Source: Clostridia bacterium (GTDB lineage Bacteria > Bacillota > Clostridia > UMGS1840). From it: 64,000 bases of DNA. The notes under the pieces were generated by a model. That model was not told the origin of the DNA and did no database searches. It saw only the letters and a program-made list of their open reading frames with translations. Positions 1 to 64,000 of this stretch are shown one piece after another (position 1 is the stretch's first letter; each line of letters starts with the position of its first letter). Both the position numbers and the translations under genes were made by a program. The stretch is taken from positions 62,001 to 126,000 of the forward strand of contig JAGBEY010000015.1 in assembly GCA_017936745.1 (NCBI GenBank), in the 5' to 3' direction.

Positions 1-289
1 TCAGCCCGGTTTTAATTCCGGGGCCTACAACCAGAGGTTCTTTTCCGATAATTTTAGAAACCGCCTTTGCAATAATGCCGGTAACCGGCGGCACAACACT
101 GGAAATAATTCCACCCTCAAAGGACTCTCCGTCCACTTGATACAAGCTGAAAATTTCCCTAAAATAAATAGCATACTGATCCTCGGTACGGCTCCCTTCG
201 GTTGCCATCCTGGAAACAAAGCACACCTTGTTTTCGTGGATTGCTCCAATCACAATATTGGAGTTCCCCACATCAATTGCCAAAATCAT
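1..289 (-). CDS. coaX: Type III pantothenate kinase, 5' part only (cut by window edge)
   Basis: The first 96 codons are visible; the rest lies left of position 1. The product phosphorylates pantothenate, the first step of coenzyme A synthesis. The N-terminus MILAIDVGNSNIVIG is the phosphate-binding signature of the ASKHA-fold type III kinases, and the later stretches GSRTEDQYA and ISSVVPPVT also match the family. Start ATG at 289 follows a GAAAGGA ribosome site. It lies 116 bp downstream of the carboxypeptidase gene on the same strand. The gap holds a short perfect hairpin (313-327, TCCGGC-TTC-GCCGGA) without a T-run on this strand, so readthrough is plausible. Confidence 0.9.
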   Translation of the reverse strand, partial: MILAIDVGNSNIVIGAIHENKVCFVSRMATEGSRTEDQYAIYFREIFSLYQVDGESFEGGIISSVVPPVTGIIAKAVSKIIGKEPLVVGPGIKTGL

Positions 290-405
290 AGCTTTTTTCC
301 TTTCACTACTGCTCCGGCTTCGCCGGATGCAATGTATTTTAATTTTTTTAAACAAATTATGCACTCTGAAATAGTGTTTCGTTTTTCAGAGATTTTATGA
401 TTTTT

Positions 406-1668
406 TTACAAATCTTTTTTAATGCGGAGGGTACGGCGCACTCTGTCCTTTCTTCGCTTCTTCTTTTTTCGTTCCGCATCAATGATATAATACGCCACAA
501 CGGCTGCCAGGAATAAAACAACTAAAAATATGATGAGCAGAATTGTTTTTATCACATTATAAAAGGTGATTTTTTTTGTAGCTACTCCCTTCAGCGGAAT
601 CTGAAACAGCTCCCCGCCATCCTTAAACACGGTAACATTTGCCAAATATTCCTCTGCTTTTTTGTAGCTCTTTCGGATATCGTAGGAATACGTAAGCTGA
701 TCGGTTCCTGTTCCGTTTGGAAGCATCACCTCGATATCCTCCTGCAGAGAGAAATCAATCTGACCGATTGTACCAAACCATCCGGAAAGCTTAGCCACAG
801 GCGGCTGAATTACAGTATTATCTATTTTGGTTTTATAAAAATTGTCATAACAAAAATCAAGCAGCTTAATGGCATCAGAATATTTTTGATTCAACCCTGT
901 GCAGTTCATCACCACGCAAATCAAATCCAGACTACCTCGTTTTGCCTCCACAACCATTGTATTATTTGCCTGAGAGGTATATCCGTTTTTCCCGAATTTT
1001 GCATATTCGTAGCCATATTCTCCGCTTTTGAGCATATCATTCTGGTTGGCGAGAGTGCGAGGCTCCGTTTGCAGATTGGTGGGAGACATGTGGTAAAGCA
1101 CTGTTCCCGAAATCCACACAAAATCAGAATTTTTCATTGCTTCCCGGGTAATCAGCGCCATATCGTAGGCTGTGGTGAAATGGTCCTCTGCATGCAATCC
1201 ATGAGGATTGGCAAAATGAGTTTTCAGAGCACCCAGCTCCTTCGCCTTATCATTCATCAGCTTCACAAATGCTTCTTCAGAGCCCCCGATGTACTCTGCA
1301 ATGGCAACTGCACAATCGTTTGCCGATGCCAGCATCAACCCGTAAAGTGCCTCCTCCAGGGTAAGCACCTCTCCGGGAACTAAAGCAATGTGGCTGGAGC
1401 CGGAAACCGAATATACTGCATGGTCGCTCACTGTAACAACATCAGTGAGCTTTCCCTTCTCCAGCGCAACAAGCGCCGTCATTACCTTGGTAATGCTGGC
1501 AGGATACTGCTTGGTTTCCATATTTTTCTGATACAAAACCTGACCGGTCGATGCTTCCATCACCACTCCGCTGTGAGAAGCGATATCAAAGTCGGGAACG
1601 GGATTGGCTCCCGCCACCGTCATCGTAAAACTAATGAAACATAGCAATAAACAAATAATTCTCTTCAC
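406..1668 (-). CDS. dacF: D-alanyl-D-alanine carboxypeptidase (DacF/PBP5 type, S11 family)
   Basis: A 420-residue penicillin-binding protein that trims the terminal D-Ala of peptidoglycan stem peptides outside the membrane. Seen: a Sec signal peptide (residues 1-20), the SxxK nucleophile motif S58-I-T-K61, the SxN motif S115-A-N117, and a C-terminal membrane helix (about 375-395) followed by a very basic tail. Odd: the third motif, normally KTG, reads K227-N-G229 inside FGKNGYTS. Start codon is GTG at 1668 with GGAG 8 bp upstream. A promoter lies just upstream, divergent from murA. Family assignment is firm; whether the KNG form is fully active is unknown. Confidence 0.92.
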   Translation of the reverse strand: MKRIICLLLCFISFTMTVAGANPVPDFDIASHSGVVMEASTGQVLYQKNMETKQYPASITKVMTALVALEKGKLTDVVTVSDHAVYSVSGSSHIALVPGEVLTLEEALYGLMLASANDCAVAIAEYIGGSEEAFVKLMNDKAKELGALKTHFANPHGLHAEDHFTTAYDMALITREAMKNSDFVWISGTVLYHMSPTNLQTEPRTLANQNDMLKSGEYGYEYAKFGKNGYTSQANNTMVVEAKRGSLDLICVVMNCTGLNQKYSDAIKLLDFCYDNFYKTKIDNTVIQPPVAKLSGWFGTIGQIDFSLQEDIEVMLPNGTGTDQLTYSYDIRKSYKKAEEYLANVTVFKDGGELFQIPLKGVATKKITFYNVIKTILLIIFLVVLFLAAVVAYYIIDAERKKKKRRKDRVRRTLRIKKDL

Positions 1669-1720
1669 AATTTTTCTCCATCTATCTCAATTTATCAAAG
1701 TTGCAATACACCTATACAGT

Positions 1721-1749
1721 ATGATAACACATTTTTCCTTATTTTGCAA
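1721..1749 (-). promoter_or_regulatory. Predicted sigma-A promoter for dacF
   Basis: Reading the minus strand, TTGCAA (1744-1749) and TATCAT (1721-1726) are separated by 17 bp, about 50 bp upstream of the dacF GTG start. Consensus match only. Confidence 0.55.
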
Positions 1750-1841
1750 GAAAGAAATGTCATTTTTTTGATTTTTCTTATCAAGAGAAAAATTTGTAAA
1801 AAAATTGTAAAAAAAGACTTTATTTTTCAGACAGCTTATGC

Positions 1842-1847
1842 TATAAT
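1842..1847 (+). promoter_or_regulatory. murA: Predicted extended -10 promoter for murA
   Basis: TGCTATAAT, an extended -10 element, lies about 75 bp upstream of murA. No good -35 hexamer is visible at the right distance; TTTATT is the nearest. The 1669-1922 gap therefore holds back-to-back promoters for dacF and murA. Confidence 0.5.
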
Positions 1848-1922
1848 AAAATTAGATTTTTCTTACCGGTTAAAAACCAGTTGTAATTCGATATAAAATT
1901 CAAAAAAAGGAAGGGCATTTTT

Positions 1923-3311
1923 ATGAAAAAATATATTATCAACGGCGGAAAACCGTTGAAAGGCGAAGTTACCATCAGCGGTGCAAAAAATGCAGTCGTC
2001 GGTATGATTCCCGCAACCATTCTGGCAGACAGCCCCTGCACTCTGGAAAATGTCCCCGACATTGCCGATGTGAAGCTGATGATTGACATTCTGCACAAGC
2101 TGGGTGCCGAAGCATATTACAAAGCCCCCGGCGTGTTATACATAGACCCCACCCATATCAACAAAACCTGTGTTCCCAAGAAGCTGGCAGAAAAAATGAG
2201 AGCCTCTTATTATTTTGTGGGAGCTTTATTAAGCAAACACAAGGCAGCAAGAGCAGCACTCCCGGGTGGCTGCAGCATCAGCGAAGCCGGTCGCGGTGTT
2301 GATATGCACGTTACTGCATTTAAGGCGTTAGGTGCAGAAGTAAAAATCAAGGAAAATGAATCTGCCTGTCAACAGGAACAAACCGATGTGCAAAGTCAGG
2401 AGCAAAATTCTTCTGATAAAAAAATCGACAAAAGTGAAGGCACCATCATTGCAAAGGCAACAGAACTCAGAGGCGCTCCCATCGCCTTTGAAAAACCGTC
2501 GGTTGGTGCAACCATCAACACGATGCTCTGTGCCTGCAAAGCAAAGGGGTTAACCACCATTAGGAATGCTGCCAAAGAGCCTCATATTGTTGACGTGGCA
2601 AACTTTTTGAATACTATGGGAGCAAAGATCAGAGGTGCCGGAACTGATGAAATTAGAATCACCGGGGTAGACTCCTTAAAAGGTTCTACCTATACCGTAA
2701 TTCCCGATCAAATCGAAGCTGGAACTTACATGATTATGGCAGCGGCTACCAAAGGCGATGTGCTGATAAAAAATGTGATTCCCCGCCATATGGAATGTCT
2801 CACCACAAAGCTCGTGGAAATGGGTGTAGGAGTAGAGCTGATGGATTCAGGAATCGGAGAGGAAGACGGTGTTGACGATACCATTCGTGTGTATTACAAA
2901 GGGCGTCCCAAAGCCACCGACATTGTGGCAGTGCCCTATCCCGGCTTCCCCACTGACCTGCAGGCACCAACCGCAGCACTGCTTACCATTGCAGACGGAA
3001 CCAGTACGGTTACAGAAACCATTTGGTCCTCTCGCTTCGGTTATACTACAGAGCTTATGAAAATGGGTGCTGATATTTATGTCAGCAATGACAATAAAAC
3101 CGCACAAATTCGTGGTGTAGATACGTTAACCTCTCCCAATCCTCCCATGCTGAAGGCAACCGATTTGCGTGCCGGCGCAGCAATGATTATTGCCGGCCTG
3201 ATGACAGAAGGTACTACTGAAATCACCGAAATTTATCATGTAGAACGGGGCTACGAAAAGCTGATTGAAAAAATCAATGCGATGGGTGGCGACATTCGGA
3301 AAGAAGGCTAA
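1923..3311 (+). CDS. murA: UDP-N-acetylglucosamine 1-carboxyvinyltransferase
   Basis: Transfers enolpyruvate from PEP to UDP-GlcNAc, the first committed cytoplasmic step of peptidoglycan synthesis. Seen: the substrate-binding K22-N23 in SGAKNAV, the catalytic loop LPGGC with Cys117 (equivalent to Cys115 of the E. coli enzyme, so the enzyme should be fosfomycin-sensitive), and the two-lobed EPT repeat throughout. At 462 residues it is about 40 longer than usual. The excess is mainly a hydrophilic Gln/Glu/Ser/Lys-rich insert around residues 144-172, where relatives have a short turn. Start ATG follows GGAAGGG. It heads an apparent operon with walJ and rlmH. Confidence 0.95.
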   Translation: MKKYIINGGKPLKGEVTISGAKNAVVGMIPATILADSPCTLENVPDIADVKLMIDILHKLGAEAYYKAPGVLYIDPTHINKTCVPKKLAEKMRASYYFVGALLSKHKAARAALPGGCSISEAGRGVDMHVTAFKALGAEVKIKENESACQQEQTDVQSQEQNSSDKKIDKSEGTIIAKATELRGAPIAFEKPSVGATINTMLCACKAKGLTTIRNAAKEPHIVDVANFLNTMGAKIRGAGTDEIRITGVDSLKGSTYTVIPDQIEAGTYMIMAAATKGDVLIKNVIPRHMECLTTKLVEMGVGVELMDSGIGEEDGVDDTIRVYYKGRPKATDIVAVPYPGFPTDLQAPTAALLTIADGTSTVTETIWSSRFGYTTELMKMGADIYVSNDNKTAQIRGVDTLTSPNPPMLKATDLRAGAAMIIAGLMTEGTTEITEIYHVERGYEKLIEKINAMGGDIRKEG

Positions 3312-3320
3312 CGAGGCATA

Positions 3321-4115
3321 ATGGAACAGTTAAAATTTTGCCCCTTGTTTTCCGGAAGCAACGGAAACTCCATCTTTATCTCTTATAAAAAAACAAAAAT
3401 CCTGATTGACTGCGGATGCAGCTTTAAACGGATTAAAGAAAGTCTCAACTCCATTGGAGAAGATATCACAAAATTGGATGCTGTCTTTCTGACTCACAGC
3501 CACACCGACCATACCTCTGCCCTCCCCATGCTTTTAAAGAATCTCAACATCAAGGTGTGCGGAACAAAGGGAACGCTGATTGAGGTCTACCCGAAAATCT
3601 GTGATTATTCCGATAAAATTTTCCAAATAGACCGACATCAGAATGTGGGAGTGCTGGACCTCCGGCTGGAATCCTTTCCCGTTCCTCACGATGCCTGTCA
3701 CACGGTTGGCTATAACATTTATGCCGGCAATAAAACAGTCAGTCTCCTGACCGATGTCGGGCATCTTGCAGAGAATTTGTATACCGATGTCAAAGGAAAA
3801 GAGCTGGTATTTTTAGAGTCCAATCACGACCTAAACACCTTGGAAAATTGCTCCTACCCATTCCATTTGAAGCAAAGAATCCGTGGGGATGAGGGGCATC
3901 TGTCCAATGACAATGCAGGAAAATTTGCCGCTCATCTGGTAACCGGCGGCACAAAAAAAATCATTTTAGGTCACTTAAGCGGTGAGGCAAACACGTCTCA
4001 AATGGCTTATGAAACCGTAAAATCTGTTTTGGCGGAAAACAGCATTAAGATCAATAAAGATATGGCTCTTTCGGTTTCGGAACGAGGCTTATTGGGAGAG
4101 ATGGTGCTCTTATGA
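3321..4115 (+). CDS. walJ: MBL-fold metallohydrolase, WalJ/YycJ family
   Basis: A 264-residue metallo-beta-lactamase-fold hydrolase. Seen: the metal-binding HSHTDH motif (about residues 58-63) after the SGSNGNS N-terminal signature, and later histidine motifs including PHDACHTVGY and LGHLSG. Relatives (YycJ/WalJ/VicX) are nuclease-like proteins usually encoded beside the WalRK two-component genes. Here the gene sits 9 bp after murA and overlaps rlmH by four bases (ATGA), while walR and walK are at about 30-32 kb. In Bacillus the order is walJ near rlmH, so part of that synteny is kept. Substrate not deducible. Confidence 0.85.
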   Translation: MEQLKFCPLFSGSNGNSIFISYKKTKILIDCGCSFKRIKESLNSIGEDITKLDAVFLTHSHTDHTSALPMLLKNLNIKVCGTKGTLIEVYPKICDYSDKIFQIDRHQNVGVLDLRLESFPVPHDACHTVGYNIYAGNKTVSLLTDVGHLAENLYTDVKGKELVFLESNHDLNTLENCSYPFHLKQRIRGDEGHLSNDNAGKFAAHLVTGGTKKIILGHLSGEANTSQMAYETVKSVLAENSIKINKDMALSVSERGLLGEMVLL

Positions 4116-4588
4116 TAAAAACAAAGCTCATTTCGGTTGGAAAGCTAAAAGAAAAATCCACCCGGGATCTCATTTCGGAATATGAAAAGCGTTTACAAAA
4201 ATATACTGATTTTTCTCATATCGAAGTAGCAGATTTATCTGTCAGCGACAATCCAAACCCAAAGGAAATTGAGGCAGTGCTCCAAAAAGAGGGTGCACAG
4301 ATTTTAAAGCAGCTCCCTAAAAATATGGTAACTGTGGCGATGGCGATTGATGCAAAGCAGTATTCCTCCGAGGAATTTGCTGCCTTAATTGACCAAAAGG
4401 CACTGCAGGGGGGTCTGTGTTTTGTAATCGGAAGCTCTCACGGGTTACATCCCGACGTCATCAAAGCATGTCAGATGAAAATTTCTCTTTCTAAAATGAC
4501 ACTGCCCCACAACCTGGCACGGCTGATGTTAACTGAACAGATTTACCGTGGCTTTAAAATTTTAAACAACGAAAATTATCATAAATAA
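4112..4588 (+). CDS. rlmH: 23S rRNA (pseudouridine1915-N3)-methyltransferase RlmH
   Basis: A SPOUT-class methyltransferase that methylates pseudouridine 1915 in helix 69 of 23S rRNA on assembled ribosomes, using S-adenosylmethionine. At 158 residues it has the normal length. Seen: the N-terminal strand KLISVGKLKE, the trefoil-knot region with FVIGSSHGL (about 108-116), and the C-terminal LPHNLARLMLTEQIYRGFKI signature. It overlaps walJ by ATGA and ends in front of a strong terminator. Confidence 0.95.
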   Translation: MIKTKLISVGKLKEKSTRDLISEYEKRLQKYTDFSHIEVADLSVSDNPNPKEIEAVLQKEGAQILKQLPKNMVTVAMAIDAKQYSSEEFAALIDQKALQGGLCFVIGSSHGLHPDVIKACQMKISLSKMTLPHNLARLMLTEQIYRGFKILNNENYHK

Positions 4589-4589
4589 A

Positions 4590-4616
4590 AGGTACTCATT
4601 TTGAGTACCTTTTTTC
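4590..4616 (+). terminator. Rho-independent terminator of the murA-walJ-rlmH operon
   Basis: A perfect 9-bp stem (AGGTACTCA 4590-4598 with TGAGTACCT 4602-4610), a three-base loop and a T-run begin two bases after the rlmH stop codon. Confidence 0.9.
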
Positions 4617-4623
4617 TTGCAAT

Positions 4624-4657
4624 AAAAAAGCCGTGTGACAACCACACGGCTTTTTTT
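4624..4657 (-). terminator. Terminator of rpmB (works in both directions)
   Basis: A 9-bp perfect stem (AGCCGTGTG 4629-4637 with CACACGGCT 4643-4651) is flanked by A-run and T-run, so it can terminate both strands. It sits downstream of rpmB on the minus strand and backs up the rlmH terminator. Confidence 0.85.
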
Positions 4658-4685
4658 CATTCACTAAAACGATACGGATTCCCGA

Positions 4686-4874
4686 TTACGCTTCCTGAGA
4701 ATTTTTCATGGATTTCAAACATTTAGAGCAGATATTTACTCTTTTAGAAACCCCGTTTACAAACAATTTTACTTTTTTAATGTTGGGCTTCCAGGTTCTG
4801 TTGGATCTTCTGTGAGAGTGAGAAACCTGAATACCGAAAGTAGTAGCTTTGTTACAAATTTCGCATTTTGCCAT
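4686..4874 (-). CDS. rpmB: 50S ribosomal protein L28
   Basis: A 62-residue L28 with the conserved start MAKCEICNK, a basic middle (SHSHRRSNRTWKPN) and the LFVNG strand. Two CxxC pairs (C4/C7 and C51/C54) mark the zinc-binding form. GGAGGTG lies upstream. The tRNA-Leu gene is about 70 bp upstream on the same strand; the gap has only a short A/T palindrome, so cotranscription with the tRNA is possible. Confidence 0.96.
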   Translation of the reverse strand: MAKCEICNKATTFGIQVSHSHRRSNRTWKPNIKKVKLFVNGVSKRVNICSKCLKSMKNSQEA

Positions 4875-4943
4875 TGTTCATTGCACCTCCAAACATTAGA
4901 TATAACATTTATATCAGCCATTTTTTACTGAATTTAATAATGG

Positions 4944-5025
4944 TGGTGCCGGTGAAGGGACTTGAACCCCCACGGTTTCCCTCACGATTTTGAGTCGCGC
5001 GCGTCTGCCATTCCGCCACACCGGC
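4944..5025 (-). tRNA. tRNA-Leu (anticodon CAA)
   Basis: Minus-strand cloverleaf: acceptor GCCGGTG pairs with CACCGGC, the D-arm contains TGGCGGAATGGCAGACGC, the anticodon stem CGCGA/TCGTG encloses loop CTCAAAA (CAA at 34-36), there is a class II variable arm, and the T-loop is GTTCAAGTC. CCA is encoded. It reads UUG leucine codons. Confidence 0.93.
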
Positions 5026-5054
5026 ATATAAATACACAAATGCTGACTTGTAAT

Positions 5055-5083
5055 AATATACCACAAACCATACCATTTGTCAA
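5055..5083 (-). promoter_or_regulatory. Predicted sigma-A promoter for tRNA-Leu(CAA)
   Basis: On the minus strand TTGACA (5078-5083), a 17-bp spacer and TATATT (5055-5060) lie about 30 bp upstream of the tRNA 5' end. Confidence 0.8.
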
Positions 5084-5155
5084 TAGATTTCAAAAAAATT
5101 TTCTATTTTTCTTTTATAAACCAAGCAAATCAAACCTTTTCTTGCTCAAGAAAAC

Positions 5156-5202
5156 AAAAAGAGCTGAGAATATAAAATTTTAATGTTATCTCAACTCTTT
5201 TT
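5156..5202 (-). terminator. Probable terminator-like hairpin between the cyclophilin gene and the tRNA
   Basis: Arms AAAAAGAGCTGAGA (5156-5169) and TCTCAACTCTTTTT (5189-5202) pair with one C-A mismatch, giving T-runs on both strands. It lies downstream of the cyclophilin gene on the minus strand. The rest of 5084-5294 shows nothing else I can support. Confidence 0.6.
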
Positions 5203-5294
5203 ATGTCTTTCATCGGGAATGCACCTATGCAATTCCTATATCTTGCCTGTTATCTTAATCGCAGTGTATTCTGTGCTTTTTATCAGGTTGCATA

Positions 5295-5972
5295 TTAAGA
5301 ATTTGCGATTTGGTCTACTACGTCCATCCCTTCAATCACTCTGCCGAATGCAGCATAATCGCCATCCAGATGAGGAGCATCTGCGTGCATAATAAAGAAC
5401 TGAGAGCCGGCAGAATCGGGATGCATTGCTCTCGCCATAGATAACACGCCTCTTTCGTGTTTTAAGTTGTTTTCAAACCCGTTGGAGGTAAATTCTCCTT
5501 TAATCTGATAGCCGGGGCCTCCGGTACCGGTTCCGTTGGGGCATCCGCCCTGAATTACAAAGCCGGGGATGTTTCTGTGGAAGGTCAAGCCGTTGTAAAA
5601 TCCTTTTTCAATCAAGGATACAAAGTTTTCTACGGTGATGGGTGCAACATCGGGATAAAGTTCAGCTTTAATCACACCACCGGACATCATTTCAATGGTC
5701 ACAACGGGTTTATTGGCGTCGGTTTTGTCAACAGTAACAGTTTTCATGGTAACAATAGATTTCATATCGGTTTCTCCTTTTGTTTCATTATTTTCAGGTT
5801 CTTTTGTGGGTATCTCTGTGGGTATCGGAGTTGCCTCCGGAGTAGCCTCTGGAGTAGCATACGGCACTTTTTTTGTGCCTTCATCGGATGTGGTAAAGGT
5901 AGTATTATTCGCTCCACAGCCGCTCAGAAGCAGAATTGATATTAACAATAACAAACTGAATTTTTTCATCAT
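5295..5972 (-). CDS. Cyclophilin-type peptidyl-prolyl isomerase lipoprotein
   Basis: A 225-residue exported foldase. Seen: a lipoprotein signal peptide with lipobox LLSGC (lipidated Cys19), a Pro/Glu/Thr-rich linker (about 35-70), then a compact cyclophilin domain with [45 protein letters not shown] and [17 protein letters not shown]. These carry the catalytic Arg (FHR) and the substrate-pocket residues. It probably helps fold secreted proteins on the outer face of the membrane. Start at the first of two adjacent ATG codons, with AGGAG seven bases upstream. Confidence 0.93.
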
Positions 5973-6037
5973 TCAGCGACTCCTTTCTTATTTTTCTCAC
6001 AGTCTATCACACCATTGTGAACGTCTTGTGATATTTT

Positions 6038-6526
6038 TTATTTTCCTGTGCTTCCAAAGCCACCGGTTCGCTCTCCCTTGGCACAATCATTATCTGCTTT
6101 TAAGAATTTTGTGAAAATTCCCTGCCCGATTTTATCCCCTTTTTTGATGGTAATGGCAAAAGGCATAAAATTATAAAATGCAAACATAATATGACCATCA
6201 TTATCCGGATTGGAATAATAATCACTGTCGATAATGCCAACAGAATTTGCTAAAATCAGTCCTTTTTTACCGGGGTTGGAGGAGCGATTATAAAGAGACA
6301 GCACCTCATCTTCTCCCATATACGCCTTAATTCCGGTTTTCACCAATGCCGGCTTAACAGGTTCTCCTGATACCACCTTTTCTAAAAGCTGACCGTAATA
6401 AGACGGAATTACAGTATCCTCAATGGCAAAAAAATCATAACCGGCACTGTTTTTAGTGGAGCGTTCAGGAAGCTGAATTTCCTGATTCAAAAAATCTTTA
6501 GCTACTTCAAACCCTCTTTGTTTCAT
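6038..6526 (-). CDS. dut: dUTP diphosphatase (trimeric dUTPase)
   Basis: Hydrolyses dUTP to dUMP and pyrophosphate, keeping uracil out of DNA and supplying dTMP synthesis. The five family motifs appear in order: STKNSAGYDFFA, NRSSNPGKKGL, NSVGIIDSDYYSN, GDKIGQGIF and the C-terminal arm RTGGFGSTGK. Length (162) suits the trimeric class, with a slightly longer segment between motifs 1 and 2. It is divergent from the spoIIA operon. Confidence 0.93.
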   Translation of the reverse strand: MKQRGFEVAKDFLNQEIQLPERSTKNSAGYDFFAIEDTVIPSYYGQLLEKVVSGEPVKPALVKTGIKAYMGEDEVLSLYNRSSNPGKKGLILANSVGIIDSDYYSNPDNDGHIMFAFYNFMPFAITIKKGDKIGQGIFTKFLKADNDCAKGERTGGFGSTGK

Positions 6527-6621
6527 ACAAAGCTCTCCTTTTTTCAGTTATCACAATTCAACTAAAATATTATACAATATTTACTCAAAAAAATCAACCG
6601 GTTTTCTGAAAAAAGGTGGAT

Positions 6622-6654
6622 TTTGTCGAGCGATTTTTCGTGTGCTGCGACAAA
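6622..6654. promoter_or_regulatory. Inverted repeat in the dut-spoIIAA intergenic region
   Basis: Arms TTTGTCG (6622-6628) and CGACAAA (6648-6654) are perfect inverted repeats 19 bases apart, about 75 bp upstream of spoIIAA. spoIIA operons are normally read by sigma-H, but I cannot place a convincing sigma-H promoter here; a TACAAT at 6683-6688 lacks a good -35. The repeat may be an operator or an RNA hairpin. Confidence 0.4.
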
Positions 6655-6729
6655 TTACAACGGACTTTGCAATCTAACTATGCTACAATAAAAGAAACAC
6701 AGTTTCAATCTTAGAAGAAAGGATGCTCT

Positions 6730-7080
6730 ATGGATATTTTATTTGAAGAAACAAATCAAGCCCTGACGATTTTTCTATCGGGAGAGCTGGATCACCATAA
6801 CGCCGTAGCTGCAAAAGACCGTATCGCAATGAAGCTATCCACCGGCTGTTATCGGGAAATTCTCTATCATCTGGGCGGACTCACGTTTATGGACAGCTCC
6901 GGAATCGGACTCATTGCCAACGGATGCAAGGTTGCATCGGTGTTCGGTGGGACCGTATTTCTTTTTACCGAAAATCCGAAACACTTAAAAATTTTTACGA
7001 TGGCAAATATGCAAGAGCTTACAACCATCATATCAGACGGAAAGGAGTTAGAAACCTTATGGAAATCACCAACGAAATGA
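6730..7080 (+). CDS. spoIIAA: Anti-sigma F factor antagonist SpoIIAA
   Basis: A 116-residue STAS-domain protein. In its dephosphorylated form it binds SpoIIAB and frees sigma F in the forespore. Seen: the STAS strand pattern and the MDSSGIGLI motif, in which Ser57 matches the serine phosphorylated by SpoIIAB. First gene of a three-gene spoIIA operon; its 3' end overlaps spoIIAB by 22 bp. Confidence 0.95.
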   Translation: MDILFEETNQALTIFLSGELDHHNAVAAKDRIAMKLSTGCYREILYHLGGLTFMDSSGIGLIANGCKVASVFGGTVFLFTENPKHLKIFTMANMQELTTIISDGKELETLWKSPTK

Positions 7081-7496
7081 GACTGATGTTTCTTTCCAAA
7101 TCGGAAAACGAAAGCTTCTCCCGTGTGGCTGCAGCTGCATTTATCTCCCCCTTAGACCCCACAGTTTCAGAGCTGGTAGAAATTAAAACCGCAGTATCCG
7201 AAGCAGTTTCTAACGCGATTATCCACGGCTACGACGGAACCATCGGGGTTGTGACACTGGAAATGCGGATTCTCGAAAAGCACACGGTGGAAATCACGGT
7301 ATCCGACTCCGGCAAAGGAATTTATGATATTGAAAAGGCAAAAGAACCGCTCTATACCACAAAACCGGATGAGGAACGTGCAGGTATGGGCTTTACTGTT
7401 ATGGAAACCTTTATGGATAGTATGACGGTGGAATCCGAGCCGGGAAAAGGCACGAGGATTCTGATGAAAAAGAGGCTGCAAACCGACCCTACATAA
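7059..7496 (+). CDS. spoIIAB: Anti-sigma F factor and kinase SpoIIAB
   Basis: A 145-residue GHKL-type serine kinase that holds sigma F inactive and phosphorylates SpoIIAA. Seen: the N-box AVSEAVSNAIIHGY, the G1 box VSDSGKGI and the G2-type loop ERAGMGFTVM. The open frame extends further upstream, but the ATG at 7059 (MEITNEM) is preceded by AAAGGAG and gives the normal family length, so I place the start there. It therefore overlaps spoIIAA by 22 bp, which suggests translational coupling. Confidence 0.95.
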   Translation: MEITNEMRLMFLSKSENESFSRVAAAAFISPLDPTVSELVEIKTAVSEAVSNAIIHGYDGTIGVVTLEMRILEKHTVEITVSDSGKGIYDIEKAKEPLYTTKPDEERAGMGFTVMETFMDSMTVESEPGKGTRILMKKRLQTDPT

Positions 7497-7532
7497 CATC
7501 CGATGTATCGGAAACAGAGTGAGGTGACCATT

Positions 7533-8252
7533 TTGTTTGACAAAAACAAAGAACTGATACAACGGGCAAAGGTCGGCGACACTACTGCAATGAATGAACT
7601 GTTTTCCCTCAATATGGGGCTGGTGAAAAAAATTGCAATGAAATTTCTAAATCGAGGCATTGAGTTAGATGATGCCATCCAGATTGGATGCATTGGCTTA
7701 CAAAAAGCCATTCATAAATTTGACTTTTCCTACGAGGTGCAATTTTCTACCTATGCTGTCCCAATGATTATGGGAGAAATCAAACGTTTTTTAAGAGACG
7801 ACGGAACAGTTAAGGTCTCCCGTACCATCAAGGAAAACGCCTACAAAATCAATCTATATACTGAGAAATATAAAAATCAGTTTTTTCGCGAACCCAAAAT
7901 CACAGAAATTGCAGATGCACTCCATATCGAAGCCGAGGATGTGGTAACTGCACTTTCCTATTCCCCGGTATGTGAATCTATCTACGCCCCTGTGGGAGAC
8001 GACGGCTCAGCAATGCTTCTGGATAAACTTGCCTCAGGCGAAAACGAAGAAGAAAAGCTAATCGAAAATATGACACTTCACGAACTGTTGGAAAAGCTTC
8101 CACAACGGGAAAAAACCGTAATCGAAATGCGCTATTTTCAGGAAAAAACACAAAATGAGGTAGCAAAAGAGCTGAACATTTCTCAGGTGCAGGTATCCCG
8201 CATTGAGAAAAAAATTATAGAATCTCTGCGAAAAAAACTACAATGTATCTGA
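7533..8252 (+). CDS. sigF: RNA polymerase sporulation sigma factor SigF
   Basis: The forespore-specific sigma factor, third gene of the spoIIA operon. Seen: region 2 (NMGLVKKIAMKFLNRGIELDDAIQ, then FSTYAVPMIMGEIKRFLRDD), a region 3 segment, and region 4 with the helix-turn-helix QNEVAKELNISQVQVSRIEKK. Start choice: an ATG ten codons upstream (7503) has no ribosome site, whereas TTG at 7533 has GAGGTG six bases upstream, giving 239 residues. I prefer TTG; the ATG form would be 249. A long terminator hairpin follows. Confidence 0.95.
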   Translation: MFDKNKELIQRAKVGDTTAMNELFSLNMGLVKKIAMKFLNRGIELDDAIQIGCIGLQKAIHKFDFSYEVQFSTYAVPMIMGEIKRFLRDDGTVKVSRTIKENAYKINLYTEKYKNQFFREPKITEIADALHIEAEDVVTALSYSPVCESIYAPVGDDGSAMLLDKLASGENEEEKLIENMTLHELLEKLPQREKTVIEMRYFQEKTQNEVAKELNISQVQVSRIEKKIIESLRKKLQCI

Positions 8253-8258
8253 TTATAA

Positions 8259-8331
8259 AAAAACACCGGATAAGATTGCAGCAAGACACCTCCTCCCTTT
8301 GGATGTTATTGCAACAAAATTCGGTGTTTTT
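8259..8331 (+). terminator. Two-tier terminator after sigF
   Basis: AAAAACACCG (8259-8268) pairs with CGGTGTTTTT (8322-8331). Between them TTGCA (8276-8280) pairs with TGCAA (8310-8314), giving an elongated hairpin ending in a T-run just after the sigF stop. Unusually large for a simple terminator. Confidence 0.6.
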
Positions 8332-8352
8332 GTATTTGTGTCGGTTTTCTAC

Positions 8353-8782
8353 CCCGAAGCCGCACCGTGTCTACAGCGAGCGGTAAGCTTCATTCGTTTT
8401 CACTTCTTTGAACCGAACAACAACCAATTGCGAAGAAAAATGAGGATAAAACGGAGAAAGCGAACCCGAAGGGAAAATCCCGAAGCCGTACCGTGTCTAC
8501 AGCGAGCGATGAGTTTCATTCGTTTTCATTTCTTTGAACCGAACAACAACCAATTGCGAAGAAAAATGAGGATAAAACGGAGAAAGCGAACCCGAAGGGA
8601 AAATCCCGAAGCCGTACTGTGTGTACGGCGAGTGGTGAGCTTCATTCGTTTTCACTTCTTTGAACCGAACAATAACCAATTGCGAAGAAAAATGAGGATA
8701 AAACGGAGAAAGCGAACCCGAAGGGAAAATCCCGAAGCCGTACCGTGTGTACGGCGAGTGGTGAGCTTCATTCGTTTTCACT
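8353..8782. repeat. 126-bp tandem direct repeat, three full copies and a partial fourth
   Basis: Units begin with CCCGAAGCCG at 8353, 8479, 8605 and 8731, each exactly 126 bp apart; the fourth breaks off at about 8782. Units differ by only a few substitutions (for example GTCTACAGCGAG versus GTGTACGGCGAG). Because 126 is a multiple of 3, long repetitive open frames appear on both strands, but they lack a convincing ribosome site and look spurious. Each unit contains a GGGAAAATCCC micro-palindrome. It fills the gap between the converging sigF and rplL genes. Origin unknown; it resembles an intergenic repeat family rather than a gene. Confidence 0.9.
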
Positions 8783-8797
8783 CATTTTTCAAGCAAT

Positions 8798-8832
8798 AAA
8801 AAATGAGGCTACCGCACGAATGCAATAGCCCC
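8798..8832 (-). terminator. Terminator of the rplJ-rplL operon
   Basis: On the minus strand GGCTATTGCA (8821-8830) pairs, with one G-T pair, to TGCGGTAGCC (8808-8817), followed by TCATTTTTT. It lies 24 bp downstream of rplL. Confidence 0.8.
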
Positions 8833-8855
8833 ACAATTTACAAATGTATGCTGAA

Positions 8856-9233
8856 TTACTTCAGTTCTACAGTTGCGCCAGCGCCTTCTAATTTTGCTTT
8901 GATTTCTTCTGCATCTTCTTTGGAAGCGCCTTCTTTTACTTTAGAGGGTACACCTTCTACCATGTCTTTAGCTTCTTTTAAGCCTAAGCCGGTGATTTCT
9001 CTAACAACTTTGATAACGTCTAATTTCTTTTCACCGAAAGAGGTCATAACAACGTCAAATTCGGTTTTTTCTTCAGCAGCAGCACCGCCTGCAGCAGCAC
9101 CAGCAGCAACTACTACAGCACCTGCAGCAGCGCTTACGCCAAATTCTTCTTCTAAAGCGGAAACTAAGTCAGACAGTTCCAGCACGGTTAATTCTTTTAC
9201 TTCTTCGATTAATTTAGTAATTTTTTCGCTCAT
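8856..9233 (-). CDS. rplL: 50S ribosomal protein L7/L12
   Basis: A 125-residue stalk protein that recruits translation factors. Seen: the N-terminal dimerisation helix pair ([17 protein letters not shown]), the Ala/Gly-rich hinge (about 35-55), and the C-terminal factor-binding domain with [31 protein letters not shown] lies just upstream. Second gene of the rplJ-rplL operon. Confidence 0.97.
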
Positions 9234-9295
9234 TTTTTATTCCTCCATTTTCTGTGCGTTTCGCACCTATTTTTTAGACGAACATCAGGCAACAA

Positions 9296-9802
9296 TTACG
9301 CGCCCTGTTCTTCTTTTTGTTCTTTGATCTGGTTGATAACTCTTGCAAATGCAGAAATAGGAGCTTTTAAGCCGCCAAATGCTCTTGCAAGTAAGGTTTC
9401 TTTGGACGGTAACTTCGCGATTTTTTCGATTTCCGCCTGTTCCAGCATTCTGCCTTCGAAGAAACCGGTTTTGATTTCTAATTTTTTGTTCTTTTCGATG
9501 AATTCGCTAACGATACGAATCGGAGCGATAGGATCATCAATGCCGATTGCCAACGCGGTAGGACCTTCTAAGTAGGGGCACAGACCAGACAAATCGGTAT
9601 CTTTTACAGCAAAGTTTAACAAGGTGTTTTTCACAACGCTATATTCAACATTTGCTTCTCTCATCTGTTTACGCAGAGCAGTATCTTCTTCTACGGTGAT
9701 GCCGCTGTAGTTAACCAGAACACCGGAGTTTGCTCTTGCCATTTTTTCAGATAATTCAACAACAACCTGCTGTTTTGCTTTTAAAACTTTGTTACTTGGC
9801 AT
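9296..9802 (-). CDS. rplJ: 50S ribosomal protein L10
   Basis: Binds 23S rRNA at the GTPase-associated region and anchors L7/L12 dimers through its C-terminal helix. The open frame extends to 9844, but that extension lies inside the leader terminator hairpin. The start at ATG 9802 (MPSNKVLKAK) follows GGAGGTG by eight bases and gives the usual 168 residues. Seen: NYSGITVEEDTALRKQMREANVEYSVVKNTLL and the Lys/Glu-rich C-terminal tail. Confidence 0.96.
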   Translation of the reverse strand: MPSNKVLKAKQQVVVELSEKMARANSGVLVNYSGITVEEDTALRKQMREANVEYSVVKNTLLNFAVKDTDLSGLCPYLEGPTALAIGIDDPIAPIRIVSEFIEKNKKLEIKTGFFEGRMLEQAEIEKIAKLPSKETLLARAFGGLKAPISAFARVINQIKEQKEEQGA

Positions 9803-9960
9803 TTTGTATACACCTCCATCTACCAAAAAAATAACTGTCCTCACAAAGACAAATGAGGACAGTTAAATAAAAAACGTTATAAAAACAATTTTATTTGTCT
9901 TCCTCGATAGGTAAAATTTAAGGCGAAAGACACGCCACCTATTGTCTTTGGAACGAACCT
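9803..9960 (-). promoter_or_regulatory. L10 ribosomal-protein leader (autoregulatory 5' UTR)
   Basis: About 155 nt of transcribed leader lie between the promoter and rplJ. Just before the gene is a strong terminator: AACTGTCCTCA pairs with TGAGGACAGTT (9833-9864 in plus coordinates), followed on the minus strand by TATTTTTTT. Upstream in the leader is a C/T- and G-rich section that could form the L10(L12)4-binding fold. In Bacillota this arrangement is known as the L10 leader, in which excess L10-L12 complex favours termination. Protein binding is inferred from position and layout. Confidence 0.8.
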
Positions 9961-9965
9961 TGATA

Positions 9966-9994
9966 ATTATAGCACAGCTGCCATAACTTGTCAA
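9966..9994 (-). promoter_or_regulatory. Sigma-A promoter of rplJ-rplL
   Basis: Perfect consensus on the minus strand: TTGACA (9989-9994), 17-bp spacer, TATAAT (9966-9971), preceded by nothing else in the 30 bp before rplA ends. Confidence 0.92.
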
Positions 9995-10024
9995 GAGAAA
10001 AATCTAAAATTTTATAGATTTTTA

Positions 10025-10720
10025 TTAGTCAGATAATTTGGACTGGTTGATTTTCACACCGGGGCCCATGGTAGAAGCAACAGAAACACTTCTTAAATAC
10101 TGACCTTTTGCAGCTGCCGGTTTTGCTTTGATAACAGCACCCATCAGAGCGTTGAAGTTTTCCAGCAGTTTTTCTGCACCGAAAGAAACTTTACCAATCG
10201 GGCAGTGGATGATGTTGGTTTTATCCAGACGGTATTCAATTTTACCGCTCTTAATATCAGCAATTGCTTTTGCAACATCCATGGTAACAGTGCCGGCTTT
10301 CGGGTTGGGCATTAAGCCTTTGGGACCTAATACTTTACCTAATCTACCAACAACACCCATCATATCGGGAGTTGCAACAACAACGTCAAATTCAAACCAG
10401 TTTTCACCCTGGATTTTGGTAACCAGTTCTTCTGCACCAACATAATCAGCACCAGCAGCTTCTGCTTCTGCCAATTTATCGCCTTTTGCAAATACTAAAA
10501 CTCTAACAGTTTTACCGGTACCATGGGGCAGAATAACCGCACCTCTAACCTGCTGGTCAGCGTGTCTGGAGTCTACACCCAGTTTTACATGCAGTTCAAC
10601 GGTTTCGTCAAACTTAGCTTTTGCTGCTTTGCAAACCAATTCCATTGCTTCCTGAGAATCGTAGAGCTTGGTTCTGTCAATCAGTTTCGCAGCATCCTGA
10701 TATTTTTTTCCTCTAAACAT
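10025..10720 (-). CDS. rplA: 50S ribosomal protein L1
   Basis: A 231-residue L1 of normal length that forms the mobile L1 stalk guiding deacylated tRNA out of the E site, and normally represses its own mRNA. Seen: the [23 protein letters not shown] signature, [24 protein letters not shown], and the C-terminal [12 protein letters not shown]. Start ATG 10720 follows AGGAGG. Downstream of rplK. Confidence 0.97.
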
Positions 10721-10750
10721 AATTTATCCTCCTGTGGTTAATTTGAAAGT

Positions 10751-10805
10751 CCGGACTGTTTCCAAAAAGGGGAAAAAATCCGGTTTGCGAGATTTAATAA
10801 ATCTC
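10751..10805 (-). promoter_or_regulatory. Two hairpins in the rplK-rplA spacer
   Basis: One hairpin is GAGATTTA/TAAATCTC (10789-10805). The second joins CCGGA and TCCGG with inner TTTCC/GGAAA (10751-10783). Neither has a T-run on the minus strand. They could be an RNA-processing or translational-control element between two genes regulated by L1; binding is not demonstrable from sequence alone. Confidence 0.45.
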
Positions 10806-10831
10806 TCCCACTTTGAAAAGAATCTACTGAA

Positions 10832-11257
10832 TTATTCACTAACAGTGATTCCCATACTGCGGGCAGTACCTGCGATCATGCTCATTGCTGCTTCAATAGA
10901 GCCTGCATTTAAGTCGGGCATTTTCTGTTCAGCAATCTTCTGCAGATCTGCTTTGGAAATCGTAGCAACTTTGGTTTTGTTCGGAACACCGGAACCGCTT
11001 TCGATTTTGCAAGCCTTTTTCAAAAGTACTGCTGCCGGCGGAGTTTTGGTGATGAAAGAGAACGAACGGTCTGCATATACAGTGATAACAACCGGGATAA
11101 CTAACCCCATATCGTTCTTAGTTCTTTCGTTAAATTCCTTTGTGAATTGCATAATGTTTACACCGTGCTGACCTAATGCGGGACCAACCGGCGGTGCGGG
11201 TGTTGCCTTACCTGCTTCGATCTGAAGTTTGATAAAGCCTACAACCTTCTGTGCCAT
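10832..11257 (-). CDS. rplK: 50S ribosomal protein L11
   Basis: A 141-residue L11 that forms the GTPase-associated centre with 23S rRNA helices 43/44. Seen: the proline-rich N-terminal [24 protein letters not shown] and the RNA-binding C-terminal domain with [35 protein letters not shown]. First gene of the rplK-rplA pair. Confidence 0.97.
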
Positions 11258-11283
11258 AAGAACACCTCCTATTAAGAAAAAAT

Positions 11284-11330
11284 GTGGTAATGATGCGGGA
11301 TCCGAAAGATTGCTCTTTCAACCCTCCCAC
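11284..11330 (-). promoter_or_regulatory. Candidate L1-binding autoregulatory site in the rplK leader
   Basis: The minus strand reads GTGGGAGGG (from 11330) and later CATTACCAC (to 11284), so GTGG and CCAC close a stem around asymmetric internal loops, about 25 bp upstream of rplK. This layout resembles the L1-binding element of 23S rRNA mimicked in rplK-rplA messengers. Assigned by resemblance. Confidence 0.45.
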
Positions 11331-11385
11331 GCAAAGCGGGAATGCTTTGCTGTATCTAAGTGCATAAAATGCGCTTATTCTTTGA

Positions 11386-11904
11386 TTAGTCGACTTTTTC
11401 AGCCTGTCCGAATTCGAACTCAACGGGAGTTTCACGACCAAGAATAGATACTAAAACAGTAAACTTTTCTTCTGCCATGTTGATCGACTGAACCACCCCG
11501 ATAAAGCCCTCGAAAGAACCTTCGGTGATGCGAACATCGTCTCCTACCTCGAAATCCAATTCGATGACTCTCTGCTCCAGCTCCATACTGATGATTTCAT
11601 CCTCGGTGAGCGGAACCGGCTTGGACCCCGGACCGACAAACCCGGTAACCCCTCTGGTATTTCTTACGATATACCAGGTGTCATTGTCCATTGTCATTTT
11701 GAGGAAAAGGTAACCCGGGAATTTCTTCCGCTTGATTACTTTTTTCACATCATCTTTTATTTCAACTACTTCTTCTTCCGGAAGCTTGATTTCCACAATG
11801 TTATCCTGCAAGCCTCTGTTTTCAACCATCTTTTCCAAGTTGGTCTTTACTTTGTTTTCGTAACCGGAAAAAGTGTGGACGACATACCATTTTGCAGTTT
11901 CCAT
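11386..11904 (-). CDS. nusG: Transcription termination/antitermination factor NusG
   Basis: A 172-residue NusG that binds RNA polymerase and modulates pausing. Seen: the NGN domain start KWYVVHTFSGYENKVKTNLEKMVENRG, the strand KFPGYLFLKMTMDNDTWYIVRNTRGVTGFVG, and the C-terminal KOW domain (VGDDVRITEGSFEGFIGVVQSIN). Same transcription unit as rpmG and secE, the usual Bacillota order. Confidence 0.97.
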   Translation of the reverse strand: METAKWYVVHTFSGYENKVKTNLEKMVENRGLQDNIVEIKLPEEEVVEIKDDVKKVIKRKKFPGYLFLKMTMDNDTWYIVRNTRGVTGFVGPGSKPVPLTEDEIISMELEQRVIELDFEVGDDVRITEGSFEGFIGVVQSINMAEEKFTVLVSILGRETPVEFEFGQAEKVD

Positions 11905-11927
11905 AAAATTGCTGCCGCCTCCCTTAC

Positions 11928-12125
11928 TTATTTAATAAACAGGTTCAGAATTGCTCCAAAAACAGTATCCAACACAAAGATAAACAATCCAACCAGAACT
12001 ACAGAAATAATAACGGTTGAAGTATTGTTTACAATCTGTTTGAATGACGGCCATGTAATTTTTTTAAATTCAGATTTAATGCCTTTGAAATATTTTACAA
12101 TTGCATTTTCTTTCTTTTCAGCCAT
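11928..12125 (-). CDS. secE: Preprotein translocase subunit SecE
   Basis: A 65-residue single-span SecE that clamps SecY. Seen: the amphipathic helix FKGIKSEFKKITWPSFKQ, including the conserved EFKKITWP, and one membrane helix (about 37-58). The short form is typical of Gram-positive bacteria. Lies between rpmG and nusG. Confidence 0.95.
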   Translation of the reverse strand: MAEKKENAIVKYFKGIKSEFKKITWPSFKQIVNNTSTVIISVVLVGLFIFVLDTVFGAILNLFIK

Positions 12126-12204
12126 AATTCACTCATTCCTTTCCAAAAGCATCCAAAATGCTTTTTCTATTGCAGGGAAAAACACCCTAAAAAGAACGCA
12201 CCTA

Positions 12205-12354
12205 TTATTTTGTTTCTTTGTGCAGAGTATGTTTTCTGCAGAATCTGCAGTATTTGTTCATTTCCAGTCTTTCCGGATCGTTCTTTTTGTTTTTCATAGT
12301 GTCGTAGTTTCTCTGTTTGCATTCGGTACAAGCTAAAGTAATTTTTACTCTCAT
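12205..12354 (-). CDS. rpmG: 50S ribosomal protein L33
   Basis: A 49-residue protein, [19 protein letters not shown] at its N-terminus, with two CxxC pairs (C9/C12 and C36/C39), so it is the zinc-binding L33 form. Start ATG 12354 has GGAGGTG nine bases upstream. First gene of rpmG-secE-nusG. Confidence 0.95.
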
Positions 12355-12480
12355 TGTTACCCACCTCCGCCAATAATATAAATTTGATTCTTTTACAATG
12401 TTATATGCCCCGAAAACACACTGTTTTCAAGCTTATTTGCAAGACGCCATTCCCACTGTATGCAAGCTGTTTTTTTGCAC

Positions 12481-12510
12481 AAAAAAATAACGCCTAAACT
12501 AAGGGCGTTA
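12481..12510 (-). terminator. Hairpin with T-run at the start of the rpmG-secE-nusG transcript
   Basis: On the minus strand TAACGCC (12510-12504) pairs with GGCGTTA (12494-12488), followed by TTTTTTT. The predicted transcription start (about 12507) falls inside the first arm, so the hairpin would form in the first 25 nt of the RNA. It may be an attenuator or an initial-transcription control; no upstream minus-strand gene obviously needs it. The rest of 12355-12480 shows only the leader and ribosome site of rpmG. Confidence 0.6.
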
Positions 12511-12513
12511 CAT

Positions 12514-12542
12514 AGTATAACATACTCCATTTATTTTGTCAA
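12514..12542 (-). promoter_or_regulatory. Sigma-A promoter of rpmG-secE-nusG
   Basis: On the minus strand TTGACA (12537-12542), 17-bp spacer, TATACT (12514-12519), about 160 bp upstream of rpmG. Confidence 0.88.
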
Positions 12543-12658
12543 TACTTTTTTCAAACTTTTTTCTTTTCTGCCAAAAATCGCTATTTTTATATACTATTTA
12601 TATATAGGGCGGTTCCTCCCGTTCGGCTGACGAAAAAATCTCTTTGAAAGTAAAAGCA

Positions 12659-12683
12659 TACCCCGGTTCAACCAACCGGGGTA
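12659..12683 (-). terminator. Terminator-like hairpin after secG
   Basis: A perfect 8-bp stem TACCCCGG/CCGGGGTA begins 12 bp downstream of the secG stop. The T-run on the minus strand is interrupted (TGCTTTTACTTT), so termination may be partial. 12543-12658 shows no gene. Confidence 0.65.
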
Positions 12684-12694
12684 TCATCAGGTTC

Positions 12695-13075
12695 TTATTC
12701 AGCGGTAGGTGCATCAGGTGCATCCGGAGTATCGTTTACAACCGGTGCATCATTTTCCACAGGAGTGGTATCTACGATAGGAGCAGTTGTTACATCGTTA
12801 CCGGTTACTTTATTTTTGCTCTGCTCTTTAGAAACCATAAAGCTCAGTGCAATAGAAGAAATCAAAAACAGAATTGCTACAACAGATGTCCATTTTTTCA
12901 GTTTTGCATCCAGGGTTCTGCCCTTGTTTTTACCAAAGAAGGTTTCAGCGCCACCGGCAATGCTTCCGGATAAGCCCTGCTGATTTCCACTCTGGAATAA
13001 AACAACTACAACCAATATTAAAGATAAAATAATCTGTACAACCAATGTTGCGATAATCAGTGCGTTCATGTTCAT
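12695..13075 (-). CDS. secG: Preprotein translocase subunit SecG with an extended tail
   Basis: A SecYEG accessory subunit. Seen: two membrane helices (about 5-27 and 62-82), the SGNQQGLSGSIAGGAETFFGKNKGRTLDAKL loop that is diagnostic for SecG, and an unusual tail of about 42 residues rich in Asp, Pro, Thr and Val after residue 84. Typical SecG is 70-80 residues; this one is 126. The tail would face outside if the usual topology holds; its role is unknown. Confidence 0.93.
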   Translation of the reverse strand: MNMNALIIATLVVQIILSLILVVVVLFQSGNQQGLSGSIAGGAETFFGKNKGRTLDAKLKKWTSVVAILFLISSIALSFMVSKEQSKNKVTGNDVTTAPIVDTTPVENDAPVVNDTPDAPDAPTAE

Positions 13076-13240
13076 AACTCCCTTGTTTCGTTCAATATTT
13101 TATTTGGATATTTCATCGGTAATGACCGTTGCAAACGGGCAGAATTATCCCGTTTGTTCCATACCACTAAGAAATGATACCATAGATTTTTGAAAAAATC
13201 AAGTAAAATATGAAAAAATTTTAAAAATTTTCAAAAAAAC

Positions 13241-13269
13241 TTGACACACCGTACTTTTTTTGCTATAAT
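13241..13269 (+). promoter_or_regulatory. Sigma-A promoter of tRNA-Leu(GAG)
   Basis: Perfect consensus TTGACA (13241-13246), 17-bp spacer, TATAAT (13264-13269), about 40 bp upstream of the tRNA. Confidence 0.9.
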
Positions 13270-13312
13270 TACCATTGTTCTTTTGTGAGCACACCAGAAC
13301 AAAACAAAATAT

Positions 13313-13399
13313 GCAGCTGTGGCGGAATCGGCAGACGCGCTACTTTGAGGGGGTAGTGAGAACACTCTCGTATGGGTTCAAGTCCCATCAGCTGCACCA
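13313..13399 (+). tRNA. tRNA-Leu (anticodon GAG)
   Basis: Acceptor GCAGCTG/CAGCTGC, D-arm TGGCGGAATCGGCAGACGC, anticodon stem CTACT/GGTAG around loop TTGAGGG (GAG at 34-36), long class II variable arm, T-loop GTTCAAGTC, and encoded CCA. Reads CUC/CUU. The antisense of this gene is open and could be mistaken for a protein. Confidence 0.94.
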
Positions 13400-13630
13400 G
13401 AAAAGAAATCGTCCTTAGGGGCGTTTTCTTATTTTCAGCAAGAGGGGGGAAGTACGTCGGGTTATATCGGAGCCAAAACACCAACATGTGTTTTCCGTTG
13501 ATAAACAAGTGGTTGTGTTATGCTGAAAACACAGCCACACAAAATATATTGCCCGGTGGGCAGGCGGGTATTACTCCGCCCTCTTATGGCGACAAAAAAG
13601 GAAGTTGATTTCCTTAGCGCTCACCAAAAA

Positions 13631-13670
13631 AGCAGCCTGAACGGTCATCGTTCGGGCTGCTTTCTTTTTT
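13631..13670 (+). terminator. Bidirectional terminator between tRNA-Leu(GAG) and the Gfo/Idh gene
   Basis: Arms AGCAGCCTGAACG (13631-13643) and CGTTCGGGCTGCT (13649-13661) pair with a single G-T wobble and are flanked by A-run and T-run. It serves the tRNA on the plus strand and the dehydrogenase on the minus strand. The 230 bp from 13400 to 13630 contain no gene I can support. Confidence 0.88.
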
Positions 13671-13684
13671 TGCAGTATGATATA

Positions 13685-14965
13685 TTATCCCAGATATCCC
13701 AACTCTTTCTGGAAGTCATCCAGGTCTACTATCACGTTTTCCAGTCTGGATTTTTCTGCCGCAAAGGAAATCAGATGATTTTCCACAGAGATCGCAATAT
13801 TGCTCAGTTTATCACCATCACAAGCACCGGTGATATAATCGTACAAAGCATTCATCAAGCCCTGGTCTCCTCCGCCGTGACCGCCTACAATAGAATTGGA
13901 GGCAGTTGCATTTTCCAAATCAATGGAGGTTTTCTGACGGGTTCTGAAATCAAAGAAATCCAGCTGCATATCGCCGATAGAACCGCTTAATTCTCCATCG
14001 GTTCCCATCACACGGATGTATCTTCCGCCTTCGTTGAAAGCACTCATATTAAAGGAAGCAACGGCACCGTTTTCAAATTCCAGATTGACCACCTGATGGT
14101 CTACCACATCATTATTACATTTGTAAACACATTTGCCATACTGGGTGGTTTTCAAAGCCTCTGCCACATCCTCGTTGGTGGGGCTTTCTTTTTTGGTAGC
14201 CGCCATACGGAACCAGGAATTTTTTTCATCCTCCAAATAGAGTTTCACTGCATTGTAATAGCAAGTATCGTATACCGGGCAAGTGTTGTCGCAACGCTCG
14301 GGAGCACCCTTTGGTGCATTTTCTTCGGTAAAGTGCGTTAAAGAGCCAAAGGAATGAACCCTTTTACAGCGAGAGCCCACCAACCACTGAATGATATCCA
14401 TATCGTGACAGCATTTCTGCAGAATCATACAGGAGCTTTCCTGAGAATTGCCCCAGTTTCCTCTGACAAAGCTGTGACTCTGATGCACATGTCCCACACA
14501 TTCGGTGTGATGCACAGAAAGCACCTGCCCAATCTTGCCCTCCTCTATCATTTCTTTTATCTTCATAAAGAAAGGTGCATAGCGAAGCACGTGACAAACC
14601 AGAACCTTTGTCCCCTTTTCTTTTGCTGCATTTGCCATGGCAACACATTCGTTAAAATCGGGAGAAACGGGTTTTTCCAAAAGAATGTCGTAGCCTTTTT
14701 CAATTGCCTTCATGGTAGGCTCATAATGCATTCTGTCCATAGTGGAAATCACGGCAACATCTGCCAGCTTGGGCTGTGCCAGAATATCCTCCCAGCTTTC
14801 AAAACACATTTCTTCGGGAAGATTGAAGGTTTCTTTGATGTATTCTCTCAGCTTTGCCACCGGCTCAGCAACACCAACCACCTTAAACTTTTCCGAAGGC
14901 ATTCTGTTGACATAAATACGCCCACGATCACCGGCACCAATCAGAATAACATTTAAGACTTTCAT
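13685..14965 (-). CDS. Gfo/Idh/MocA-family NAD(P)-dependent oxidoreductase
   Basis: A 426-residue dehydrogenase of the family acting on sugars, inositols and related polyols. Seen: the Rossmann nucleotide-binding GAGDRG (about 12-17), the EKPVS catalytic-lysine motif (about 97-101), HDMDIIQWLVG with the conserved His/Asp, and a C-terminal alpha/beta domain. An internal segment around residues 222-240 contains CDNTCPVYDTCYY, a cysteine cluster found in one subgroup and suggestive of a metal or structural site. Divergent from an AraC regulator, which probably controls it. Substrate not predictable. Confidence 0.88.
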   Translation of the reverse strand: MKVLNVILIGAGDRGRIYVNRMPSEKFKVVGVAEPVAKLREYIKETFNLPEEMCFESWEDILAQPKLADVAVISTMDRMHYEPTMKAIEKGYDILLEKPVSPDFNECVAMANAAKEKGTKVLVCHVLRYAPFFMKIKEMIEEGKIGQVLSVHHTECVGHVHQSHSFVRGNWGNSQESSCMILQKCCHDMDIIQWLVGSRCKRVHSFGSLTHFTEENAPKGAPERCDNTCPVYDTCYYNAVKLYLEDEKNSWFRMAATKKESPTNEDVAEALKTTQYGKCVYKCNNDVVDHQVVNLEFENGAVASFNMSAFNEGGRYIRVMGTDGELSGSIGDMQLDFFDFRTRQKTSIDLENATASNSIVGGHGGGDQGLMNALYDYITGACDGDKLSNIAISVENHLISFAAEKSRLENVIVDLDDFQKELGYLG

Positions 14966-15006
14966 ATAAATTCTCCTTTACAAATGAATTTCCTTATGCT
15001 ATGATA

Positions 15007-15035
15007 AGTATAACATAAACAAAATCATATGTAAA
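15007..15035 (-). promoter_or_regulatory. Predicted promoter of the Gfo/Idh gene
   Basis: On the minus strand TTTACA (15030-15035), 17-bp spacer, TATACT (15007-15012), about 42 bp before the start codon. It lies in the 121-bp divergent gap shared with the AraC-type gene. Confidence 0.7.
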
Positions 15036-15086
15036 TGTTAAAAAAGTCCGTTTTTATGTAATTTTAGCTCAAAGGAGAATTCAAAA

Positions 15087-15932
15087 ATGGCAGCTTCCTG
15101 TTTTGTGGTAAAAGAAGGCATCCGCATCACCCAAATCAACTCATTTTTCTGTTTGCTTTGCAGCAACAGCTACGAATTTACCGGAGAAACCCATAATTTT
15201 TGGGAAATACTCTATGTCCGCAAGGGAACGCTTTGTGTATCGGCAGATGACCGAATCTACAATCTTCCGGCAGGGCAGATAATATTCCATCAACCGCTGG
15301 AGCTTCATAAATTTCACATTACGGGGAAAAGCGAAGCGGAAATTGTTGTAATGTCTTACCTTGCAGAGGGAAAGCTTCTGGATTTCTTTCGGGAAAAGGT
15401 GTTTTCTCTAAAAAAGGAACAAAAAAACATGATAGAAGAATTGATTTCTTATGCAGAGTCCCACGCAGAAGAAACTGCCAACCCCTACGAAAGATATCAC
15501 GCCGCATTGCGGACTGTCCCCTTTTTCCCTCAGCGAGTGAGCTTACAGATTCAGCAATTGATGTTGTCACTGGCAGAAAGCAACCATATTACTCCCTTAT
15601 CGGAACTGGAGGATTCCACCACATACACCGCGGCAGTCCGTTACCTGTCTGAACGGGTTTGGGAAACACTTTCGGTGGAAACGATTGCCCTGGAACTGCA
15701 TTTAAGCATTTCTTCCCTGAAGCGATTATTTAAAAAATATGCAGGAATGGGCATTCACAAATACTTTCTCAAGCTGAAGCTGAAAACTGCCATCGAGCTT
15801 TTGGAACACGGCGATTCGGTGACACAGGTTGCAAGAAAGCTCGGCTTCAGCAGCCAGGCATATTTTACCAATGTATTCAAACGGGAAACAGGAGAATCTC
15901 CCTCCTCCTACCGCAATAAACTGCTCAAGTAA
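15087..15932 (+). CDS. AraC-family transcriptional regulator
   Basis: 281 residues. Seen: an N-terminal cupin-like ligand domain (HNFWEILYVRKGTLCV, LPAGQIIFHQPLELHKF), then two helix-turn-helix units (SVETIALELHLSISSLKRLFKKYAG and DSVTQVARKLGFSSQAYFTNVFKRETGESPSSYR). The second carries the AraC family signature. Start ATG follows AAAGGAG. It probably senses a sugar-like compound and controls the divergent dehydrogenase; the ligand is unknown. Confidence 0.9.
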   Translation: MAASCFVVKEGIRITQINSFFCLLCSNSYEFTGETHNFWEILYVRKGTLCVSADDRIYNLPAGQIIFHQPLELHKFHITGKSEAEIVVMSYLAEGKLLDFFREKVFSLKKEQKNMIEELISYAESHAEETANPYERYHAALRTVPFFPQRVSLQIQQLMLSLAESNHITPLSELEDSTTYTAAVRYLSERVWETLSVETIALELHLSISSLKRLFKKYAGMGIHKYFLKLKLKTAIELLEHGDSVTQVARKLGFSSQAYFTNVFKRETGESPSSYRNKLLK

Positions 15933-15955
15933 AAAGCACCCATCAGGGTGCTTTT
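15932..15955. terminator. Shared terminator of convergent genes, overlapping both stop regions
   Basis: AAAAGCACCC (15932-15941) pairs perfectly with GGGTGCTTTT (15946-15955) around ATCA. The left arm starts on the last base of the AraC gene stop codon, and the right arm lies inside the last codons of the convergent exonuclease gene. Confidence 0.85.
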
Positions 15956-16902
15956 CGTTGTTGTTTTTTAAGAGCAAGCAAATGCTCTGTAAATTTCTTC
16001 TGCTTTTCATCGTACCGCTTTTTCTTGGCAAGGTAGTATTCGTTCCGTTCTTCAGTCAGCTCATACAGATAGCGCACGGCATACACGCCATCTCCGTGGT
16101 CTTTGGAAATTCTCAGCCGAGCCATATAACCGTGCTTGTTTGCGCATGTTCCGACTGCAAGATATTTATTTTCGTTCTGATAGATCACTCCCGAAAGCTT
16201 TCCTTTCTCTCCGCATTTTGGGCAAATAAAGGACAGCAGTTCTTCATTTTCCAATGCCTTATCCCGATTTTCATACTTTTGTTCGGAATGATACACCTCG
16301 TCCGCCCCGGTCAGACGGCATTCATACTCTTTTTCTCTCTGTTCGTAATTTTCAAAAACTTCGGGCAGATTCAAATACCGACACACTCTTGCTGTATTCA
16401 AAGCATCATTCAGTGCATCGTGAGACGGTAAAATCTCTTCATTCAGAAACTCCATTGCCTCCTCCAGAGCTGCCTGACGATTGATTTTCGCAATCTCCAT
16501 ATCATAAATCATTTGTAAATCGTAGCTTTTGGGCAGCCATTCCGCGGAAATGCCATGCACACGAAGATTGTCCCACAGCATTCCCATATCATCGGGACCC
16601 CAGGTACACAGTACAGAATCGTCTCCGATAAACTTTTGAAACATAAGAATCGCTTCCGCAAAAGAACTTCCATTCTTCAAATCAGCCGTTTTGATATGAG
16701 TCAGTTTTGAGACGCTCCAGTGCATTTTTTTGTAAAACTTCGGCTTAATAATCAAATTGCAGGTATCGGTAACTTCCTTTTGTTCGTTGAGCTTCACCGC
16801 ACCAATCTGAATGATTTCTCCGCGAAGCACCACCGGATGCTTTACCATCTTCTCCGCAGAAAATGCCTGATTCCATTCCATATCGAAAATAATGTAATGC
16901 AA
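15943..16902 (-). CDS. DEDD-type 3'-5' exonuclease domain protein
   Basis: 319 residues. Seen: exonuclease motif I FDMEWNQ (D7, E9), a middle motif with D94/D95 in CTWGPDDMGML, and motif III HDALNDALNTARV (about 161-173). Together these form a DEDDh active site as in the KapD/RNase T group. After residue 225 there is a zinc-ribbon-like section (CPKCGEKGK ... TCANKHG) and a charged helical C-terminus. The catalytic part likely trims DNA or RNA 3' ends; the natural substrate is unknown. Confidence 0.85.
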   Translation of the reverse strand: MHYIIFDMEWNQAFSAEKMVKHPVVLRGEIIQIGAVKLNEQKEVTDTCNLIIKPKFYKKMHWSVSKLTHIKTADLKNGSSFAEAILMFQKFIGDDSVLCTWGPDDMGMLWDNLRVHGISAEWLPKSYDLQMIYDMEIAKINRQAALEEAMEFLNEEILPSHDALNDALNTARVCRYLNLPEVFENYEQREKEYECRLTGADEVYHSEQKYENRDKALENEELLSFICPKCGEKGKLSGVIYQNENKYLAVGTCANKHGYMARLRISKDHGDGVYAVRYLYELTEERNEYYLAKKKRYDEKQKKFTEHLLALKKQQRKAP

Positions 16903-16984
16903 AATTTTGTTCTCCTTTATCGTTCACCATCCAATACGTGACGGCATTGGTATCCATTGAAAAAAACAATGCGAAATATGTGAC

Positions 16985-17014
16985 ATTATAGCACATTTGC
17001 TGTCTTTTTGTCAA
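16985..17014 (-). promoter_or_regulatory. Predicted promoter of the exonuclease gene
   Basis: On the minus strand TTGACA (17009-17014), 18-bp spacer, TATAAT (16985-16990), about 80 bp before the start codon. Confidence 0.8.
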
Positions 17015-17053
17015 TCATTCTGTATGTCCCGGTATAAAAAAGTGAAATTTTTC

Positions 17054-17082
17054 TTGCCAAGAGACAAAAAAAGTGCTATAAT
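17054..17082 (+). promoter_or_regulatory. Predicted promoter of the LTA-synthase-like gene
   Basis: TTGCCA (17054-17059), 17-bp spacer, TATAAT (17077-17082). The expected RNA start is only about 17 nt before the coding region. Confidence 0.75.
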
Positions 17083-17106
17083 AACAATGTTCGTCCCTAA
17101 AAAGAG

Positions 17107-18978
17107 GTGATTATTACGAGAGAATTGCATATTGCAAAACAAAAAAGAAGCAAGCTGCGTGCTGTATACTTTTTTCTTGCACCGTTTCTGCTTCTTTGTG
17201 CATTGGAAGTGATGCATCTTACCTATCCCAAGGCAGCAGAGGCGTGCTTCCATAGCCCTTATTATCCTGTGAAAATATTTGTCAGTTATCTGTTTCTGCT
17301 GGCAACCCAGAGCCTTTTCTATACGGTAACCCAAAGCTCCTTTGTTGCCAACTGCCTGAATACTATTCTGATGTTTGCCCCTGCATTCTCCAGCGAGGTG
17401 CTTGGCAGAGTCAACGGCAATCCCCTGCTCCCCTCCGATTTGTTGCTGATAAAAAACGCAAAAGATATTGCTTCTTTTGCCAGTATTCCCTTCGTGTGGT
17501 CTGCAATTCCGGCAGTGCTTCTTTGTATCTTATCCTTAGCGGTTCATTTCATTATCTGCCGGAAACAAAAAAAGGGTCTGTCCTTTCTTCGGCGTGTGGT
17601 CTTGGGTGTGATTGGCGTCAGCTTTGCGATTGCAAGCATCCATACCCTTTGTATCAGCACAACCTTCCGATACAGCGTGCTTCCCAAAATGGGAGTCCAG
17701 ATTTCGGCATTTAATCCCATTGAGGATTATCAGGCAAACGGCATGGTGCTGACCTTTTTCCCGAGAATCGGTGACCTGTTTGTAAAGCCTGATGAAAATT
17801 ATTCTGAAATTGCCATCAATGCACTGAAATATAAATACGAACCCCCTGCCTCCGTTGCAAACGGAAAGAAGCCCAATGTTGTTATTATTCAAAATGAAGC
17901 ATTCTGGGACCCTGCCCTTCTTCCTGAGGTGAGCTATTCTACTGATTTACTGTCCGGCATTCATTCTTTGAAGAAGAACACGAAAACGGGAACCTTTTTC
18001 TCTCCTGTTTTCGGAGGAGGAACCTGTATGCCCGAATTTGAAGTGTTAACGGGGATTTCCACATCCTTCCTTTCGGCATCGGCATATCCTTACACCCAGT
18101 ACATCACAAGTGAAACCCCCTCCACTGTTCAGGCATATCGCGACAACGGTTATCAGACGGTGGCACTCCATCCTTACAAAAAGAATTTCTATAACCGTTC
18201 CACAGCGTATCCCTTATTGGGCTTTGACAAATTTTTGGGCATTGACGAATTTGAATCTCAGGAAAAGTCGGGCATCTATGTGGATGATATGGCTTGCGTT
18301 ACACAAATTATTTCCGAATTTGAAAACAAAACGGCAGACCGCATCTTTGAGTTTGTGGTAACCATGGAAAACCACGGCACTTACAAAACTCCGCGTTACG
18401 ACGAATTTTCTTTTGAAATGGAAGCGCCCACCCTCTCAGAAGAGGATTATATGGACTTGCTTCGATATTCTCAGGGAGTCTACAATGCGGATAAAGCATT
18501 TCTGGCTCTGGCAGAATATTTCAAAAACGTTAAGGAGCCTGTCATTCTCGCCATGTACGGCGACCATCTACCGCTTCTGGGCACAAACGGAAGCACCTAT
18601 GTAGATGGCGGGCTGGTAGAGCCTGCGGAAACCTTTGTTTCCACTGACCACCCCATTCTGTACGAAACGCCCTATGTGGTTTGGACCAACTATTCCTGTA
18701 AAAATTTAGAGCTGGCTCCCCGTATGAGCGGTTATGCCTTCGGTATGAGCCTGTTCCTGGCAACCGAATGTGAAGCTCCCTGGTATTTTGGTGTGATGGA
18801 AGAATTTTTCCGAAAATATCCTGCCGTCATCAGTTTAGCAAAATACAACGCCTCAATGGAACGGATTCAACAGTTTGCCGACGAGGATGCTCAACTGGTA
18901 AAAGATTATCAAACCCTGATTTATGATATATTAAACGGCGAACAGTATTGTGTGAAGCACTGGAATCTGTTGGAATGA
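17107..18978 (+). CDS. LTA-synthase-family phosphoglycerol transferase (sulfatase fold)
   Basis: A 623-residue membrane enzyme that probably moves phosphoglycerol units onto a cell-surface polymer. Seen: about five N-terminal membrane helices (20-200), then an extracellular sulfatase-fold domain with metal ligand Glu in IIQNEAFWD, the catalytic Thr in GGGTCMPEFEVLTG, and the metal-binding Asp-His in MYGDHLPL, the four positions known from LtaS. Start uncertain: GTG 17107 overlaps its own ribosome site AGAGGTGA, so a later codon such as TTG 17125 may be used. The gene ends just before a terminator embedded in a converging gene. Confidence 0.88.
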   Translation: MIITRELHIAKQKRSKLRAVYFFLAPFLLLCALEVMHLTYPKAAEACFHSPYYPVKIFVSYLFLLATQSLFYTVTQSSFVANCLNTILMFAPAFSSEVLGRVNGNPLLPSDLLLIKNAKDIASFASIPFVWSAIPAVLLCILSLAVHFIICRKQKKGLSFLRRVVLGVIGVSFAIASIHTLCISTTFRYSVLPKMGVQISAFNPIEDYQANGMVLTFFPRIGDLFVKPDENYSEIAINALKYKYEPPASVANGKKPNVVIIQNEAFWDPALLPEVSYSTDLLSGIHSLKKNTKTGTFFSPVFGGGTCMPEFEVLTGISTSFLSASAYPYTQYITSETPSTVQAYRDNGYQTVALHPYKKNFYNRSTAYPLLGFDKFLGIDEFESQEKSGIYVDDMACVTQIISEFENKTADRIFEFVVTMENHGTYKTPRYDEFSFEMEAPTLSEEDYMDLLRYSQGVYNADKAFLALAEYFKNVKEPVILAMYGDHLPLLGTNGSTYVDGGLVEPAETFVSTDHPILYETPYVVWTNYSCKNLELAPRMSGYAFGMSLFLATECEAPWYFGVMEEFFRKYPAVISLAKYNASMERIQQFADEDAQLVKDYQTLIYDILNGEQYCVKHWNLLE

Positions 18979-18988
18979 CAAAACCGAA

Positions 18989-19150
18989 TCATTTTTCCCC
19001 GAAGCTGCAGCAAGAATCTCTCTTGCTGCAGCTTTTTGCATCAGGGCAGCCAATACAATGCTCCCCTTTTCTTTTTGCTTTGTAAAGGTACAGTCCTGCT
19101 CCTCCCGCAATCAGCAGAAGAAGTATCACCAAAATTATATTTGTAATCAT
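18989..19150 (-). CDS. FeoB-associated Cys-rich membrane protein
   Basis: A 53-residue protein: one membrane helix (about 4-22), a basic stretch (KAKRKG) and a C-terminal cysteine cluster HCIGCPDAKSC ... SCC. Small proteins of this kind follow feoB in many Bacillota, but no biochemical role is settled. Its ATG overlaps the feoB stop (ATGA), so translation is probably coupled. Residues about 39-50, including three of the cysteines, are encoded by the inverted repeat that also forms the plus-strand terminator of the converging gene. Confidence 0.85.
   Translation of the reverse strand: MITNIILVILLLLIAGGAGLYLYKAKRKGEHCIGCPDAKSCSKRDSCCSFGEK
19002..19037 (+). terminator. Terminator of the LTA-synthase-like gene, inside a converging CDS
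   Basis: A 14-bp perfect stem (AAGCTGCAGCAAGA 19002-19015 with TCTTGCTGCAGCTT 19021-19034) followed by T's on the plus strand. The same bases code for the tail of the Feo-associated protein on the minus strand. Confidence 0.9.
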
Positions 19151-21177
19151 AATATTCCAACACCTTTTTTTGCACCGGCAGAGCTTAAAGCATATTCCTC
19201 TTTCAGTTTCTTGTTTGTGTTATTGATAAGACCGACAACTATAGCAACCAAAACAGCAACAATAACAAGACCACTAATTGCAGCGCCAACATTCAGTGTA
19301 GCAGGAGCAGTGATAAGTGTACCAATTGTGTAAACTAAATATGCAACTGTATAGCCTACACCAAGCTGGAGACCGATTCCGCCCCATAGCCATTTTGCAC
19401 TCTTCATTTCTGCATTCATCGCACCGATAGCAGCAAAGCAAGGAGGAGTATAGAGGTTAAACATAAGGTATGCAAGTGCTGCAACCTTTGTGATTGCAAA
19501 TACTGCCTGAACTTCTGCGCCTGCGCCTTCCATCAAAGCAAGCTCTTCTGTATCAATCAGATTTTCAAGTCCTACGAAGCAAACGGCTAACGTACCAACA
19601 ACATTTTCTTTTGCAATGAAGCCTGTAACCGCTGCAGCTGCAAGCTGCCAGGAAACAACACCAACAATGGGAACAAGAATGTAAGCAAAAGGTCCTGCGA
19701 TAGATGCAAGAATGGAAGAATCTGCGGTTTCTGCAACCTGGAAGCCCCAGGTAAAAGTCTGCATTAACTGAACAGCCATATTACAAAGAAGAATGATGGT
19801 AGCAGCTTTTACTATGTAAGCCCAACCACGGTTGCACATGGATTTGAATGCACCCCAAAGAGAAGGAGCTTTGTATTCCGGTAACTCAATGATAAAGAAT
19901 GATTTTCTTACTTTATAACCTGCAATTTTATTTACAAGTAATGCGCCTAAGAATATGAGTACGATACCGGAAAGGTACATAAGTGTGCTAACCCAGCCGG
20001 CATCATCAAAGAAAGCCCCTGCAAAAAGTGCAATAACCGGAATTTTAGCACCGCAAGGCATAAACGGAGAAAGCATTGCTGTTGCTCTGCGTTCACGTTC
20101 ATTTCTTATCGTACGGCTTGCCATAATACCGGGAACTGCACAACCGATTGTGATAACAAACGGAATCACAGATTTCCCCGAAAGACCAACCTTTTTGAAG
20201 ATAGGATCAAGAACAACTGCAACTCTTGACATATAACCGCAATCTTCCAAAAGGGCAATCAGGAAGTACATTACCATAACAAGCGGTAAGAAACCAACAA
20301 CGGCTACAACACCGCCGATTACACCATCAACAAGGATAGCAGAAAGAAGCGGATTTGCATCGCCAAGAAGTTCGCCTACCCAACCTTGGAAGCCTTCCAG
20401 GATTCCAACGAGCCAATCGGCAATCGGAGTACCTACCCATACCTGAGAAATCTGGAATACAAGATACATTACAACTGCAAAAATCGGGATTCCAAGCCAT
20501 TTATTTGTAAGCACGGCATCGATTTTATCCCCAAAGTTCTTATCTTTTGTGAGAACCTTACGGGTTTCAACAGCTTTTACAATTTTATTCACGAATTCAA
20601 AACGTGCCCTGTCAGCATCTTCAACTGCATCTTTGCTTGTAAGGTCAATGTTTCCCTGTGAATAAACTGCCTGCTGTGTGTTTCCTGCCGCACTTACAGC
20701 AGCTTCAACAACTGCCTGCAAACCATTTGAAGAAATTGAAACAGTTTCGATGACAGGGCAGGCAAGCTTTTCTGAAAGCTTTTCTACATCAATCTTTGTA
20801 CCTTTCTTTTTGTTGATGTCGCTTTTGTTAAGAGCAACAACAACAGGTACGCCAAGCTCTAAAAGCTGAGTTGTGAAGAAAAGAGAACGGCTAAGATTTG
20901 TAGCATCCACGATATTGATAATAACATCGGGGTTTTCTTTCTTCACATAGGAGCTTGTGATGCTTTCTTCTGATGTAAACGGTGACATCGAATACGCACC
21001 GGGCAGGTCCACGGCGATAAGTTCTTCGGCTCCTTTGCAGTAAGCCTTTTTGATTGGGTGTTCTTTCCTCTCAACGGTAACACCTGCCCAGTTACCAACC
21101 TTTTCGTTACGGCCGGTCAGCGCATTATACATTGTGGTTTTACCGGAGTTAGGATTACCTGCTAAGGCAATTCTCAT
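19147..21177 (-). CDS. feoB: Ferrous iron transporter FeoB
   Basis: 676 residues. Seen: the N-terminal G domain with G1 GNPNSGKTT, G2-region VGNWAGVTVERK, G3 DLPGAYS and G4 NKSD, followed by two Gate/core membrane regions with the conserved GCAVPGIMASRTI and PFMPCGAKIPV motifs. It imports Fe(II) across the membrane, coupled to nucleotide hydrolysis. Second gene after feoA, followed by an overlapping Cys-rich small gene. Between feoA and feoB is a perfect palindrome resembling a DtxR-family operator. Confidence 0.96.
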   Translation of the reverse strand: MRIALAGNPNSGKTTMYNALTGRNEKVGNWAGVTVERKEHPIKKAYCKGAEELIAVDLPGAYSMSPFTSEESITSSYVKKENPDVIINIVDATNLSRSLFFTTQLLELGVPVVVALNKSDINKKKGTKIDVEKLSEKLACPVIETVSISSNGLQAVVEAAVSAAGNTQQAVYSQGNIDLTSKDAVEDADRARFEFVNKIVKAVETRKVLTKDKNFGDKIDAVLTNKWLGIPIFAVVMYLVFQISQVWVGTPIADWLVGILEGFQGWVGELLGDANPLLSAILVDGVIGGVVAVVGFLPLVMVMYFLIALLEDCGYMSRVAVVLDPIFKKVGLSGKSVIPFVITIGCAVPGIMASRTIRNERERRATAMLSPFMPCGAKIPVIALFAGAFFDDAGWVSTLMYLSGIVLIFLGALLVNKIAGYKVRKSFFIIELPEYKAPSLWGAFKSMCNRGWAYIVKAATIILLCNMAVQLMQTFTWGFQVAETADSSILASIAGPFAYILVPIVGVVSWQLAAAAVTGFIAKENVVGTLAVCFVGLENLIDTEELALMEGAGAEVQAVFAITKVAALAYLMFNLYTPPCFAAIGAMNAEMKSAKWLWGGIGLQLGVGYTVAYLVYTIGTLITAPATLNVGAAISGLVIVAVLVAIVVGLINNTNKKLKEEYALSSAGAKKGVGIL

Positions 21178-21229
21178 ACGATATTCCTCCTTACGATGAA
21201 ATCCTTCTGGATTATAATTTATATATTTA

Positions 21230-21247
21230 AGTTAGTTGTAACTAACT
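21230..21247. promoter_or_regulatory. Palindromic operator candidate in the feoA-feoB gap
   Basis: AGTTAGTTGTAACTAACT has two perfect 8-bp arms. It resembles DtxR/IdeR-type boxes (TTAGGTTAG-like half sites) and shares the GTTAG/CTAAC half-sites seen upstream of feoA. A TATAAT-like sequence follows on the minus strand, so it may regulate an internal promoter for feoB. Confidence 0.6.
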
Positions 21248-21280
21248 ATAAACCAAAAAAATATGGCACAAGAAGCTATA

Positions 21281-21502
21281 TTAAATAATGATAGCTTCTG
21301 CCAACTGATTATCTATATTATATCTTCCGTCTTTTATTGAAACGGTGCATCCGCCTTTTCTGAATGCAATAACTGTGATTGCTTCTCCTGAATAGCATCC
21401 AAGAGAGAACAAAAAAGCATTTAATTCTTCATCATCAGTTTCAATGTTTTTAATGATGTATTCCTGTCCTTCACAAGCTTCACGTAAATTCATAATTTGC
21501 AC
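21281..21502 (-). CDS. feoA: FeoA family protein
   Basis: A 73-residue SH3-like small cytoplasmic protein needed for full FeoB activity. Seen: MNLREACEGQEYIIKNI at the start, the LFSLGCYSGEAITVI core, and the GRYNIDNQLAEAIII end, all matching FeoA. Start M1 (21502) or M4 is possible. First gene of the feo operon. Confidence 0.92.
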   Translation of the reverse strand: MQIMNLREACEGQEYIIKNIETDDEELNAFLFSLGCYSGEAITVIAFRKGGCTVSIKDGRYNIDNQLAEAIII

Positions 21503-21533
21503 CTGTTTCTAAATATATTCTACATCTACATCG

Positions 21534-21588
21534 GTTAGACAAAACTAACTTGCTTGATAAGTTTAACACAACTAACTGATTTTGTCAA
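21534..21588 (-). promoter_or_regulatory. feo promoter with overlapping GTTAG/CTAAC operator half-sites
   Basis: On the minus strand TTGACA (21583-21588), 17-bp spacer, TAAACT (21560-21565). A GTTAG half-site lies in the spacer, and an inverted pair GTTAG/CTAAC (21534-21549) sits just downstream of the -10. These match the palindrome before feoB. Repression by the adjacent DtxR/MntR-like protein in the presence of iron is the likely reading. Confidence 0.7.
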
Positions 21589-21644
21589 GCCTTTTTTTAA
21601 TATTTAAAAAATTTTTCCAATTTGGGGGTGCTTCGTCTCACGTA

Positions 21645-21673
21645 TTGACAAAAAAAAGGTCTTATGATAAAAT
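21645..21673 (+). promoter_or_regulatory. Promoter of the DtxR/MntR-family regulator
   Basis: TTGACA (21645-21650), 17-bp spacer, TAAAAT (21668-21673), about 35 bp before the start codon. Confidence 0.8.
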
Positions 21674-21708
21674 TACTGTATAGAATACAATCCTTGAGGT
21701 AACAAACG

Positions 21709-22092
21709 ATGAATATGAAAGAGTCTGCCCAGAATTATCTGGAAACCATTCTGATATTATCCAAAAAAAATGGCAGTGTCCGCAGCATAGATATTGCCAA
21801 TTATATGAATTATACCAAAGCAAGCATCTCTGTGGCTATGAAGCATCTACGGGAGGATGCGTACATCAGGATAGATGCAAACGGTCAAATCACATTAACC
21901 GAACAAGGGAAGCAAATCGCAGAGATGCTTTATGAACGGCATCAGGTGATTGCCGATATTCTGATTGCATTAGGAGTCAGCGAAACAACCGCTTATGAGG
22001 ACAGCTGCAAAATTGAACATGATTTAAGCGAAGAAAGCTTTGAAAAAATTAAAGAATGTCTTTACAAGCACCACACACAGTTTAAAAAATAA
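21709..22092 (+). CDS. DtxR/MntR-family metal-dependent transcriptional regulator
   Basis: A 127-residue repressor with an N-terminal winged helix-turn-helix (SAQNYLETILILSK ... VRSIDIANYMNYTKASISVAMKHLRED) and a metal-sensing dimerisation domain (about 70-120, with ligand-like His/Glu/Cys residues in ERHQVIAD and EDSCKIEHDLSEE). It lacks the SH3 domain of full-length DtxR, so it is MntR-sized. Divergent from feoAB, whose control region has palindromes fitting this family, so iron rather than manganese may be the signal. Confidence 0.9.
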   Translation: MNMKESAQNYLETILILSKKNGSVRSIDIANYMNYTKASISVAMKHLREDAYIRIDANGQITLTEQGKQIAEMLYERHQVIADILIALGVSETTAYEDSCKIEHDLSEESFEKIKECLYKHHTQFKK

Positions 22093-22098
22093 AAAAAA

Positions 22099-22124
22099 AG
22101 AACCGACAGAGTCGGTTCTTTTTT
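22099..22124. terminator. Bidirectional terminator between the regulator and rqcP
   Basis: AGAACCGAC (22099-22107) pairs with GTCGGTTCT (22111-22119), with an A-run on the left and T-run on the right. It serves the regulator gene and the converging minus-strand cluster ending with rqcP. Confidence 0.9.
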
Positions 22125-22368
22125 ATCCCTCTATCTGACGGTACATCAGTGATGCATCGTCTTTTTTTACCACTTCTTTTACCTCCAGCACCTCAACCGT
22201 TACGGTTTTTGTGCCAAACTGAAGGGTTAAAATATCGCCCACCTTCACTTCGGAGGAGGGTTTTGCCACCTTCCCGTTGATGGTGACCTTTCCGCCCTCG
22301 CAAGCCTCCTGTGCTACAGTGCGTCGTTTGATAATGCGGGAAACCTTTAAATATTTATCAATTCTCAT
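22123..22368 (-). CDS. rqcP: S4-domain RNA-binding protein RqcP (YabO/HslR type)
   Basis: An 81-residue protein that is almost entirely an S4 domain: MRIDKYLKVSRIIKRRTVAQEACEGGKVTINGKVAKPSSEVKVGD. In Bacillus RqcP stabilises the stalled large subunit during alanine tailing in ribosome-associated quality control. The C-terminal KKDDASLMYRQIEG resembles RqcP. Last gene of the 35.5-22.1 kb minus-strand cluster, four bp after folD. Confidence 0.88.
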   Translation of the reverse strand: MRIDKYLKVSRIIKRRTVAQEACEGGKVTINGKVAKPSSEVKVGDILTLQFGTKTVTVEVLEVKEVVKKDDASLMYRQIEG

Positions 22369-22372
22369 AAGC

Positions 22373-23224
22373 TTAATCCTTTAATCCGTTCTGACAAATT
22401 GCAGCAGTCACCGTGTTTTTCATCAGCATAGCAATGGTCATAGGGCCAACACCGCCGGGTACGGGAGTGATCGCAGATGCCACCTTGGATACGGCTTCAA
22501 AATCCACGTCACCGCACAAGGTTTTATCGGGCATACGGTTGATGCCAACATCAATCACAACAGCACCCTCTTTTACCATATCAGCCGTAACAAAATTGGG
22601 CTTTCCGATAGCAGCAACCAAAATGTCGGCACGTTTGGTGACTTCCTTTAAATTCTGTGTACGGGAATGACAAACGGTAACCGTACCGTTCTGATGGAGC
22701 AAAAGCATTGCCTGGGGTTTGCCCACGATGTTACTTCTGCCAAGCACCACACATTCCTTGCCGGTCACCGAAATGCCGCTTTCTTGAATCAGCTCCATAA
22801 CGCCGGCAGGAGTACAAGGCAGAAAATCATAATTGCCAATCATAATTTTGCCCACATTCTGGGGATGAAATGCATCCACGTCTTTTTTCGGGTCGATAGT
22901 ATTGATAACAGTTTCTTCGTTGATATGCTTTGGCAAAGGCAGCTGCACCAATATGCCGTTTACTTTGTCATCTTTGTTCAATTTTTCGATGAGAGAAAGG
23001 AGCTCTTCCTCTGTGGTATCCTGAGGTAATGCAAACTCCTGAGAGGTAATTCCCAACGCTTCACAGGCTTTCTTTTTTGAGTTTACATATACACGGGAGG
23101 CAGGGTCATCGCCCACGATGATAACGGTCAGCCCCACGCTTATCCCCTTTTTTCCCAGTTCTTCCACTTTTATTCTGAGTTCGTCCTTGATTCTTTGTGA
23201 TACCAGTTTTCCGTCTAAAATCAT
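22373..23224 (-). CDS. folD: Bifunctional methylenetetrahydrofolate dehydrogenase/cyclohydrolase
   Basis: A 283-residue cytoplasmic one-carbon enzyme interconverting methylene-, methenyl- and formyl-tetrahydrofolate. Seen: [15 protein letters not shown] with the catalytic Lys, [25 protein letters not shown], the NADP-binding [12 protein letters not shown], and [11 protein letters not shown] near the C-terminus. Start ATG 23224 has AAAGGAG upstream, so its first 119 bp overlap the 3' end of the radical SAM gene on the same strand. Confidence 0.96.
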
Positions 23225-25025
23225 TTGATTGTTTCTCCTTTGCAGTTTTGTTATAATGAGGCAGTAACACGGGGAGGAATCGTTCCATTCCCGTTTGCTC
23301 CAGTGCCTTTTTCACAAGGTCTCTGTTTTCTGCTTTATAGGTCTGCAGAAGTGCCCGTTGCATGGTTTTTTCCTGATAGGATTTTGCTACATAGACTTTT
23401 TTGCCCGTAAAGGGGTCAAGCTCAGTGTAATACATTGCAGTGGACACAGTTCCCGGTGTGGGATAAAAATCCTGCACCTGCTCGGGAACCATTTTATGCT
23501 TTCTTAAAAAGAGTGCCAGCTCTACCGCATCCTTTACCTCGCATCCGGGATGTGAGGACATAAGATACGGCACAAGATACTGCTCTTTGCCTGCCTTTTT
23601 GGTTAAGGTGTAGAACTTTTTCATAAACCCTTCAAATACTTCAATATTGGGTTTTCCCATATAGTGAAGCACCCGATTGGAGGAATGCTCGGGAGCCACC
23701 TTTAACTGCCCCGAAACGTGATGCTCTACCAATTCTTTAAAAAAGGTGTCGTTTTTATCTGCCATCAGGTAATCAAAGCGGATGCCCGAACGGACAAAGA
23801 CCTTTTTCACCTTGGGTAAGGCGCGGAGCTTTCGCAACAGCTCCAGATATTCCCGATGGTCTGCTTTCAGATTTTTACAAGGAGTCGGGAACAAACACTG
23901 CTTGTTTTTACAAGCTCCTACTTTCAGCTGATTGTCGCAGGCAGGAAAGCGGAAGTTTGCAGTAGGTCCTCCCACATCGTGAATATATCCTTTAAAATCA
24001 GGCTCATTTGTAATTTGTCTGGCTTCTGCCAGAATGGAGGCTTCGCTTCGTGAGGTCACAATTCTGCCCTGGTGAAATGCCAGAGAACAAAAATTACACC
24101 CTCCAAAACAGCCACGCTCGGAAATGATGGAGAACTTCACCTCGCTGATGGCAGGGACACCGCCCTCCTTTTCATACATAGGGTGATAGGTTCTCATATA
24201 GGGCAAGCAGTAAACCTCGTCCAGCTCTTCACGGGAGAGGGGTCTCATAGGCGGATTCTGCACCACATACCGGTCAATATGATGCTGAACAAGCGGTTTC
24301 CCCAGATAAGGATTTTGTTCACAAAAGCTATCCTTTGTAAATTTGGCATAAAGCCGTTTTTCTTCCCGCACTTCTTCAAAGCTATTTAACACAACTGCAT
24401 TTTTGATGTCGCTAATCTCTTTGGTTTGGTACACAATGCCGGGAAGTGTTTTAATTTTTTCAGGTGTGCCCTCTCTTAAATAGCGGGCAACCTCTTTTAC
24501 GGTCAGCTCTCCCATTCCGAAAATGAGGTAATCTGCTTTGGCATCCACCAACACACTCCGTCTGACCTTGTCGCTCCAGTAGTCATAATGTGCCAGCCGG
24601 CGCAAAGATGCCTCCAACCCTCCGATAATCACGGGAATTTGCCCATACGCTTCCCGGATGCGGTTGGTATACACAATCACTGCACGGTCAGGACGTTTGC
24701 CTGCAATTCCACCGGGAGAAAACGCATCGGTGCTTCTTTTTTTCTTATTTACAGTATAGTGGTTTACCATAGAGTCCAGATTTCCGCTGTTCACCAAAAA
24801 ACCAAGCTTTGGCTTACCAAAACGCATAAAATCTTCTTTGGATTTGTAATCGGGCTGCGGAAGAATTGCCACACGGTAGCCCTCTTTCTCCAAAACCCGG
24901 GAAATAATGGCAGTGCCAAAAGAGGGATGGTCCACATAGGCATCCCCTGTTACCAGAACAAAGTCCACCTCGCCCTGATATCTCTCGTTCACTTCCTCCA
25001 TCGTAACCGGTAAAAACTGATTCAT
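23106..25025 (-). CDS. ygiQ: YgiQ-family radical SAM protein
   Basis: A 639-residue B12-binding-like/radical SAM protein (UPF0313). Seen: the N-terminal cobalamin-type fold start ([35 protein letters not shown]), the 4Fe-4S cluster motif C306-x3-C310-x2-C313 in GCFGGCNFC, and the C-terminal YgiQ region ([26 protein letters not shown]). The last about 45 residues are Lys/Arg/Gly-rich and low-complexity, and are encoded partly within the folD start. Molecular function unknown for the family. Confidence 0.9.
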
Positions 25026-25028
25026 ACT

Positions 25029-25583
25029 CTATTCCTTTGGTTCTTCAAATAATTTCATAATTTCCTGATTGGTATTCTGATAAATGTCTTCAATATGCTC
25101 CTGAAAATACTGACAAACACGGATGGCGTGTTCCCGGGTGGGCACAAGCACATTCATAGAAAACTGCTCCTGACCGTTCTCCAATATTTTAATGCCGGCA
25201 AGAAATTCACCGCCCTCAGGGGTAAAATCTGCAATTACGGCAGTTTTGGGACTCAGACTTTTTTTCTTTTCCGAAATAGCAATATCCAGCTTCCGCTGAA
25301 TTAAAAGAGGGATTTTTGCCTGAAAAAAGCCTGCTGCCTCTTTTCCTTCGGGAGTCAGCTCATAGTAGTGCTTGCCTTCATCCATAAACATACGGAGCTG
25401 CTCAAGCTTCACCAGCTCATAAATGTTATACTGCAGGTTAAAATAGTCGACCTCCTGCCCCTCCATAATCAGCTTTGTCAGTTCAGGATTCGTGAGTGCC
25501 TCTCCATAGTTATCCGAAACATATAAAATAATTAAACGCAGGATAAAATCATCCTGTAAGATTTTTTCAAAGGGCATATTCAT
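25029..25583 (-). CDS. DUF4364 family protein
   Basis: 184 residues. Seen: an N-terminal winged-helix-like domain (ILRLIILYVSDNYGEALTNPELTKLIMEGQEVDYFNLQYNIYELVKL), typical of DUF4364, which is widespread in Clostridia without a known role, and a C-terminal alpha/beta part. It overlaps the ABC-F gene by ATGA and is four bp from ygiQ, so it is translated in the same unit. A DNA-binding or regulatory role is only an inference from the fold. Confidence 0.82.
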   Translation of the reverse strand: MNMPFEKILQDDFILRLIILYVSDNYGEALTNPELTKLIMEGQEVDYFNLQYNIYELVKLEQLRMFMDEGKHYYELTPEGKEAAGFFQAKIPLLIQRKLDIAISEKKKSLSPKTAVIADFTPEGGEFLAGIKILENGQEQFSMNVLVPTREHAIRVCQYFQEHIEDIYQNTNQEIMKLFEEPKE

Positions 25584-27442
25584 TCCTCCTGCAGTGCCTC
25601 CCAGTTTTCATATAATGTATTTAACTGCTGCTCCAATTTTTCCAGACAGTCACACCGCTCTTTTAGTGCTTCAAAATCGGAGGCAATTTCAGGAGAAGCA
25701 ATTTCTCCCTGAAGAATGCTGATTTCTTCTTCAATCCGACCGATTTCCTCCTCGGTTTTCCGAAGGTCGTTTTTCCGTTTGGTCTGAGCAGCACGGTCTT
25801 TTTTGGAGCGGTAAAAATCGTTTGCTTTCTCCGGCTTCTTTTCTATGGGTTCTGCCGCGGTTTCTTTATGCTTTTCTAAATAATAATCGTATTTCCCGTC
25901 ATACACAACCATTTCGCCCGGTTTCATTTCCACAATTTTTGTGGGAACTTTATTCAGAAGATAACGGTCGTGAGATACCATAATAATAGTTCCGGAATAA
26001 GCGTCCAGCGCTTGATCCAGCACCTCTTTGGAGGGCAAATCCAGATGGTTGGTAGGCTCGTCCAAAATGAGAACATTCCCCTCCTCCAGCATCATAATGG
26101 CAAATTTCAGCTTTGCCTTTTCTCCGCCGGAGAGAACCCCAACCTGTTTATACACATCTTCTCCTGTTAACAACAGACTGCCCAGAATCCGCCGAAGCTC
26201 CTGCTCATACATTGAGGGAAATCTGTCCCACAGTTCGTTGAGCGCCGTTTTTTCAGGATGAAGATTGCCCGTTTCCTGTTCAAAATAAGATTTTTTGACA
26301 CCGCCGCCCCAGTTCACTGTTCCCTTTTCAAAAGGAAAGCTTCCTAAAATGGCTTTTAACAAACTGGTTTTTCCGACCCCGTTTGCACCTACAATGGCAA
26401 TTTTGTCGTTTTTACGGACATGAAGATTCACATCAGGATTCAAAACCTTATCTTTCACCTTAAGTTCCAGATTGGAAACCTGCAAAACATCCTTAACCGG
26501 CTCGGTTTTATAGGTGAAATTAAGATGAATACTCTTTAAATAATCGGAGGGCTTTTCCATAACCTCCATGGTGTCTAAAATATGTTGACGGCTCTGCGCG
26601 CTTTTTGCTGTGGAGGCACGAACCCGGTTCCGAGCCACATAATCCTTCAGTGACGCAATTTCTGCCTGCTGTTTTTCGTATTCTTTTTCCAGATATTCCA
26701 GCTGTTGTGCCTTAAGCACCACAAATTTGGAATAGTTTCCCTTGTAACGGGTTAATTTTCCTTTGTAAATTTCGCAGATATCCGTCACACACCGGTCTAA
26801 AAAGTAACGGTCATGTGACACCAGAACGATTGCACCCTTATAAGCAGTGAGATAGTCCTCCAGCCATTCCAGCGTTTTAAAATCCAAGTGGTTGGTAGGC
26901 TCGTCTAAAATCAGTAAATCAGGCTCGGAAAGAAGCAGCTTTGCCAAAGCAAGACGGGTTTTTTCTCCGCCGGAAAGACGGTCAACAGGAGTGGATAAAT
27001 CCCGCCCCAAAAAGCCCATCCCGTTTAACACGGTGTTGATTTTCACATCAATATGATAGCCCTCTTTTTGCTCAAAAATGGTCTGCAATCTGGCATATTC
27101 CCGTTCATTTTCGTGAGAATCAGAGATTTTTTGATATAGCTCCTCCAGTTTTTTGCCCATGGCAATAACATCGGAAAAAACACTCCGCATTTCTTCCAGA
27201 ATGGAGTTCCCCGAAGAAAGCCCTGCATTCTGATGGAGATATCCGATGGTTTTTTTGGAGAATATCACCTCGCCTGTGGTTGCCTCCAGCTCACCGGTCA
27301 GCAAATTGAGGAGGGTAGATTTCCCCGCCCCGTTTGCACCGATTAAGCCGATTCGGTCACGATCTTCAATTTTCAGTGTAATATCGGTGAGAATTTCTTC
27401 TGCTCCGAAGAACTTCGACACCTTCTCTAATGCTACAATCAT
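25580..27442 (-). CDS. ABC-F family ATPase (ribosome-associated)
   Basis: 620 residues with two ABC nucleotide-binding domains and no membrane helices. Seen: Walker A GANGAGKST and GANGVGKTS, signature LSGGEKTRLALAKLL and LSGGEKAKLKFAIMM, Walker B LLILDEPTNHLDF and VLILDEPTNHLDL, the inter-domain charged linker (about 235-305) and a C-terminal coiled coil. The pattern is that of YdiF/Uup-like ABC-F translation factors rather than exporters. Antibiotic-resistance function cannot be claimed from sequence. Confidence 0.92.
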   Translation of the reverse strand: MIVALEKVSKFFGAEEILTDITLKIEDRDRIGLIGANGAGKSTLLNLLTGELEATTGEVIFSKKTIGYLHQNAGLSSGNSILEEMRSVFSDVIAMGKKLEELYQKISDSHENEREYARLQTIFEQKEGYHIDVKINTVLNGMGFLGRDLSTPVDRLSGGEKTRLALAKLLLSEPDLLILDEPTNHLDFKTLEWLEDYLTAYKGAIVLVSHDRYFLDRCVTDICEIYKGKLTRYKGNYSKFVVLKAQQLEYLEKEYEKQQAEIASLKDYVARNRVRASTAKSAQSRQHILDTMEVMEKPSDYLKSIHLNFTYKTEPVKDVLQVSNLELKVKDKVLNPDVNLHVRKNDKIAIVGANGVGKTSLLKAILGSFPFEKGTVNWGGGVKKSYFEQETGNLHPEKTALNELWDRFPSMYEQELRRILGSLLLTGEDVYKQVGVLSGGEKAKLKFAIMMLEEGNVLILDEPTNHLDLPSKEVLDQALDAYSGTIIMVSHDRYLLNKVPTKIVEMKPGEMVVYDGKYDYYLEKHKETAAEPIEKKPEKANDFYRSKKDRAAQTKRKNDLRKTEEEIGRIEEEISILQGEIASPEIASDFEALKERCDCLEKLEQQLNTLYENWEALQEE

Positions 27443-27460
27443 ACTATTCCTTTATGCATA

Positions 27461-27500
27461 AAACAGCCATAGGAGAAACATACTCTATGGCTGTTTTTTA
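27461..27500. terminator. Hairpin between metK and the ABC-F gene
   Basis: AAACAGCCATAG (27461-27472) pairs perfectly with CTATGGCTGTTT (27485-27496). The T-run is strong on the plus strand but weak (TTTATG) on the minus strand, where the flanking genes lie, so termination may be partial. Confidence 0.7.
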
Positions 27501-27504
27501 TATT

Positions 27505-28665
27505 TTATCGGTTGGAGAGAGCTTGCTTCAGTGCTTCTGCCTTGTTGGTTTTTTCCCACAATACGCCTAAATCCTCTCTGCCCATGTGTCCGTAAGCCGC
27601 AAGGTTACGATAGATGGGTTTTCTAAGATCCAGTGCTTCAATAATTGCCGCCGGACGCAGGTCGAACACTTCGTTTACAATGTCAGAAATCACTTCATCG
27701 GAAACAACACCCGTGCCAAAGGTATCCACCATAACAGAAACGGGTTTTGCCACACCGATGGCATAGGCAAGCTGAATTTCGCACCGTTTTGCCAGCCCTG
27801 CTGCAACAATATTTTTTGCAACCCAACGGGAAGCATAAGCGGCACTTCGGTCCACCTTGGTGGGGTCTTTCCCGGAAAATGCACCGCCGCCGTGACGGGC
27901 ATAACCGCCGTAAGTGTCCACAATAATTTTTCTGCCGGTTAAGCCGGAATCTCCCTGAGGGCCGCCTACTACAAAACGACCGGTGGGATTGATATGAATT
28001 TTGGTGTTTTCGTCCATCATAGAAGCATCAATGATGGGAGCAATTACATATTGCTTCATATCTTCACGAATGGTTTGAAGTTCCACATCGGCAGAATGCT
28101 GAGTGGAAATTACAATGGTATCAATCCGCTTGGGAATATCATTTTCATATTCTACGGTAACCTGCGTTTTTCCATCGGGACGAAGATAAGAAAGCGTGCC
28201 GTCTTTTCTCACATCGGTGAGTTTTTTTGCCAGCTTATGTGCCAATGAAATGGGAAGCGGCATCAGCTCTGGAGTTTCATCACAAGCATAGCCAAACATC
28301 ATACCCTGGTCTCCTGCACCGGTGGACTTATCGTCACCGGACACATTGACACCCTGGGCAATATCCGGAGACTGCTCATCAATAGAGGTAATGACTGCAC
28401 AGGTAGTGCCGTCAAAACCGTATTTTGCGCGGTCATAACCGATATCCAAAACCACTTCTCTTGCAATTTTGGGAATATCCACATAACCGGTGGTGGTGAT
28501 TTCGCCCATTACGGAAACCATACCGGTGGTACAGGTGGTTTCGCAGGCAACACGCGCCATAGCATCCTGTTCTAAAATAGCATCTAATATGGCATCGGAA
28601 ATCTGGTCACAAATCTTATCCGGATGTCCTTCAGTCACCGATTCCGAAGTAAATAACTTTCTCAT
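27505..28665 (-). CDS. metK: S-adenosylmethionine synthetase
   Basis: A 386-residue enzyme making S-adenosylmethionine from methionine and ATP. Seen: the methionine-binding start [35 protein letters not shown], and the P-loop-like [19 protein letters not shown]. Normal length. Only 29 bp separate it from the upstream gene, and no SAM riboswitch is visible, so it depends on the cluster promoter. Confidence 0.97.
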
Positions 28666-28694
28666 AATTCTTCTCTCCTTTATATCACAAAAAC

Positions 28695-29045
28695 TTACTT
28701 TTTAAAAATAAAGAATACTGCACCCAGCATACATAAAAAGGCGTAGAAATAATTCCAGGTGAATTTTTCTTTTAAGTACAACACCGAAAACACAGAGAAT
28801 ACAGTTAAGGTGATAACCTCCTGTATAATTTTCAGCTGTGCAGTGGTAAAGTAGCCCGATCCCATACGGTTTGCGGGAACCTGAAAAATATATTCAAACA
28901 AGGCTATCCCCCAGCTTGACAAAATCACAACCCAAAGTGCCGTGCTTTTGAATTTTAAATGCCCATACCAGGCAAAGGTCATAAAAATGTTGGACACCAA
29001 GAGCATCAGAACGGGAATTGCCGGTTTTAAAAACTGCATATTCAT
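28695..29045 (-). CDS. DUF486 family small membrane protein
   Basis: A 116-residue integral membrane protein with four predicted helices (about 8-27, 34-53, 70-90, 95-115). The sequence [10 protein letters not shown] and [22 protein letters not shown] are characteristic of DUF486, a drug/metabolite-transporter-like family of unknown substrate. Seven bp after hslO. Confidence 0.85.
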
Positions 29046-29051
29046 TCCTCC

Positions 29052-29936
29052 TTACCGTGTTGCTAAGCGTAGAAGCATTTCTAAATCTTCTTTGGAAAAG
29101 TGATACTTTTTATTGCAGTAATGGCAACACACCTCGGTGGTCTGTTCCTCTTCAATCATTTTTTCCACTTCCGCTTTGCCTAAGCTGATGAGTGCGGTTT
29201 CCACCCGGTAGCGACTGCAATCACAACGGTACATTGGCTCTTTTTTGGATAAAATCTGATAATCAAAGCCGGAAAGCAGCATTGCTAAAATTTCGGTGGC
29301 ATTTTTTTCGTCTGCAATTAAACCGGAAATGGATTTGGGAAGCTTGGTTACATTTTCTTCCACCTTATCAATGATATGGTCGGGAGCACCGGGCAACAGC
29401 TGAATCATAAATCCGCCTGCCGACAAAATAGCGAAATTCTGTGCTACAAGCACTCCAAGTCCTAAAACGGTGGGAATTTGTTCCGACTGCATATAGTAAT
29501 AGGAGATATCCTCTGCAATTTCACCGGAAACCAGCTCAACCGTTCCTACATAAGGCTCTTTCATACCGATATCACGAACAATGGTCAGGCTTCCCTTATG
29601 TCCCAGGGCACCGCCCACATCCAGCTTGCCGTCTGCTCTGGGAGGCAGCACCACGTTGGGGTTGGACACAAAGCCCTTAACCTCATTTTTGCCATTTGCC
29701 TCAGCAACCACGTTACCGATTGGCCCTTCGCTCCGAAACTGTACCGATACACGGTCGGTTTCATTTTTCATATCATTTGCCAAAATGAGTGCGGCAGTTA
29801 ATGTTCTGCCCAAAGCCGCTGATGCAATTTTTCCGGTGGAATGAAGCCCCTGTGCGTCTCTTACCACCTCGGTGGAATTCACAACATAAGCTTTTACATA
29901 GCCGTCAGCCGTAATGGCTCTGATGATTTCATCCAT
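29052..29936 (-). CDS. hslO: Redox-regulated chaperone Hsp33
   Basis: A 294-residue holdase activated by oxidation. Seen: the N-terminal substrate-binding domain (VRDAQGLHSTGKIASAALGRTLTAALI ... GPIGNVVAEANG) and the C-terminal zinc redox switch CDC (YRCDCSRYRVE) plus CCHYC (EVCCHYCNKKYHF), where four cysteines bind zinc when reduced. Follows walK by 22 bp. Confidence 0.95.
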   Translation of the reverse strand: MDEIIRAITADGYVKAYVVNSTEVVRDAQGLHSTGKIASAALGRTLTAALILANDMKNETDRVSVQFRSEGPIGNVVAEANGKNEVKGFVSNPNVVLPPRADGKLDVGGALGHKGSLTIVRDIGMKEPYVGTVELVSGEIAEDISYYYMQSEQIPTVLGLGVLVAQNFAILSAGGFMIQLLPGAPDHIIDKVEENVTKLPKSISGLIADEKNATEILAMLLSGFDYQILSKKEPMYRCDCSRYRVETALISLGKAEVEKMIEEEQTTEVCCHYCNKKYHFSKEDLEMLLRLATR

Positions 29937-29958
29937 AGTGTTTTTGCCTTTCTGTTTT

Positions 29959-31761
29959 TCATACTAAAGCGGTGGAATCCTCCTCGGAATCCGGTTCCTG
30001 CAGGAAGCTTTTTTCCACCGGCAGAGTAATTACAACCTCAGTACCCTCATTCAGTCTGGATTCTAAGCTGATATCCCCTGCATGGGCGTTCACAATTTCT
30101 TTTGCAATGGCAAGCCCCAATCCCGTTCCGCCCTGCTCACGGGATCTTGCCTTATCTACGCGGTAAAACCGCTCGAAAATTCGTTTTACATCTTTTTCGG
30201 GAATCCCCATTCCATTATCCACAATGCGGATAATCGCATTGTCGGACACATAGCTGGAATAGAGCTTCACCGACCCATTATTGGGAGTATACTTTATCGC
30301 GTTGGACACGATGTTGATAATTACCTGCTGCATTCTGTCGTAATCTATGGGAATTGCGGGAATTTCGTTCAGCATGGTGTAAGAAAGACTCTGATTTTTC
30401 TTTCTTGCTTCAAACTGAAGCTTCTCGGTGATATCCCGTAAAATCGGCTCAATGCTCATACGGGTGAGATTCAGCTTCACTCCATTATCCAATCGGGATA
30501 AAATGAGCAAATCTGACACCAGCCTGGTCATACGGTCGGTTTCTCTATGGATGGTATCCAGAAATTTGGTTTGCATCATCGCATCCACTTCGCCGCTTTC
30601 CAGGGTTTCGATATACGCCTTTACGGTGGTTAAGGGAGTTCTCAACTCGTGAGAAACATTGGCAACAAACTCCCGTCGGGAAAGCTCTAATTTTCTGGAT
30701 TCAGTGACATTTTGCACATCTACAATCACGCCGCCAACCGTATCGTCAGAATATTTGAAGCTGCCAAAATGAAATTTCAGATAGTAATTGTTGTAGTCAC
30801 TTTCCTTGATAATCTGCTTATCCTGATTGAGATACAAAAAATCACCCAAAGAAACATCGGAAAAAATATTAGAGAAAAACTCGTCAAAACGGATATTTTC
30901 CTCCCGGATGGAAAGATATTTCTTCGCCGATGGGTTAATGTGAAGCAGCTCCCCCTCGGTGTCAAAGGCAACGATACCGTCTGTAGAATATTCCATAATT
31001 TTTTCCAGCTTGGTATTCTGGGAGGCAACCTCCTGCACCGTTTCCCGAAGCCTTTGCCCCATGGTGCGAAACGTATTGGTGAGAACCCCGATTTCATCCT
31101 TGGAGGGTGATTCTTCGCCAATTTCAAATTCTCCCTCTGCAATTTTTTCTGCACGATCGGTAAGGTTTTTAATTGGGGTGGTGATGGTTTTGGATAACAG
31201 ATATCCAAGCACCACGGCAATGAGCAAAGCAACCAACAATGCCTGCAGAATAATGGAAAGCATATTACCGGAAAAATTATTGAGTTCTTCTTTCGTCTCG
31301 TAGATATATACAATGTAAACAGGGCCGTTTTCGCCCATAATGGGGTAAGCATATTCCATATACTGGCCGTTATTGTCCACCGCATTTCCAACCTGACCGG
31401 AAAGTGCTGCCAGGATATTATCGGTCATTTCCACCTGAGTCAGAAGCTCATCGGAGCCGGTAAGAAAACTGCCGTCCTTCCCGTCCAAAATAGCGTAATT
31501 ACGGTAAGAGTCAACACCGATTCTCCCCGATGCCGCTTCCAAAAGCTCCGAAAGCTTCTGGAAAGAGCGCTGAGACTCTGTCGCTTCCTCCAGTTGCGGA
31601 ACAAAATCCTCGGTAAACACGGCTGTGCTGATTTGCGACATAAAATCAGAGTAATAAAACCGTGTTACATTGGTAACAATGAAGGTTCCCACCGTCAGCA
31701 TTACCGACAAAATAACAAGGATAAAAAGCAAAACCAATTTTGATTGAATACTTTTTAACAT
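29959..31761 (-). CDS. walK: Sensor histidine kinase WalK
   Basis: The membrane sensor of the essential WalRK system governing cell-wall metabolism. Seen with an ATG start at 31761 (a TTG four codons upstream, lacking a ribosome site, is less likely): membrane helix about 10-32, an extracellular sensing domain, a second helix (about 165-188), HAMP linker, PAS domain (about 255-350), HisKA with phospho-acceptor H371 in FVANVSHELRTPL, and HATPase boxes (IVSNAIKYTPNNG, VDNGMGIP, GGTGLGLAI). 600 residues. The gene order walR-walK is normal, but the auxiliary walH/walI are absent. Confidence 0.93.
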   Translation of the reverse strand: MLKSIQSKLVLLFILVILSVMLTVGTFIVTNVTRFYYSDFMSQISTAVFTEDFVPQLEEATESQRSFQKLSELLEAASGRIGVDSYRNYAILDGKDGSFLTGSDELLTQVEMTDNILAALSGQVGNAVDNNGQYMEYAYPIMGENGPVYIVYIYETKEELNNFSGNMLSIILQALLVALLIAVVLGYLLSKTITTPIKNLTDRAEKIAEGEFEIGEESPSKDEIGVLTNTFRTMGQRLRETVQEVASQNTKLEKIMEYSTDGIVAFDTEGELLHINPSAKKYLSIREENIRFDEFFSNIFSDVSLGDFLYLNQDKQIIKESDYNNYYLKFHFGSFKYSDDTVGGVIVDVQNVTESRKLELSRREFVANVSHELRTPLTTVKAYIETLESGEVDAMMQTKFLDTIHRETDRMTRLVSDLLILSRLDNGVKLNLTRMSIEPILRDITEKLQFEARKKNQSLSYTMLNEIPAIPIDYDRMQQVIINIVSNAIKYTPNNGSVKLYSSYVSDNAIIRIVDNGMGIPEKDVKRIFERFYRVDKARSREQGGTGLGLAIAKEIVNAHAGDISLESRLNEGTEVVITLPVEKSFLQEPDSEEDSTALV

Positions 31762-31788
31762 ATCGTTCCCCAAACTTTTTTCAGTGTA

Positions 31789-32496
31789 TTACTTACAGTT
31801 TTTATTGAAGTAGTAGCCAATGCCTCGCTTGGTTACCACAAAATCCGGATCGCCGGGGTTGTCCTCCAGCTTTTCACGAAGCCGGCGTACCGTTACATCA
31901 ACGGTTCTCAAATCGCCGTAATATTCATATTTCCATACCTTTTCCAGCAGCTTTTCTCTGGAGAAGATTTTATCCGGCTGACTTGCCAGATATTTCAAAA
32001 GCTCAAACTCACGGACGGTGATATCCACACTCTTTCCGTCTTTCTTCACTTCAAACCGCTCGGTATCAATGGAAAGTCTGCCGTAAGTGATTACACTGGA
32101 ATTCTCCGTTTCTCCCACAGAGGAAGCTTTTTTGGTACGACGAAGATTTGCCTTAATTCTTGCAAACAGCTCTCTCACACTGTAGGGTTTGGTGATATAG
32201 TCGTCTGCACCAAGCTCCAAGCCCAGCACCTTATCCACTTCTTCCTCGCGGGCAGTGAGCAAAATGATGGGTACTTGTGATTTCTGCCGTATTTCCTTAC
32301 AAACGGTGAAACCGTCCATTTCCGGCAGCATGACATCCAGAAGAATTAAATCCGGATTTTTTTCCAGTGCCAGCTGCAAGCCGGTTGCCCCGTCATAGGC
32401 TTCGATGGTATCAAAGCCTTCCTTTTTCAAATTGAATTTTAAAATGTCTACAATGGGTTTTTCGTCATCGACAATCAGAATCAGTCGTTCTGCCAT
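31789..32496 (-). CDS. walR: Response regulator WalR
   Basis: The OmpR-family regulator partner of WalK. Seen: receiver domain with the acidic pocket VDDEKPIVDILKFNLKKEGF, phospho-acceptor D54 in ILLDVMLPEMDG, and a winged-helix DNA-binding domain (LTVREFELLKYLASQPDKIFSREKLLEKVW ... VDVTVRRLREKLEDNPGDP). Start at ATG 32496 has AAAGGAG upstream; the open frame continues into mnmG, but that extension is not conserved. Confidence 0.95.
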   Translation of the reverse strand: MAERLILIVDDEKPIVDILKFNLKKEGFDTIEAYDGATGLQLALEKNPDLILLDVMLPEMDGFTVCKEIRQKSQVPIILLTAREEEVDKVLGLELGADDYITKPYSVRELFARIKANLRRTKKASSVGETENSSVITYGRLSIDTERFEVKKDGKSVDITVREFELLKYLASQPDKIFSREKLLEKVWKYEYYGDLRTVDVTVRRLREKLEDNPGDPDFVVTKRGIGYYFNKNCK

Positions 32497-32518
32497 AGTG
32501 ATGCTCCTTTCTGAAGCA

Positions 32519-34417
32519 TTATGCTTCGGTGGAAGCTGCTCCCGGCTTTGCACGGCGACTGTCTAAATAAATCAGCAGCACCGATACATCTGCAGGAGAA
32601 ACTCCCGAAATGCGGGACGCCTGCCCGATAGAGGAGGGGCGAAGCTTGGAAAGCTTCTGCCGTGCCTCAATGCGAAGCCCGTAAATATCATCGTAGTTAA
32701 TATCCTCGGGCAATTTTCTCTGCTCTAATTTTTTGAACTGGTTCACCTGGGACATCTGCCGTTTGATATAGCCTGCATATTTTACGGTAACTGTAACCTC
32801 CTCCTCAATGTCACGGGGGAGAGAATGCACCTTGTCGGAAATTTCTTTCAGCATTTCGTAAGAAAGCTCCGGTCTGCGAAGCAAATCAGTCAGGCGGATG
32901 CCTGTTTTAATCGGCGTGCTGCCATACTGTTCCAACGTTGCAATCACATGCTCCGAGGGCGGCACAATCACCGATTCCAGATATTTAATTTCTTCTTCTA
33001 TGAGTTTCTGCTTTTCTAAATAATCCTGATACCGTTCTTCAGAAATCAGCCCCAAATCATACCCTAAGGGAGTTAACCGCTGATCTGCATTATCCTGCCG
33101 GAGGAGTAAGCGATACTCACTGCGGGAGGTCATCATACGGTAAGGCTCGTTGGTGCCTTTGGTGACAATATCATCAATTAAAACACCAATATAGGAATTA
33201 TCCCGACTTAAGTGAAATTCTTCCTTACCCTCCAGATATCTTGCAGCATTGATGCCGGCAATTAAGCCCTGTGCCGCCGCTTCCTCATAGCCGGAGGTAC
33301 CGTTAAACTGCCCTGCTCCGTATAAGCCCTTGATTTTCTTGAAAGCAAGCCCCAAAGTAAGCTCGGTGGGGTCTACACAGTCATACTCAATGGCGTAAGC
33401 CGGACGCATCAGCTCCACTTCCTCCAACCCGATAACCGAGCGGTACATCTGCACCTGCACCTCGTAAGGAAGCGAGGAGGACATTCCCTGCACATACATT
33501 TCCTTGGTGTTCATCCCCATTGGCTCAATAAAGAGCTGATGACGGATTTTGTCGGGAAACCGCATAATTTTATCTTCAAATGACGGGCAATACCGGGGCC
33601 CGATTCCCTCAATCACACCGCTGTAAAGAGGCGACAGATGAATATTATCCAAAACAATCTGCTTGGTTTTTTCGGTAGAATAAGTAAGATAACATTCCAC
33701 CCTGTTGTGAAGCTCTCTCTTAGTGGTGAAAGAAAATGGGGTAATGATATCATCCCCGTGCTGTACTTCCATTTTGGAAAAATCAATGGTATCCCGATGG
33801 ACTCTGGCAGGGGTTCCTGTTTTGAACCGCATCAGACGGATGCCGTGGCTCTGCAGGCTCTCCGTAAGCTTATTTGCAGCAAACATTCCGTCAGGACCGC
33901 CGGGTTCAAAGTAGGTTCCCACAATGATTTTTCCGCGAAGATAGGTTCCCGTGGCAATGATTGCGGCATCAACCTGATAGTAGTTGCCCAAAGCATCGGT
34001 TACTCCAAGCACCTTGCCGTCTTCTGCCTGAATACTGACAATTTCTGCCTGTTTCAAATGCAGATTGGGCTGATTTTCGATTCTTTTTTTCATTTCCTCC
34101 TGATAGGCACGGCGGTCCTCCTGCACACGGAGGGAATACACTGCCGGACCTTTCCCCCGGTTTAACACGCGGGACTGAAGAAAGGTATCATCCGCTAATT
34201 TTCCCATTTCGCCCCCAAGAGCGTCAATTTCCCGAACCAGATGCCCTTTCCCCGTTCCCCCGATGCTGGGGTTACAGGGCATATTGGCAACTGCATCCAG
34301 ATTGATGGAAAACAACACGGTTTTATGCCCCAGCCTTGCCGAGGCAAATGCTGCCTCACAGCCGGCGTGACCGGCTCCGATAACGGCAACCTCAAATTTA
34401 TCTTCTATAAAAGCCAT
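32519..34417 (-). CDS. mnmG: tRNA uridine-5-carboxymethylaminomethyl modification enzyme MnmG
   Basis: A 632-residue FAD enzyme that, with MnmE, modifies the wobble uridine of several tRNAs. Seen: FAD-binding GAGHAGCEAAFASARLG, the GGPDG and NTKEMYVQGMSSSLP blocks, GAGQFNGTSGYEEAAAQG, and the C-terminal helical part (about 555-625). Normal length. Lies between mreB and walR. Confidence 0.96.
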   Translation of the reverse strand: MAFIEDKFEVAVIGAGHAGCEAAFASARLGHKTVLFSINLDAVANMPCNPSIGGTGKGHLVREIDALGGEMGKLADDTFLQSRVLNRGKGPAVYSLRVQEDRRAYQEEMKKRIENQPNLHLKQAEIVSIQAEDGKVLGVTDALGNYYQVDAAIIATGTYLRGKIIVGTYFEPGGPDGMFAANKLTESLQSHGIRLMRFKTGTPARVHRDTIDFSKMEVQHGDDIITPFSFTTKRELHNRVECYLTYSTEKTKQIVLDNIHLSPLYSGVIEGIGPRYCPSFEDKIMRFPDKIRHQLFIEPMGMNTKEMYVQGMSSSLPYEVQVQMYRSVIGLEEVELMRPAYAIEYDCVDPTELTLGLAFKKIKGLYGAGQFNGTSGYEEAAAQGLIAGINAARYLEGKEEFHLSRDNSYIGVLIDDIVTKGTNEPYRMMTSRSEYRLLLRQDNADQRLTPLGYDLGLISEERYQDYLEKQKLIEEEIKYLESVIVPPSEHVIATLEQYGSTPIKTGIRLTDLLRRPELSYEMLKEISDKVHSLPRDIEEEVTVTVKYAGYIKRQMSQVNQFKKLEQRKLPEDINYDDIYGLRIEARQKLSKLRPSSIGQASRISGVSPADVSVLLIYLDSRRAKPGAASTEA

Positions 34418-34426
34418 AACAAGTCC

Positions 34427-35458
34427 TTATAAATCGTAATATTTTCTGCCGGCAACCGAATTGGAATCGTCAGTAAGCAGATGCATCTGCTCCAACGCCT
34501 TGCCTGTACCCAACGCCACACAAGTGGTGGGGTCATCTGCAACAGTGGCTTTAATGCCGGTGCGCTCGGTAATCAGCTGCGGGAATCCTCCCAAAAGCGA
34601 ACCGCCCCCCGTCATAATAATTCCGCCGGAAGCAATATCACCAACCAGCTCAGGAGGTGTTTTTTCCAAGGTCTGATGCACTGCATCCACAATGAGATTG
34701 GCAGTGTCAATCAATGCTTCATGAATTTCGGTGGAGGTAACCGTAAAGATTTTGGGCAAGCCGGTAAGCAGGTTTCTTCCCTTAACTTCGGTCACCAGTT
34801 CTTCTTCGGGAAGATAGGCACATCCAACAGCATATTTAATCTGCTCTGCTGTGCGCTCCCCGATTAACACATTATGTTTTTTCCGGATATATTTGATAAT
34901 CGCATCGTCAAACTTGTCGCCGGCAACCTTGATAGAGGTGGAAACAACCACACCGCCTAAGGAAATGACGGCAACATCGGTAGTGCCGCCTCCGATATCT
35001 ACAATCATAGTGCCGTTGGGCTGAGAAATATCCACACCGGTACCGATTGCTGCCGCAATGGGTTCTTCAATGATAAAGGATTTTTTCGCCCCTGCCTGAA
35101 TGGCAGCATCCTTAACAGCTCTTTCTTCTACGTCAGTAACGCCGGAAGGAACACAAATCATAATATTGGGCTTAAAAATTCTGGAAATATTTACTTTGTT
35201 CAGGAAGCTTTTTAACATCTGCTCGGTCACATCGTAATCAGAAATTACCCCGTCGCGAAGAGGACGAACTGCAACAATATTACCGGGAGTTCTTCCAATC
35301 ATCCGCTGTGCTTCATAACCAACAGCAAAAAGCCTGCCGGTCAGCTTGTCTACCGCAGCAACAGATGGCTCTTTTAATACAATTCCTTTTCCTTTCACAT
35401 AAATGAGAACTGTAGCAGTCCCCAAGTCAACACCCACATCCTGTCCGAAACCAAACAT
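34427..35458 (-). CDS. mreB: Rod shape-determining protein MreB
   Basis: A 343-residue actin homologue that organises elongation-phase wall synthesis. Seen: phosphate-1 motif DLGTATVLIYVKGKGIVL, the connect-1 region, phosphate-2 DIGGGTTDVAVISLGG and the adenosine motif IIMTGGGSLLGGF. Start at ATG 35458 (MFGFGQDVGVDLGTA) follows AAAGGATGG; the 17-codon upstream extension is not conserved in the family. It is the first gene of the long minus-strand cluster. Confidence 0.95.
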   Translation of the reverse strand: MFGFGQDVGVDLGTATVLIYVKGKGIVLKEPSVAAVDKLTGRLFAVGYEAQRMIGRTPGNIVAVRPLRDGVISDYDVTEQMLKSFLNKVNISRIFKPNIMICVPSGVTDVEERAVKDAAIQAGAKKSFIIEEPIAAAIGTGVDISQPNGTMIVDIGGGTTDVAVISLGGVVVSTSIKVAGDKFDDAIIKYIRKKHNVLIGERTAEQIKYAVGCAYLPEEELVTEVKGRNLLTGLPKIFTVTSTEIHEALIDTANLIVDAVHQTLEKTPPELVGDIASGGIIMTGGGSLLGGFPQLITERTGIKATVADDPTTCVALGTGKALEQMHLLTDDSNSVAGRKYYDL

Positions 35459-35556
35459 TGGGCACCATCCTTTCGTTTCTGAATATAAACGCTTCATATT
35501 CGATATCATTTAGCATCATAACAGAGCAATAGCCACTACCACTCCATATTATACTA

Positions 35557-35585
35557 ATTATAGTATAAATTCAAAAATTTGTCAA
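35557..35585 (-). promoter_or_regulatory. Sigma-A promoter of mreB and the downstream cluster
   Basis: Perfect TTGACA (35580-35585), 17-bp spacer, TATAAT (35557-35562) on the minus strand, about 100 bp before mreB. Confidence 0.9.
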
Positions 35586-35610
35586 CCATTATCCTGTAAT
35601 TCTATCACAA

Positions 35611-35641
35611 AAAAAACGCCGCAGAAATCCTCTGCAGCGGT
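35611..35641 (-). terminator. Terminator-like hairpin after the mreB promoter region/SLH gene
   Basis: An imperfect hairpin centred on GCAGA/TCTGC with flanking CG pairs, followed on the minus strand by a run of eight T's. It lies 12 bp downstream of the SLH gene, upstream of the mreB promoter. Confidence 0.75.
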
Positions 35642-35652
35642 TTTATCTTCTC

Positions 35653-37704
35653 TTAGGGTTTGATTTTCAGAAAATGATACAAAATACTTGCCGCTTCAGC
35701 ACGACTCAGCTCTTTTGCCGGATAAAAATTTCCATCCTTATCTCCGCGGAAAATGCCCAGTCCTGCAGCTAGCGAAATATCTCCTTTCCATTTGGGATTA
35801 AGCTCATTCTCATCATGGAACGGATACACAAAAATATGGTCTAATTCCGCCACCTTCTGATATCCCATCCGATAAATCAGATATGCCGCCGAAGCCTCCT
35901 TGGTAAGCGGTGCATGGCAATCAGCAATTTCCGTACCCTCAATCCGGGAAATAAGCTCGTTGATTTGCTCGTCGGTATCACTGCCAATCATTTTTATGAA
36001 GGTGAGAAACTCTTTCTTAGTTACCCCATCATCAGGGCGGAACGCCTGCTCCGGAAAATAATAGCCGTTATCCAACAGGGTAAGAATCATTTCTTCTGCC
36101 CAGTGCCCTTTAATATCGAAATACTCGGGGGTAACTTTTACCTCCCGGATGGTGCCGTCATAATTCAGGACAGCTCCGGTAAAGGGATCAAACATTCTGC
36201 TGTCGCCGTTTAAGAAGGTATATGCCGTTTTATGCCCCTCTTTTGTGGGGATATAAGCCAGAGAAAACTCCATTTTGTCATCCATGATGTCCAGAATTGT
36301 CTCTTTTTTCATACAATCGGAAACATCAGGGAACGAAAGCCCGTCTGTCCAGCTTCTCTCAAACGCTCCTACCTGACCGTTTTTTGCATCCACACGAACA
36401 GAAAGACGATTTCCGTTCACCAAAATTCCGTTCTCCATTCGCTGATAAGTAATCCAGTAATAACCGGGCAGCTTTTCCTCTGCTTTCAAAGGAACATAAC
36501 GATACTCTTCTTTTGTATACCGGGTGTCCGAAAACACATCCGAGGCCTCTTTCAAGAGAAATTCCTCAGCAATTTTTTTTGCTTTTTCTTCGGTGAAATT
36601 CTTGTTTTCAAACGATACATCCGGCACGGAAAAGCTCTGCAATTGTGCGGTTTTTGCATTCAATGTCACGTTGGCATAGCCCTCGGTGTCATGCTTCAGG
36701 CGAAGCTGCCAGAAAAGCTTGGTTTCATCCCGATAATCCCGCTGTAATGAAGCAGTATGAAGCGTATAATTCTTCAATGTCGGAATCTTTTTTAAAGCAA
36801 TGCCCAGAATTTCCTCCTGAGAGTATACTTCTGCCACGTCGGACAATGCTTCCAGCTCCTCCGGCGTAAACTGCACCCCTGCCGCTGCTTCCTCTTTCAT
36901 CACGGCGTCTGCCATAGCCCCATTGGTGGTATAGCGATACAAATAGGATTCAGGAAAGTACGGCTCAAGCACCTCTCCCGTTACGGCATCCACAGCTTTC
37001 CCCGAGGTGTTTTTCAGAAAATACACGGGGAAAACCGTGTAGTCTTTTTTCTGATAATCATAATACAAACGGTATTCCAGCCCGATGTCAATTTCATTGA
37101 GATATGCCGTTTTTGCTTCTTCCTCCGTCAGCTTCACATCAGAAGAAAGAAGGGTTTTCGTTTGTTTTGCTCCCTGATAATTGCGGACGGTGCCGTGATA
37201 ACGGTCTACCGTAACCGAAAGTGTATTTGCGTAAACCGGAATTTCTCCGATAAACTCCCGGAATAAAAACTGTGCTGTACGGGAATTCAGATTTTCCTCC
37301 GGACGGATGATTTCTCTTAAGCGGGAATACAAATCAGGATTGACTCTTTCGATAAATGCCCGTGCAATTTCTTTCGCTTCCGTTTGTGTGTAGTTTGCCA
37401 GAGAATCGTCGTAAGACTCGGTATACACCCAGGAATAATAGTTTACCAGGTGACCGTCAGCAGAAAGGGTGGCTTCCATATTCCCCTGCTTTTCACCGGA
37501 CCAGTTAAAGTTCCAGTATACCGTTCCGTCTGCATCTGTTTCGGAGAAATAAGAAAATTCGGTGTACTCCTCCGGGATATCCAGAATTGTTTTCGCCTTA
37601 GTCAGCACCTCCTGCATCACCTGAGATTCCGTTTGTGCCAAAGCAGGAGAAAATGCCAGTAAAAAGCACAAAAAAAGTGAGAGTATCATTTTTAGTTTCA
37701 TCAA
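35653..37704 (-). CDS. Secreted YcdB/PepSY-like repeat protein with SLH domains
   Basis: 683 residues. Seen: a signal peptide (about 1-24), two or three copies of a YcdB-like (PepSY-related) domain marked by TEEEAKTAYLNEI, FTEEKAKKIAEEFLL and DAVTGEVL/FTGAVL turns, and C-terminal S-layer-homology motifs (KGHWAEEMILTLLDNGYYFPEQAFRPDDGVTKKEF, then GIFRGDKDGNFYPAKELSRAEAASILY). It is probably held on the cell wall through SLH binding to secondary polymers. Only about two complete SLH units are visible where three are common. Function unknown. Confidence 0.85.
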   Translation of the reverse strand: MMKLKMILSLFLCFLLAFSPALAQTESQVMQEVLTKAKTILDIPEEYTEFSYFSETDADGTVYWNFNWSGEKQGNMEATLSADGHLVNYYSWVYTESYDDSLANYTQTEAKEIARAFIERVNPDLYSRLREIIRPEENLNSRTAQFLFREFIGEIPVYANTLSVTVDRYHGTVRNYQGAKQTKTLLSSDVKLTEEEAKTAYLNEIDIGLEYRLYYDYQKKDYTVFPVYFLKNTSGKAVDAVTGEVLEPYFPESYLYRYTTNGAMADAVMKEEAAAGVQFTPEELEALSDVAEVYSQEEILGIALKKIPTLKNYTLHTASLQRDYRDETKLFWQLRLKHDTEGYANVTLNAKTAQLQSFSVPDVSFENKNFTEEKAKKIAEEFLLKEASDVFSDTRYTKEEYRYVPLKAEEKLPGYYWITYQRMENGILVNGNRLSVRVDAKNGQVGAFERSWTDGLSFPDVSDCMKKETILDIMDDKMEFSLAYIPTKEGHKTAYTFLNGDSRMFDPFTGAVLNYDGTIREVKVTPEYFDIKGHWAEEMILTLLDNGYYFPEQAFRPDDGVTKKEFLTFIKMIGSDTDEQINELISRIEGTEIADCHAPLTKEASAAYLIYRMGYQKVAELDHIFVYPFHDENELNPKWKGDISLAAGLGIFRGDKDGNFYPAKELSRAEAASILYHFLKIKP

Positions 37705-37775
37705 AAAATCCGACTCCTTTCCGCAAAAATGAGTGTGTCAAAAAAACTTTTTTGTTTTTTTGACGAGTAAAAAAT

Positions 37776-37814
37776 AAAAAAGTTCCGAAATTTTTCCAAT
37801 TCCGGAACTTTTTT
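37776..37814. terminator. Bidirectional-looking terminator after fba
   Basis: AAAAAAGTTCCG pairs with CGGAACTTTTTT, with an AT-rich loop in between. It lies 20 bp downstream of fba on the minus strand, and before the SLH gene. Confidence 0.85.
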
Positions 37815-37833
37815 CTCACATTTTAAAGCAAGC

Positions 37834-38697
37834 TTACGCTTTATTAACAGAACCAAACAGCTCCATTTTTTCTTTTACGGTAGCTTTGATTGCTTCCACA
37901 CCGGGTGCTAACAGCTTTCTGGGGTCAAAGCCTTTGCCTTCCAAATCTTTGCCTGCTTCAATATATTTTCTGGTAGCTTCCGCAAAGGTCAGCTGACATT
38001 CGGTATTTACATTGATTTTAGAAACGCCCAGAGAGATTGCTTTCTGAATCATATCTGCCGGGATGCCGGTGCCGCCGTGAAGAACCAGAGGCATAGCGCC
38101 GGTTTTCTGCTGAATTTTATCCAGTGCTTCAAAGTTTAAGCCTGCCCAGTTTGCAGGATATTTTCCGTGAATGTTACCAATCCCTGCTGCCAGCATATCT
38201 ACACCCAAATCTGCAATCAGTTTACATTCATCGGGATCTGCTACCTCGCCTGCGCCAACCACGCCGTCTTCTTCACCGCCGATAGAACCAACTTCTGCTT
38301 CTACAGAGATGCCTTTTGCATTTGCCATTGCGATGATTTCTTTGGTTTTCTGAATGTTTTCATCAATGTCGTAATGAGAACCGTCAAACATAACGGAAGA
38401 GAAGCCTGCTTCAATACATTTGATAGCACCTTCATAGCTGCCGTGGTCTAAGTGCAGAGCAACAGGAACAGTGATGCCCAGGTCTTCCACCATTGCTTTT
38501 ACCATAGCGGTAACGGTTTTAAAGCCGGTCATATATTTACCTGCACCCTCGGAAACACCTAAAATAACGGGGGAATTACATTCCTGTGCAGTTAAGAGAA
38601 TTGCTTTGGTCCATTCTAAATTGTTGATGTTGAACTGACCAACTGCATATTTTCCTTCCTTTGCTTTTTTGAGCATTTCGCTTGCAGAAACTAACAT
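37834..38697 (-). CDS. fba: Class II fructose-1,6-bisphosphate aldolase
   Basis: A 287-residue zinc-dependent glycolytic aldolase. Seen: ALHLDHGSYEGAIKCIEAGFSSVMFDGSHYD with the metal-binding His and the catalytic Asp, GSIGGEEDGVVGAGE, and GNIHGKYPANW and LHGGTGIP with the remaining metal histidines. Start at ATG 38697 (MLVSASEML) follows AGGAGG; the upstream open extension has no support. Confidence 0.96.
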   Translation of the reverse strand: MLVSASEMLKKAKEGKYAVGQFNINNLEWTKAILLTAQECNSPVILGVSEGAGKYMTGFKTVTAMVKAMVEDLGITVPVALHLDHGSYEGAIKCIEAGFSSVMFDGSHYDIDENIQKTKEIIAMANAKGISVEAEVGSIGGEEDGVVGAGEVADPDECKLIADLGVDMLAAGIGNIHGKYPANWAGLNFEALDKIQQKTGAMPLVLHGGTGIPADMIQKAISLGVSKINVNTECQLTFAEATRKYIEAGKDLEGKGFDPRKLLAPGVEAIKATVKEKMELFGSVNKA

Positions 38698-38924
38698 CGT
38701 AAAAATCCTCCTCGATTTTCGTATATATGATATAATTTTAATACAATTTTTTACATCGGTATTCATTATACAACATTGTCAAAAAAAAATCAAACCTTTT
38801 TTCAAAAAAATTCCGATTTTTTTTATTTTCTCCCTTTGGCACGAAATTGGAGACATTTTTTTCTGTTTTTCGTGAATTGTTACAATGAGACACCAGAATT
38901 TCCCGATAAAATCCCTCGGAATGA

Positions 38925-38953
38925 TTGACATTTCCTATTATATATGGTAAATT
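38925..38953 (+). promoter_or_regulatory. Predicted promoter of the murJ cluster
   Basis: TTGACA (38925-38930), 17-bp spacer, TAAATT (38948-38953), about 50 bp before murJ. The remainder of 38698-38924 is A/T-rich with no clear gene. Confidence 0.7.
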
Positions 38954-39004
38954 ATTATAATAGGAATATTCTATGTTATCATATAAAAAGCAAAGGAAGC
39001 TGTT

Positions 39005-40522
39005 ATGAAAAAATCCATTAAAACTGTGGGCTTTATGTTTCTGATGATACTTCTTTCCAAGGTGCTTGGACAAGCAAGAGAAATGCTTATTGCCCAGATT
39101 TACGGCTCTTCGGGAGACGCCTCTGCCTTTTACGGTGTTTCCGCACTGCCCCTGAACTTATTTGATATTGTGTTTGCCTCGGCTGTCAGCTCTGCCTTTA
39201 TCCCCGTGTATAACACTTACTTAGAGCAAGACGGGGAGCAGGAGGGAGACCGGTTTGCCTCGGCATTTTTAAATGTTATTTTTTTAGGGTCTCTTGCCTT
39301 TACCGTCGTTCTGATGCTGTTTGCTTCTCCCTTAGTCAGCGTAATGGCAGGCGGTCTGGTTGGACAGGTCAGGGAAACTGCTATCCGTCTGTTAATCATT
39401 ATGCTTCCCATGACGGTGTTTGCCTCCCTCGCCTTTTCGTTGGTGGGACTTCTCCAATCCAAAGGAGAATTTTCCATTCCGGCTATGATGAGTCTCATTT
39501 CCAATGCTGTGGTCATTTTATATCTTTGCATCGGCAACCGTTATTTCGGCATTGAGGGGTTGGCAGTTTCTTTGGTAGCAGGCTGGGCACTCCAGTTTGC
39601 CATTCAGATTCCCGTTGCCAAGAAAAAAGGCTTCCACTATCAGCCGGTGCTTCGTCACGAAGGGCTAAAAACAGTGGTAAAATTAGCACTTCCCGTTATG
39701 GTGGGAACCTGGATTCAGCCCATTTCGGTTATCATCAACAATGCATTCGGGTCGTCTATTCCCGGTGCACTCACTACCTTAAACTGGGCAAACAAGCTTT
39801 ATCTGATTGTATCAAGTGTATTTACCGTCAGCTTAACCAACTACATTTTCCCCCGTCTTTCCCGTCAGTCGGTGCAGGAGGACAGTGATTCTTATAAAAA
39901 CACATTAAAGGTTTCGTTCCTGCTGATTGTCACCGTGTTAATCCCCATCACCGTTCTGATGCTGGTGTTTAAAACTCCCATTATCGAAATCGTATATAAA
40001 CGTGGGGCTTTTACCGATAAAGATTTATATTTAACGGCAGGTGCTTTTTTCTACTATTCGCTTGGAATCCCGTTTTACGGACTGCTGGACCTGCTCAATA
40101 AGGCATACTATGCCAGAAAGAATATGCTTGTTCCCTCTGTCACTGCGGCGGCGGCAATTCTGTTCAACATCACAGTGTCATTCGTCTTAAAAGGCATTAT
40201 GGCATCCTTTGGACTGGCACTTGCCACCAGCTTAACCGCCGTGTTTATGTCTGTTGTACTTCTGACACTTTTAAACCGTGATCTTGGCTTTTTAACCAAA
40301 AAAGACGGGATGGATATTCTGATCTATGTGTTATTCGGAGCTCTGATGTTCCCCGTTTGTATCCTTTGCTACCGGATGTTCCCGGGAAAAGCCTCTCTTT
40401 TGGGCAATATTTTTGCCGTGGGAGTATCCTCTGTGGCAGGGCTTTTGGTATATGGCGGATGTGTATGGTGTTTCCGCCCTGATGTGAGAAATTTTGTGAA
40501 GAAAGGAATTTTAAAACGATGA
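39005..40522 (+). CDS. murJ: Lipid II flippase MurJ (MviN family)
   Basis: A 505-residue MOP-superfamily membrane protein with about 14 helices. It moves lipid II across the membrane. Seen: the start MFLMILLSKVLGQAREMLIAQIYGSSGDASAFYG and PLNLFDIVFASAVSSAFIPVYN, close to MurJ signatures, and SFILPVMVGTWIQPISVIINNAFGS-type central helices with the conserved charged positions. It might instead be a polysaccharide flippase, given the downstream genes. First gene of a plus-strand cluster. Confidence 0.85.
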   Translation: MKKSIKTVGFMFLMILLSKVLGQAREMLIAQIYGSSGDASAFYGVSALPLNLFDIVFASAVSSAFIPVYNTYLEQDGEQEGDRFASAFLNVIFLGSLAFTVVLMLFASPLVSVMAGGLVGQVRETAIRLLIIMLPMTVFASLAFSLVGLLQSKGEFSIPAMMSLISNAVVILYLCIGNRYFGIEGLAVSLVAGWALQFAIQIPVAKKKGFHYQPVLRHEGLKTVVKLALPVMVGTWIQPISVIINNAFGSSIPGALTTLNWANKLYLIVSSVFTVSLTNYIFPRLSRQSVQEDSDSYKNTLKVSFLLIVTVLIPITVLMLVFKTPIIEIVYKRGAFTDKDLYLTAGAFFYYSLGIPFYGLLDLLNKAYYARKNMLVPSVTAAAAILFNITVSFVLKGIMASFGLALATSLTAVFMSVVLLTLLNRDLGFLTKKDGMDILIYVLFGALMFPVCILCYRMFPGKASLLGNIFAVGVSSVAGLLVYGGCVWCFRPDVRNFVKKGILKR

Positions 40523-42015
40523 TAAAACTGTTTCAAGAGTCCAAAACCTATCAAATCATCAAAAAAATCTATCTCTTTTTCCTGATTCCTTTCCGTGAAA
40601 CCTTTGTCTATAAACTGTTTATGACCGATTTGGGAAAAGAGCTGTGGGAATCCTCCCTGGTCTACAAGCTGATTGTTGCCATCCGAGAGCTGATTGCCAA
40701 AGTAAGTGGCTGCATCACTCAAAGTGTGAGCTGGAGATGGATTCGGAAAACCTTTTCCAAAACCACACTCCCCGAAATTATTTCCACCAGTAAAATTTTA
40801 GGGTGGCTTCATATTTCGGGAGAGGGCTACAGCCTTGCCTTTTTCGTGTTTCTTCTCCTTTTGTTTTTAGCAGGGATTCTCCCCACAATGGCTGTGGTAG
40901 GGCTGGTTCTGATTACTTTGGTCTTTTCCCTGTTTGACTCCGATTTTAAACAAAATCTCTTAAAAACCAAACCCATTTTCACCGATGCTTTGGTAGGGTT
41001 GTATCTCATTTCCCTTATCTGGGGCTTGTTCCTTTCCAAAGACCCGGGCAAATTCCAAATCTTTTTGGTCTATTTTGTTTTTGTGGGCTTGTATTACGGA
41101 GTCCGCTATTATATTTCTACCGAACGCAGATTGATTTTAAGCGTTTCCTACTTTACACTTTCGGGCATTTTCGTTTGTGGCTACGGCTTCTTGCAGTACA
41201 TCACAGGAAGCTACGAAACCACCACCTGGACCGATACACAGCTGTTTTCCGATATTTCGGGCAGAATTTATTCCACCTTTCAGAATCCCAATGTGTTCGG
41301 AGAATATCTTCTGTTTTTAATTCCCCTTTCCATTGCCATGTTTTTAATTGCTAAAAACAAGCTGCACAAGGTGGTCTACGGCGGATGTGTCTTAGCTTCT
41401 CTTGCCTGCCTTATTCTCACCTATTCCCGAGGCTGCTGGCTGGGGCTGATTGCCGGAATGGGGCTGTTTTTACTGTTGCTTTATAAAAAAACTCTCATTC
41501 CCTTGTTCTTTTTAGCACCCTTTTCCATTTTTGTTATTCCAGAAAGTATTATCAACCGATTTTTAAGCATCGGAAATTTAAAAGACGGTTCTACCGCATT
41601 TCGTGTGTATGTGTGGAGAGGCACGGTAGATATGCTAAAGAAGCTCTGGCCCACCGGAGCGGGTTTAGGAAACTACTCCTTTGAAGTAGCCTATGCCCCC
41701 TTTGCCTATATGGACATTATGGCACCGCACTCTCACAGCTTATATTTCCACTTACTTTCCGAAACCGGTTTGTTTGGTTTCTTAGCCTTTGTATTTTTGG
41801 CATACTTTATCTTACGGCAGCTGTTTTTAGTTTACAAAAATCCCAAATCCAGAGAGATGCAGATTCTTGCCATTGCCCTGGTATCAGGCTTTGTTTCATT
41901 CCTCATTCAGGGATTTTTCGATAATACATTCTATAACTACAGAATGTATATGCTGTTCTTTGCATTGTTAAGTGTGGCAGCATCCCTTTATGCAGTAGGA
42001 GGAAAAGAGCAATGA
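40519..42015 (+). CDS. O-antigen ligase family (Wzy_C) membrane protein
   Basis: 498 residues with about ten membrane helices after a soluble N-terminal 75 residues. Seen: YVWRGTVDMLKKLWPTGAGLGNYSFEVAYAPFAYMDIMAPHSHSLYFHLLSETGLFGFLAF, where the H-S-H and G-L-G-N pattern is the WaaL/Wzy_C loop. Such enzymes transfer or polymerise surface glycans. It overlaps murJ by four bases (ATGA) and the next glycosyltransferase by four. Confidence 0.85.
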   Translation: MIKLFQESKTYQIIKKIYLFFLIPFRETFVYKLFMTDLGKELWESSLVYKLIVAIRELIAKVSGCITQSVSWRWIRKTFSKTTLPEIISTSKILGWLHISGEGYSLAFFVFLLLLFLAGILPTMAVVGLVLITLVFSLFDSDFKQNLLKTKPIFTDALVGLYLISLIWGLFLSKDPGKFQIFLVYFVFVGLYYGVRYYISTERRLILSVSYFTLSGIFVCGYGFLQYITGSYETTTWTDTQLFSDISGRIYSTFQNPNVFGEYLLFLIPLSIAMFLIAKNKLHKVVYGGCVLASLACLILTYSRGCWLGLIAGMGLFLLLLYKKTLIPLFFLAPFSIFVIPESIINRFLSIGNLKDGSTAFRVYVWRGTVDMLKKLWPTGAGLGNYSFEVAYAPFAYMDIMAPHSHSLYFHLLSETGLFGFLAFVFLAYFILRQLFLVYKNPKSREMQILAIALVSGFVSFLIQGFFDNTFYNYRMYMLFFALLSVAASLYAVGGKEQ

Positions 42016-43124
42016 TAAAAGTTTTAATGGTCATTTCCGACACCAACATCGGCGGTGCAGGCAAATGGATTGGTGAAGCCTACCGCTGTATGGACAAATC
42101 CCGTTTTCAGGTGAAAGCGGTTGTCCCCACCAATTCCAAGCTGACAGAGCTGTACGAGGGTCTGGGGATGTCCGTCATCGAATGCGACGGCATTGCGGAC
42201 CAAAGCTTTTCCAAAAACGGTGTGAAAGCACTCTACCGCATTTTCCGAAAGGAACAGCCCCATATCGTTCATTCCCACGGAACCATGTCGGCAAGAATTG
42301 CGGCAAAGCTTCCCTTTTCTCATGTAAAAAAAGTAGTATACACCCGTCACAGTGTGTTTGAACCCCAAGGCTTTTTCACCACACCTTTCGGAAAAATCAT
42401 AAACCGCATTCTCACTGCACTGACCTCTGACCGTATCACCGCAGTGTGTGAAGCGGCAAAGAAAAATCTGACCGACACGGGAGTTAACCCAACAAGCGTT
42501 ACCGTGGTGTATAACGGGGTAGAGCCCCTCCCCACCCCCTCTCCCGAACAAATTGCCAATGCAAAAAAACACTTTGGCGTTTCGGAGGAGGAAACCGTAT
42601 GCTCCATCAGTGCAAGGCTGAATCCGGTCAAAGGTCACCGCTCTTTGGTAGAGGCGGTGCACAAGATGAAATCCAGAGAAAATATGAAGTTTTTCATTGC
42701 AGGAACAGGAACAGAGGAAGAACCGCTCAAGAAAATGGTGGCTGATTACAACCTGGAGGACACCATTATCTTCACCGGATTTTTATCCAACGTCTCAGAG
42801 CTGCTCTATGCAACCGATGTACTCTTAAACTGCTCCTACGGAACCGAAGCCTGTAGCCTGGCAATCTTAGAAGCCTTTTCTCTTGGCATCCCCTGCATTG
42901 CTACCGATTATGGCGGCAATCCCGAGCTTGTAAAGCACGAAGAAAACGGTATCTTATACCCCACCAACGATGTAGCGGCTTTCACAAAGGCGTTAGAACG
43001 GATACAAGCGCAGCCTGACCTCATCAAGCAATACGGAGAGCAGGCAAAGAAAACCTATGAATCGGCCTTTACCGTAGAAATTATGACCAAAAATATTGAG
43101 AAAGTATATGAGGAACTGTTATGA
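42012..43124 (+). CDS. Glycosyltransferase family 4 protein
   Basis: 370 residues, GT-B fold. Seen: N-terminal MVISDTNIGGAGKWIGEAYRCMD, the HSHGTMSARIAAKLP region, and the C-terminal nucleotide-sugar site SISARLNPVKGHRSLVEAV ... EACSLAILEAFSLGIPCIATDYGGNPELVKHEENG with the E-x7-E motif. Probably adds a sugar to a lipid-linked surface glycan. Overlaps neighbours by ATGA on both sides. Confidence 0.9.
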   Translation: MIKVLMVISDTNIGGAGKWIGEAYRCMDKSRFQVKAVVPTNSKLTELYEGLGMSVIECDGIADQSFSKNGVKALYRIFRKEQPHIVHSHGTMSARIAAKLPFSHVKKVVYTRHSVFEPQGFFTTPFGKIINRILTALTSDRITAVCEAAKKNLTDTGVNPTSVTVVYNGVEPLPTPSPEQIANAKKHFGVSEEETVCSISARLNPVKGHRSLVEAVHKMKSRENMKFFIAGTGTEEEPLKKMVADYNLEDTIIFTGFLSNVSELLYATDVLLNCSYGTEACSLAILEAFSLGIPCIATDYGGNPELVKHEENGILYPTNDVAAFTKALERIQAQPDLIKQYGEQAKKTYESAFTVEIMTKNIEKVYEELL

Positions 43125-43588
43125 AAAAAGTAGTAAAATATGGCATCGAAATCGTGGTAATTCTCGTCATTTTACTGGCGGCACTTTACGGCATTACCAA
43201 AATCAACACCTCCCTCACCCGAACCAATCAGCAAAAGGTTCTGATTACCTTTGAAGCACAAAACTTAGAAGCAGAGCTTCTTTCCAAAATGGAATCGGGC
43301 GACAAAATTACCGACAATGCAAAAACCACCTACTTAGGGGAAATTATTTCTCTTTCCGAGCAATACCCCTACACCAAATCAGTAAAAAATTACGATACCA
43401 ACTCCTTTATGCAGGTGGAAGTGCCAAATCGTTTTAACCGGGATATCACCGTTGCCGTGATGGCAGATGTAACCGATTCTTCTGTAATGGTAGGCGAAAC
43501 TGAGCTGAAAATCGGATACACAATCCCGCTCATTAACGAAAAATATATGGTGAACTCCATCATCACCAATATCGAACTCAGTAAGTAA
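43121..43588 (+). CDS. DUF4330-like membrane-anchored protein
   Basis: 155 residues: one N-terminal membrane helix (about 7-26), then an extracytoplasmic beta-rich domain. No catalytic residues are evident. It resembles the next gene in overall plan (helix, QKVLITFEAQ/VQITYDLQ strand, C-terminal beta segment), and both sit in a polysaccharide cluster, so they may be paralogous partners in glycan export or assembly. Function unknown. Confidence 0.65.
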   Translation: MKKVVKYGIEIVVILVILLAALYGITKINTSLTRTNQQKVLITFEAQNLEAELLSKMESGDKITDNAKTTYLGEIISLSEQYPYTKSVKNYDTNSFMQVEVPNRFNRDITVAVMADVTDSSVMVGETELKIGYTIPLINEKYMVNSIITNIELSK

Positions 43589-43603
43589 TTCGGGAGGAAC
43601 AAA

Positions 43604-44089
43604 ATGATGATAAAAAACGGAAAACTCTTTGGCAAGCTCAATCTCTTTGATTTTGCAGTCATTCTGCTTGTAGTGGTTCTCGTATTCGGAATCGGCTACA
43701 AATTTCTGGTATTAAACCGGGAAGAACAAAAAAATACTGTGCAAATTACCTACGATTTACAGATTAAATCTGTCCGTGATGTTACCGTCAACGCTTTCCA
43801 TGAGGGAGACACCGTCTATCACTACAAATTAGACGAAGCCATCGGCACCGTCAAAGAAATCAATGCCGTTCCGGCAACCGATAGTATGGACACCTTAGAC
43901 GGAAGTGTGGTAGATGCCACTGTAGAAGGACGCTATGATGTCACCGTCACCGTAACGGGTACTGCAGTGCTTCAGGACGACGGAAACCTGATGATGGGCA
44001 AGGCAAAAATCGTTGAGGGAACAGAGCTTCGTGCCTCCACCCAACTGGCAAACTGCACTGCAACCATCAAAAATGTGCAATGGCAGTAA
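43604..44089 (+). CDS. DUF4330 family membrane-anchored protein
   Basis: 161 residues. Seen: the DUF4330 N-terminal pattern NGKLFGKLNLFDFAVILLVVVLVFGIGYKFL, one membrane helix, and an outer beta-rich domain (VTVNAFHEGDTVYHYKLDEAIGTVKEI, then VTVTGTAVLQDDGNLMMGKAKIVEGTEL). DUF4330 proteins are found with polysaccharide genes in Clostridia. GGAGG precedes the start. Its end overlaps the pseudouridine synthase start by 10 bp. Confidence 0.8.
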   Translation: MMIKNGKLFGKLNLFDFAVILLVVVLVFGIGYKFLVLNREEQKNTVQITYDLQIKSVRDVTVNAFHEGDTVYHYKLDEAIGTVKEINAVPATDSMDTLDGSVVDATVEGRYDVTVTVTGTAVLQDDGNLMMGKAKIVEGTELRASTQLANCTATIKNVQWQ

Positions 44090-44964
44090 GAGAATCCCTT
44101 ACTTTTGTTGCGAAAACAAGCTATAAGCGGTTGGATTTTTTCTTGAAACAGATGGGAATTTCCCGCCGTCTGATTACCACACTCAAATATATCGAGTGTC
44201 TCCGCATCAATCATCAAAGTGCCACAACCATTCAACCCGTATTTCCCGGTGATACCGTGACTCTCCTGTTCCCCCGGGAGGCTATCCTCTCCTGCGAGCC
44301 TGAGGTCGGGGAAATCAACGTGGTATATGAGGATGAGGACATTCTGGCGGTAAACAAGCCTTACGGCATCGCCACCCATCCGGCATTAGGAACAAAAAAC
44401 GGTACCCTCGGAAATTTTGTGTCACACTATTATCAGGCACAGGGCTGCCCGCTCCCTTTTCGTCCTGTCAGCCGACTGGATAAGGAAACTTCGGGGATTC
44501 TCCTCATTGCAAAGCACAGCTTATCTCACCACAGCTTATCGGAACAACAAAAAAACGGAAGCTTTCAAAAAAAATATCTGGCACTGGCAGAGGGAATCTT
44601 TCAAAAAAAGACAGGAGACCTGATCTACCCTATCGCCAGAGAATCTGAAACCTCTTTGCGCCGTGTAGTAAGAGCAGACGGAAAGCCGGCACAGACAAGG
44701 TATTGTGTGTTGGAAGAAAATGAGCAGGCTTCTCTTCTGGAGCTGCAGCTTTTCAGCGGTCGGACCCATCAGATTCGGGTGCATCTTTCCCATATCGGGC
44801 ATCCTGTTGTGGGAGACCGCATCTACGGAACACCCTCTGACCGCCTGTATCTTCATTCCCATACGATCCGATTTTTCCATCCCGTCACCGGTCAGGAAAT
44901 GGAGCTGAGTGCTCCTTGCGATTTCAATTTATCCCAAATAGAAAACGAGGAACTAAAACTATGA
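44080..44964 (+). CDS. RluA-family pseudouridine synthase
   Basis: 294 residues. Seen: a short N-terminal S4-like region (LDFFLKQMGISRRLITTLKYIECLRIN), and the catalytic RPVSRLDKETSGILLIAK motif with nucleophile D134, followed by QTRYCVLEENEQASLLELQLFSGRTHQIRVHLSHIGHPVVGDRIYG. It isomerises uridine in rRNA or tRNA; the exact target is not predictable. Starts inside the DUF4330 gene. Confidence 0.88.
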   Translation: MAVRESLTFVAKTSYKRLDFFLKQMGISRRLITTLKYIECLRINHQSATTIQPVFPGDTVTLLFPREAILSCEPEVGEINVVYEDEDILAVNKPYGIATHPALGTKNGTLGNFVSHYYQAQGCPLPFRPVSRLDKETSGILLIAKHSLSHHSLSEQQKNGSFQKKYLALAEGIFQKKTGDLIYPIARESETSLRRVVRADGKPAQTRYCVLEENEQASLLELQLFSGRTHQIRVHLSHIGHPVVGDRIYGTPSDRLYLHSHTIRFFHPVTGQEMELSAPCDFNLSQIENEELKL

Positions 44965-45671
44965 TTATTTATCCCGCAATTGATATCAAAGACAACAAAT
45001 GTGTCCGCCTTTGCAAAGGGGTCTACGAGGACACCACCGTATATTTTGAAAAACCGCTGGATGCCGCTAAAAAATGGCAGGAAGAGGGCACAAAATATCT
45101 CCATCTGGTAGATTTGGACGGCGCCCGCTACAAACAACCCTACTGCAAGGACATTATTCTGGAAATTGCAAAAGAAACCGGGTTATTTATTGAAATCGGA
45201 GGCGGAATCCGAAGCTTTGAAACCGCCAAGGAATATCTGGAAAATGGAATCAGCCGTGTAATTTTCGGCACTTCTGCCGTTACCGCTCCCAAAGAAATTG
45301 AAAAAACCGCACTGGAATTTTCCGGTAAAGTAGCTGTTGGCATTGATGCAAAAGACGGCTTTGCCGCCATCGACGGCTGGATTGATACCAGTAAAATCAG
45401 TGCATTGGAGCTGGCAAAAAAAGCAGAAGCCATGGGGGCAGATACTATTATTTACACCGATATCGCAACCGATGGAATGCTATCCGGCCCTAACTTAAAA
45501 GCTATGGAGCAAATGAAACACCACGTCTCGATTGATGTCATTGCATCCGGCGGAGTCAGCTCATTGGAGGACTTAGTACATCTGAAAGAAATCGGAGTTG
45601 ACGGTGCGATTGTGGGAAAAGCCATCTATACCGGCAATGTAGACTTAAAAAAAGCCCTCCGCATAATTTAG
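44961..45671 (+). CDS. hisA: Phosphoribosylformimino-AICAR ribotide isomerase HisA
   Basis: A 236-residue TIM-barrel enzyme for step 4 of histidine synthesis (ProFAR to PRFAR). Seen: catalytic D8 in YPAIDIKDNKCVRL, the phosphate sites IEIGGGIRS and VIASGGVSS, and GIDAKDG with the second catalytic Asp (about D130). Start at ATG 44961 overlaps the preceding stop codon. No other histidine gene lies within 3 kb, which is unusual for hisA. Confidence 0.93.
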   Translation: MIIYPAIDIKDNKCVRLCKGVYEDTTVYFEKPLDAAKKWQEEGTKYLHLVDLDGARYKQPYCKDIILEIAKETGLFIEIGGGIRSFETAKEYLENGISRVIFGTSAVTAPKEIEKTALEFSGKVAVGIDAKDGFAAIDGWIDTSKISALELAKKAEAMGADTIIYTDIATDGMLSGPNLKAMEQMKHHVSIDVIASGGVSSLEDLVHLKEIGVDGAIVGKAIYTGNVDLKKALRII

Positions 45672-45706
45672 TTTTCCAAAAGAAAAAAAGGAAAGGAGTG
45701 AACGAT

Positions 45707-46804
45707 ATGGTTCTAAAGAATTTAAAACTGTCTCAATTCCGAAGCTACCCTTATCTTGATATCTCCTTTTCTCCCAATACCAACATCATCTGCGGAAAAA
45801 ATGCTCAGGGAAAAACCAACATCGTGGAAGCCATTCACTATTTTTCCACCCTGAAATCTCACCGGTTTGTGTCCGACAAGGAGCTGATTTTAACCGGTAA
45901 AGATTCAGCACAGCTGCAAATTGAATTTCAAAAAGAACAAAGCGAACGGCGTCATAAAATGAAAATTCTCCTTTCCAAATCCGCAAGACGGGAGCTTTAT
46001 CTTAATGAGGTGAAAGAAGATAATGCCTCGTTTTTAGGAGGCTTTCATTCGGTGATGTTCTCTCCCGAGGATTTGAATTTAATTAAAGGCGACAAAGAGC
46101 AACGGCGGAAATTTTTAGATGCCGATGTGTGCCAGATTCGCCCACGCTACTATAAAATTTTAAAATATTACAATTCCATTCTTCGCAACCGAAACAAGCT
46201 GTTAAAGGAAGAAAATCCCAATCCCGAGCTACTTCAGGTATACACCGAAAAACTGGTGGAATTCGGCACGGAAGTAATTATCTACCGTGCCCTGTTTGTA
46301 GAACGATTAAAAGAAACGGCAAAAAAAATCTATGGAGAAATTGCAAACGGAGGCGAGGAGCTGAATCTCCGTTACGAAAGTGAACTCTTTGACCATTTTG
46401 TGGAAGACAAAAGCGTTATCCGAAGCTGTTTTTATCACCACTTAGAAAAGGTGCAAAAAGAAGAACTACTCTTTCGCACTACAAGAGTAGGCCCTCACCG
46501 TGACGATTTAGAATTTTACTTAGACGATAAAAACGTAAAAATCTATGCCTCTCAGGGGCAGCAAAGAACCATTATTTTAGCACTGAAGCTGTCGGAACTC
46601 CTGTTTATTAAGGAACTTACCGGTTCGTATCCGGTGCTTCTGTTAGACGATATTTTGTCGGAGCTGGACCGCGACCGCCAGGAAAGCCTGTTTTCTTATA
46701 TTAGAAATTGTCAAACCATCATTACCATCACCGATGCACAAAAATTTGAGGTGGAAGGTGCCAAAAACTTTTTGGTGGAACAATCGGTGGTTACAGAATT
46801 ATAA
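45707..46804 (+). CDS. recF: DNA replication and repair protein RecF
   Basis: An SMC-like ABC ATPase that loads RecA at gaps with RecOR. Seen: Walker A GKNAQGKTNIVEAIHYFSTLKSHR, a central coil, VGPHRDDLEFYL, SQGQQRTIILALKLSE signature, and Walker B VLLLDDILSELDRDR. Length 365. I choose ATG 45707, with AAGGAG 11 bases upstream, over GTG 45698, which lies on top of that site. Commonly beside dnaN and gyrB at the origin; here it sits between hisA and nth. Confidence 0.94.
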   Translation: MVLKNLKLSQFRSYPYLDISFSPNTNIICGKNAQGKTNIVEAIHYFSTLKSHRFVSDKELILTGKDSAQLQIEFQKEQSERRHKMKILLSKSARRELYLNEVKEDNASFLGGFHSVMFSPEDLNLIKGDKEQRRKFLDADVCQIRPRYYKILKYYNSILRNRNKLLKEENPNPELLQVYTEKLVEFGTEVIIYRALFVERLKETAKKIYGEIANGGEELNLRYESELFDHFVEDKSVIRSCFYHHLEKVQKEELLFRTTRVGPHRDDLEFYLDDKNVKIYASQGQQRTIILALKLSELLFIKELTGSYPVLLLDDILSELDRDRQESLFSYIRNCQTIITITDAQKFEVEGAKNFLVEQSVVTEL

Positions 46805-46815
46805 AGGAATATTTT

Positions 46816-47460
46816 ATGACAAAAAAAGAATTGTTTTTCAAGCTGAAAGAAAAATTGGATACCCTTTATGAAAATCCCCATTGCACACTGGACTATACCA
46901 CCCCTTTTGAACTCCTGGTGGCAACCATTTTGTCTGCCCAGTGTACCGATGCCAGAGTGAACATTGTAACAAAAACCATTTTCCCCACCTACAACACTCC
47001 CGAAGCCTTTGCCAAGCTTTCGGAGGCAGAAATCGCAAAAATGATTCAGTCTACGGGATTTTACAAAAACAAGGCAAAAAATATTCGCAACTGTGCCGCT
47101 ATGCTGGTGGAGGAATATGACGGAATTGTTCCCGACACAATGGAAGAACTCACCAAACTGGCAGGCGTGGGCAGAAAAACCGCCAGTGTTATCTTAGGCG
47201 AAATTTACAAAAAACCTGCAATCGTCATTGATACCCACGCAAAACGTCTTGCCAACCGTATGGGTTTAACCAGACAAACCGACCCGGTAAAAATCGAACT
47301 AGAGTTGGCAAAATTTATTCCCCGTGAATTCCAGTTTGATTTCTGTCACAGATTGGTTGCCCACGGCAGAGCCGTTTGCAAAGCGCAAAAACCGGATTGT
47401 CAGGGTTGCATTTTACACGATACCTGCAAATACGGACAGAAGGCCTTGAAAAAAGGATAA
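46816..47460 (+). CDS. nth: Endonuclease III
   Basis: A 214-residue bifunctional DNA glycosylase/AP lyase for oxidised pyrimidines. Seen: helix-hairpin-helix LAGVGRKTASVIL with catalytic K121, D139 in VIDTHAKRLA, and the 4Fe-4S cysteines spaced C-x6-C-x2-C-x5-C at the C-terminus. Eleven bp after recF. Confidence 0.97.
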   Translation: MTKKELFFKLKEKLDTLYENPHCTLDYTTPFELLVATILSAQCTDARVNIVTKTIFPTYNTPEAFAKLSEAEIAKMIQSTGFYKNKAKNIRNCAAMLVEEYDGIVPDTMEELTKLAGVGRKTASVILGEIYKKPAIVIDTHAKRLANRMGLTRQTDPVKIELELAKFIPREFQFDFCHRLVAHGRAVCKAQKPDCQGCILHDTCKYGQKALKKG

Positions 47461-47477
47461 AATTTTACAAAAAACAC

Positions 47478-47506
47478 TTGACATTCCATAAAAACTGTGA
47501 TAAAAT
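47478..47506 (+). promoter_or_regulatory. Promoter upstream of the tRNA-Leu fragment and tRNA-Leu(CAG)
   Basis: TTGACA (47478-47483), 17-bp spacer, TAAAAT (47501-47506). Just downstream is a short GAGA-loop hairpin (GCTGTTT/AAACAGC, about 47513-47530). Confidence 0.8.
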
Positions 47507-47543
47507 ATGAAAGCTGTTTGAGAAAACAGCATCAATATGGTGT

Positions 47544-47571
47544 GCGGATATGGCGGAATCGGCAGACGCGC
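47544..47571 (+). pseudogene. 5' fragment of a tRNA-Leu gene
   Basis: The first 28 bases (GCGGATATGGCGGAATC, then GGCAGACGCGC) match the start of the intact tRNA-Leu(CAG) at 47708 with a single C/T difference. No anticodon stem, T-arm or matching acceptor 3' strand follows before the second copy. I read it as a remnant, possibly left by recombination next to the integrative element. It follows the promoter that would serve the intact gene. Confidence 0.8.
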
Positions 47572-47707
47572 TAGCTTCTGCTCACGCCTACTCGGTGAAA
47601 AGTTGTTGAATTCGGTTTAACCGTTTTCATATATGAGGGTTAAGCGGTTTTGCTCCTCCTCGGGGTTACCTCTCCCGTGTAAAAATTACGAGGTTATAAT
47701 TTAATAT

Positions 47708-47794
47708 GCGGATATGGCGGAATTGGCAGACGCGCATGGTTCAGGTCCATGTGAAAGCGATTTCATGCAGGTTCAAGTCCTGTTATCCGCACCA
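47708..47794 (+). tRNA. tRNA-Leu (anticodon CAG)
   Basis: Acceptor GCGGATA/TATCCGC, D-arm TGGCGGAATTGGCAGACGC, anticodon stem CATGG/CCATG around loop TTCAGGT (CAG at 34-36), class II variable arm, T-loop GTTCAAGTC, encoded CCA. Reads CUG. It lies just left of the recombinase gene, so it marks the boundary of the accessory region. Confidence 0.94.
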
Positions 47795-47801
47795 TTTTCC
47801 T

Positions 47802-47836
47802 AGTGCTTACGAGATTTCTCCCGTAAGCACTTTTTC
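47802..47836 (+). terminator. Terminator of tRNA-Leu(CAG)
   Basis: AGTGCTTACG (47802-47811) pairs perfectly with CGTAAGCACT (47822-47831), followed by TTTTCTTT. It sits in the 43-bp gap between the tRNA and the recombinase stop codon. Confidence 0.88.
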
Positions 47837-47837
47837 T

Positions 47838-49502
47838 TTAATTCTTCACTTCTTCAAGAGGTATTGGTTTGTAATCTCCATTGTGTGCAAGGGTTACATT
47901 GCCATCATCATCGAATATCTCGCCGTACTCACCGAATGGTGCGTTCATTACTATCACCAGGGCAAGCTCATTATTCTCCATATCAAGAACTATGATTTCT
48001 TTTATGAGAAGCCGTAGGTTTACATTGCTGATTGCACCTTCTGCTATGATTCCGTCAAGTATGTCGATGCTTTCCTTGATTTCCTTTTTACGCTTTTTAA
48101 CCGTCTGCTCCATATTCAGTATGTCTTGAATTTTAGTTTTTAGGTTTTCTATTTCGACCTTTCTCTTTTCAAGTATTCTGTCGTATGTAGCACGGTTTTG
48201 CATATCCCTGATTCTTTCTATCAGGATATTTTCCTGCTCAAGCTCAAGGTTTTCAATCATCGCTCGGTAATCCCTTATTTTCTTGTCGGTATTTCCTTTA
48301 TTCGATAACCACTTTTTAACCTCATCTTCTATGGCAAGCCAGTTATCCTGTTCCTTTGATTTCAGCCTTAACAATTCTTTATACACAAGGGCATCCAAGT
48401 CCTTTTCCTGAACTCTGTGGGATGTGCAGTAGCCTTTGTATCGGTGGTAGCCATTGCAGACATATTCTACTCTGTCAGGCTTGTCACCCCATTTCCTGAT
48501 TTTTGCGACAAAGGTGCATCCGCAGTCACCGCATTTTAGAAGCCCTGTGTATCTGTGGTACGGATTTCCCGAGCTTGCACGGACATTGGTTTCTTTCTTA
48601 CTTTCGATAAGATTTTGAACCTTGTCCCACACTTCTTTAGGGATAATCACAGGTGCATAGTTTTCGTGCCTGAACTGTTCTTCCTTTGGCACTTTCCTTC
48701 GTATCTTTTTTGCCTTGTCAGTTTCTTCAATATGGCATACGAGTGTGCCTGTGTAGAACTCATTCGTAAGCACTCGCTTTACTGCTGTCGGGTCCCATAG
48801 ATACCTGAATGTAATTGCAGGTTTGTTATAACCTTGATTTTTGTTGTTATAAAGCTTTTGATAGTATGACGGTGATTTCTTGCCGTCTTTATTTAGCTTT
48901 TCTGCAATGGCTTTGAAACCGAATCCGTCAAGGTACATCGCATAGATTTCTCTTACGATTTCAGCAGGCTCGTCCATAATTACGATTTCGTCTTTGAGCT
49001 TGTCCTTGTAATATCCCATAGGAGGCATATTGCAAACGCCCTTGTCTTTCTGTTTCTGACGATAACCGTATCTTACTTTCTTGCTTACATCTCTGGCATA
49101 CATATGGTTGATGAATTGATTCATATCCATACGGAATTCATCGTCCTCGTTGAAGCTGTCTGTGTTGTCGGTTACGCTTATAACCCTGATGTTGTGACTT
49201 CTTAAGTATTCGATGAACATTGCAGTTTGAATCTTTTCTCTGCCGAGTCTTGATAAGTCTTTTACAAGTACGACATCCATTCTATGCTCCGCAGCGGCTT
49301 GATAGATTTCCTCGATTCCGTTTCTCTCGAAGGTCATTCCGCTTACATTGTCATCGAATGATTCTCCTGCGAACTGATGTCCGTTCTTTTTGATGTAGTC
49401 CAGCAAAATTTGTCTTTGGTTCTTTAGTGAATTCATTTCCTTATCGTCATCTCTTGACAATCTGTAATAAATCCAAATTCTCCATGCTTGCATGATATTC
49501 AT
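47838..49502 (-). CDS. Large serine recombinase (integrase)
   Basis: 554 residues. Seen: an N-terminal resolvase-type catalytic domain with nucleophile S16 in YYRLSRDDD and the KDLSRLGREK helix, then a recombinase domain (about 165-280), a zinc ribbon LKCGDCGCTF ... YVCNGY ... GYCTSHR (about 335-385), and a long coiled coil (about 405-500). This is the phiC31/TndX-type architecture that catalyses site-specific integration and excision. RBS GGAG lies upstream. The direction toward the tRNA is typical for element ends. Confidence 0.94.
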   Translation of the reverse strand: MNIMQAWRIWIYYRLSRDDDKEMNSLKNQRQILLDYIKKNGHQFAGESFDDNVSGMTFERNGIEEIYQAAAEHRMDVVLVKDLSRLGREKIQTAMFIEYLRSHNIRVISVTDNTDSFNEDDEFRMDMNQFINHMYARDVSKKVRYGYRQKQKDKGVCNMPPMGYYKDKLKDEIVIMDEPAEIVREIYAMYLDGFGFKAIAEKLNKDGKKSPSYYQKLYNNKNQGYNKPAITFRYLWDPTAVKRVLTNEFYTGTLVCHIEETDKAKKIRRKVPKEEQFRHENYAPVIIPKEVWDKVQNLIESKKETNVRASSGNPYHRYTGLLKCGDCGCTFVAKIRKWGDKPDRVEYVCNGYHRYKGYCTSHRVQEKDLDALVYKELLRLKSKEQDNWLAIEDEVKKWLSNKGNTDKKIRDYRAMIENLELEQENILIERIRDMQNRATYDRILEKRKVEIENLKTKIQDILNMEQTVKKRKKEIKESIDILDGIIAEGAISNVNLRLLIKEIIVLDMENNELALVIVMNAPFGEYGEIFDDDGNVTLAHNGDYKPIPLEEVKN

Positions 49503-49557
49503 AATAATTCTCCTTCCTTAGCAACAAACAATACCACATAAGTTTTAATATATCCAG

Positions 49558-49755
49558 CTAAAAATCTAACGAAATTCCGACGTCATTTTCTTGCATATCA
49601 TCCTCGGGTTCCTTAACTTCGGTTTCCGGTTGTTCAAGCCCTTGGCTTATGTAGTCTTTAATAACTGATTTGAGGAAATGATTGAATTCCTCATTGGTTC
49701 CTGAATGGTAATAAATCACCTGAGTGATTTTAGGTTCATTGTTTTTTCTTGACAT
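49558..49755 (-). CDS. Small protein upstream of the recombinase
   Basis: 65 residues, acidic C-terminal half, no recognised domain; begins MSRKNNEPKITQVIYYHSG. A strong AGGAGGA site precedes the ATG. It lies 55 bp upstream of the recombinase on the same strand and may be an accessory factor or recombination directionality factor. That role is inferred from position only. Confidence 0.7.
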   Translation of the reverse strand: MSRKNNEPKITQVIYYHSGTNEEFNHFLKSVIKDYISQGLEQPETEVKEPEDDMQENDVGISLDF

Positions 49756-50197
49756 AAAATTTCCTCCTAACTTATTAGAATTTTGATCATTGAAGCATCA
49801 GAACGGATTTTAGCTAATCCTCACAGGAATTTCACCTTCGCTCATTCTTATGACCGACCGTCCAATTCAGTGACGAGTTCAAGACGGGAGTATCATTATC
49901 GGCAATAATGGTCTTGGCACAGCGGTTTGCTATTCTGCCTCGCTGCAGTAAGTTTATCGCTCGCTTCTGTTTGGAAGGTCATGGCGCCTTTGCAGCCTTG
50001 CTCGCATTATTGCTTATGTATCCTGATGCTTAATATTCGATTTTAGAAAATCCGTATTAACTTCAAATGGATTTTACAACTAAATTATAACAAGGCGTTG
50101 ACATTTCGTCAATTGTTTTGTATAATGTTTGTTGGAGTAATGTAAATTTTACAAAAACGAGCAAGTTTAGATTTTACAAAACAAGGCGGTGTATGTT
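49756..50197. other. 442-bp region without a confirmed gene, carrying inverted and direct repeats
   Basis: Seen: GAAGCATCAG (about 49784) and CTGATGCTT (about 50022) as an inverted pair at the two ends of a 240-bp G+C-richer block, so the block could fold back on itself. ATTTTACAA occurs three times (50071, 50146, 50171). A 28-codon minus-strand frame (49896-49982, MTFQTEASDK start) and an overlapping open frame ending HKNERR lie inside the block without ribosome sites. It may be a structured RNA, origin or att-associated element. Confidence 0.5.
50098..50126 (+). promoter_or_regulatory. Promoter with overlapping palindrome for the DUF6076 gene
   Basis: TTGACA (50098-50103), 17-bp spacer, TATAAT (50121-50126). 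TTGACATTTCGTCAA forms a palindrome (5-bp arms) covering the -35, a plausible operator. Confidence 0.8.
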
Positions 50198-51628
50198 ATG
50201 TCGAAAAAGCGGATTAAGATAGATTTTAAATCTCCCGACGATGCCGTTAAACTTAACTATTTTAAAAACGAGGTTGAATTTTCCGAAGATAAAAATTTTA
50301 TAATTACAGTTGATGGAACAAAGGATGATTATATTGTTTCAAACCGTCTATGGATGAGTAACAAGCACAGAGAATATCCGGAAATGAAAAACAAGCTTTC
50401 TATTGATGCAAACAATGAGACGGAAAGATTAACATTAATGCAGGATTTGATAGATGGCTTTTGTGAAAAATACACTCTTGATTTTTCAAGTCGTGAAGAT
50501 CTTCTGGAACTGTACAGAAGAAATGTTGAACCTATTCCAAATCCGGCTCCGCATGTTTTGGGAGCTTGCCGCATAGGAATGAAATGCGGTGAAGGAATTT
50601 TCGATTTTATATATGCTGATTTTGATTCTATATATGAAAAACTTAGGAACAAAGAATATGTTATAAAATATCCCGATGCAAAAGGTAATGGTCAGCTTGA
50701 AAAGTTTTATAACCAATATGCTCATTATTGTAATACGCTATATAACTACGGAGAACTTTTTGCCTCTTCATTATATACCTATATCTGTCCACCTGTTTTC
50801 GGGAACCAAATTGACCACAAAAGGACATTGCAGTATTATATGCTGCAGTTAAAATACTGGCAGGATGTATATCTTGATCTATTTGAGTTCTGTTATGACG
50901 AAAATTATCACCCTGAAGTTTTAGGGGGTTTATGTCCGCATGAACGATACAACATATATTGCATTATGCAGGACCTTCCTGTTTCACACATATTGAAAAA
51001 TAAGCACAGTATCGTTCACAACAAGTTATCCGGCGAAAAAATGCCATATGGCTTATCGGAGGCTGAAATAAATAAGAGATTCAGCGCTGAGGTTAAAATG
51101 ACAAAAGAACTCAAAAGATTTGCCAAAGACTATGAGTTTGAGCCTGAAATTTTGAAAACTTTAATCCAGATGCCGCATTATATTCATATTTGTTATGATT
51201 TTTCTACTGTAGAGGAAATGCTTAATCTTGAATTTATGAGATTGCTTGAATTGGATTTACGCTTTATAAAGTGTCAGCGTTGCGGAAAATATTTTCTTCG
51301 TAAGACTGAAAAAGACGCGAGATACTGCGACCGCATCCAGCCGGGTACAAATAAAACTTGTAAAGATTTGGCTGCTATCGATAATTTTAAAGAGAAAAAC
51401 AAAGATAATATTCCATTGCAGATATATAACCTCTACTACAAAAGATATGTTGCAAGAATTCAAGGCAGCTCTGAACGAGAAAGGCAGTTTAATGAATGGA
51501 AATATAAATCTTCTGCAAAACGCATAGAGTGTGAACAAGGTGTCATTACGCCCTATGAGTACGATGATTGGAATTTCGAGTATTTCCCCAACAGAAAGGG
51601 AACAAAATTCTTTAAAGATAAAAAATGA
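50198..51628 (+). CDS. DUF6076-like protein with a C-terminal zinc finger
   Basis: 476 residues with start ATG 50198; a GTG three codons upstream overlaps the AAGGCGG ribosome site. Seen: a long, largely helical N-terminal region without recognised motifs, and near residues 400-430 a zinc-finger-like CQRCGKYFLRKTEKDARYCDR ... CKD. This plan matches DUF6076 proteins of Clostridia. The finger suggests nucleic-acid binding. Opposite in direction to the recombinase, alone between a promoter and a terminator. Function unknown. Confidence 0.7.
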   Translation: MSKKRIKIDFKSPDDAVKLNYFKNEVEFSEDKNFIITVDGTKDDYIVSNRLWMSNKHREYPEMKNKLSIDANNETERLTLMQDLIDGFCEKYTLDFSSREDLLELYRRNVEPIPNPAPHVLGACRIGMKCGEGIFDFIYADFDSIYEKLRNKEYVIKYPDAKGNGQLEKFYNQYAHYCNTLYNYGELFASSLYTYICPPVFGNQIDHKRTLQYYMLQLKYWQDVYLDLFEFCYDENYHPEVLGGLCPHERYNIYCIMQDLPVSHILKNKHSIVHNKLSGEKMPYGLSEAEINKRFSAEVKMTKELKRFAKDYEFEPEILKTLIQMPHYIHICYDFSTVEEMLNLEFMRLLELDLRFIKCQRCGKYFLRKTEKDARYCDRIQPGTNKTCKDLAAIDNFKEKNKDNIPLQIYNLYYKRYVARIQGSSERERQFNEWKYKSSAKRIECEQGVITPYEYDDWNFEYFPNRKGTKFFKDKK

Positions 51629-51651
51629 TATTCAATAAGTACCCATAACAG

Positions 51652-51689
51652 TTCAGGCGGACTCACTTATCTTAGTGACTCCGCCTGAA
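51652..51689. terminator. Bidirectional terminator between the DUF6076 and InlB-like genes
   Basis: TTCAGGCGGA and TCCGCCTGAA form a long perfect outer stem with a further partly paired inner stem (ACTCACT/AGTGACT). It separates convergent genes. Confidence 0.85.
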
Positions 51690-51696
51690 TTTTAGT

Positions 51697-52245
51697 TTAT
51701 TCCATTGTGCCGACTATTTTATTTATGTCGCCATCAGAGTCTACGACAATGGTTTTTGTTTTGCTCGGTACTACATATCCAAATCCTTCAATGTAGGCTT
51801 TATTTTTTTCTTCTATGATTTCATTTCGTATTTTTGTTTCCTCATCGGTGAGGTAGCAGGTGTCCTTGCTCATAATTTCATCATTCGGATTTATGGGTTC
51901 TGCCGAATTCTTTTCCCATTTCGCATATAGCACATCGGGCTTTGTAAATTTGAATGTTGTCACCTGATTCTGCTTTGTTCTCGGATCAGTGAACCATCCC
52001 TTGAATGTGTAACCGTATTTTGTTGGGATGTAACTCTCTAAGCTGATGCTTTCGCCATATCTTTTTGTTATTGGCCTGATAAAGCCACCACCATCCGATG
52101 CAAAGGTTAAGGTTACACTTCCTACTATTCCAAGTTCATTATCGAAGGCCACTCGGTATTTACTCAGCCACCAAGGTGCTGCCGATACAGTTGTTGATAG
52201 CAACATTGTCTTTGTCAACGCCATACATATTATTTTCTTTTTCAT
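51697..52245 (-). CDS. Secreted protein with an InlB B-repeat-like domain
   Basis: 182 residues from ATG 52245, with GGATGAG upstream; the open frame extends 13 codons further without support. Seen: a signal peptide (MKKKIICMALTKTMLLSTTVSA), then a Listeria-Bacteroides/InlB B-repeat (about 55-105, with KYGYTFKGWFTDPRT and VLYAKWEK). The C-terminus is acidic. It is exported; a role in adhesion or host interaction is possible but not shown. Confidence 0.75.
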   Translation of the reverse strand: MKKKIICMALTKTMLLSTTVSAAPWWLSKYRVAFDNELGIVGSVTLTFASDGGGFIRPITKRYGESISLESYIPTKYGYTFKGWFTDPRTKQNQVTTFKFTKPDVLYAKWEKNSAEPINPNDEIMSKDTCYLTDEETKIRNEIIEEKNKAYIEGFGYVVPSKTKTIVVDSDGDINKIVGTME

Positions 52246-52293
52246 AATCTCATCCTTTCGTTTTGGGCATAAAAATACCGACATACTCGAATT

Positions 52294-52578
52294 TCATTCA
52301 TCGAATATGTCGGTATCATTTTCAAAGCATTCTATAAAGAACCTTGCTCCTAATTTAAATCCTTTTATAAATGTTTGGCATTCTGTTATTTGTATCATTT
52401 CGTCATAACAGGCTTTGACTTTATCAAACAGCTCTTTTTCTTGCTCATTTAGATTCTTGAGCAAATCTTCTTCATTTTTGGTAAGTAACCTGAACACCTT
52501 GTCAAACTTCCTTTGACTTTGGAACGGTCTTTCCATTGGATTAATATTACCATACCAGAATTCTTCAAGCACTTTCAT
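52294..52578 (-). CDS. DUF6809 family protein
   Basis: 94 residues. Seen: FWYGNINPMERPF near the start and ENEEDLL-like NEEDLLKNLNEQEKELFDKV plus ITECQTFIKGFKLGARFFIE, the recurring pattern of DUF6809 in Firmicutes mobile DNA. Predicted all-helical; function unknown. It follows its own predicted promoter. Confidence 0.75.
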   Translation of the reverse strand: MKVLEEFWYGNINPMERPFQSQRKFDKVFRLLTKNEEDLLKNLNEQEKELFDKVKACYDEMIQITECQTFIKGFKLGARFFIECFENDTDIFDE

Positions 52579-52603
52579 CTCATTTCACCTCCTTGCGACA
52601 CAA

Positions 52604-52632
52604 ACAGTATCACAAGAAGAGGTGGAAGTCAA
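52604..52632 (-). promoter_or_regulatory. Predicted promoter for the DUF6809 and InlB-like genes
   Basis: On the minus strand TTGACT (52627-52632), 17-bp spacer, TACTGT (52604-52609), between the TIR gene and DUF6809. Confidence 0.55.
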
Positions 52633-52654
52633 CGAAGTAATTTTTTAATACTAA

Positions 52655-53725
52655 TCATTTTTCTAAACGCTCAATGATTCTAGAAATAACATTTTCCACA
52701 CTTGGATTATTACTGTCAGCAACTCTAGATAGAAATTCTCCTATGTTATTTCTTATTTCTTCTGCTTTCTTTAATTCTTCACTTTGTGCATATGTAGCGG
52801 ATGGTGGTAGATCTTTAATAGCATCGTTAAGTTCATTACAATAATCAGTCCAATATTTTATATAGTTCAAACGCTTGATACCATTATAAATATCTTTAGC
52901 ATCATCCCAAATCACATACATTGTTTTTTCGTCCCATTTGTCATCTTTTATTAATTCTATTACCTCGTATAAACATGCAACGGATTTAAGATAAGCATCA
53001 GAAATTACAAGAACAGCAAAATCCTCTTTGCGTATAGTTCTCATAAATTCAGATATACTTTTCCAATCACCAATATTGTTTTTGTCCCTTTTTACATCGC
53101 ACTTTCCATCGAGTTCATTTTCTATTTTATCAACAAAGTCTGAGCAACCCCGATTGTACGATATAAACATTGTTGGCACATTAACTTGGATTTCTTGCTG
53201 TATAGGCAAGTTGTCTTCCATAAATGCCTTGCCAGAAAGTTCAATTTCATATCCACCTGTTACATCTTCGGTAAATTTTGAAAAGTATCCTTGTTCATCT
53301 AAAATATTAAGAAAACGTCTGTATTTTGGAACGAAAGATATTCTTGTATCATCGTCATCCAAATAAACATATCCGTCTTTTTCAATATCTAATAAAATTT
53401 GCATGATTAATGCAACCAAAGCATTTTTGTCTTTCGTATCAAAAAAATCACTTAAATTACCCTTTAGTGTCGCAGCTTTAGATTCTATATCTTTAAATAG
53501 CTTTTCATCACGCCATCCATTAAAAGAATCCAATGTTTTTAAAAATTCATCAACAAATTGAGTTTGCTCCAATTTCGACAACTCATATTTCATATTTTCC
53601 TTCCAAGATACAAAAACTTCTGTATTGTATATCACATTAAAATTTGGAAAACTACCTCCACCTGATACATGGAATGATTTTTTTATTTCTGGTAATTGTG
53701 AAATCAATTTTAAAATTTTATACAT
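52655..53725 (-). CDS. TIR-domain protein, last gene of the interleaved RM operon
   Basis: 356 residues. Seen: a C-terminal TIR domain (about 184-310) starting PTMFISYNRGCSDFVDKIENEL, with DKNNIGDWKSISEFMRTIRKEDFAVLVISDAYLKSVACLYEV, where E254 lies at the catalytic-glutamate position of NADase TIR domains. The N-terminal 180 residues are unlike known sensors; about 100-170 looks like a winged helix. Bacterial TIR proteins often cleave NAD+ to stop phage growth. It lies 10 bp after hsdM, so it is cotranscribed. I do not see a cyclic-nucleotide-binding domain. Confidence 0.85.
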   Translation of the reverse strand: MYKILKLISQLPEIKKSFHVSGGGSFPNFNVIYNTEVFVSWKENMKYELSKLEQTQFVDEFLKTLDSFNGWRDEKLFKDIESKAATLKGNLSDFFDTKDKNALVALIMQILLDIEKDGYVYLDDDDTRISFVPKYRRFLNILDEQGYFSKFTEDVTGGYEIELSGKAFMEDNLPIQQEIQVNVPTMFISYNRGCSDFVDKIENELDGKCDVKRDKNNIGDWKSISEFMRTIRKEDFAVLVISDAYLKSVACLYEVIELIKDDKWDEKTMYVIWDDAKDIYNGIKRLNYIKYWTDYCNELNDAIKDLPPSATYAQSEELKKAEEIRNNIGEFLSRVADSNNPSVENVISRIIERLEK

Positions 53726-53735
53726 ATCTTTCTCC

Positions 53736-55211
53736 TTATTTCAATGCCTTTATAAGTTCTGAAAAGCTATCCATAGCACTTTCTAAATTTTCCATAATCT
53801 CTGATGCAAGCACATCAGGATCAGGAAGATTATCAAGATCTGCTAAAGATTTATCTTTAATCCAGAAAATATCAAGGCTTGTTTTATCACGGGAGATAAT
53901 ATCATCATATGAGAATTTTCTCCATCTTCCATCAGGGTTTTCTTCGCTGTATGTTTCGCATCTGCCTGCAAGATTTCCTGAATTATAGCATTTTACAAAC
54001 TCGTCCAAATCGGTTTGCTTAAGCGGATTCTTTTTAAGTGTGAAATGAATGTTGGTTCTAAAATCATAAATCCACACATTTTTTGTCTGAACATTAGGAC
54101 TTGCAGACTTCTTTTCAAAGAAAATAACATTTGCCTTTACACCCGGCTTATAGAATATACCAGTCGGAAGTCTTAAAATTGTGTGCAAATCACAAGTTTC
54201 AAGAAGTTTCTTACGGACAATCTCACCGCTGCCGCCTTCAAACAAAACATTATCGGGAACAACTACCGCAGCAGTTCCTCCAACCTTCAAAAGCGTATTT
54301 ATATGTTGAACGAAGTTAAGCTGTTTGTTTGAACCTGTTGCCCAGAAATCTTGACGGTTATATACTAAATCTTCGGTTTCCTGTTCGCCTTCTTCATTTT
54401 CAAATGTTAAAGATGACTTTTTACCGAAAGGCGGATTTGTCAACACATAATCATATCTTGTCCCAGGGTCTGATAGAAGCGAGTCATTTCTTGTTATCGG
54501 AACTTCGCCATTTAAGTCACCAACGCTGTGCAGAAATAAATTCATAAGGCACAAACGATAGGTCGCACGAACCAGTTCCCAACCATAAAATGTTTCAAAT
54601 TTAAGTTTTTTCTTTTCTTCTGCATTAAGGCTATTATTTGATTCAATATAACTTTTTGCAGAAAGTAAGAAACCACCCGAGCCACAGCACGGGTCGACAA
54701 TGGTCTTGCCCGGTTGTGGCTTCACGCACTCAACAATGGCATTGATTAAAGCACGAGGGGTAAAATACTGTCCTGCACCACTTTTTGTATCTTCGGCAAC
54801 ACGGGATAGAAGACTTTCATAAATCTCACCTTTAACATCTTCAGCCATGGACACCCAGTTTTCAGAGCCAATCATCTGAATAACTCGACTTAAAATTGCA
54901 GGCTTGGTAATTTTATTTTGTGCTTCGGTATAAATTTCCTGCAAGATACCACTTTTCTTTGCAAGAGTTTCCAAAATATATTTATATTTATCAGCAAGTT
55001 CAGCACCACTTAAAGAAGATAAACTCTCCCATGTGCAATCAGCAGGGATACCCAAATCGCGCTTATAAGGCGGTTTTGAATATTCATCAGCCATCTTTAA
55101 GAATATTAAATATGTAAGCTGCTCAAGGTAGTCGCTGTTGGAAACACCGTCATCCATCAGCACACCTGCCATTGACCATATTTTTTGTGATATATTAGAT
55201 TCAGCCATCAT
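53736..55211 (-). CDS. hsdM: Type I restriction-modification DNA methyltransferase subunit
   Basis: 491 residues. Seen: an N-terminal helical HsdM domain (SNISQKIWSMAGVLMDDG), SAM-binding motif I DPCCGSGGF (173-181), catalytic motif IV NPPF (259-262) for N6-adenine methylation, and a C-terminal HsdS-binding region. It methylates host sites with HsdS. It overlaps the cyclase-like gene by 11 bp. Confidence 0.95.
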   Translation of the reverse strand: MMAESNISQKIWSMAGVLMDDGVSNSDYLEQLTYLIFLKMADEYSKPPYKRDLGIPADCTWESLSSLSGAELADKYKYILETLAKKSGILQEIYTEAQNKITKPAILSRVIQMIGSENWVSMAEDVKGEIYESLLSRVAEDTKSGAGQYFTPRALINAIVECVKPQPGKTIVDPCCGSGGFLLSAKSYIESNNSLNAEEKKKLKFETFYGWELVRATYRLCLMNLFLHSVGDLNGEVPITRNDSLLSDPGTRYDYVLTNPPFGKKSSLTFENEEGEQETEDLVYNRQDFWATGSNKQLNFVQHINTLLKVGGTAAVVVPDNVLFEGGSGEIVRKKLLETCDLHTILRLPTGIFYKPGVKANVIFFEKKSASPNVQTKNVWIYDFRTNIHFTLKKNPLKQTDLDEFVKCYNSGNLAGRCETYSEENPDGRWRKFSYDDIISRDKTSLDIFWIKDKSLADLDNLPDPDVLASEIMENLESAMDSFSELIKALK

Positions 55212-56034
55212 TTTGCTCCTTTTTGTTTATTGTATTTGAAAAACATGTACTTAAGCTTTGAAAAAAATATTCATAAAGCCATTTGTATTTTTGTCTTATT
55301 CTTGCATTATTAATTTGCAATCCACTATAAACAAAGTCGGTTATCGTTTTAATTTTCTTTTCTGTCATATTAAGCGGCAACATTTCCAAAATGTTAAAAT
55401 AATTTACAAAATATGTTTTGTCTTCCGTCGATTGTTTTATAAACATTTCGATTTCTGTTTTACGATTATTCTCATTTTTTTCTTTGTTTTTGTATGTTAA
55501 AAGACTTTCATCTGCTGTTTTTTTACGAAAAAAATTACGGCATTTTAGGTCATCAATAATATCATCCGCTATAACCGTTCTCGGATATATTGCTGTTTCC
55601 GATTCTAATTTATATGCATCTATAAATGCAGGACCATACATAATATTATTTAATTTATAGAACTCACCCTTTGCAATGCCACCTCGAATCATAATTTTAT
55701 TCCTTAAAAAGGCATTATGAATGAAAGAGCACAAGTAAAGCAAAAAACTCAATCCCTCATCATTATCCGGTGCAGAAATAACTATGCTGTCAGACATAAT
55801 GGTAAATGTTGTTTTTTCGCATGTTTCTTTAGAAAAAATAAGCTTGGAAAATTTAGAGTCAAAATTAAATTTAAGTAATTCTACATCATTGAATATAGCT
55901 TTTATTTCTTCGCACGATAATTCTTTTTTGCTACACTTCTCTTTAAATCCTAAAATGTCTAAAAAAGCTATATATGTAATTTTATATTGATTTGGTTCAC
56001 ATAGTTTGCGTTCTACAAATTCTTCAATATTCAT
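55201..56034 (-). CDS. Class III nucleotidyl cyclase-like protein embedded in an RM operon
   Basis: 277 residues. Seen: FLDILGF with D26 (matching the first metal-binding Asp of class III cyclases, as in D-I-x-G-F), MSDSIVIS with D82 (second metal-binding position), RGGIAKG (117-123) and GPAFIDAYKLES (134-145), which match in order the core motifs of adenylate/guanylate-type cyclase folds. Two catalytic Asp are retained, so activity is plausible; the substrate base cannot be read. Cyclases of this fold (PycC) make cCMP or cUMP in Pycsar defence. It overlaps hsdS by ATGA and hsdM by 11 bp. I infer, not show, a signalling role with the TIR protein. Confidence 0.6.
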   Translation of the reverse strand: MNIEEFVERKLCEPNQYKITYIAFLDILGFKEKCSKKELSCEEIKAIFNDVELLKFNFDSKFSKLIFSKETCEKTTFTIMSDSIVISAPDNDEGLSFLLYLCSFIHNAFLRNKIMIRGGIAKGEFYKLNNIMYGPAFIDAYKLESETAIYPRTVIADDIIDDLKCRNFFRKKTADESLLTYKNKEKNENNRKTEIEMFIKQSTEDKTYFVNYFNILEMLPLNMTEKKIKTITDFVYSGLQINNARIRQKYKWLYEYFFQSLSTCFSNTINKKEQNDG

Positions 56035-57275
56035 ACTAAATTCCCTTCAAAGGCTTGTTTTAATATACTTTGTCTTAAACTTTCTGCTTTTTGCAATGAT
56101 TCATTAACTGTTTGCTCAATTTTATCACAAACAGATAATCGAGATTCAATTTCTGTTACAATATATTTTTGCTCGTCTATATGACAGTAAGGAATAATAA
56201 GATTTTCCAATGTAGTTAAATTGATATTTTTTTGAGCAGTAGCTGGAGCAAATGCTGATAATCTTATTTTTGAGGCTTCAATAAAATATCTAACATAATC
56301 TCTGTCAACAATATCTTCTTGTGGATCAAATCCCACTACACTATCAGGGAAACAAGCATCTATACCCAAAATACATGTTTCTGCTATGTTTGCAGCAATT
56401 GTAATACAAAGTGTTCCTTTTTTCCATAATTTACTTTGAGCTAAACCAAAATCTCCGTACATAGTGGAAAAAGATGTCAAGTATTTCTTTGCCGCTTTTA
56501 CATCTCCAGTTTGTACAAATGGATATTTTCCATCCTCAAACAGTTTTTTATCATTTCGAGGTCTATGCTTTGATTTGCCTCTACTTAATTCTCCAAGCTT
56601 ACTTAAATAAACATATTCCCATTCATTCGGAAGCGTTGGAAGTTCGACAACAAGGGTTTTATCGACAGTTTCTATGTTTACACCCTGCCTGTTATCATAA
56701 CTCCACTTTCCTTCAAATGCCTCTTTCAACACCGCCTGACGATAGATTTTGAGTTGTTCTTTGGTTTTATTTAGTTCTTCAACACCTTTATCAAGTTTTG
56801 AAAATAATTCTTCAATCTTAGCTACAATGCGTTGCTGCTCCTCTATAGATGGATTGGGGACTGGAATTTGTTTCAGAGCATTTTGCGTTAATTTCAATCG
56901 TGTTGTACCCGATACATAGCCATTATAATTAAAATAATTTAGATAATAACACAAAAATCTGTTGTTCGATTTTGATTTCAAAACATGTGCATGATTATTA
57001 ACCCATGTTTTCCCGCTTATAATGTATGACTTCTGTGCAAATGGGTTTAGGAATGGTGCACCATCTTCACCTAAAAGAACATATTCTCCATCCGTAATAT
57101 AATCATCTATATAACCAACCTGACCAGTTGCACCAAAATAAGGATATAGTTCTGATGGATTTTTTCCTGCTATTCTCTTTTGCCGTTCCTTTGCGTTTAT
57201 TGGGTTTCTTAACACATCACAGATTTCGGCTATTTCTTCTAATGGAAGTATGTTCCACTTACTGTCCGCCATCAT
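56031..57275 (-). CDS. hsdS: Type I restriction-modification specificity subunit
   Basis: 414 residues with two target-recognition domains separated by long helical spacers. Seen: TRD1 (about 1-140, ending in NPSIEEQQRIVAKIEELFSKLDKGVEELNKTKEQL) and TRD2 (about 205-375, followed by HIDEQKYIVTEIESRLSVCDKIEQTVNESLQKAESLRQSILKQAFEG). Two helices define the spacing between the half-sites of its recognition sequence. Start at the first of two ATGs. It overlaps the HNH gene by 17 bp. Confidence 0.93.
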   Translation of the reverse strand: MMADSKWNILPLEEIAEICDVLRNPINAKERQKRIAGKNPSELYPYFGATGQVGYIDDYITDGEYVLLGEDGAPFLNPFAQKSYIISGKTWVNNHAHVLKSKSNNRFLCYYLNYFNYNGYVSGTTRLKLTQNALKQIPVPNPSIEEQQRIVAKIEELFSKLDKGVEELNKTKEQLKIYRQAVLKEAFEGKWSYDNRQGVNIETVDKTLVVELPTLPNEWEYVYLSKLGELSRGKSKHRPRNDKKLFEDGKYPFVQTGDVKAAKKYLTSFSTMYGDFGLAQSKLWKKGTLCITIAANIAETCILGIDACFPDSVVGFDPQEDIVDRDYVRYFIEASKIRLSAFAPATAQKNINLTTLENLIIPYCHIDEQKYIVTEIESRLSVCDKIEQTVNESLQKAESLRQSILKQAFEGNLV

Positions 57276-58071
57276 TTTCTTTACTCCATTTCTTATTTTC
57301 TTCTACGCATTGCTTTATTTCTTCCTTTGAACGGTAATGCATTGGGAATATATCATTCATTTCTTTAATACAGAGCGGAATCTCAATGTTTGCAAGTTCG
57401 TCGTAATCACAATCCGAAAAAAATGTAATATCAACACCATCATATTCTCTATCCTTTATTGGATCAAAAATAAGAATAAATCCTAATGGATATGCTGTAA
57501 TTTCACTAACCGCCATTGATTGCACCTTATTATCATCTAGTTTTATAACTACTGACAATGGTGCATACTTTACCAAATTACTTTTTGTGAAATACATATT
57601 AAGTCTATATTTTGTTTTATCCAGTCCTTTTGCAGTTTTATCCAATACAAAATCTCTTAATGATTGAATTCTCTCATCCTCAATATTATTTATCGAGCAA
57701 AACATAGAAATAATTTGTTTTATAAACCGTAACGGATATATTTCCTTTATTCCTATAGCGTTAATATTTTCAGGAATAGTTTCACAAAAGGCTGCGTGCA
57801 TGATTTGAGAAATTTTAATATAGTCATTCCCATACCATGAACCTGTGTTGTTATTGCAGTCCTTGCATAACGAAAATTTTCCCATTCCTTGCTGCTGATT
57901 AGTATAGCGCAATCCCGAAGTATCCCACGGCATACGGTCATCATTCATCATTTTATCCCCTGTAACAGGTTTTGCTGGGGAAGCATTAAATGCCGCCCTC
58001 GGAGGAATGTGCTCAAAACTTAACTCACATTCTTTTCTGCATAATGCGCATTTACCAAAGCTTTTTGACAT
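57259..58071 (-). CDS. HNH-type zinc-binding protein
   Basis: 270 residues. Seen: CALCRK (C8, C11), LSFEHIPPRAAFN (E20-H21) and LCKDCNNNTGSWYGNDY (C69, C72, N73-N75), which together form a zinc-bound beta-beta-alpha metal (HNH) site of the McrA-like type. The 180-residue C-terminal part is unrecognised. Possibly a nuclease acting on invading DNA. Lies between the zinc-ribbon gene and hsdS in the same operon. Confidence 0.7.
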   Translation of the reverse strand: MSKSFGKCALCRKECELSFEHIPPRAAFNASPAKPVTGDKMMNDDRMPWDTSGLRYTNQQQGMGKFSLCKDCNNNTGSWYGNDYIKISQIMHAAFCETIPENINAIGIKEIYPLRFIKQIISMFCSINNIEDERIQSLRDFVLDKTAKGLDKTKYRLNMYFTKSNLVKYAPLSVVIKLDDNKVQSMAVSEITAYPLGFILIFDPIKDREYDGVDITFFSDCDYDELANIEIPLCIKEMNDIFPMHYRSKEEIKQCVEENKKWSKENDGGQ

Positions 58072-58099
58072 TTTATTTCCTCATTTGTAATCAACATTA

Positions 58100-58513
58100 T
58101 TAAAATCTTCCTGGTCTATTCAGACCACTTAAAGCATTTAGACTTTTTTGAAAATAATCTTTTTTTGCTTTAACATCATACACACCTTTGTCTTTACAAC
58201 ACGGGCAATTATAGGTTCCTTGTTCTTGATCACAATGCAACTGCACTAATTTTTGAGAACTATCCCAGCAATTTGTGCAATACATCAAATTTGTATCATC
58301 TGTTAGTGTTAAGTACGGTTCTTGATGCCTAATTATCTTAGATTCAATATCTTTTATCTTCTTTAATTCCGCGTTCTCTATTGTCAGTCTTGATATTTCA
58401 TTTTGCATATCCAGTGCTTGTGAACTTAAATCTAATAGCTTTTGATATAATTCAATATTGTCAGCTTGCTGTACTACTTTTGCAACATCTTTTATTCCAT
58501 CATAAAGTCCCAT
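58100..58513 (-). CDS. Coiled-coil and zinc-ribbon small protein
   Basis: 137 residues. Seen: MGLYDGIKDVAKVVQQADNIELYQKLLDLSSQALDM, a predicted coiled coil (about 25-60), then a zinc-ribbon-like C-terminus with C79/C82, C94 and C103/C105/C106. Related proteins are common as accessory genes in Firmicutes islands. The coil suggests oligomerisation. Function unknown. Confidence 0.65.
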   Translation of the reverse strand: MGLYDGIKDVAKVVQQADNIELYQKLLDLSSQALDMQNEISRLTIENAELKKIKDIESKIIRHQEPYLTLTDDTNLMYCTNCWDSSQKLVQLHCDQEQGTYNCPCCKDKGVYDVKAKKDYFQKSLNALSGLNRPGRF

Positions 58514-58533
58514 AAAATTCCCTCCAAAACATT

Positions 58534-59055
58534 TTATATAGCCATTGACAAATCAATTGCGGCTTTAGCAATTTGGATGATTGCTAAAATCAAACCGAAA
58601 ATTTTTGTAATAAATAAAATAATGTCAGTTTTCTTTTCTTCCTTCGATAATATTTTTCTTGTATGTGGTATTTTTAATATTGAATATACAATTTTTTGAA
58701 TTCCCGATAAAAATCCATATACACCAAAGAGAAGACAAACAAAACCAATTATATTGAATGCCCAATGCTTGCCAAACCAATACAAGGCAAACCATACACT
58801 AATAAACATTGCTCCCAAAACAGTATCGTCCAGGCCTATTATCCCAATTTTTGTTTTACCTGATTCTACCGCAAATCCGGCAATACCAAATACTATAAAT
58901 ATCCATTTAACAACTTCTGTAATCACCTTATTTCCAAAGTATACAGGCAAAAACTGCAGTATCAGTCCACAAACAACAAAAGCTAAAGCTAACGCATAAC
59001 CGTTAATTCTGCTATCTATTTCTTCACTAAAATATATTTTCTTTTCTTTAGCCAT
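58534..59055 (-). CDS. Multi-spanning membrane protein in the interleaved RM operon
   Basis: 173 residues from ATG 59055, which has AAAGGAG upstream; the open frame extends upstream without support. Seen: four or five membrane helices (about 19-38, 43-59, 72-90, 95-114, 140-165) with a short basic cytoplasmic loop (HTRKILSKEEKKTD). No known channel or transporter signature. Could be a membrane effector, given its place in a defence operon; function unknown. Confidence 0.7.
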   Translation of the reverse strand: MAKEKKIYFSEEIDSRINGYALALAFVVCGLILQFLPVYFGNKVITEVVKWIFIVFGIAGFAVESGKTKIGIIGLDDTVLGAMFISVWFALYWFGKHWAFNIIGFVCLLFGVYGFLSGIQKIVYSILKIPHTRKILSKEEKKTDIILFITKIFGLILAIIQIAKAAIDLSMAI

Positions 59056-59077
59056 AAAATCTCCTTTACGCCACCAT

Positions 59078-59857
59078 TTAAACAGATAAATTTTTTCTAA
59101 TTGAATAGTATTGTGGTCGTGCATTAAAACAAGCTGCAATCGGATCAACTAACAATTTCTCAATGTTGCCTTGCAGTTTATTCGCATCGTCTTGACTTAA
59201 CTCAAAGTTATATTTTTTTACAAATTCAGTGTTATCATATTTTGTTATTAGTTCAACTTCATATTTACCGGTTTTCCAAAAACAGAATTCATATAATTTA
59301 ACCTTTGAATCAGAATATTCAGTTGTCGCGTGCGCCTGCCTATCTGCTTCAATTAGTGTTATTCCTTGTTGGTTCAAAATAGAATTTTCTGCATTGTATA
59401 ACGGTTGTATGGCTATTGCAATTTCCTCGCTAATGTTTGTTTTTTCATCTGTAAACTCGATAAATGCAGGTGTAAGAGAATCTGCATTAGCACTAAAAGG
59501 ATGCGCTGTTTCAAAGGAATGTTCATATTGGCCGCCTATCTCTTTCACTGTCGGTGAAGGAAAAGTTGACCATGTCAAATTTAACATCGCATTGTCAGCT
59601 TTTCTGATTACTTTTGCACTAATATTTTTTATAGTAGCAGTTTTGTTATCAGCTTTGTATACACCACCCAGGTTTATATATGAGCCACTTCTATTGAAAT
59701 AAATGGTGATCACATCTGAAATTAAAAAGTCAATTTTTAAGCGTTTAAACCATTTCTCATATAACCACTTAATAAAAGGTATTATCAAAGCTAATACAGC
59801 TAAAATGATACCAATTAACTCATAAAAAGTCATAGGTGTCTTAAAATCAATTGTCAT
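59078..59857 (-). CDS. Single-span membrane-anchored protein of unknown function
   Basis: 259 residues. Seen: one N-terminal membrane helix (about 10-33) followed by basic KWLYEKWFKRLK, then a 220-residue beta-rich domain, probably cytoplasmic by positive-inside rule. No recognised motif. Located 15 bp after hsdR and 22 bp before the next membrane protein, so the two may act together. Confidence 0.65.
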   Translation of the reverse strand: MTIDFKTPMTFYELIGIILAVLALIIPFIKWLYEKWFKRLKIDFLISDVITIYFNRSGSYINLGGVYKADNKTATIKNISAKVIRKADNAMLNLTWSTFPSPTVKEIGGQYEHSFETAHPFSANADSLTPAFIEFTDEKTNISEEIAIAIQPLYNAENSILNQQGITLIEADRQAHATTEYSDSKVKLYEFCFWKTGKYEVELITKYDNTEFVKKYNFELSQDDANKLQGNIEKLLVDPIAACFNARPQYYSIRKNLSV

Positions 59858-59872
59858 TTGTATTTCCCTCCT

Positions 59873-62650
59873 TTACGCCACCAATGCATAATTCATTTCT
59901 TCCAAAATTTGTTCGTACTCATCACCGAAAAGCTGATAGAATTTGCCCAAGCCGCCTTTTTTGTCAAAAGGAGTAAGGTCTAAATCATCAGCTTCAATAT
60001 GTGCAGAAACTGCAATATGGTCACGAATCATACGAAGCCATTCCATCTGTTCCTCTGTAAACTGACCATGACCGGAGTTTTTATTAAATACCCAAGTCTG
60101 GAATTTCAAGTTTACTTCAGCAGAGAAGATGTTAAGGTTATCAATCTGACCAAGCTCATAGCGAATAAGCGAAACAATGTCTGCAAGCTTGTCCTCAACA
60201 CGCTTTGCTTTCACCTTGTCTTTATCCTTAACCTCATAAGCATACCAAAGTTTTGACACAGAAAGTCTATAAGGCGGTTTTTGTATTGCCTCATAAAGCT
60301 CGTCAATCATTTGGAATGTGAGAGGTCTCATTTTATAGATTTGATTATAAATAATTGAAAGTGCTGTGATTTCATCCTTATTATCTTCAATGAACTGGCG
60401 GAAAGTGCTTATCGTGCTGTCTGCTTTTCCGTCCTGTGCAGAATCCCATCCGGCAAAAGTAACAGTGTCAATATTGATATTATCTATAATCTGATCGTGT
60501 GATTTCTTGGTTTTATCAAGATAATCACGAAGCTTCGGATCATAAATAGGCTCAACTGCTACATCAATCAAAACTTGCTGCGCCTCTGTTTTTTGTTCTT
60601 CCGTTGGCTCTGTGCCATCGGGCAAATTGAATTTTTCTACAGCAATTTCAGTAATTTTATCTTCATCAAAAGCATTGAGCATATTTGCAGAAATTTCTGT
60701 TAGAGTTTTTCCACAGATTTCTGCAACCTGCTCTTTTTCTTTTGGTGTAAATATTTTATCAAGTTTTAATACTCTGCTTGCAAGAGATGTCAATGTATCA
60801 TCATCGTGATTTCCGAGAGCAACACTCATCATTAAATCTTTTAATGATACATAGGGTTTTCTTTCAAGCTGTCTTGATGTGGTTTTCTGAGATTTTGTAA
60901 CACCTACTGCATCCACAAGCACATAGCCAAGTTTCTGTGTTGTTGCGGACGGGGTAACACTTTGCAGTCCGTCTTTCGAAAGAGTTCTTGTAGCTCTGCC
61001 TTTCATCTGTTCAAAGTAATTAGCACTGCGAACATCACGCATGAACACAAGGCACTCGATAGGTTTAACATCTGTGCCCGTTGCAATCATATCAACCGTT
61101 ACGGCGATACGAGGATAGTAGTCATTTCTAAACGCAGAAAGAACACTCTTGGGATCTTCCTCAGAGCCATAGGTTACTTTTTTACAGAATTCATTACCTT
61201 CGCCAAATTCCTCACGGACAATTTTAATGATATCGTCTGCGTGGCTATCGGTTTTAGCAAATATAAGTGTTTTTGGAAGTTCCCATTTCTTTGTTGTAGG
61301 GTTAATTCTTTCGGGGAACATCTCTGTTTGTGCTTTTTCTTTAAATGCTTTTATAACATTTCTTATCTGTGATGGGTTAACAACATCACGGTCAAGTCTT
61401 GAAGGTGCATAGTTCACATCTTCGTCAAGCTGTTCCCAACGCTTCTTTCTCGAAAGTCTGTCACGCTTTTCTACAACCTGTTTTAATATAACTCCGCCTT
61501 TTGTAGTTATATCAGTTTCGATTAAATATGTACCGTCACGACCAACATTAACACCCTCAATAACAGCCTGCTCGTGTGTGTATTCACTTACAACATTCTC
61601 GTTAAAGAAACCGAAAGTTCTCTTATCAGGTGTTGCAGTAAGACCGATTAAGAAAGCATCAAAATAGTCAAGCACCTGTTGCCATAGATTGTATATAGAA
61701 CGATGACATTCATCAATGATAATAAAGTCAAAGAATTCAATCGGATATTTTTCGTTATAAACAACCTCTTTTGGCTTGCCATTCATTTGCTTTTCTGTTA
61801 AATGTTCATCCTCTAATGACTCATCAAGTTCTTCACCACGTAGGATAGAATACATCCTCTGTATGGTGCTTATACATACATGTGTGCTTTCGGGAATAAA
61901 GGATTTATTTAGTCTGCAAACATTATATAATTCAGGAAAAAGTCTTGCATCATCATAAGGCTTGTATTTCTTGAATTCTTCTTCAGCCTGTTCGCCAAGG
62001 TTCTTTGTATCAACCAAAAACAGAACTCTTTTTGCTTTTGCACAACTTAAAAGTCTGTATGTATTTGTAATGGCAGTGTATGTTTTACCTGCACCTGTTG
62101 CCATTTGAACAACAGCACGGGGACGGTTTTCTGCAAAAGATTTTTCAAGGTTAAGGATAGCCTTTACCTGACAATCCCTAAAACCTTCTTTCGGTAATTC
62201 AGGAAATGCTTTCAAACGATTGCGGAGAGTTGTTTCACTTTTCATCCATTCGAGCAATGTTTCAGGGCGGTGAAAAGTAAAGACTTCTCTTGAACGAGCC
62301 TTTTCATCATCATAATCACAGAAATGTGTAATCAAATCAGTCGCCTCATAAGCAAAGCGGATATGTGTTTTTGATTTGATGAATTTCAGATCGCTTTCTA
62401 TATATCTTTTAGACTGTTCTGCAACAGATGTTAAGCTTTCTGCAGCTTGTGTCTTCTTCGCTTCAATTACACCGCAAGGGATTTTATTTACAAAAATAAG
62501 ATAGTCAACGGGACCACTGCTTGTAGGATATTCACGCACAACAACGCCAAGCGATGCCGCAGGATTAAATTCCGCAAAATCCTGAACTACATAGCCTGAT
62601 TCTGTAAGTTTTCTATCTATTTGTATTCTTGCTTTTGTTTCGGGTGTCAT
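59873..62650 (-). CDS. hsdR: Type I restriction endonuclease subunit HsdR
   Basis: 925 residues. Seen: an N-terminal nuclease (PD-D/ExK type) with D49 and E63-x-K65 in FVNKIPCGVIEAKKTQ, superfamily 2 helicase motifs including Walker A ATGAGKT (184-190), DECH box (313-316), and further motifs (GLTATPDKR, MIATGTDV, QMKGRATR) in the translocase core. The C-terminus (from about 650) resembles the EcoEI R C-terminal region. It cuts unmodified DNA after ATP-driven translocation, with HsdM and HsdS. Confidence 0.95.
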   Translation of the reverse strand: MTPETKARIQIDRKLTESGYVVQDFAEFNPAASLGVVVREYPTSSGPVDYLIFVNKIPCGVIEAKKTQAAESLTSVAEQSKRYIESDLKFIKSKTHIRFAYEATDLITHFCDYDDEKARSREVFTFHRPETLLEWMKSETTLRNRLKAFPELPKEGFRDCQVKAILNLEKSFAENRPRAVVQMATGAGKTYTAITNTYRLLSCAKAKRVLFLVDTKNLGEQAEEEFKKYKPYDDARLFPELYNVCRLNKSFIPESTHVCISTIQRMYSILRGEELDESLEDEHLTEKQMNGKPKEVVYNEKYPIEFFDFIIIDECHRSIYNLWQQVLDYFDAFLIGLTATPDKRTFGFFNENVVSEYTHEQAVIEGVNVGRDGTYLIETDITTKGGVILKQVVEKRDRLSRKKRWEQLDEDVNYAPSRLDRDVVNPSQIRNVIKAFKEKAQTEMFPERINPTTKKWELPKTLIFAKTDSHADDIIKIVREEFGEGNEFCKKVTYGSEEDPKSVLSAFRNDYYPRIAVTVDMIATGTDVKPIECLVFMRDVRSANYFEQMKGRATRTLSKDGLQSVTPSATTQKLGYVLVDAVGVTKSQKTTSRQLERKPYVSLKDLMMSVALGNHDDDTLTSLASRVLKLDKIFTPKEKEQVAEICGKTLTEISANMLNAFDEDKITEIAVEKFNLPDGTEPTEEQKTEAQQVLIDVAVEPIYDPKLRDYLDKTKKSHDQIIDNINIDTVTFAGWDSAQDGKADSTISTFRQFIEDNKDEITALSIIYNQIYKMRPLTFQMIDELYEAIQKPPYRLSVSKLWYAYEVKDKDKVKAKRVEDKLADIVSLIRYELGQIDNLNIFSAEVNLKFQTWVFNKNSGHGQFTEEQMEWLRMIRDHIAVSAHIEADDLDLTPFDKKGGLGKFYQLFGDEYEQILEEMNYALVA

Positions 62651-62684
62651 TTTTCTTCACCTTCTTTAATTTTTAAATTTTGAT

Positions 62685-63323
62685 TTAGTACTCCATCAAA
62701 TCTTCCATCTTACAACCGAGCACTTTTGCAAGGTTATTGACGGTTTCCATTTGGGCTTTATTTATGTCCTTGTTTCTCTGCTCATACATTTGTATAGAGC
62801 GAAGGGATACACCTGATTGCTGTGCAAGTTCGTTTTGAGTTATTCCACAGCTTTTTCTGATTACCTGAAGTCTTGTAGGCTCATTTTTTTCTTTAATGAT
62901 TTTTTCTACCGTATCTGCAAACTTTTCTTCAGGTGCTTCATGGTAGAGGTCAAACATAACTTCAATGTCACTCATTTTAATATGTCTTGCAATGTTGCTA
63001 AATGGTCTTTTGGAATACCATTGATAGAATGCAAGTATCCATCCACACCAATAATCTCTATGCTTATTTATATTCTCGCTGCTTGGTGGAACAAGTCTTT
63101 CTATGCCAGCTTCATTTAGTACTTCTTCTACAAGTTCGGGTCCTGACATTCCCATAATATATTTCGGGTTTCCGTTGCCGAATTCTTCAGCAATTCCGGT
63201 AGATATAAATAATTTCAGGAATTCGTCCTTATCCATATTCAAATCACTTGCAACATAATCAAATGCATCACCCAGGTTATTCATTGCACTGTCTACATAC
63301 ATTTCATCGTAAGCGTGAATCAT
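62685..63323 (-). CDS. HTH (XRE)-domain protein, probable partner of the DUF3990 protein
   Basis: 212 residues from ATG 63323; a TTG nine bases upstream is less likely. Seen: an N-terminal helical domain (AYDEMYVDSAMNNLGDAFDYVASDLNMDKDEFLKLFISTGIAEEF), resembling DUF3791-type partner proteins, and a C-terminal XRE helix-turn-helix (about 155-210, GITQNELAQQSGVSLRSIQMYE). It overlaps the DUF3990 gene by 20 bp. Likely antitoxin-like and autoregulatory by inference. Confidence 0.75.
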   Translation of the reverse strand: MIHAYDEMYVDSAMNNLGDAFDYVASDLNMDKDEFLKLFISTGIAEEFGNGNPKYIMGMSGPELVEEVLNEAGIERLVPPSSENINKHRDYWCGWILAFYQWYSKRPFSNIARHIKMSDIEVMFDLYHEAPEEKFADTVEKIIKEKNEPTRLQVIRKSCGITQNELAQQSGVSLRSIQMYEQRNKDINKAQMETVNNLAKVLGCKMEDLMEY

Positions 63324-63981
63324 TATTATCAATCCTTTCCCTGATTATATCACGCATAAATAATCCGTTGATATCATCAACCTCTTGCTGAAGTCTGAAC
63401 TGCTTATTAGCTTCTTCGTTTCGTTTTTTTCTTTTGATATAATATTCTGCACTGTCTGCAATTTCATACTTTTGGAATTTGATTGCATCAAATGCTTTTT
63501 TACTTTTTAATACAATCTGCTCACCGAGTTTTCCAAGCTTCATTGCTTCAGATAATTGCTCGATGGAGATCTGGTTGTTTACAAATGCTCTTGCGAATGA
63601 GAAGTATGAGTCATCTGCACGGTAGCCTGTGATAATATCATAGTTTGATATATCGGGCAGGAAGTTATTTAACAAATAATCTCTACCTTGTTTTGACACC
63701 GCAGTTGATACTCTGAAGTTTCTGTTATTGGCAAGAACCGCAAGCCAGTTTAGTATTGTATATTCATCGTCTGATAAGTCAAGTGTAGTGAGTCCATCTA
63801 TATTAAGTTCATAGCAGTTAGCATATCCGTCTTTGGCAGGTTTCTGACAAGCCCACTCTTTTGCAAGTTCCAAAGTTTCTGTGCAATAGAATCCCAAGCC
63901 ATAGTCATTATTTTCTTTGCCTAAACCGAATACAGGCTTTTCAATTATTTCCGGAGAGCCATGCCATATTATTTTTTTCAT
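63304..63981 (-). CDS. DUF3990 ADP-ribosyltransferase-like protein
   Basis: 225 residues. Seen: WHGSPEIIEKPVFGLGKENNDYGLGFYCTETLELAKEWAC, the H-G-S/Y-G-x-G-F-Y pattern of DUF3990 proteins, which are ADP-ribosyltransferase-fold proteins mostly found as toxins. H7 and the YGLGFYCT strand would form the NAD-binding groove. AGGAGTGA precedes the ATG. With the downstream HTH gene it looks like a toxin-antitoxin pair. Its upstream region is cut off by the window edge at 64000. Confidence 0.8.
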   Translation of the reverse strand: MKKIIWHGSPEIIEKPVFGLGKENNDYGLGFYCTETLELAKEWACQKPAKDGYANCYELNIDGLTTLDLSDDEYTILNWLAVLANNRNFRVSTAVSKQGRDYLLNNFLPDISNYDIITGYRADDSYFSFARAFVNNQISIEQLSEAMKLGKLGEQIVLKSKKAFDAIKFQKYEIADSAEYYIKRKKRNEEANKQFRLQQEVDDINGLFMRDIIRERIDNNDSRLR

Positions 63982-64000
63982 TCTATCACTCCTAACTTTA

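Follow-up and report, generated by a model that had tools for sequence, protein, structure and literature searches.

A predicted class III cyclase-fold protein encoded by interchangeable cargo of the hsdS–hsdM slot in type I restriction–modification operons

The DNA analysed here (the window) is a stretch of 64,000 nt from a Clostridia bacterium (UMGS1840; contig JAGBEY010000015.1, positions 62,001 to 126,000). Its minus strand carries a type I restriction–modification (RM) operon whose first hsd gene, hsdR (59873..62650), encodes the restriction subunit (ResIII, 9.8e-39; EcoEI_R_C, 1.7e-38). Four accessory ORFs on the same strand follow: 59078..59857, with an N-terminal hydrophobic stretch, and the membrane-protein-like 58534..59061 (both from the ORF list and domain search), then a small ORF at 58100..58513 (from the ORF list) and finally 57259..58071, with a weak HNH_5-like start (E = 0.048) and a weak PADLOC match to PDC-M02A (0.0013). 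Next come hsdS, the gene of the specificity subunit (56031..57275; Methylase_S, 6.8e-34), the gene studied here, which we call CYC (55201..56034), and hsdM, encoding the methyltransferase subunit (53736..55211; N6_Mtase, 2.4e-70; HsdM_N, 1e-11). Located 10 bp past hsdM is a minus-strand gene for a TIR-domain protein (52655..53725; TIR_2, 1e-10). The product of the small ORF 58100..58513 has a relative (26% identity) encoded upstream of the CYC gene of another locus, L155 (3362-3661).

CYC is an ORF of 277 codons with an ATG start. It lies inside the RM operon, co-directional with its neighbours, and is joined to both of them by start/stop overlaps. At its start it shares 4 bp with hsdS (ATGA, 56031-56034) and at its end 11 bp with hsdM (55201-55211). 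Both figures, and the embedding of the gene between hsdS and hsdM, had been given in an earlier note on this DNA and were reproduced when we read them from the sequence; the arrangement moreover recurs in other loci (see below). We describe CYC as a class III cyclase-fold gene on the basis of database matches, an AlphaFold (AF2) model, Foldseek comparisons and residue conservation.

The CYC product matched PHROG 23933 (E = 8.5e-30) and PHROG 21097 (5.3e-12). Since the function of both is listed as unknown, PHROG membership by itself explains nothing. Searches of Pfam, NCBIfam and PADLOC gave no relevant match to CYC, and Pfam Guanylate_cyc (PF00211) matched 1 of 22 relatives (at 0.0036) and not the window protein. 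No match came from a direct tblastn of CYC against phages or from scanning viral and genome contigs with the single protein; relatives surfaced only when alignments were used. The family found in this way is dispersed over Clostridia genomes, plasmids, IMG/VR contigs and many phyla, at ≈ 20-50% identity, and most of its members are free-standing genes on plasmids, viral contigs and chromosomes.

Conservation was counted over 131 non-identical relatives (≈ 20-30% identity). Asp26, in FLDILGF, was Asp in all 126 aligned rows, a count that is partly search-biased because the seed for many relatives contained the D26 motif; D82, R117 and G118 are unaffected by this. Asp82, in MSDS, was invariant (128/128), as was G118 (130/130), and R117 was kept in 123 of 130 rows. 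K249 and W252 were also common, and P151-R152 was conserved as well. The two aspartates had been proposed earlier to be the metal-binding pair of a cyclase, followed by RGGIAKG and a GPAFIDAYKLE-like segment. All four elements are present in that order, the latter two at residues 117-123 and 134-144, and the conservation counts show that they are no coincidence.

Structure prediction supported the suggestion of a class III cyclase-like protein, in that the predicted fold has the cyclase core. AlphaFold models were obtained from a 22-row alignment (pLDDT 81.6, pTM 0.81) and from a 65-row alignment (pLDDT 87.4, pTM 0.86). They show beta1, helices, a beta2-beta3 hairpin, a helix, beta4-beta5, a helix and beta6, which is the class III cyclase order. 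In a Foldseek search of the PDB with either model, the best 50 matches were all class III cyclases (probability 0.99-1.00). The target TM reached 0.63; scored over the whole query, TM stayed low (0.3-0.4), partly owing to the last 100 residues of CYC, which have little counterpart. At the sequence level, a 13-row CYC profile gave chance matches only against PDB sequences. A 65-row profile gave five matches, all to class III cyclases and each weak (E 0.2-1.4), with the D, D, RxGIxxG and GxxxxxAxxxE motifs all aligned in the same order.

D26 and D82 fit the class III pattern of two metal-binding aspartates on beta1 and on the beta2-beta3 turn. The canonical motifs of class III cyclases are RxGIxxG and GxxVNxAxRLE, and the VNxAxR part of the latter carries the transition-state Asn and Arg. 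In CYC, RGGIAKG fits the first motif and GPAFIDAYKLE has the spacing of the second. Of the 131 relatives, only 6 have the Asn (column 138) and only 7 have the Arg (column 142); the window protein has I138 and K142. This indicates that the metal site has been kept and the canonical transition-state pair lost. Compared with Ma1120, Rv1900c, Rv1264, CyaC and soluble guanylate cyclase, CYC is alike in predicted fold and strand/helix order, in the two metal aspartates, in the RxGIxxG motif and in the spacing of GxxxxxAxxxE, but differs in lacking both a Guanylate_cyc match and the Asn and Arg of VNxAxR, and in having an extra C-terminal helical part with the conserved K249 and W252. From the models, we conclude that CYC is predicted to have a divergent class III nucleotidyl-cyclase fold with both metal aspartates.

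The likeness to PycC, the pyrimidine cyclase of Pycsar, went less far. CYC and PycC share the class III fold, the metal aspartates, a defence setting and a TIR gene in the operon. The distance between the aspartates is 44 residues in both EaPycC (D102/D146) and AnPycC (D62/D106) (PMC11224242), in contrast to 56 in CYC (42-62 across the CYC family), and CYC is unlike PycC in having no fixed receptor gene. PycC chains ranked 41 and 43 in the Foldseek search with the 22-row model and fell outside the best 50 with the better, 65-row model. Of the comparison with PycC and adenylate cyclases that the earlier note had called for, the class III fold stood, and PycC was not among the best structural matches. 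A PADLOC scan of CYC at E ≤ 10 gave no match, in a library that may lack a PycC model.

Searches with the three hsd genes of the window located the order hsdR-hsdS-CYC-hsdM, or as much of it as the sequence covered, in six further loci, counting a Fibrobacter pair as one. The hsdS-CYC-hsdM arrangement was seen in Ruminococcaceae (L077), Oscillospiraceae (L089), Fibrobacter (L090 and L100, the pair, with nearly the same CYC), Ruminococcus (L104 and L107) and an IMG/VR contig with broken RM genes (L023). CYC occupied other positions beside RM genes in about six more loci (L123/L121, L136, L086, L143, L103 and L116). In type I systems it lay between hsdS and hsdR (L123/L121) or immediately ahead of hsdR (L136); elsewhere it preceded an hsdM (L086), stood behind a type II methyltransferase gene (L103) or shared 7 bp with the gene of a type IIG-like enzyme (L143). 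Overall, in 15 of 129 family loci the gene right next to CYC was an RM gene on the same strand, compared with 9 of 872 controls, which were non-RM genes further off within the same loci (p = 1e-8); as the genome scan was seed-biased toward the window's own clade, we recomputed the enrichment without the window's slot, and it persisted (8/122 versus 9/872, p = 4e-4). A chance neighbourhood of CYC and RM genes was ruled out by the 15/129 versus 9/872 comparison. Most family members are nevertheless not adjacent to RM genes, and few touched them in evenly drawn samples of 391 (class) and 399 (phylum) genomes. Coupling to RM can therefore not be essential for the function of the protein.

Two of these loci showed additional features. 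In L089, a proteasome-subunit-like gene (5438-6046; PF00227, 4.7e-6) shares the hsdS–hsdM slot with CYC. In L023 (200-4486), hsdM is broken after ≈ 173 codons and followed ≈ 0.5 kb later by a serine recombinase gene. The hsdR and hsdS of this locus are truncated too, while CYC is intact.

The RM system, in turn, does not need CYC, since in an hsdM-anchored sample of this hsdM subfamily the gene was absent from all 14 loci other than that of the window. L182-L185 and the IMG/VR loci of the subfamily lack it. The closest RM relative, L181, has an hsdM 93% and an hsdR 87% identical to those of the window. Its hsdS–hsdM slot holds a different ORF of 199 aa, which shares 8 bp with hsdM; the hsdR–hsdS interval of L181 contains a DUF2971 gene and another ORF instead of the four of the window. 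A different kind of evidence came from L077 (7906-9895), which has two tandem CYC genes that are not sisters in the tree. The sequence between them contains 62 nt copied from the start of hsdM (92%) and, after these, 63 nt copied from the end of hsdS (86%), which we interpret as the scar of two joined hsdS-CYC-hsdM cassettes. The GC content of CYC was 0.28-0.35 regardless of that of hsdM (0.38-0.57). In the CYC tree, a quick tree without bootstrap, the RM label required at least five changes on starred, well-supported branches; joint inheritance of CYC and RM from one ancestor was rejected on this count. CYC is thus interchangeable cargo of a slot in type I RM operons and not a subunit of the RM enzyme. 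Homologous recombination within the two conserved flanks, the 3' end of hsdS and the 5' end of hsdM, probably brings about the exchange.

Embedded accessory genes of this kind have precedents. The gene for PrrC lies within EcoprrI, a type IC operon; the protein stays latent in the RM complex and is freed when phage T4 inhibits restriction (PMC3874165, PMC12707154). DarTG2 is embedded between hsdS and hsdR in the type I RM system of the RptR island (PMC12255303). Both are defence accessories, as CYC would be, and both share with it the position within a type I RM operon. PrrC is an anticodon nuclease and DarTG2 a toxin–antitoxin pair, whereas CYC is a predicted cyclase-fold protein and lies between hsdS and hsdM.

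Our preferred explanation, which we put forward tentatively, is that CYC is an anti-phage accessory that uses metal–nucleotide chemistry, travels as cargo of the RM slot, is held inactive by the intact RM system and is released by phage. The start/stop overlaps would couple its reading frame to hsdS and hsdM, and alternative genes would enter the same interval by homologous recombination in the conserved flanks. The protein would carry out a metal-dependent reaction on nucleotides, of the cyclase type or related to it, with non-canonical transition-state residues. The computations themselves show the predicted fold, the metal aspartates, the recurrent embedding and the exchange of cargo; the catalysis and the anti-phage role are inferred. 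The intact RM complex, with which CYC would be co-expressed, would keep it inactive, and a phage-imposed block of restriction would release or activate it, much as for PrrC in EcoprrI. That CYC perhaps guards the RM complex is the least certain part of the proposal, a guess for which PrrC is the precedent. The free-standing relatives on viral contigs and plasmids imply that the protein can also work without RM.

A serious though doubtful alternative is that CYC is an independent passenger, a free-standing single-gene accessory, for defence or another purpose, that has no functional link to the RM enzyme and only profits from the frequent recombination and the promoter that the RM slot offers. 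That most of its relatives stand alone, that L181 does without it and that its neighbours vary all fit this explanation. Against it, the RM enrichment that persists outside the window's slot and the start/stop overlaps at several loci suggest tuned co-expression.

We consider it rather unlikely that CYC has a re-invented active site, in which D26 and D82 would act with, for example, R117, R152 and K249 to make an unconventional nucleotide product or to destroy nucleotides, switched by the state of the RM system. Also unlikely is a non-catalytic role, in which CYC would be a cyclase-fold nucleotide sensor that binds HsdS or HsdM and tunes restriction versus modification. The loss of the Asn/Arg pair, the coupling of the CYC frame to hsdS and hsdM and the lack of a cyclic nucleotide receptor in the host genome would all suit such a regulatory subunit. 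However, the metal aspartates are invariant even in very divergent members of the family, among them free-standing ones, which argues for retained metal chemistry and not for a dead scaffold.

It had also been suggested that CYC is a signalling cyclase that could tie the RM system to a second messenger. This was not upheld: the Asn/Arg pair is lost, PycC ranked poorly, and there was neither a cyclic nucleotide (cNMP)-binding domain in the host nor a constant receptor or effector beside CYC. The host genome (92% complete) contained no match to the cNMP-binding domain (PF00027) in a search that was positive in 10 of 14 control genomes, and no PF00211 cyclase. The gene after hsdM varied from locus to locus, being a TIR gene in the window, genes for a KAP NTPase and Fic in L090, an ORF of unknown function in L100, GmrSD_N in L104 and AAA_15 in L107, and no constant partner of CYC emerged across the compared loci. 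A dedicated second-messenger pathway for CYC is thus not supported.

The same data bear on the TIR gene. We give little credence to a Pycsar-like pair in which a cyclic nucleotide made by CYC would activate the TIR protein, despite the place of the TIR gene directly after hsdM in the same operon and the pairing of PycC with PycTIR in Pycsar (PMC11224242). In Pycsar, the cyclase gene neighbours either a PycTM gene or that of a receptor-effector carrying a cNMP-binding domain (PycTIR). The TIR protein of the window has no recognised cNMP-binding domain and the partners are inconstant, differing even between the Fibrobacter loci L090 and L100, whose CYC genes are almost alike, which makes a Pycsar-type pair unlikely; PycC structures were also not among the best Foldseek matches. 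As the main reading, Pycsar with the TIR gene was rejected for want of a constant partner. That CYC acts as an ordinary adenylate or guanylate cyclase and signals to a CRP- or CNBD-type host receptor is barely tenable, since only the predicted class III fold speaks for it, and the missing catalytic Asn and Arg and the lack of PF00027 in the host speak against it.

The uncharacterised N-terminal module of the TIR protein recurs in a TIR protein of L188 (5530-6714), where the stretch read contained no RM gene. In L187, a distant TIR protein comes after hsdM-hsdS and a small ORF. Viral contigs yielded no relatives of the window TIR protein.

In the literature that we searched, we found no description of the CYC family in an RM setting. 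If active, CYC would add to immunity a cyclase-type branch that lacks the known receptors, and it would guard restriction as PrrC does, by nucleotide-based means. Even if it is inactive, the hsdS–hsdM interval is a concrete, repeatedly used cargo slot with a recombination scar, and it offers a direct route to mining new embedded defence genes.

Three features near the operon were observed in addition. On the same contig, ≈ 21 kb past the window, an ORF with a SAVED domain (G000:C9:147221-147622, L195; PF18145, 33.3 bits, above the cut-off) is possibly a CBASS-type effector. Within the window, a pemK RNA (Rfam RF02913, 58.5 bits) is located at 49821-49899 on the minus strand, upstream of a serine recombinase gene (47838-49502). 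The minus-strand ORF at 51697-52284 encodes a secreted-looking protein in which a repeat of the Listeria-Bacteroides type (GYTFKGWFTD...LYAKW) was recognised by eye.
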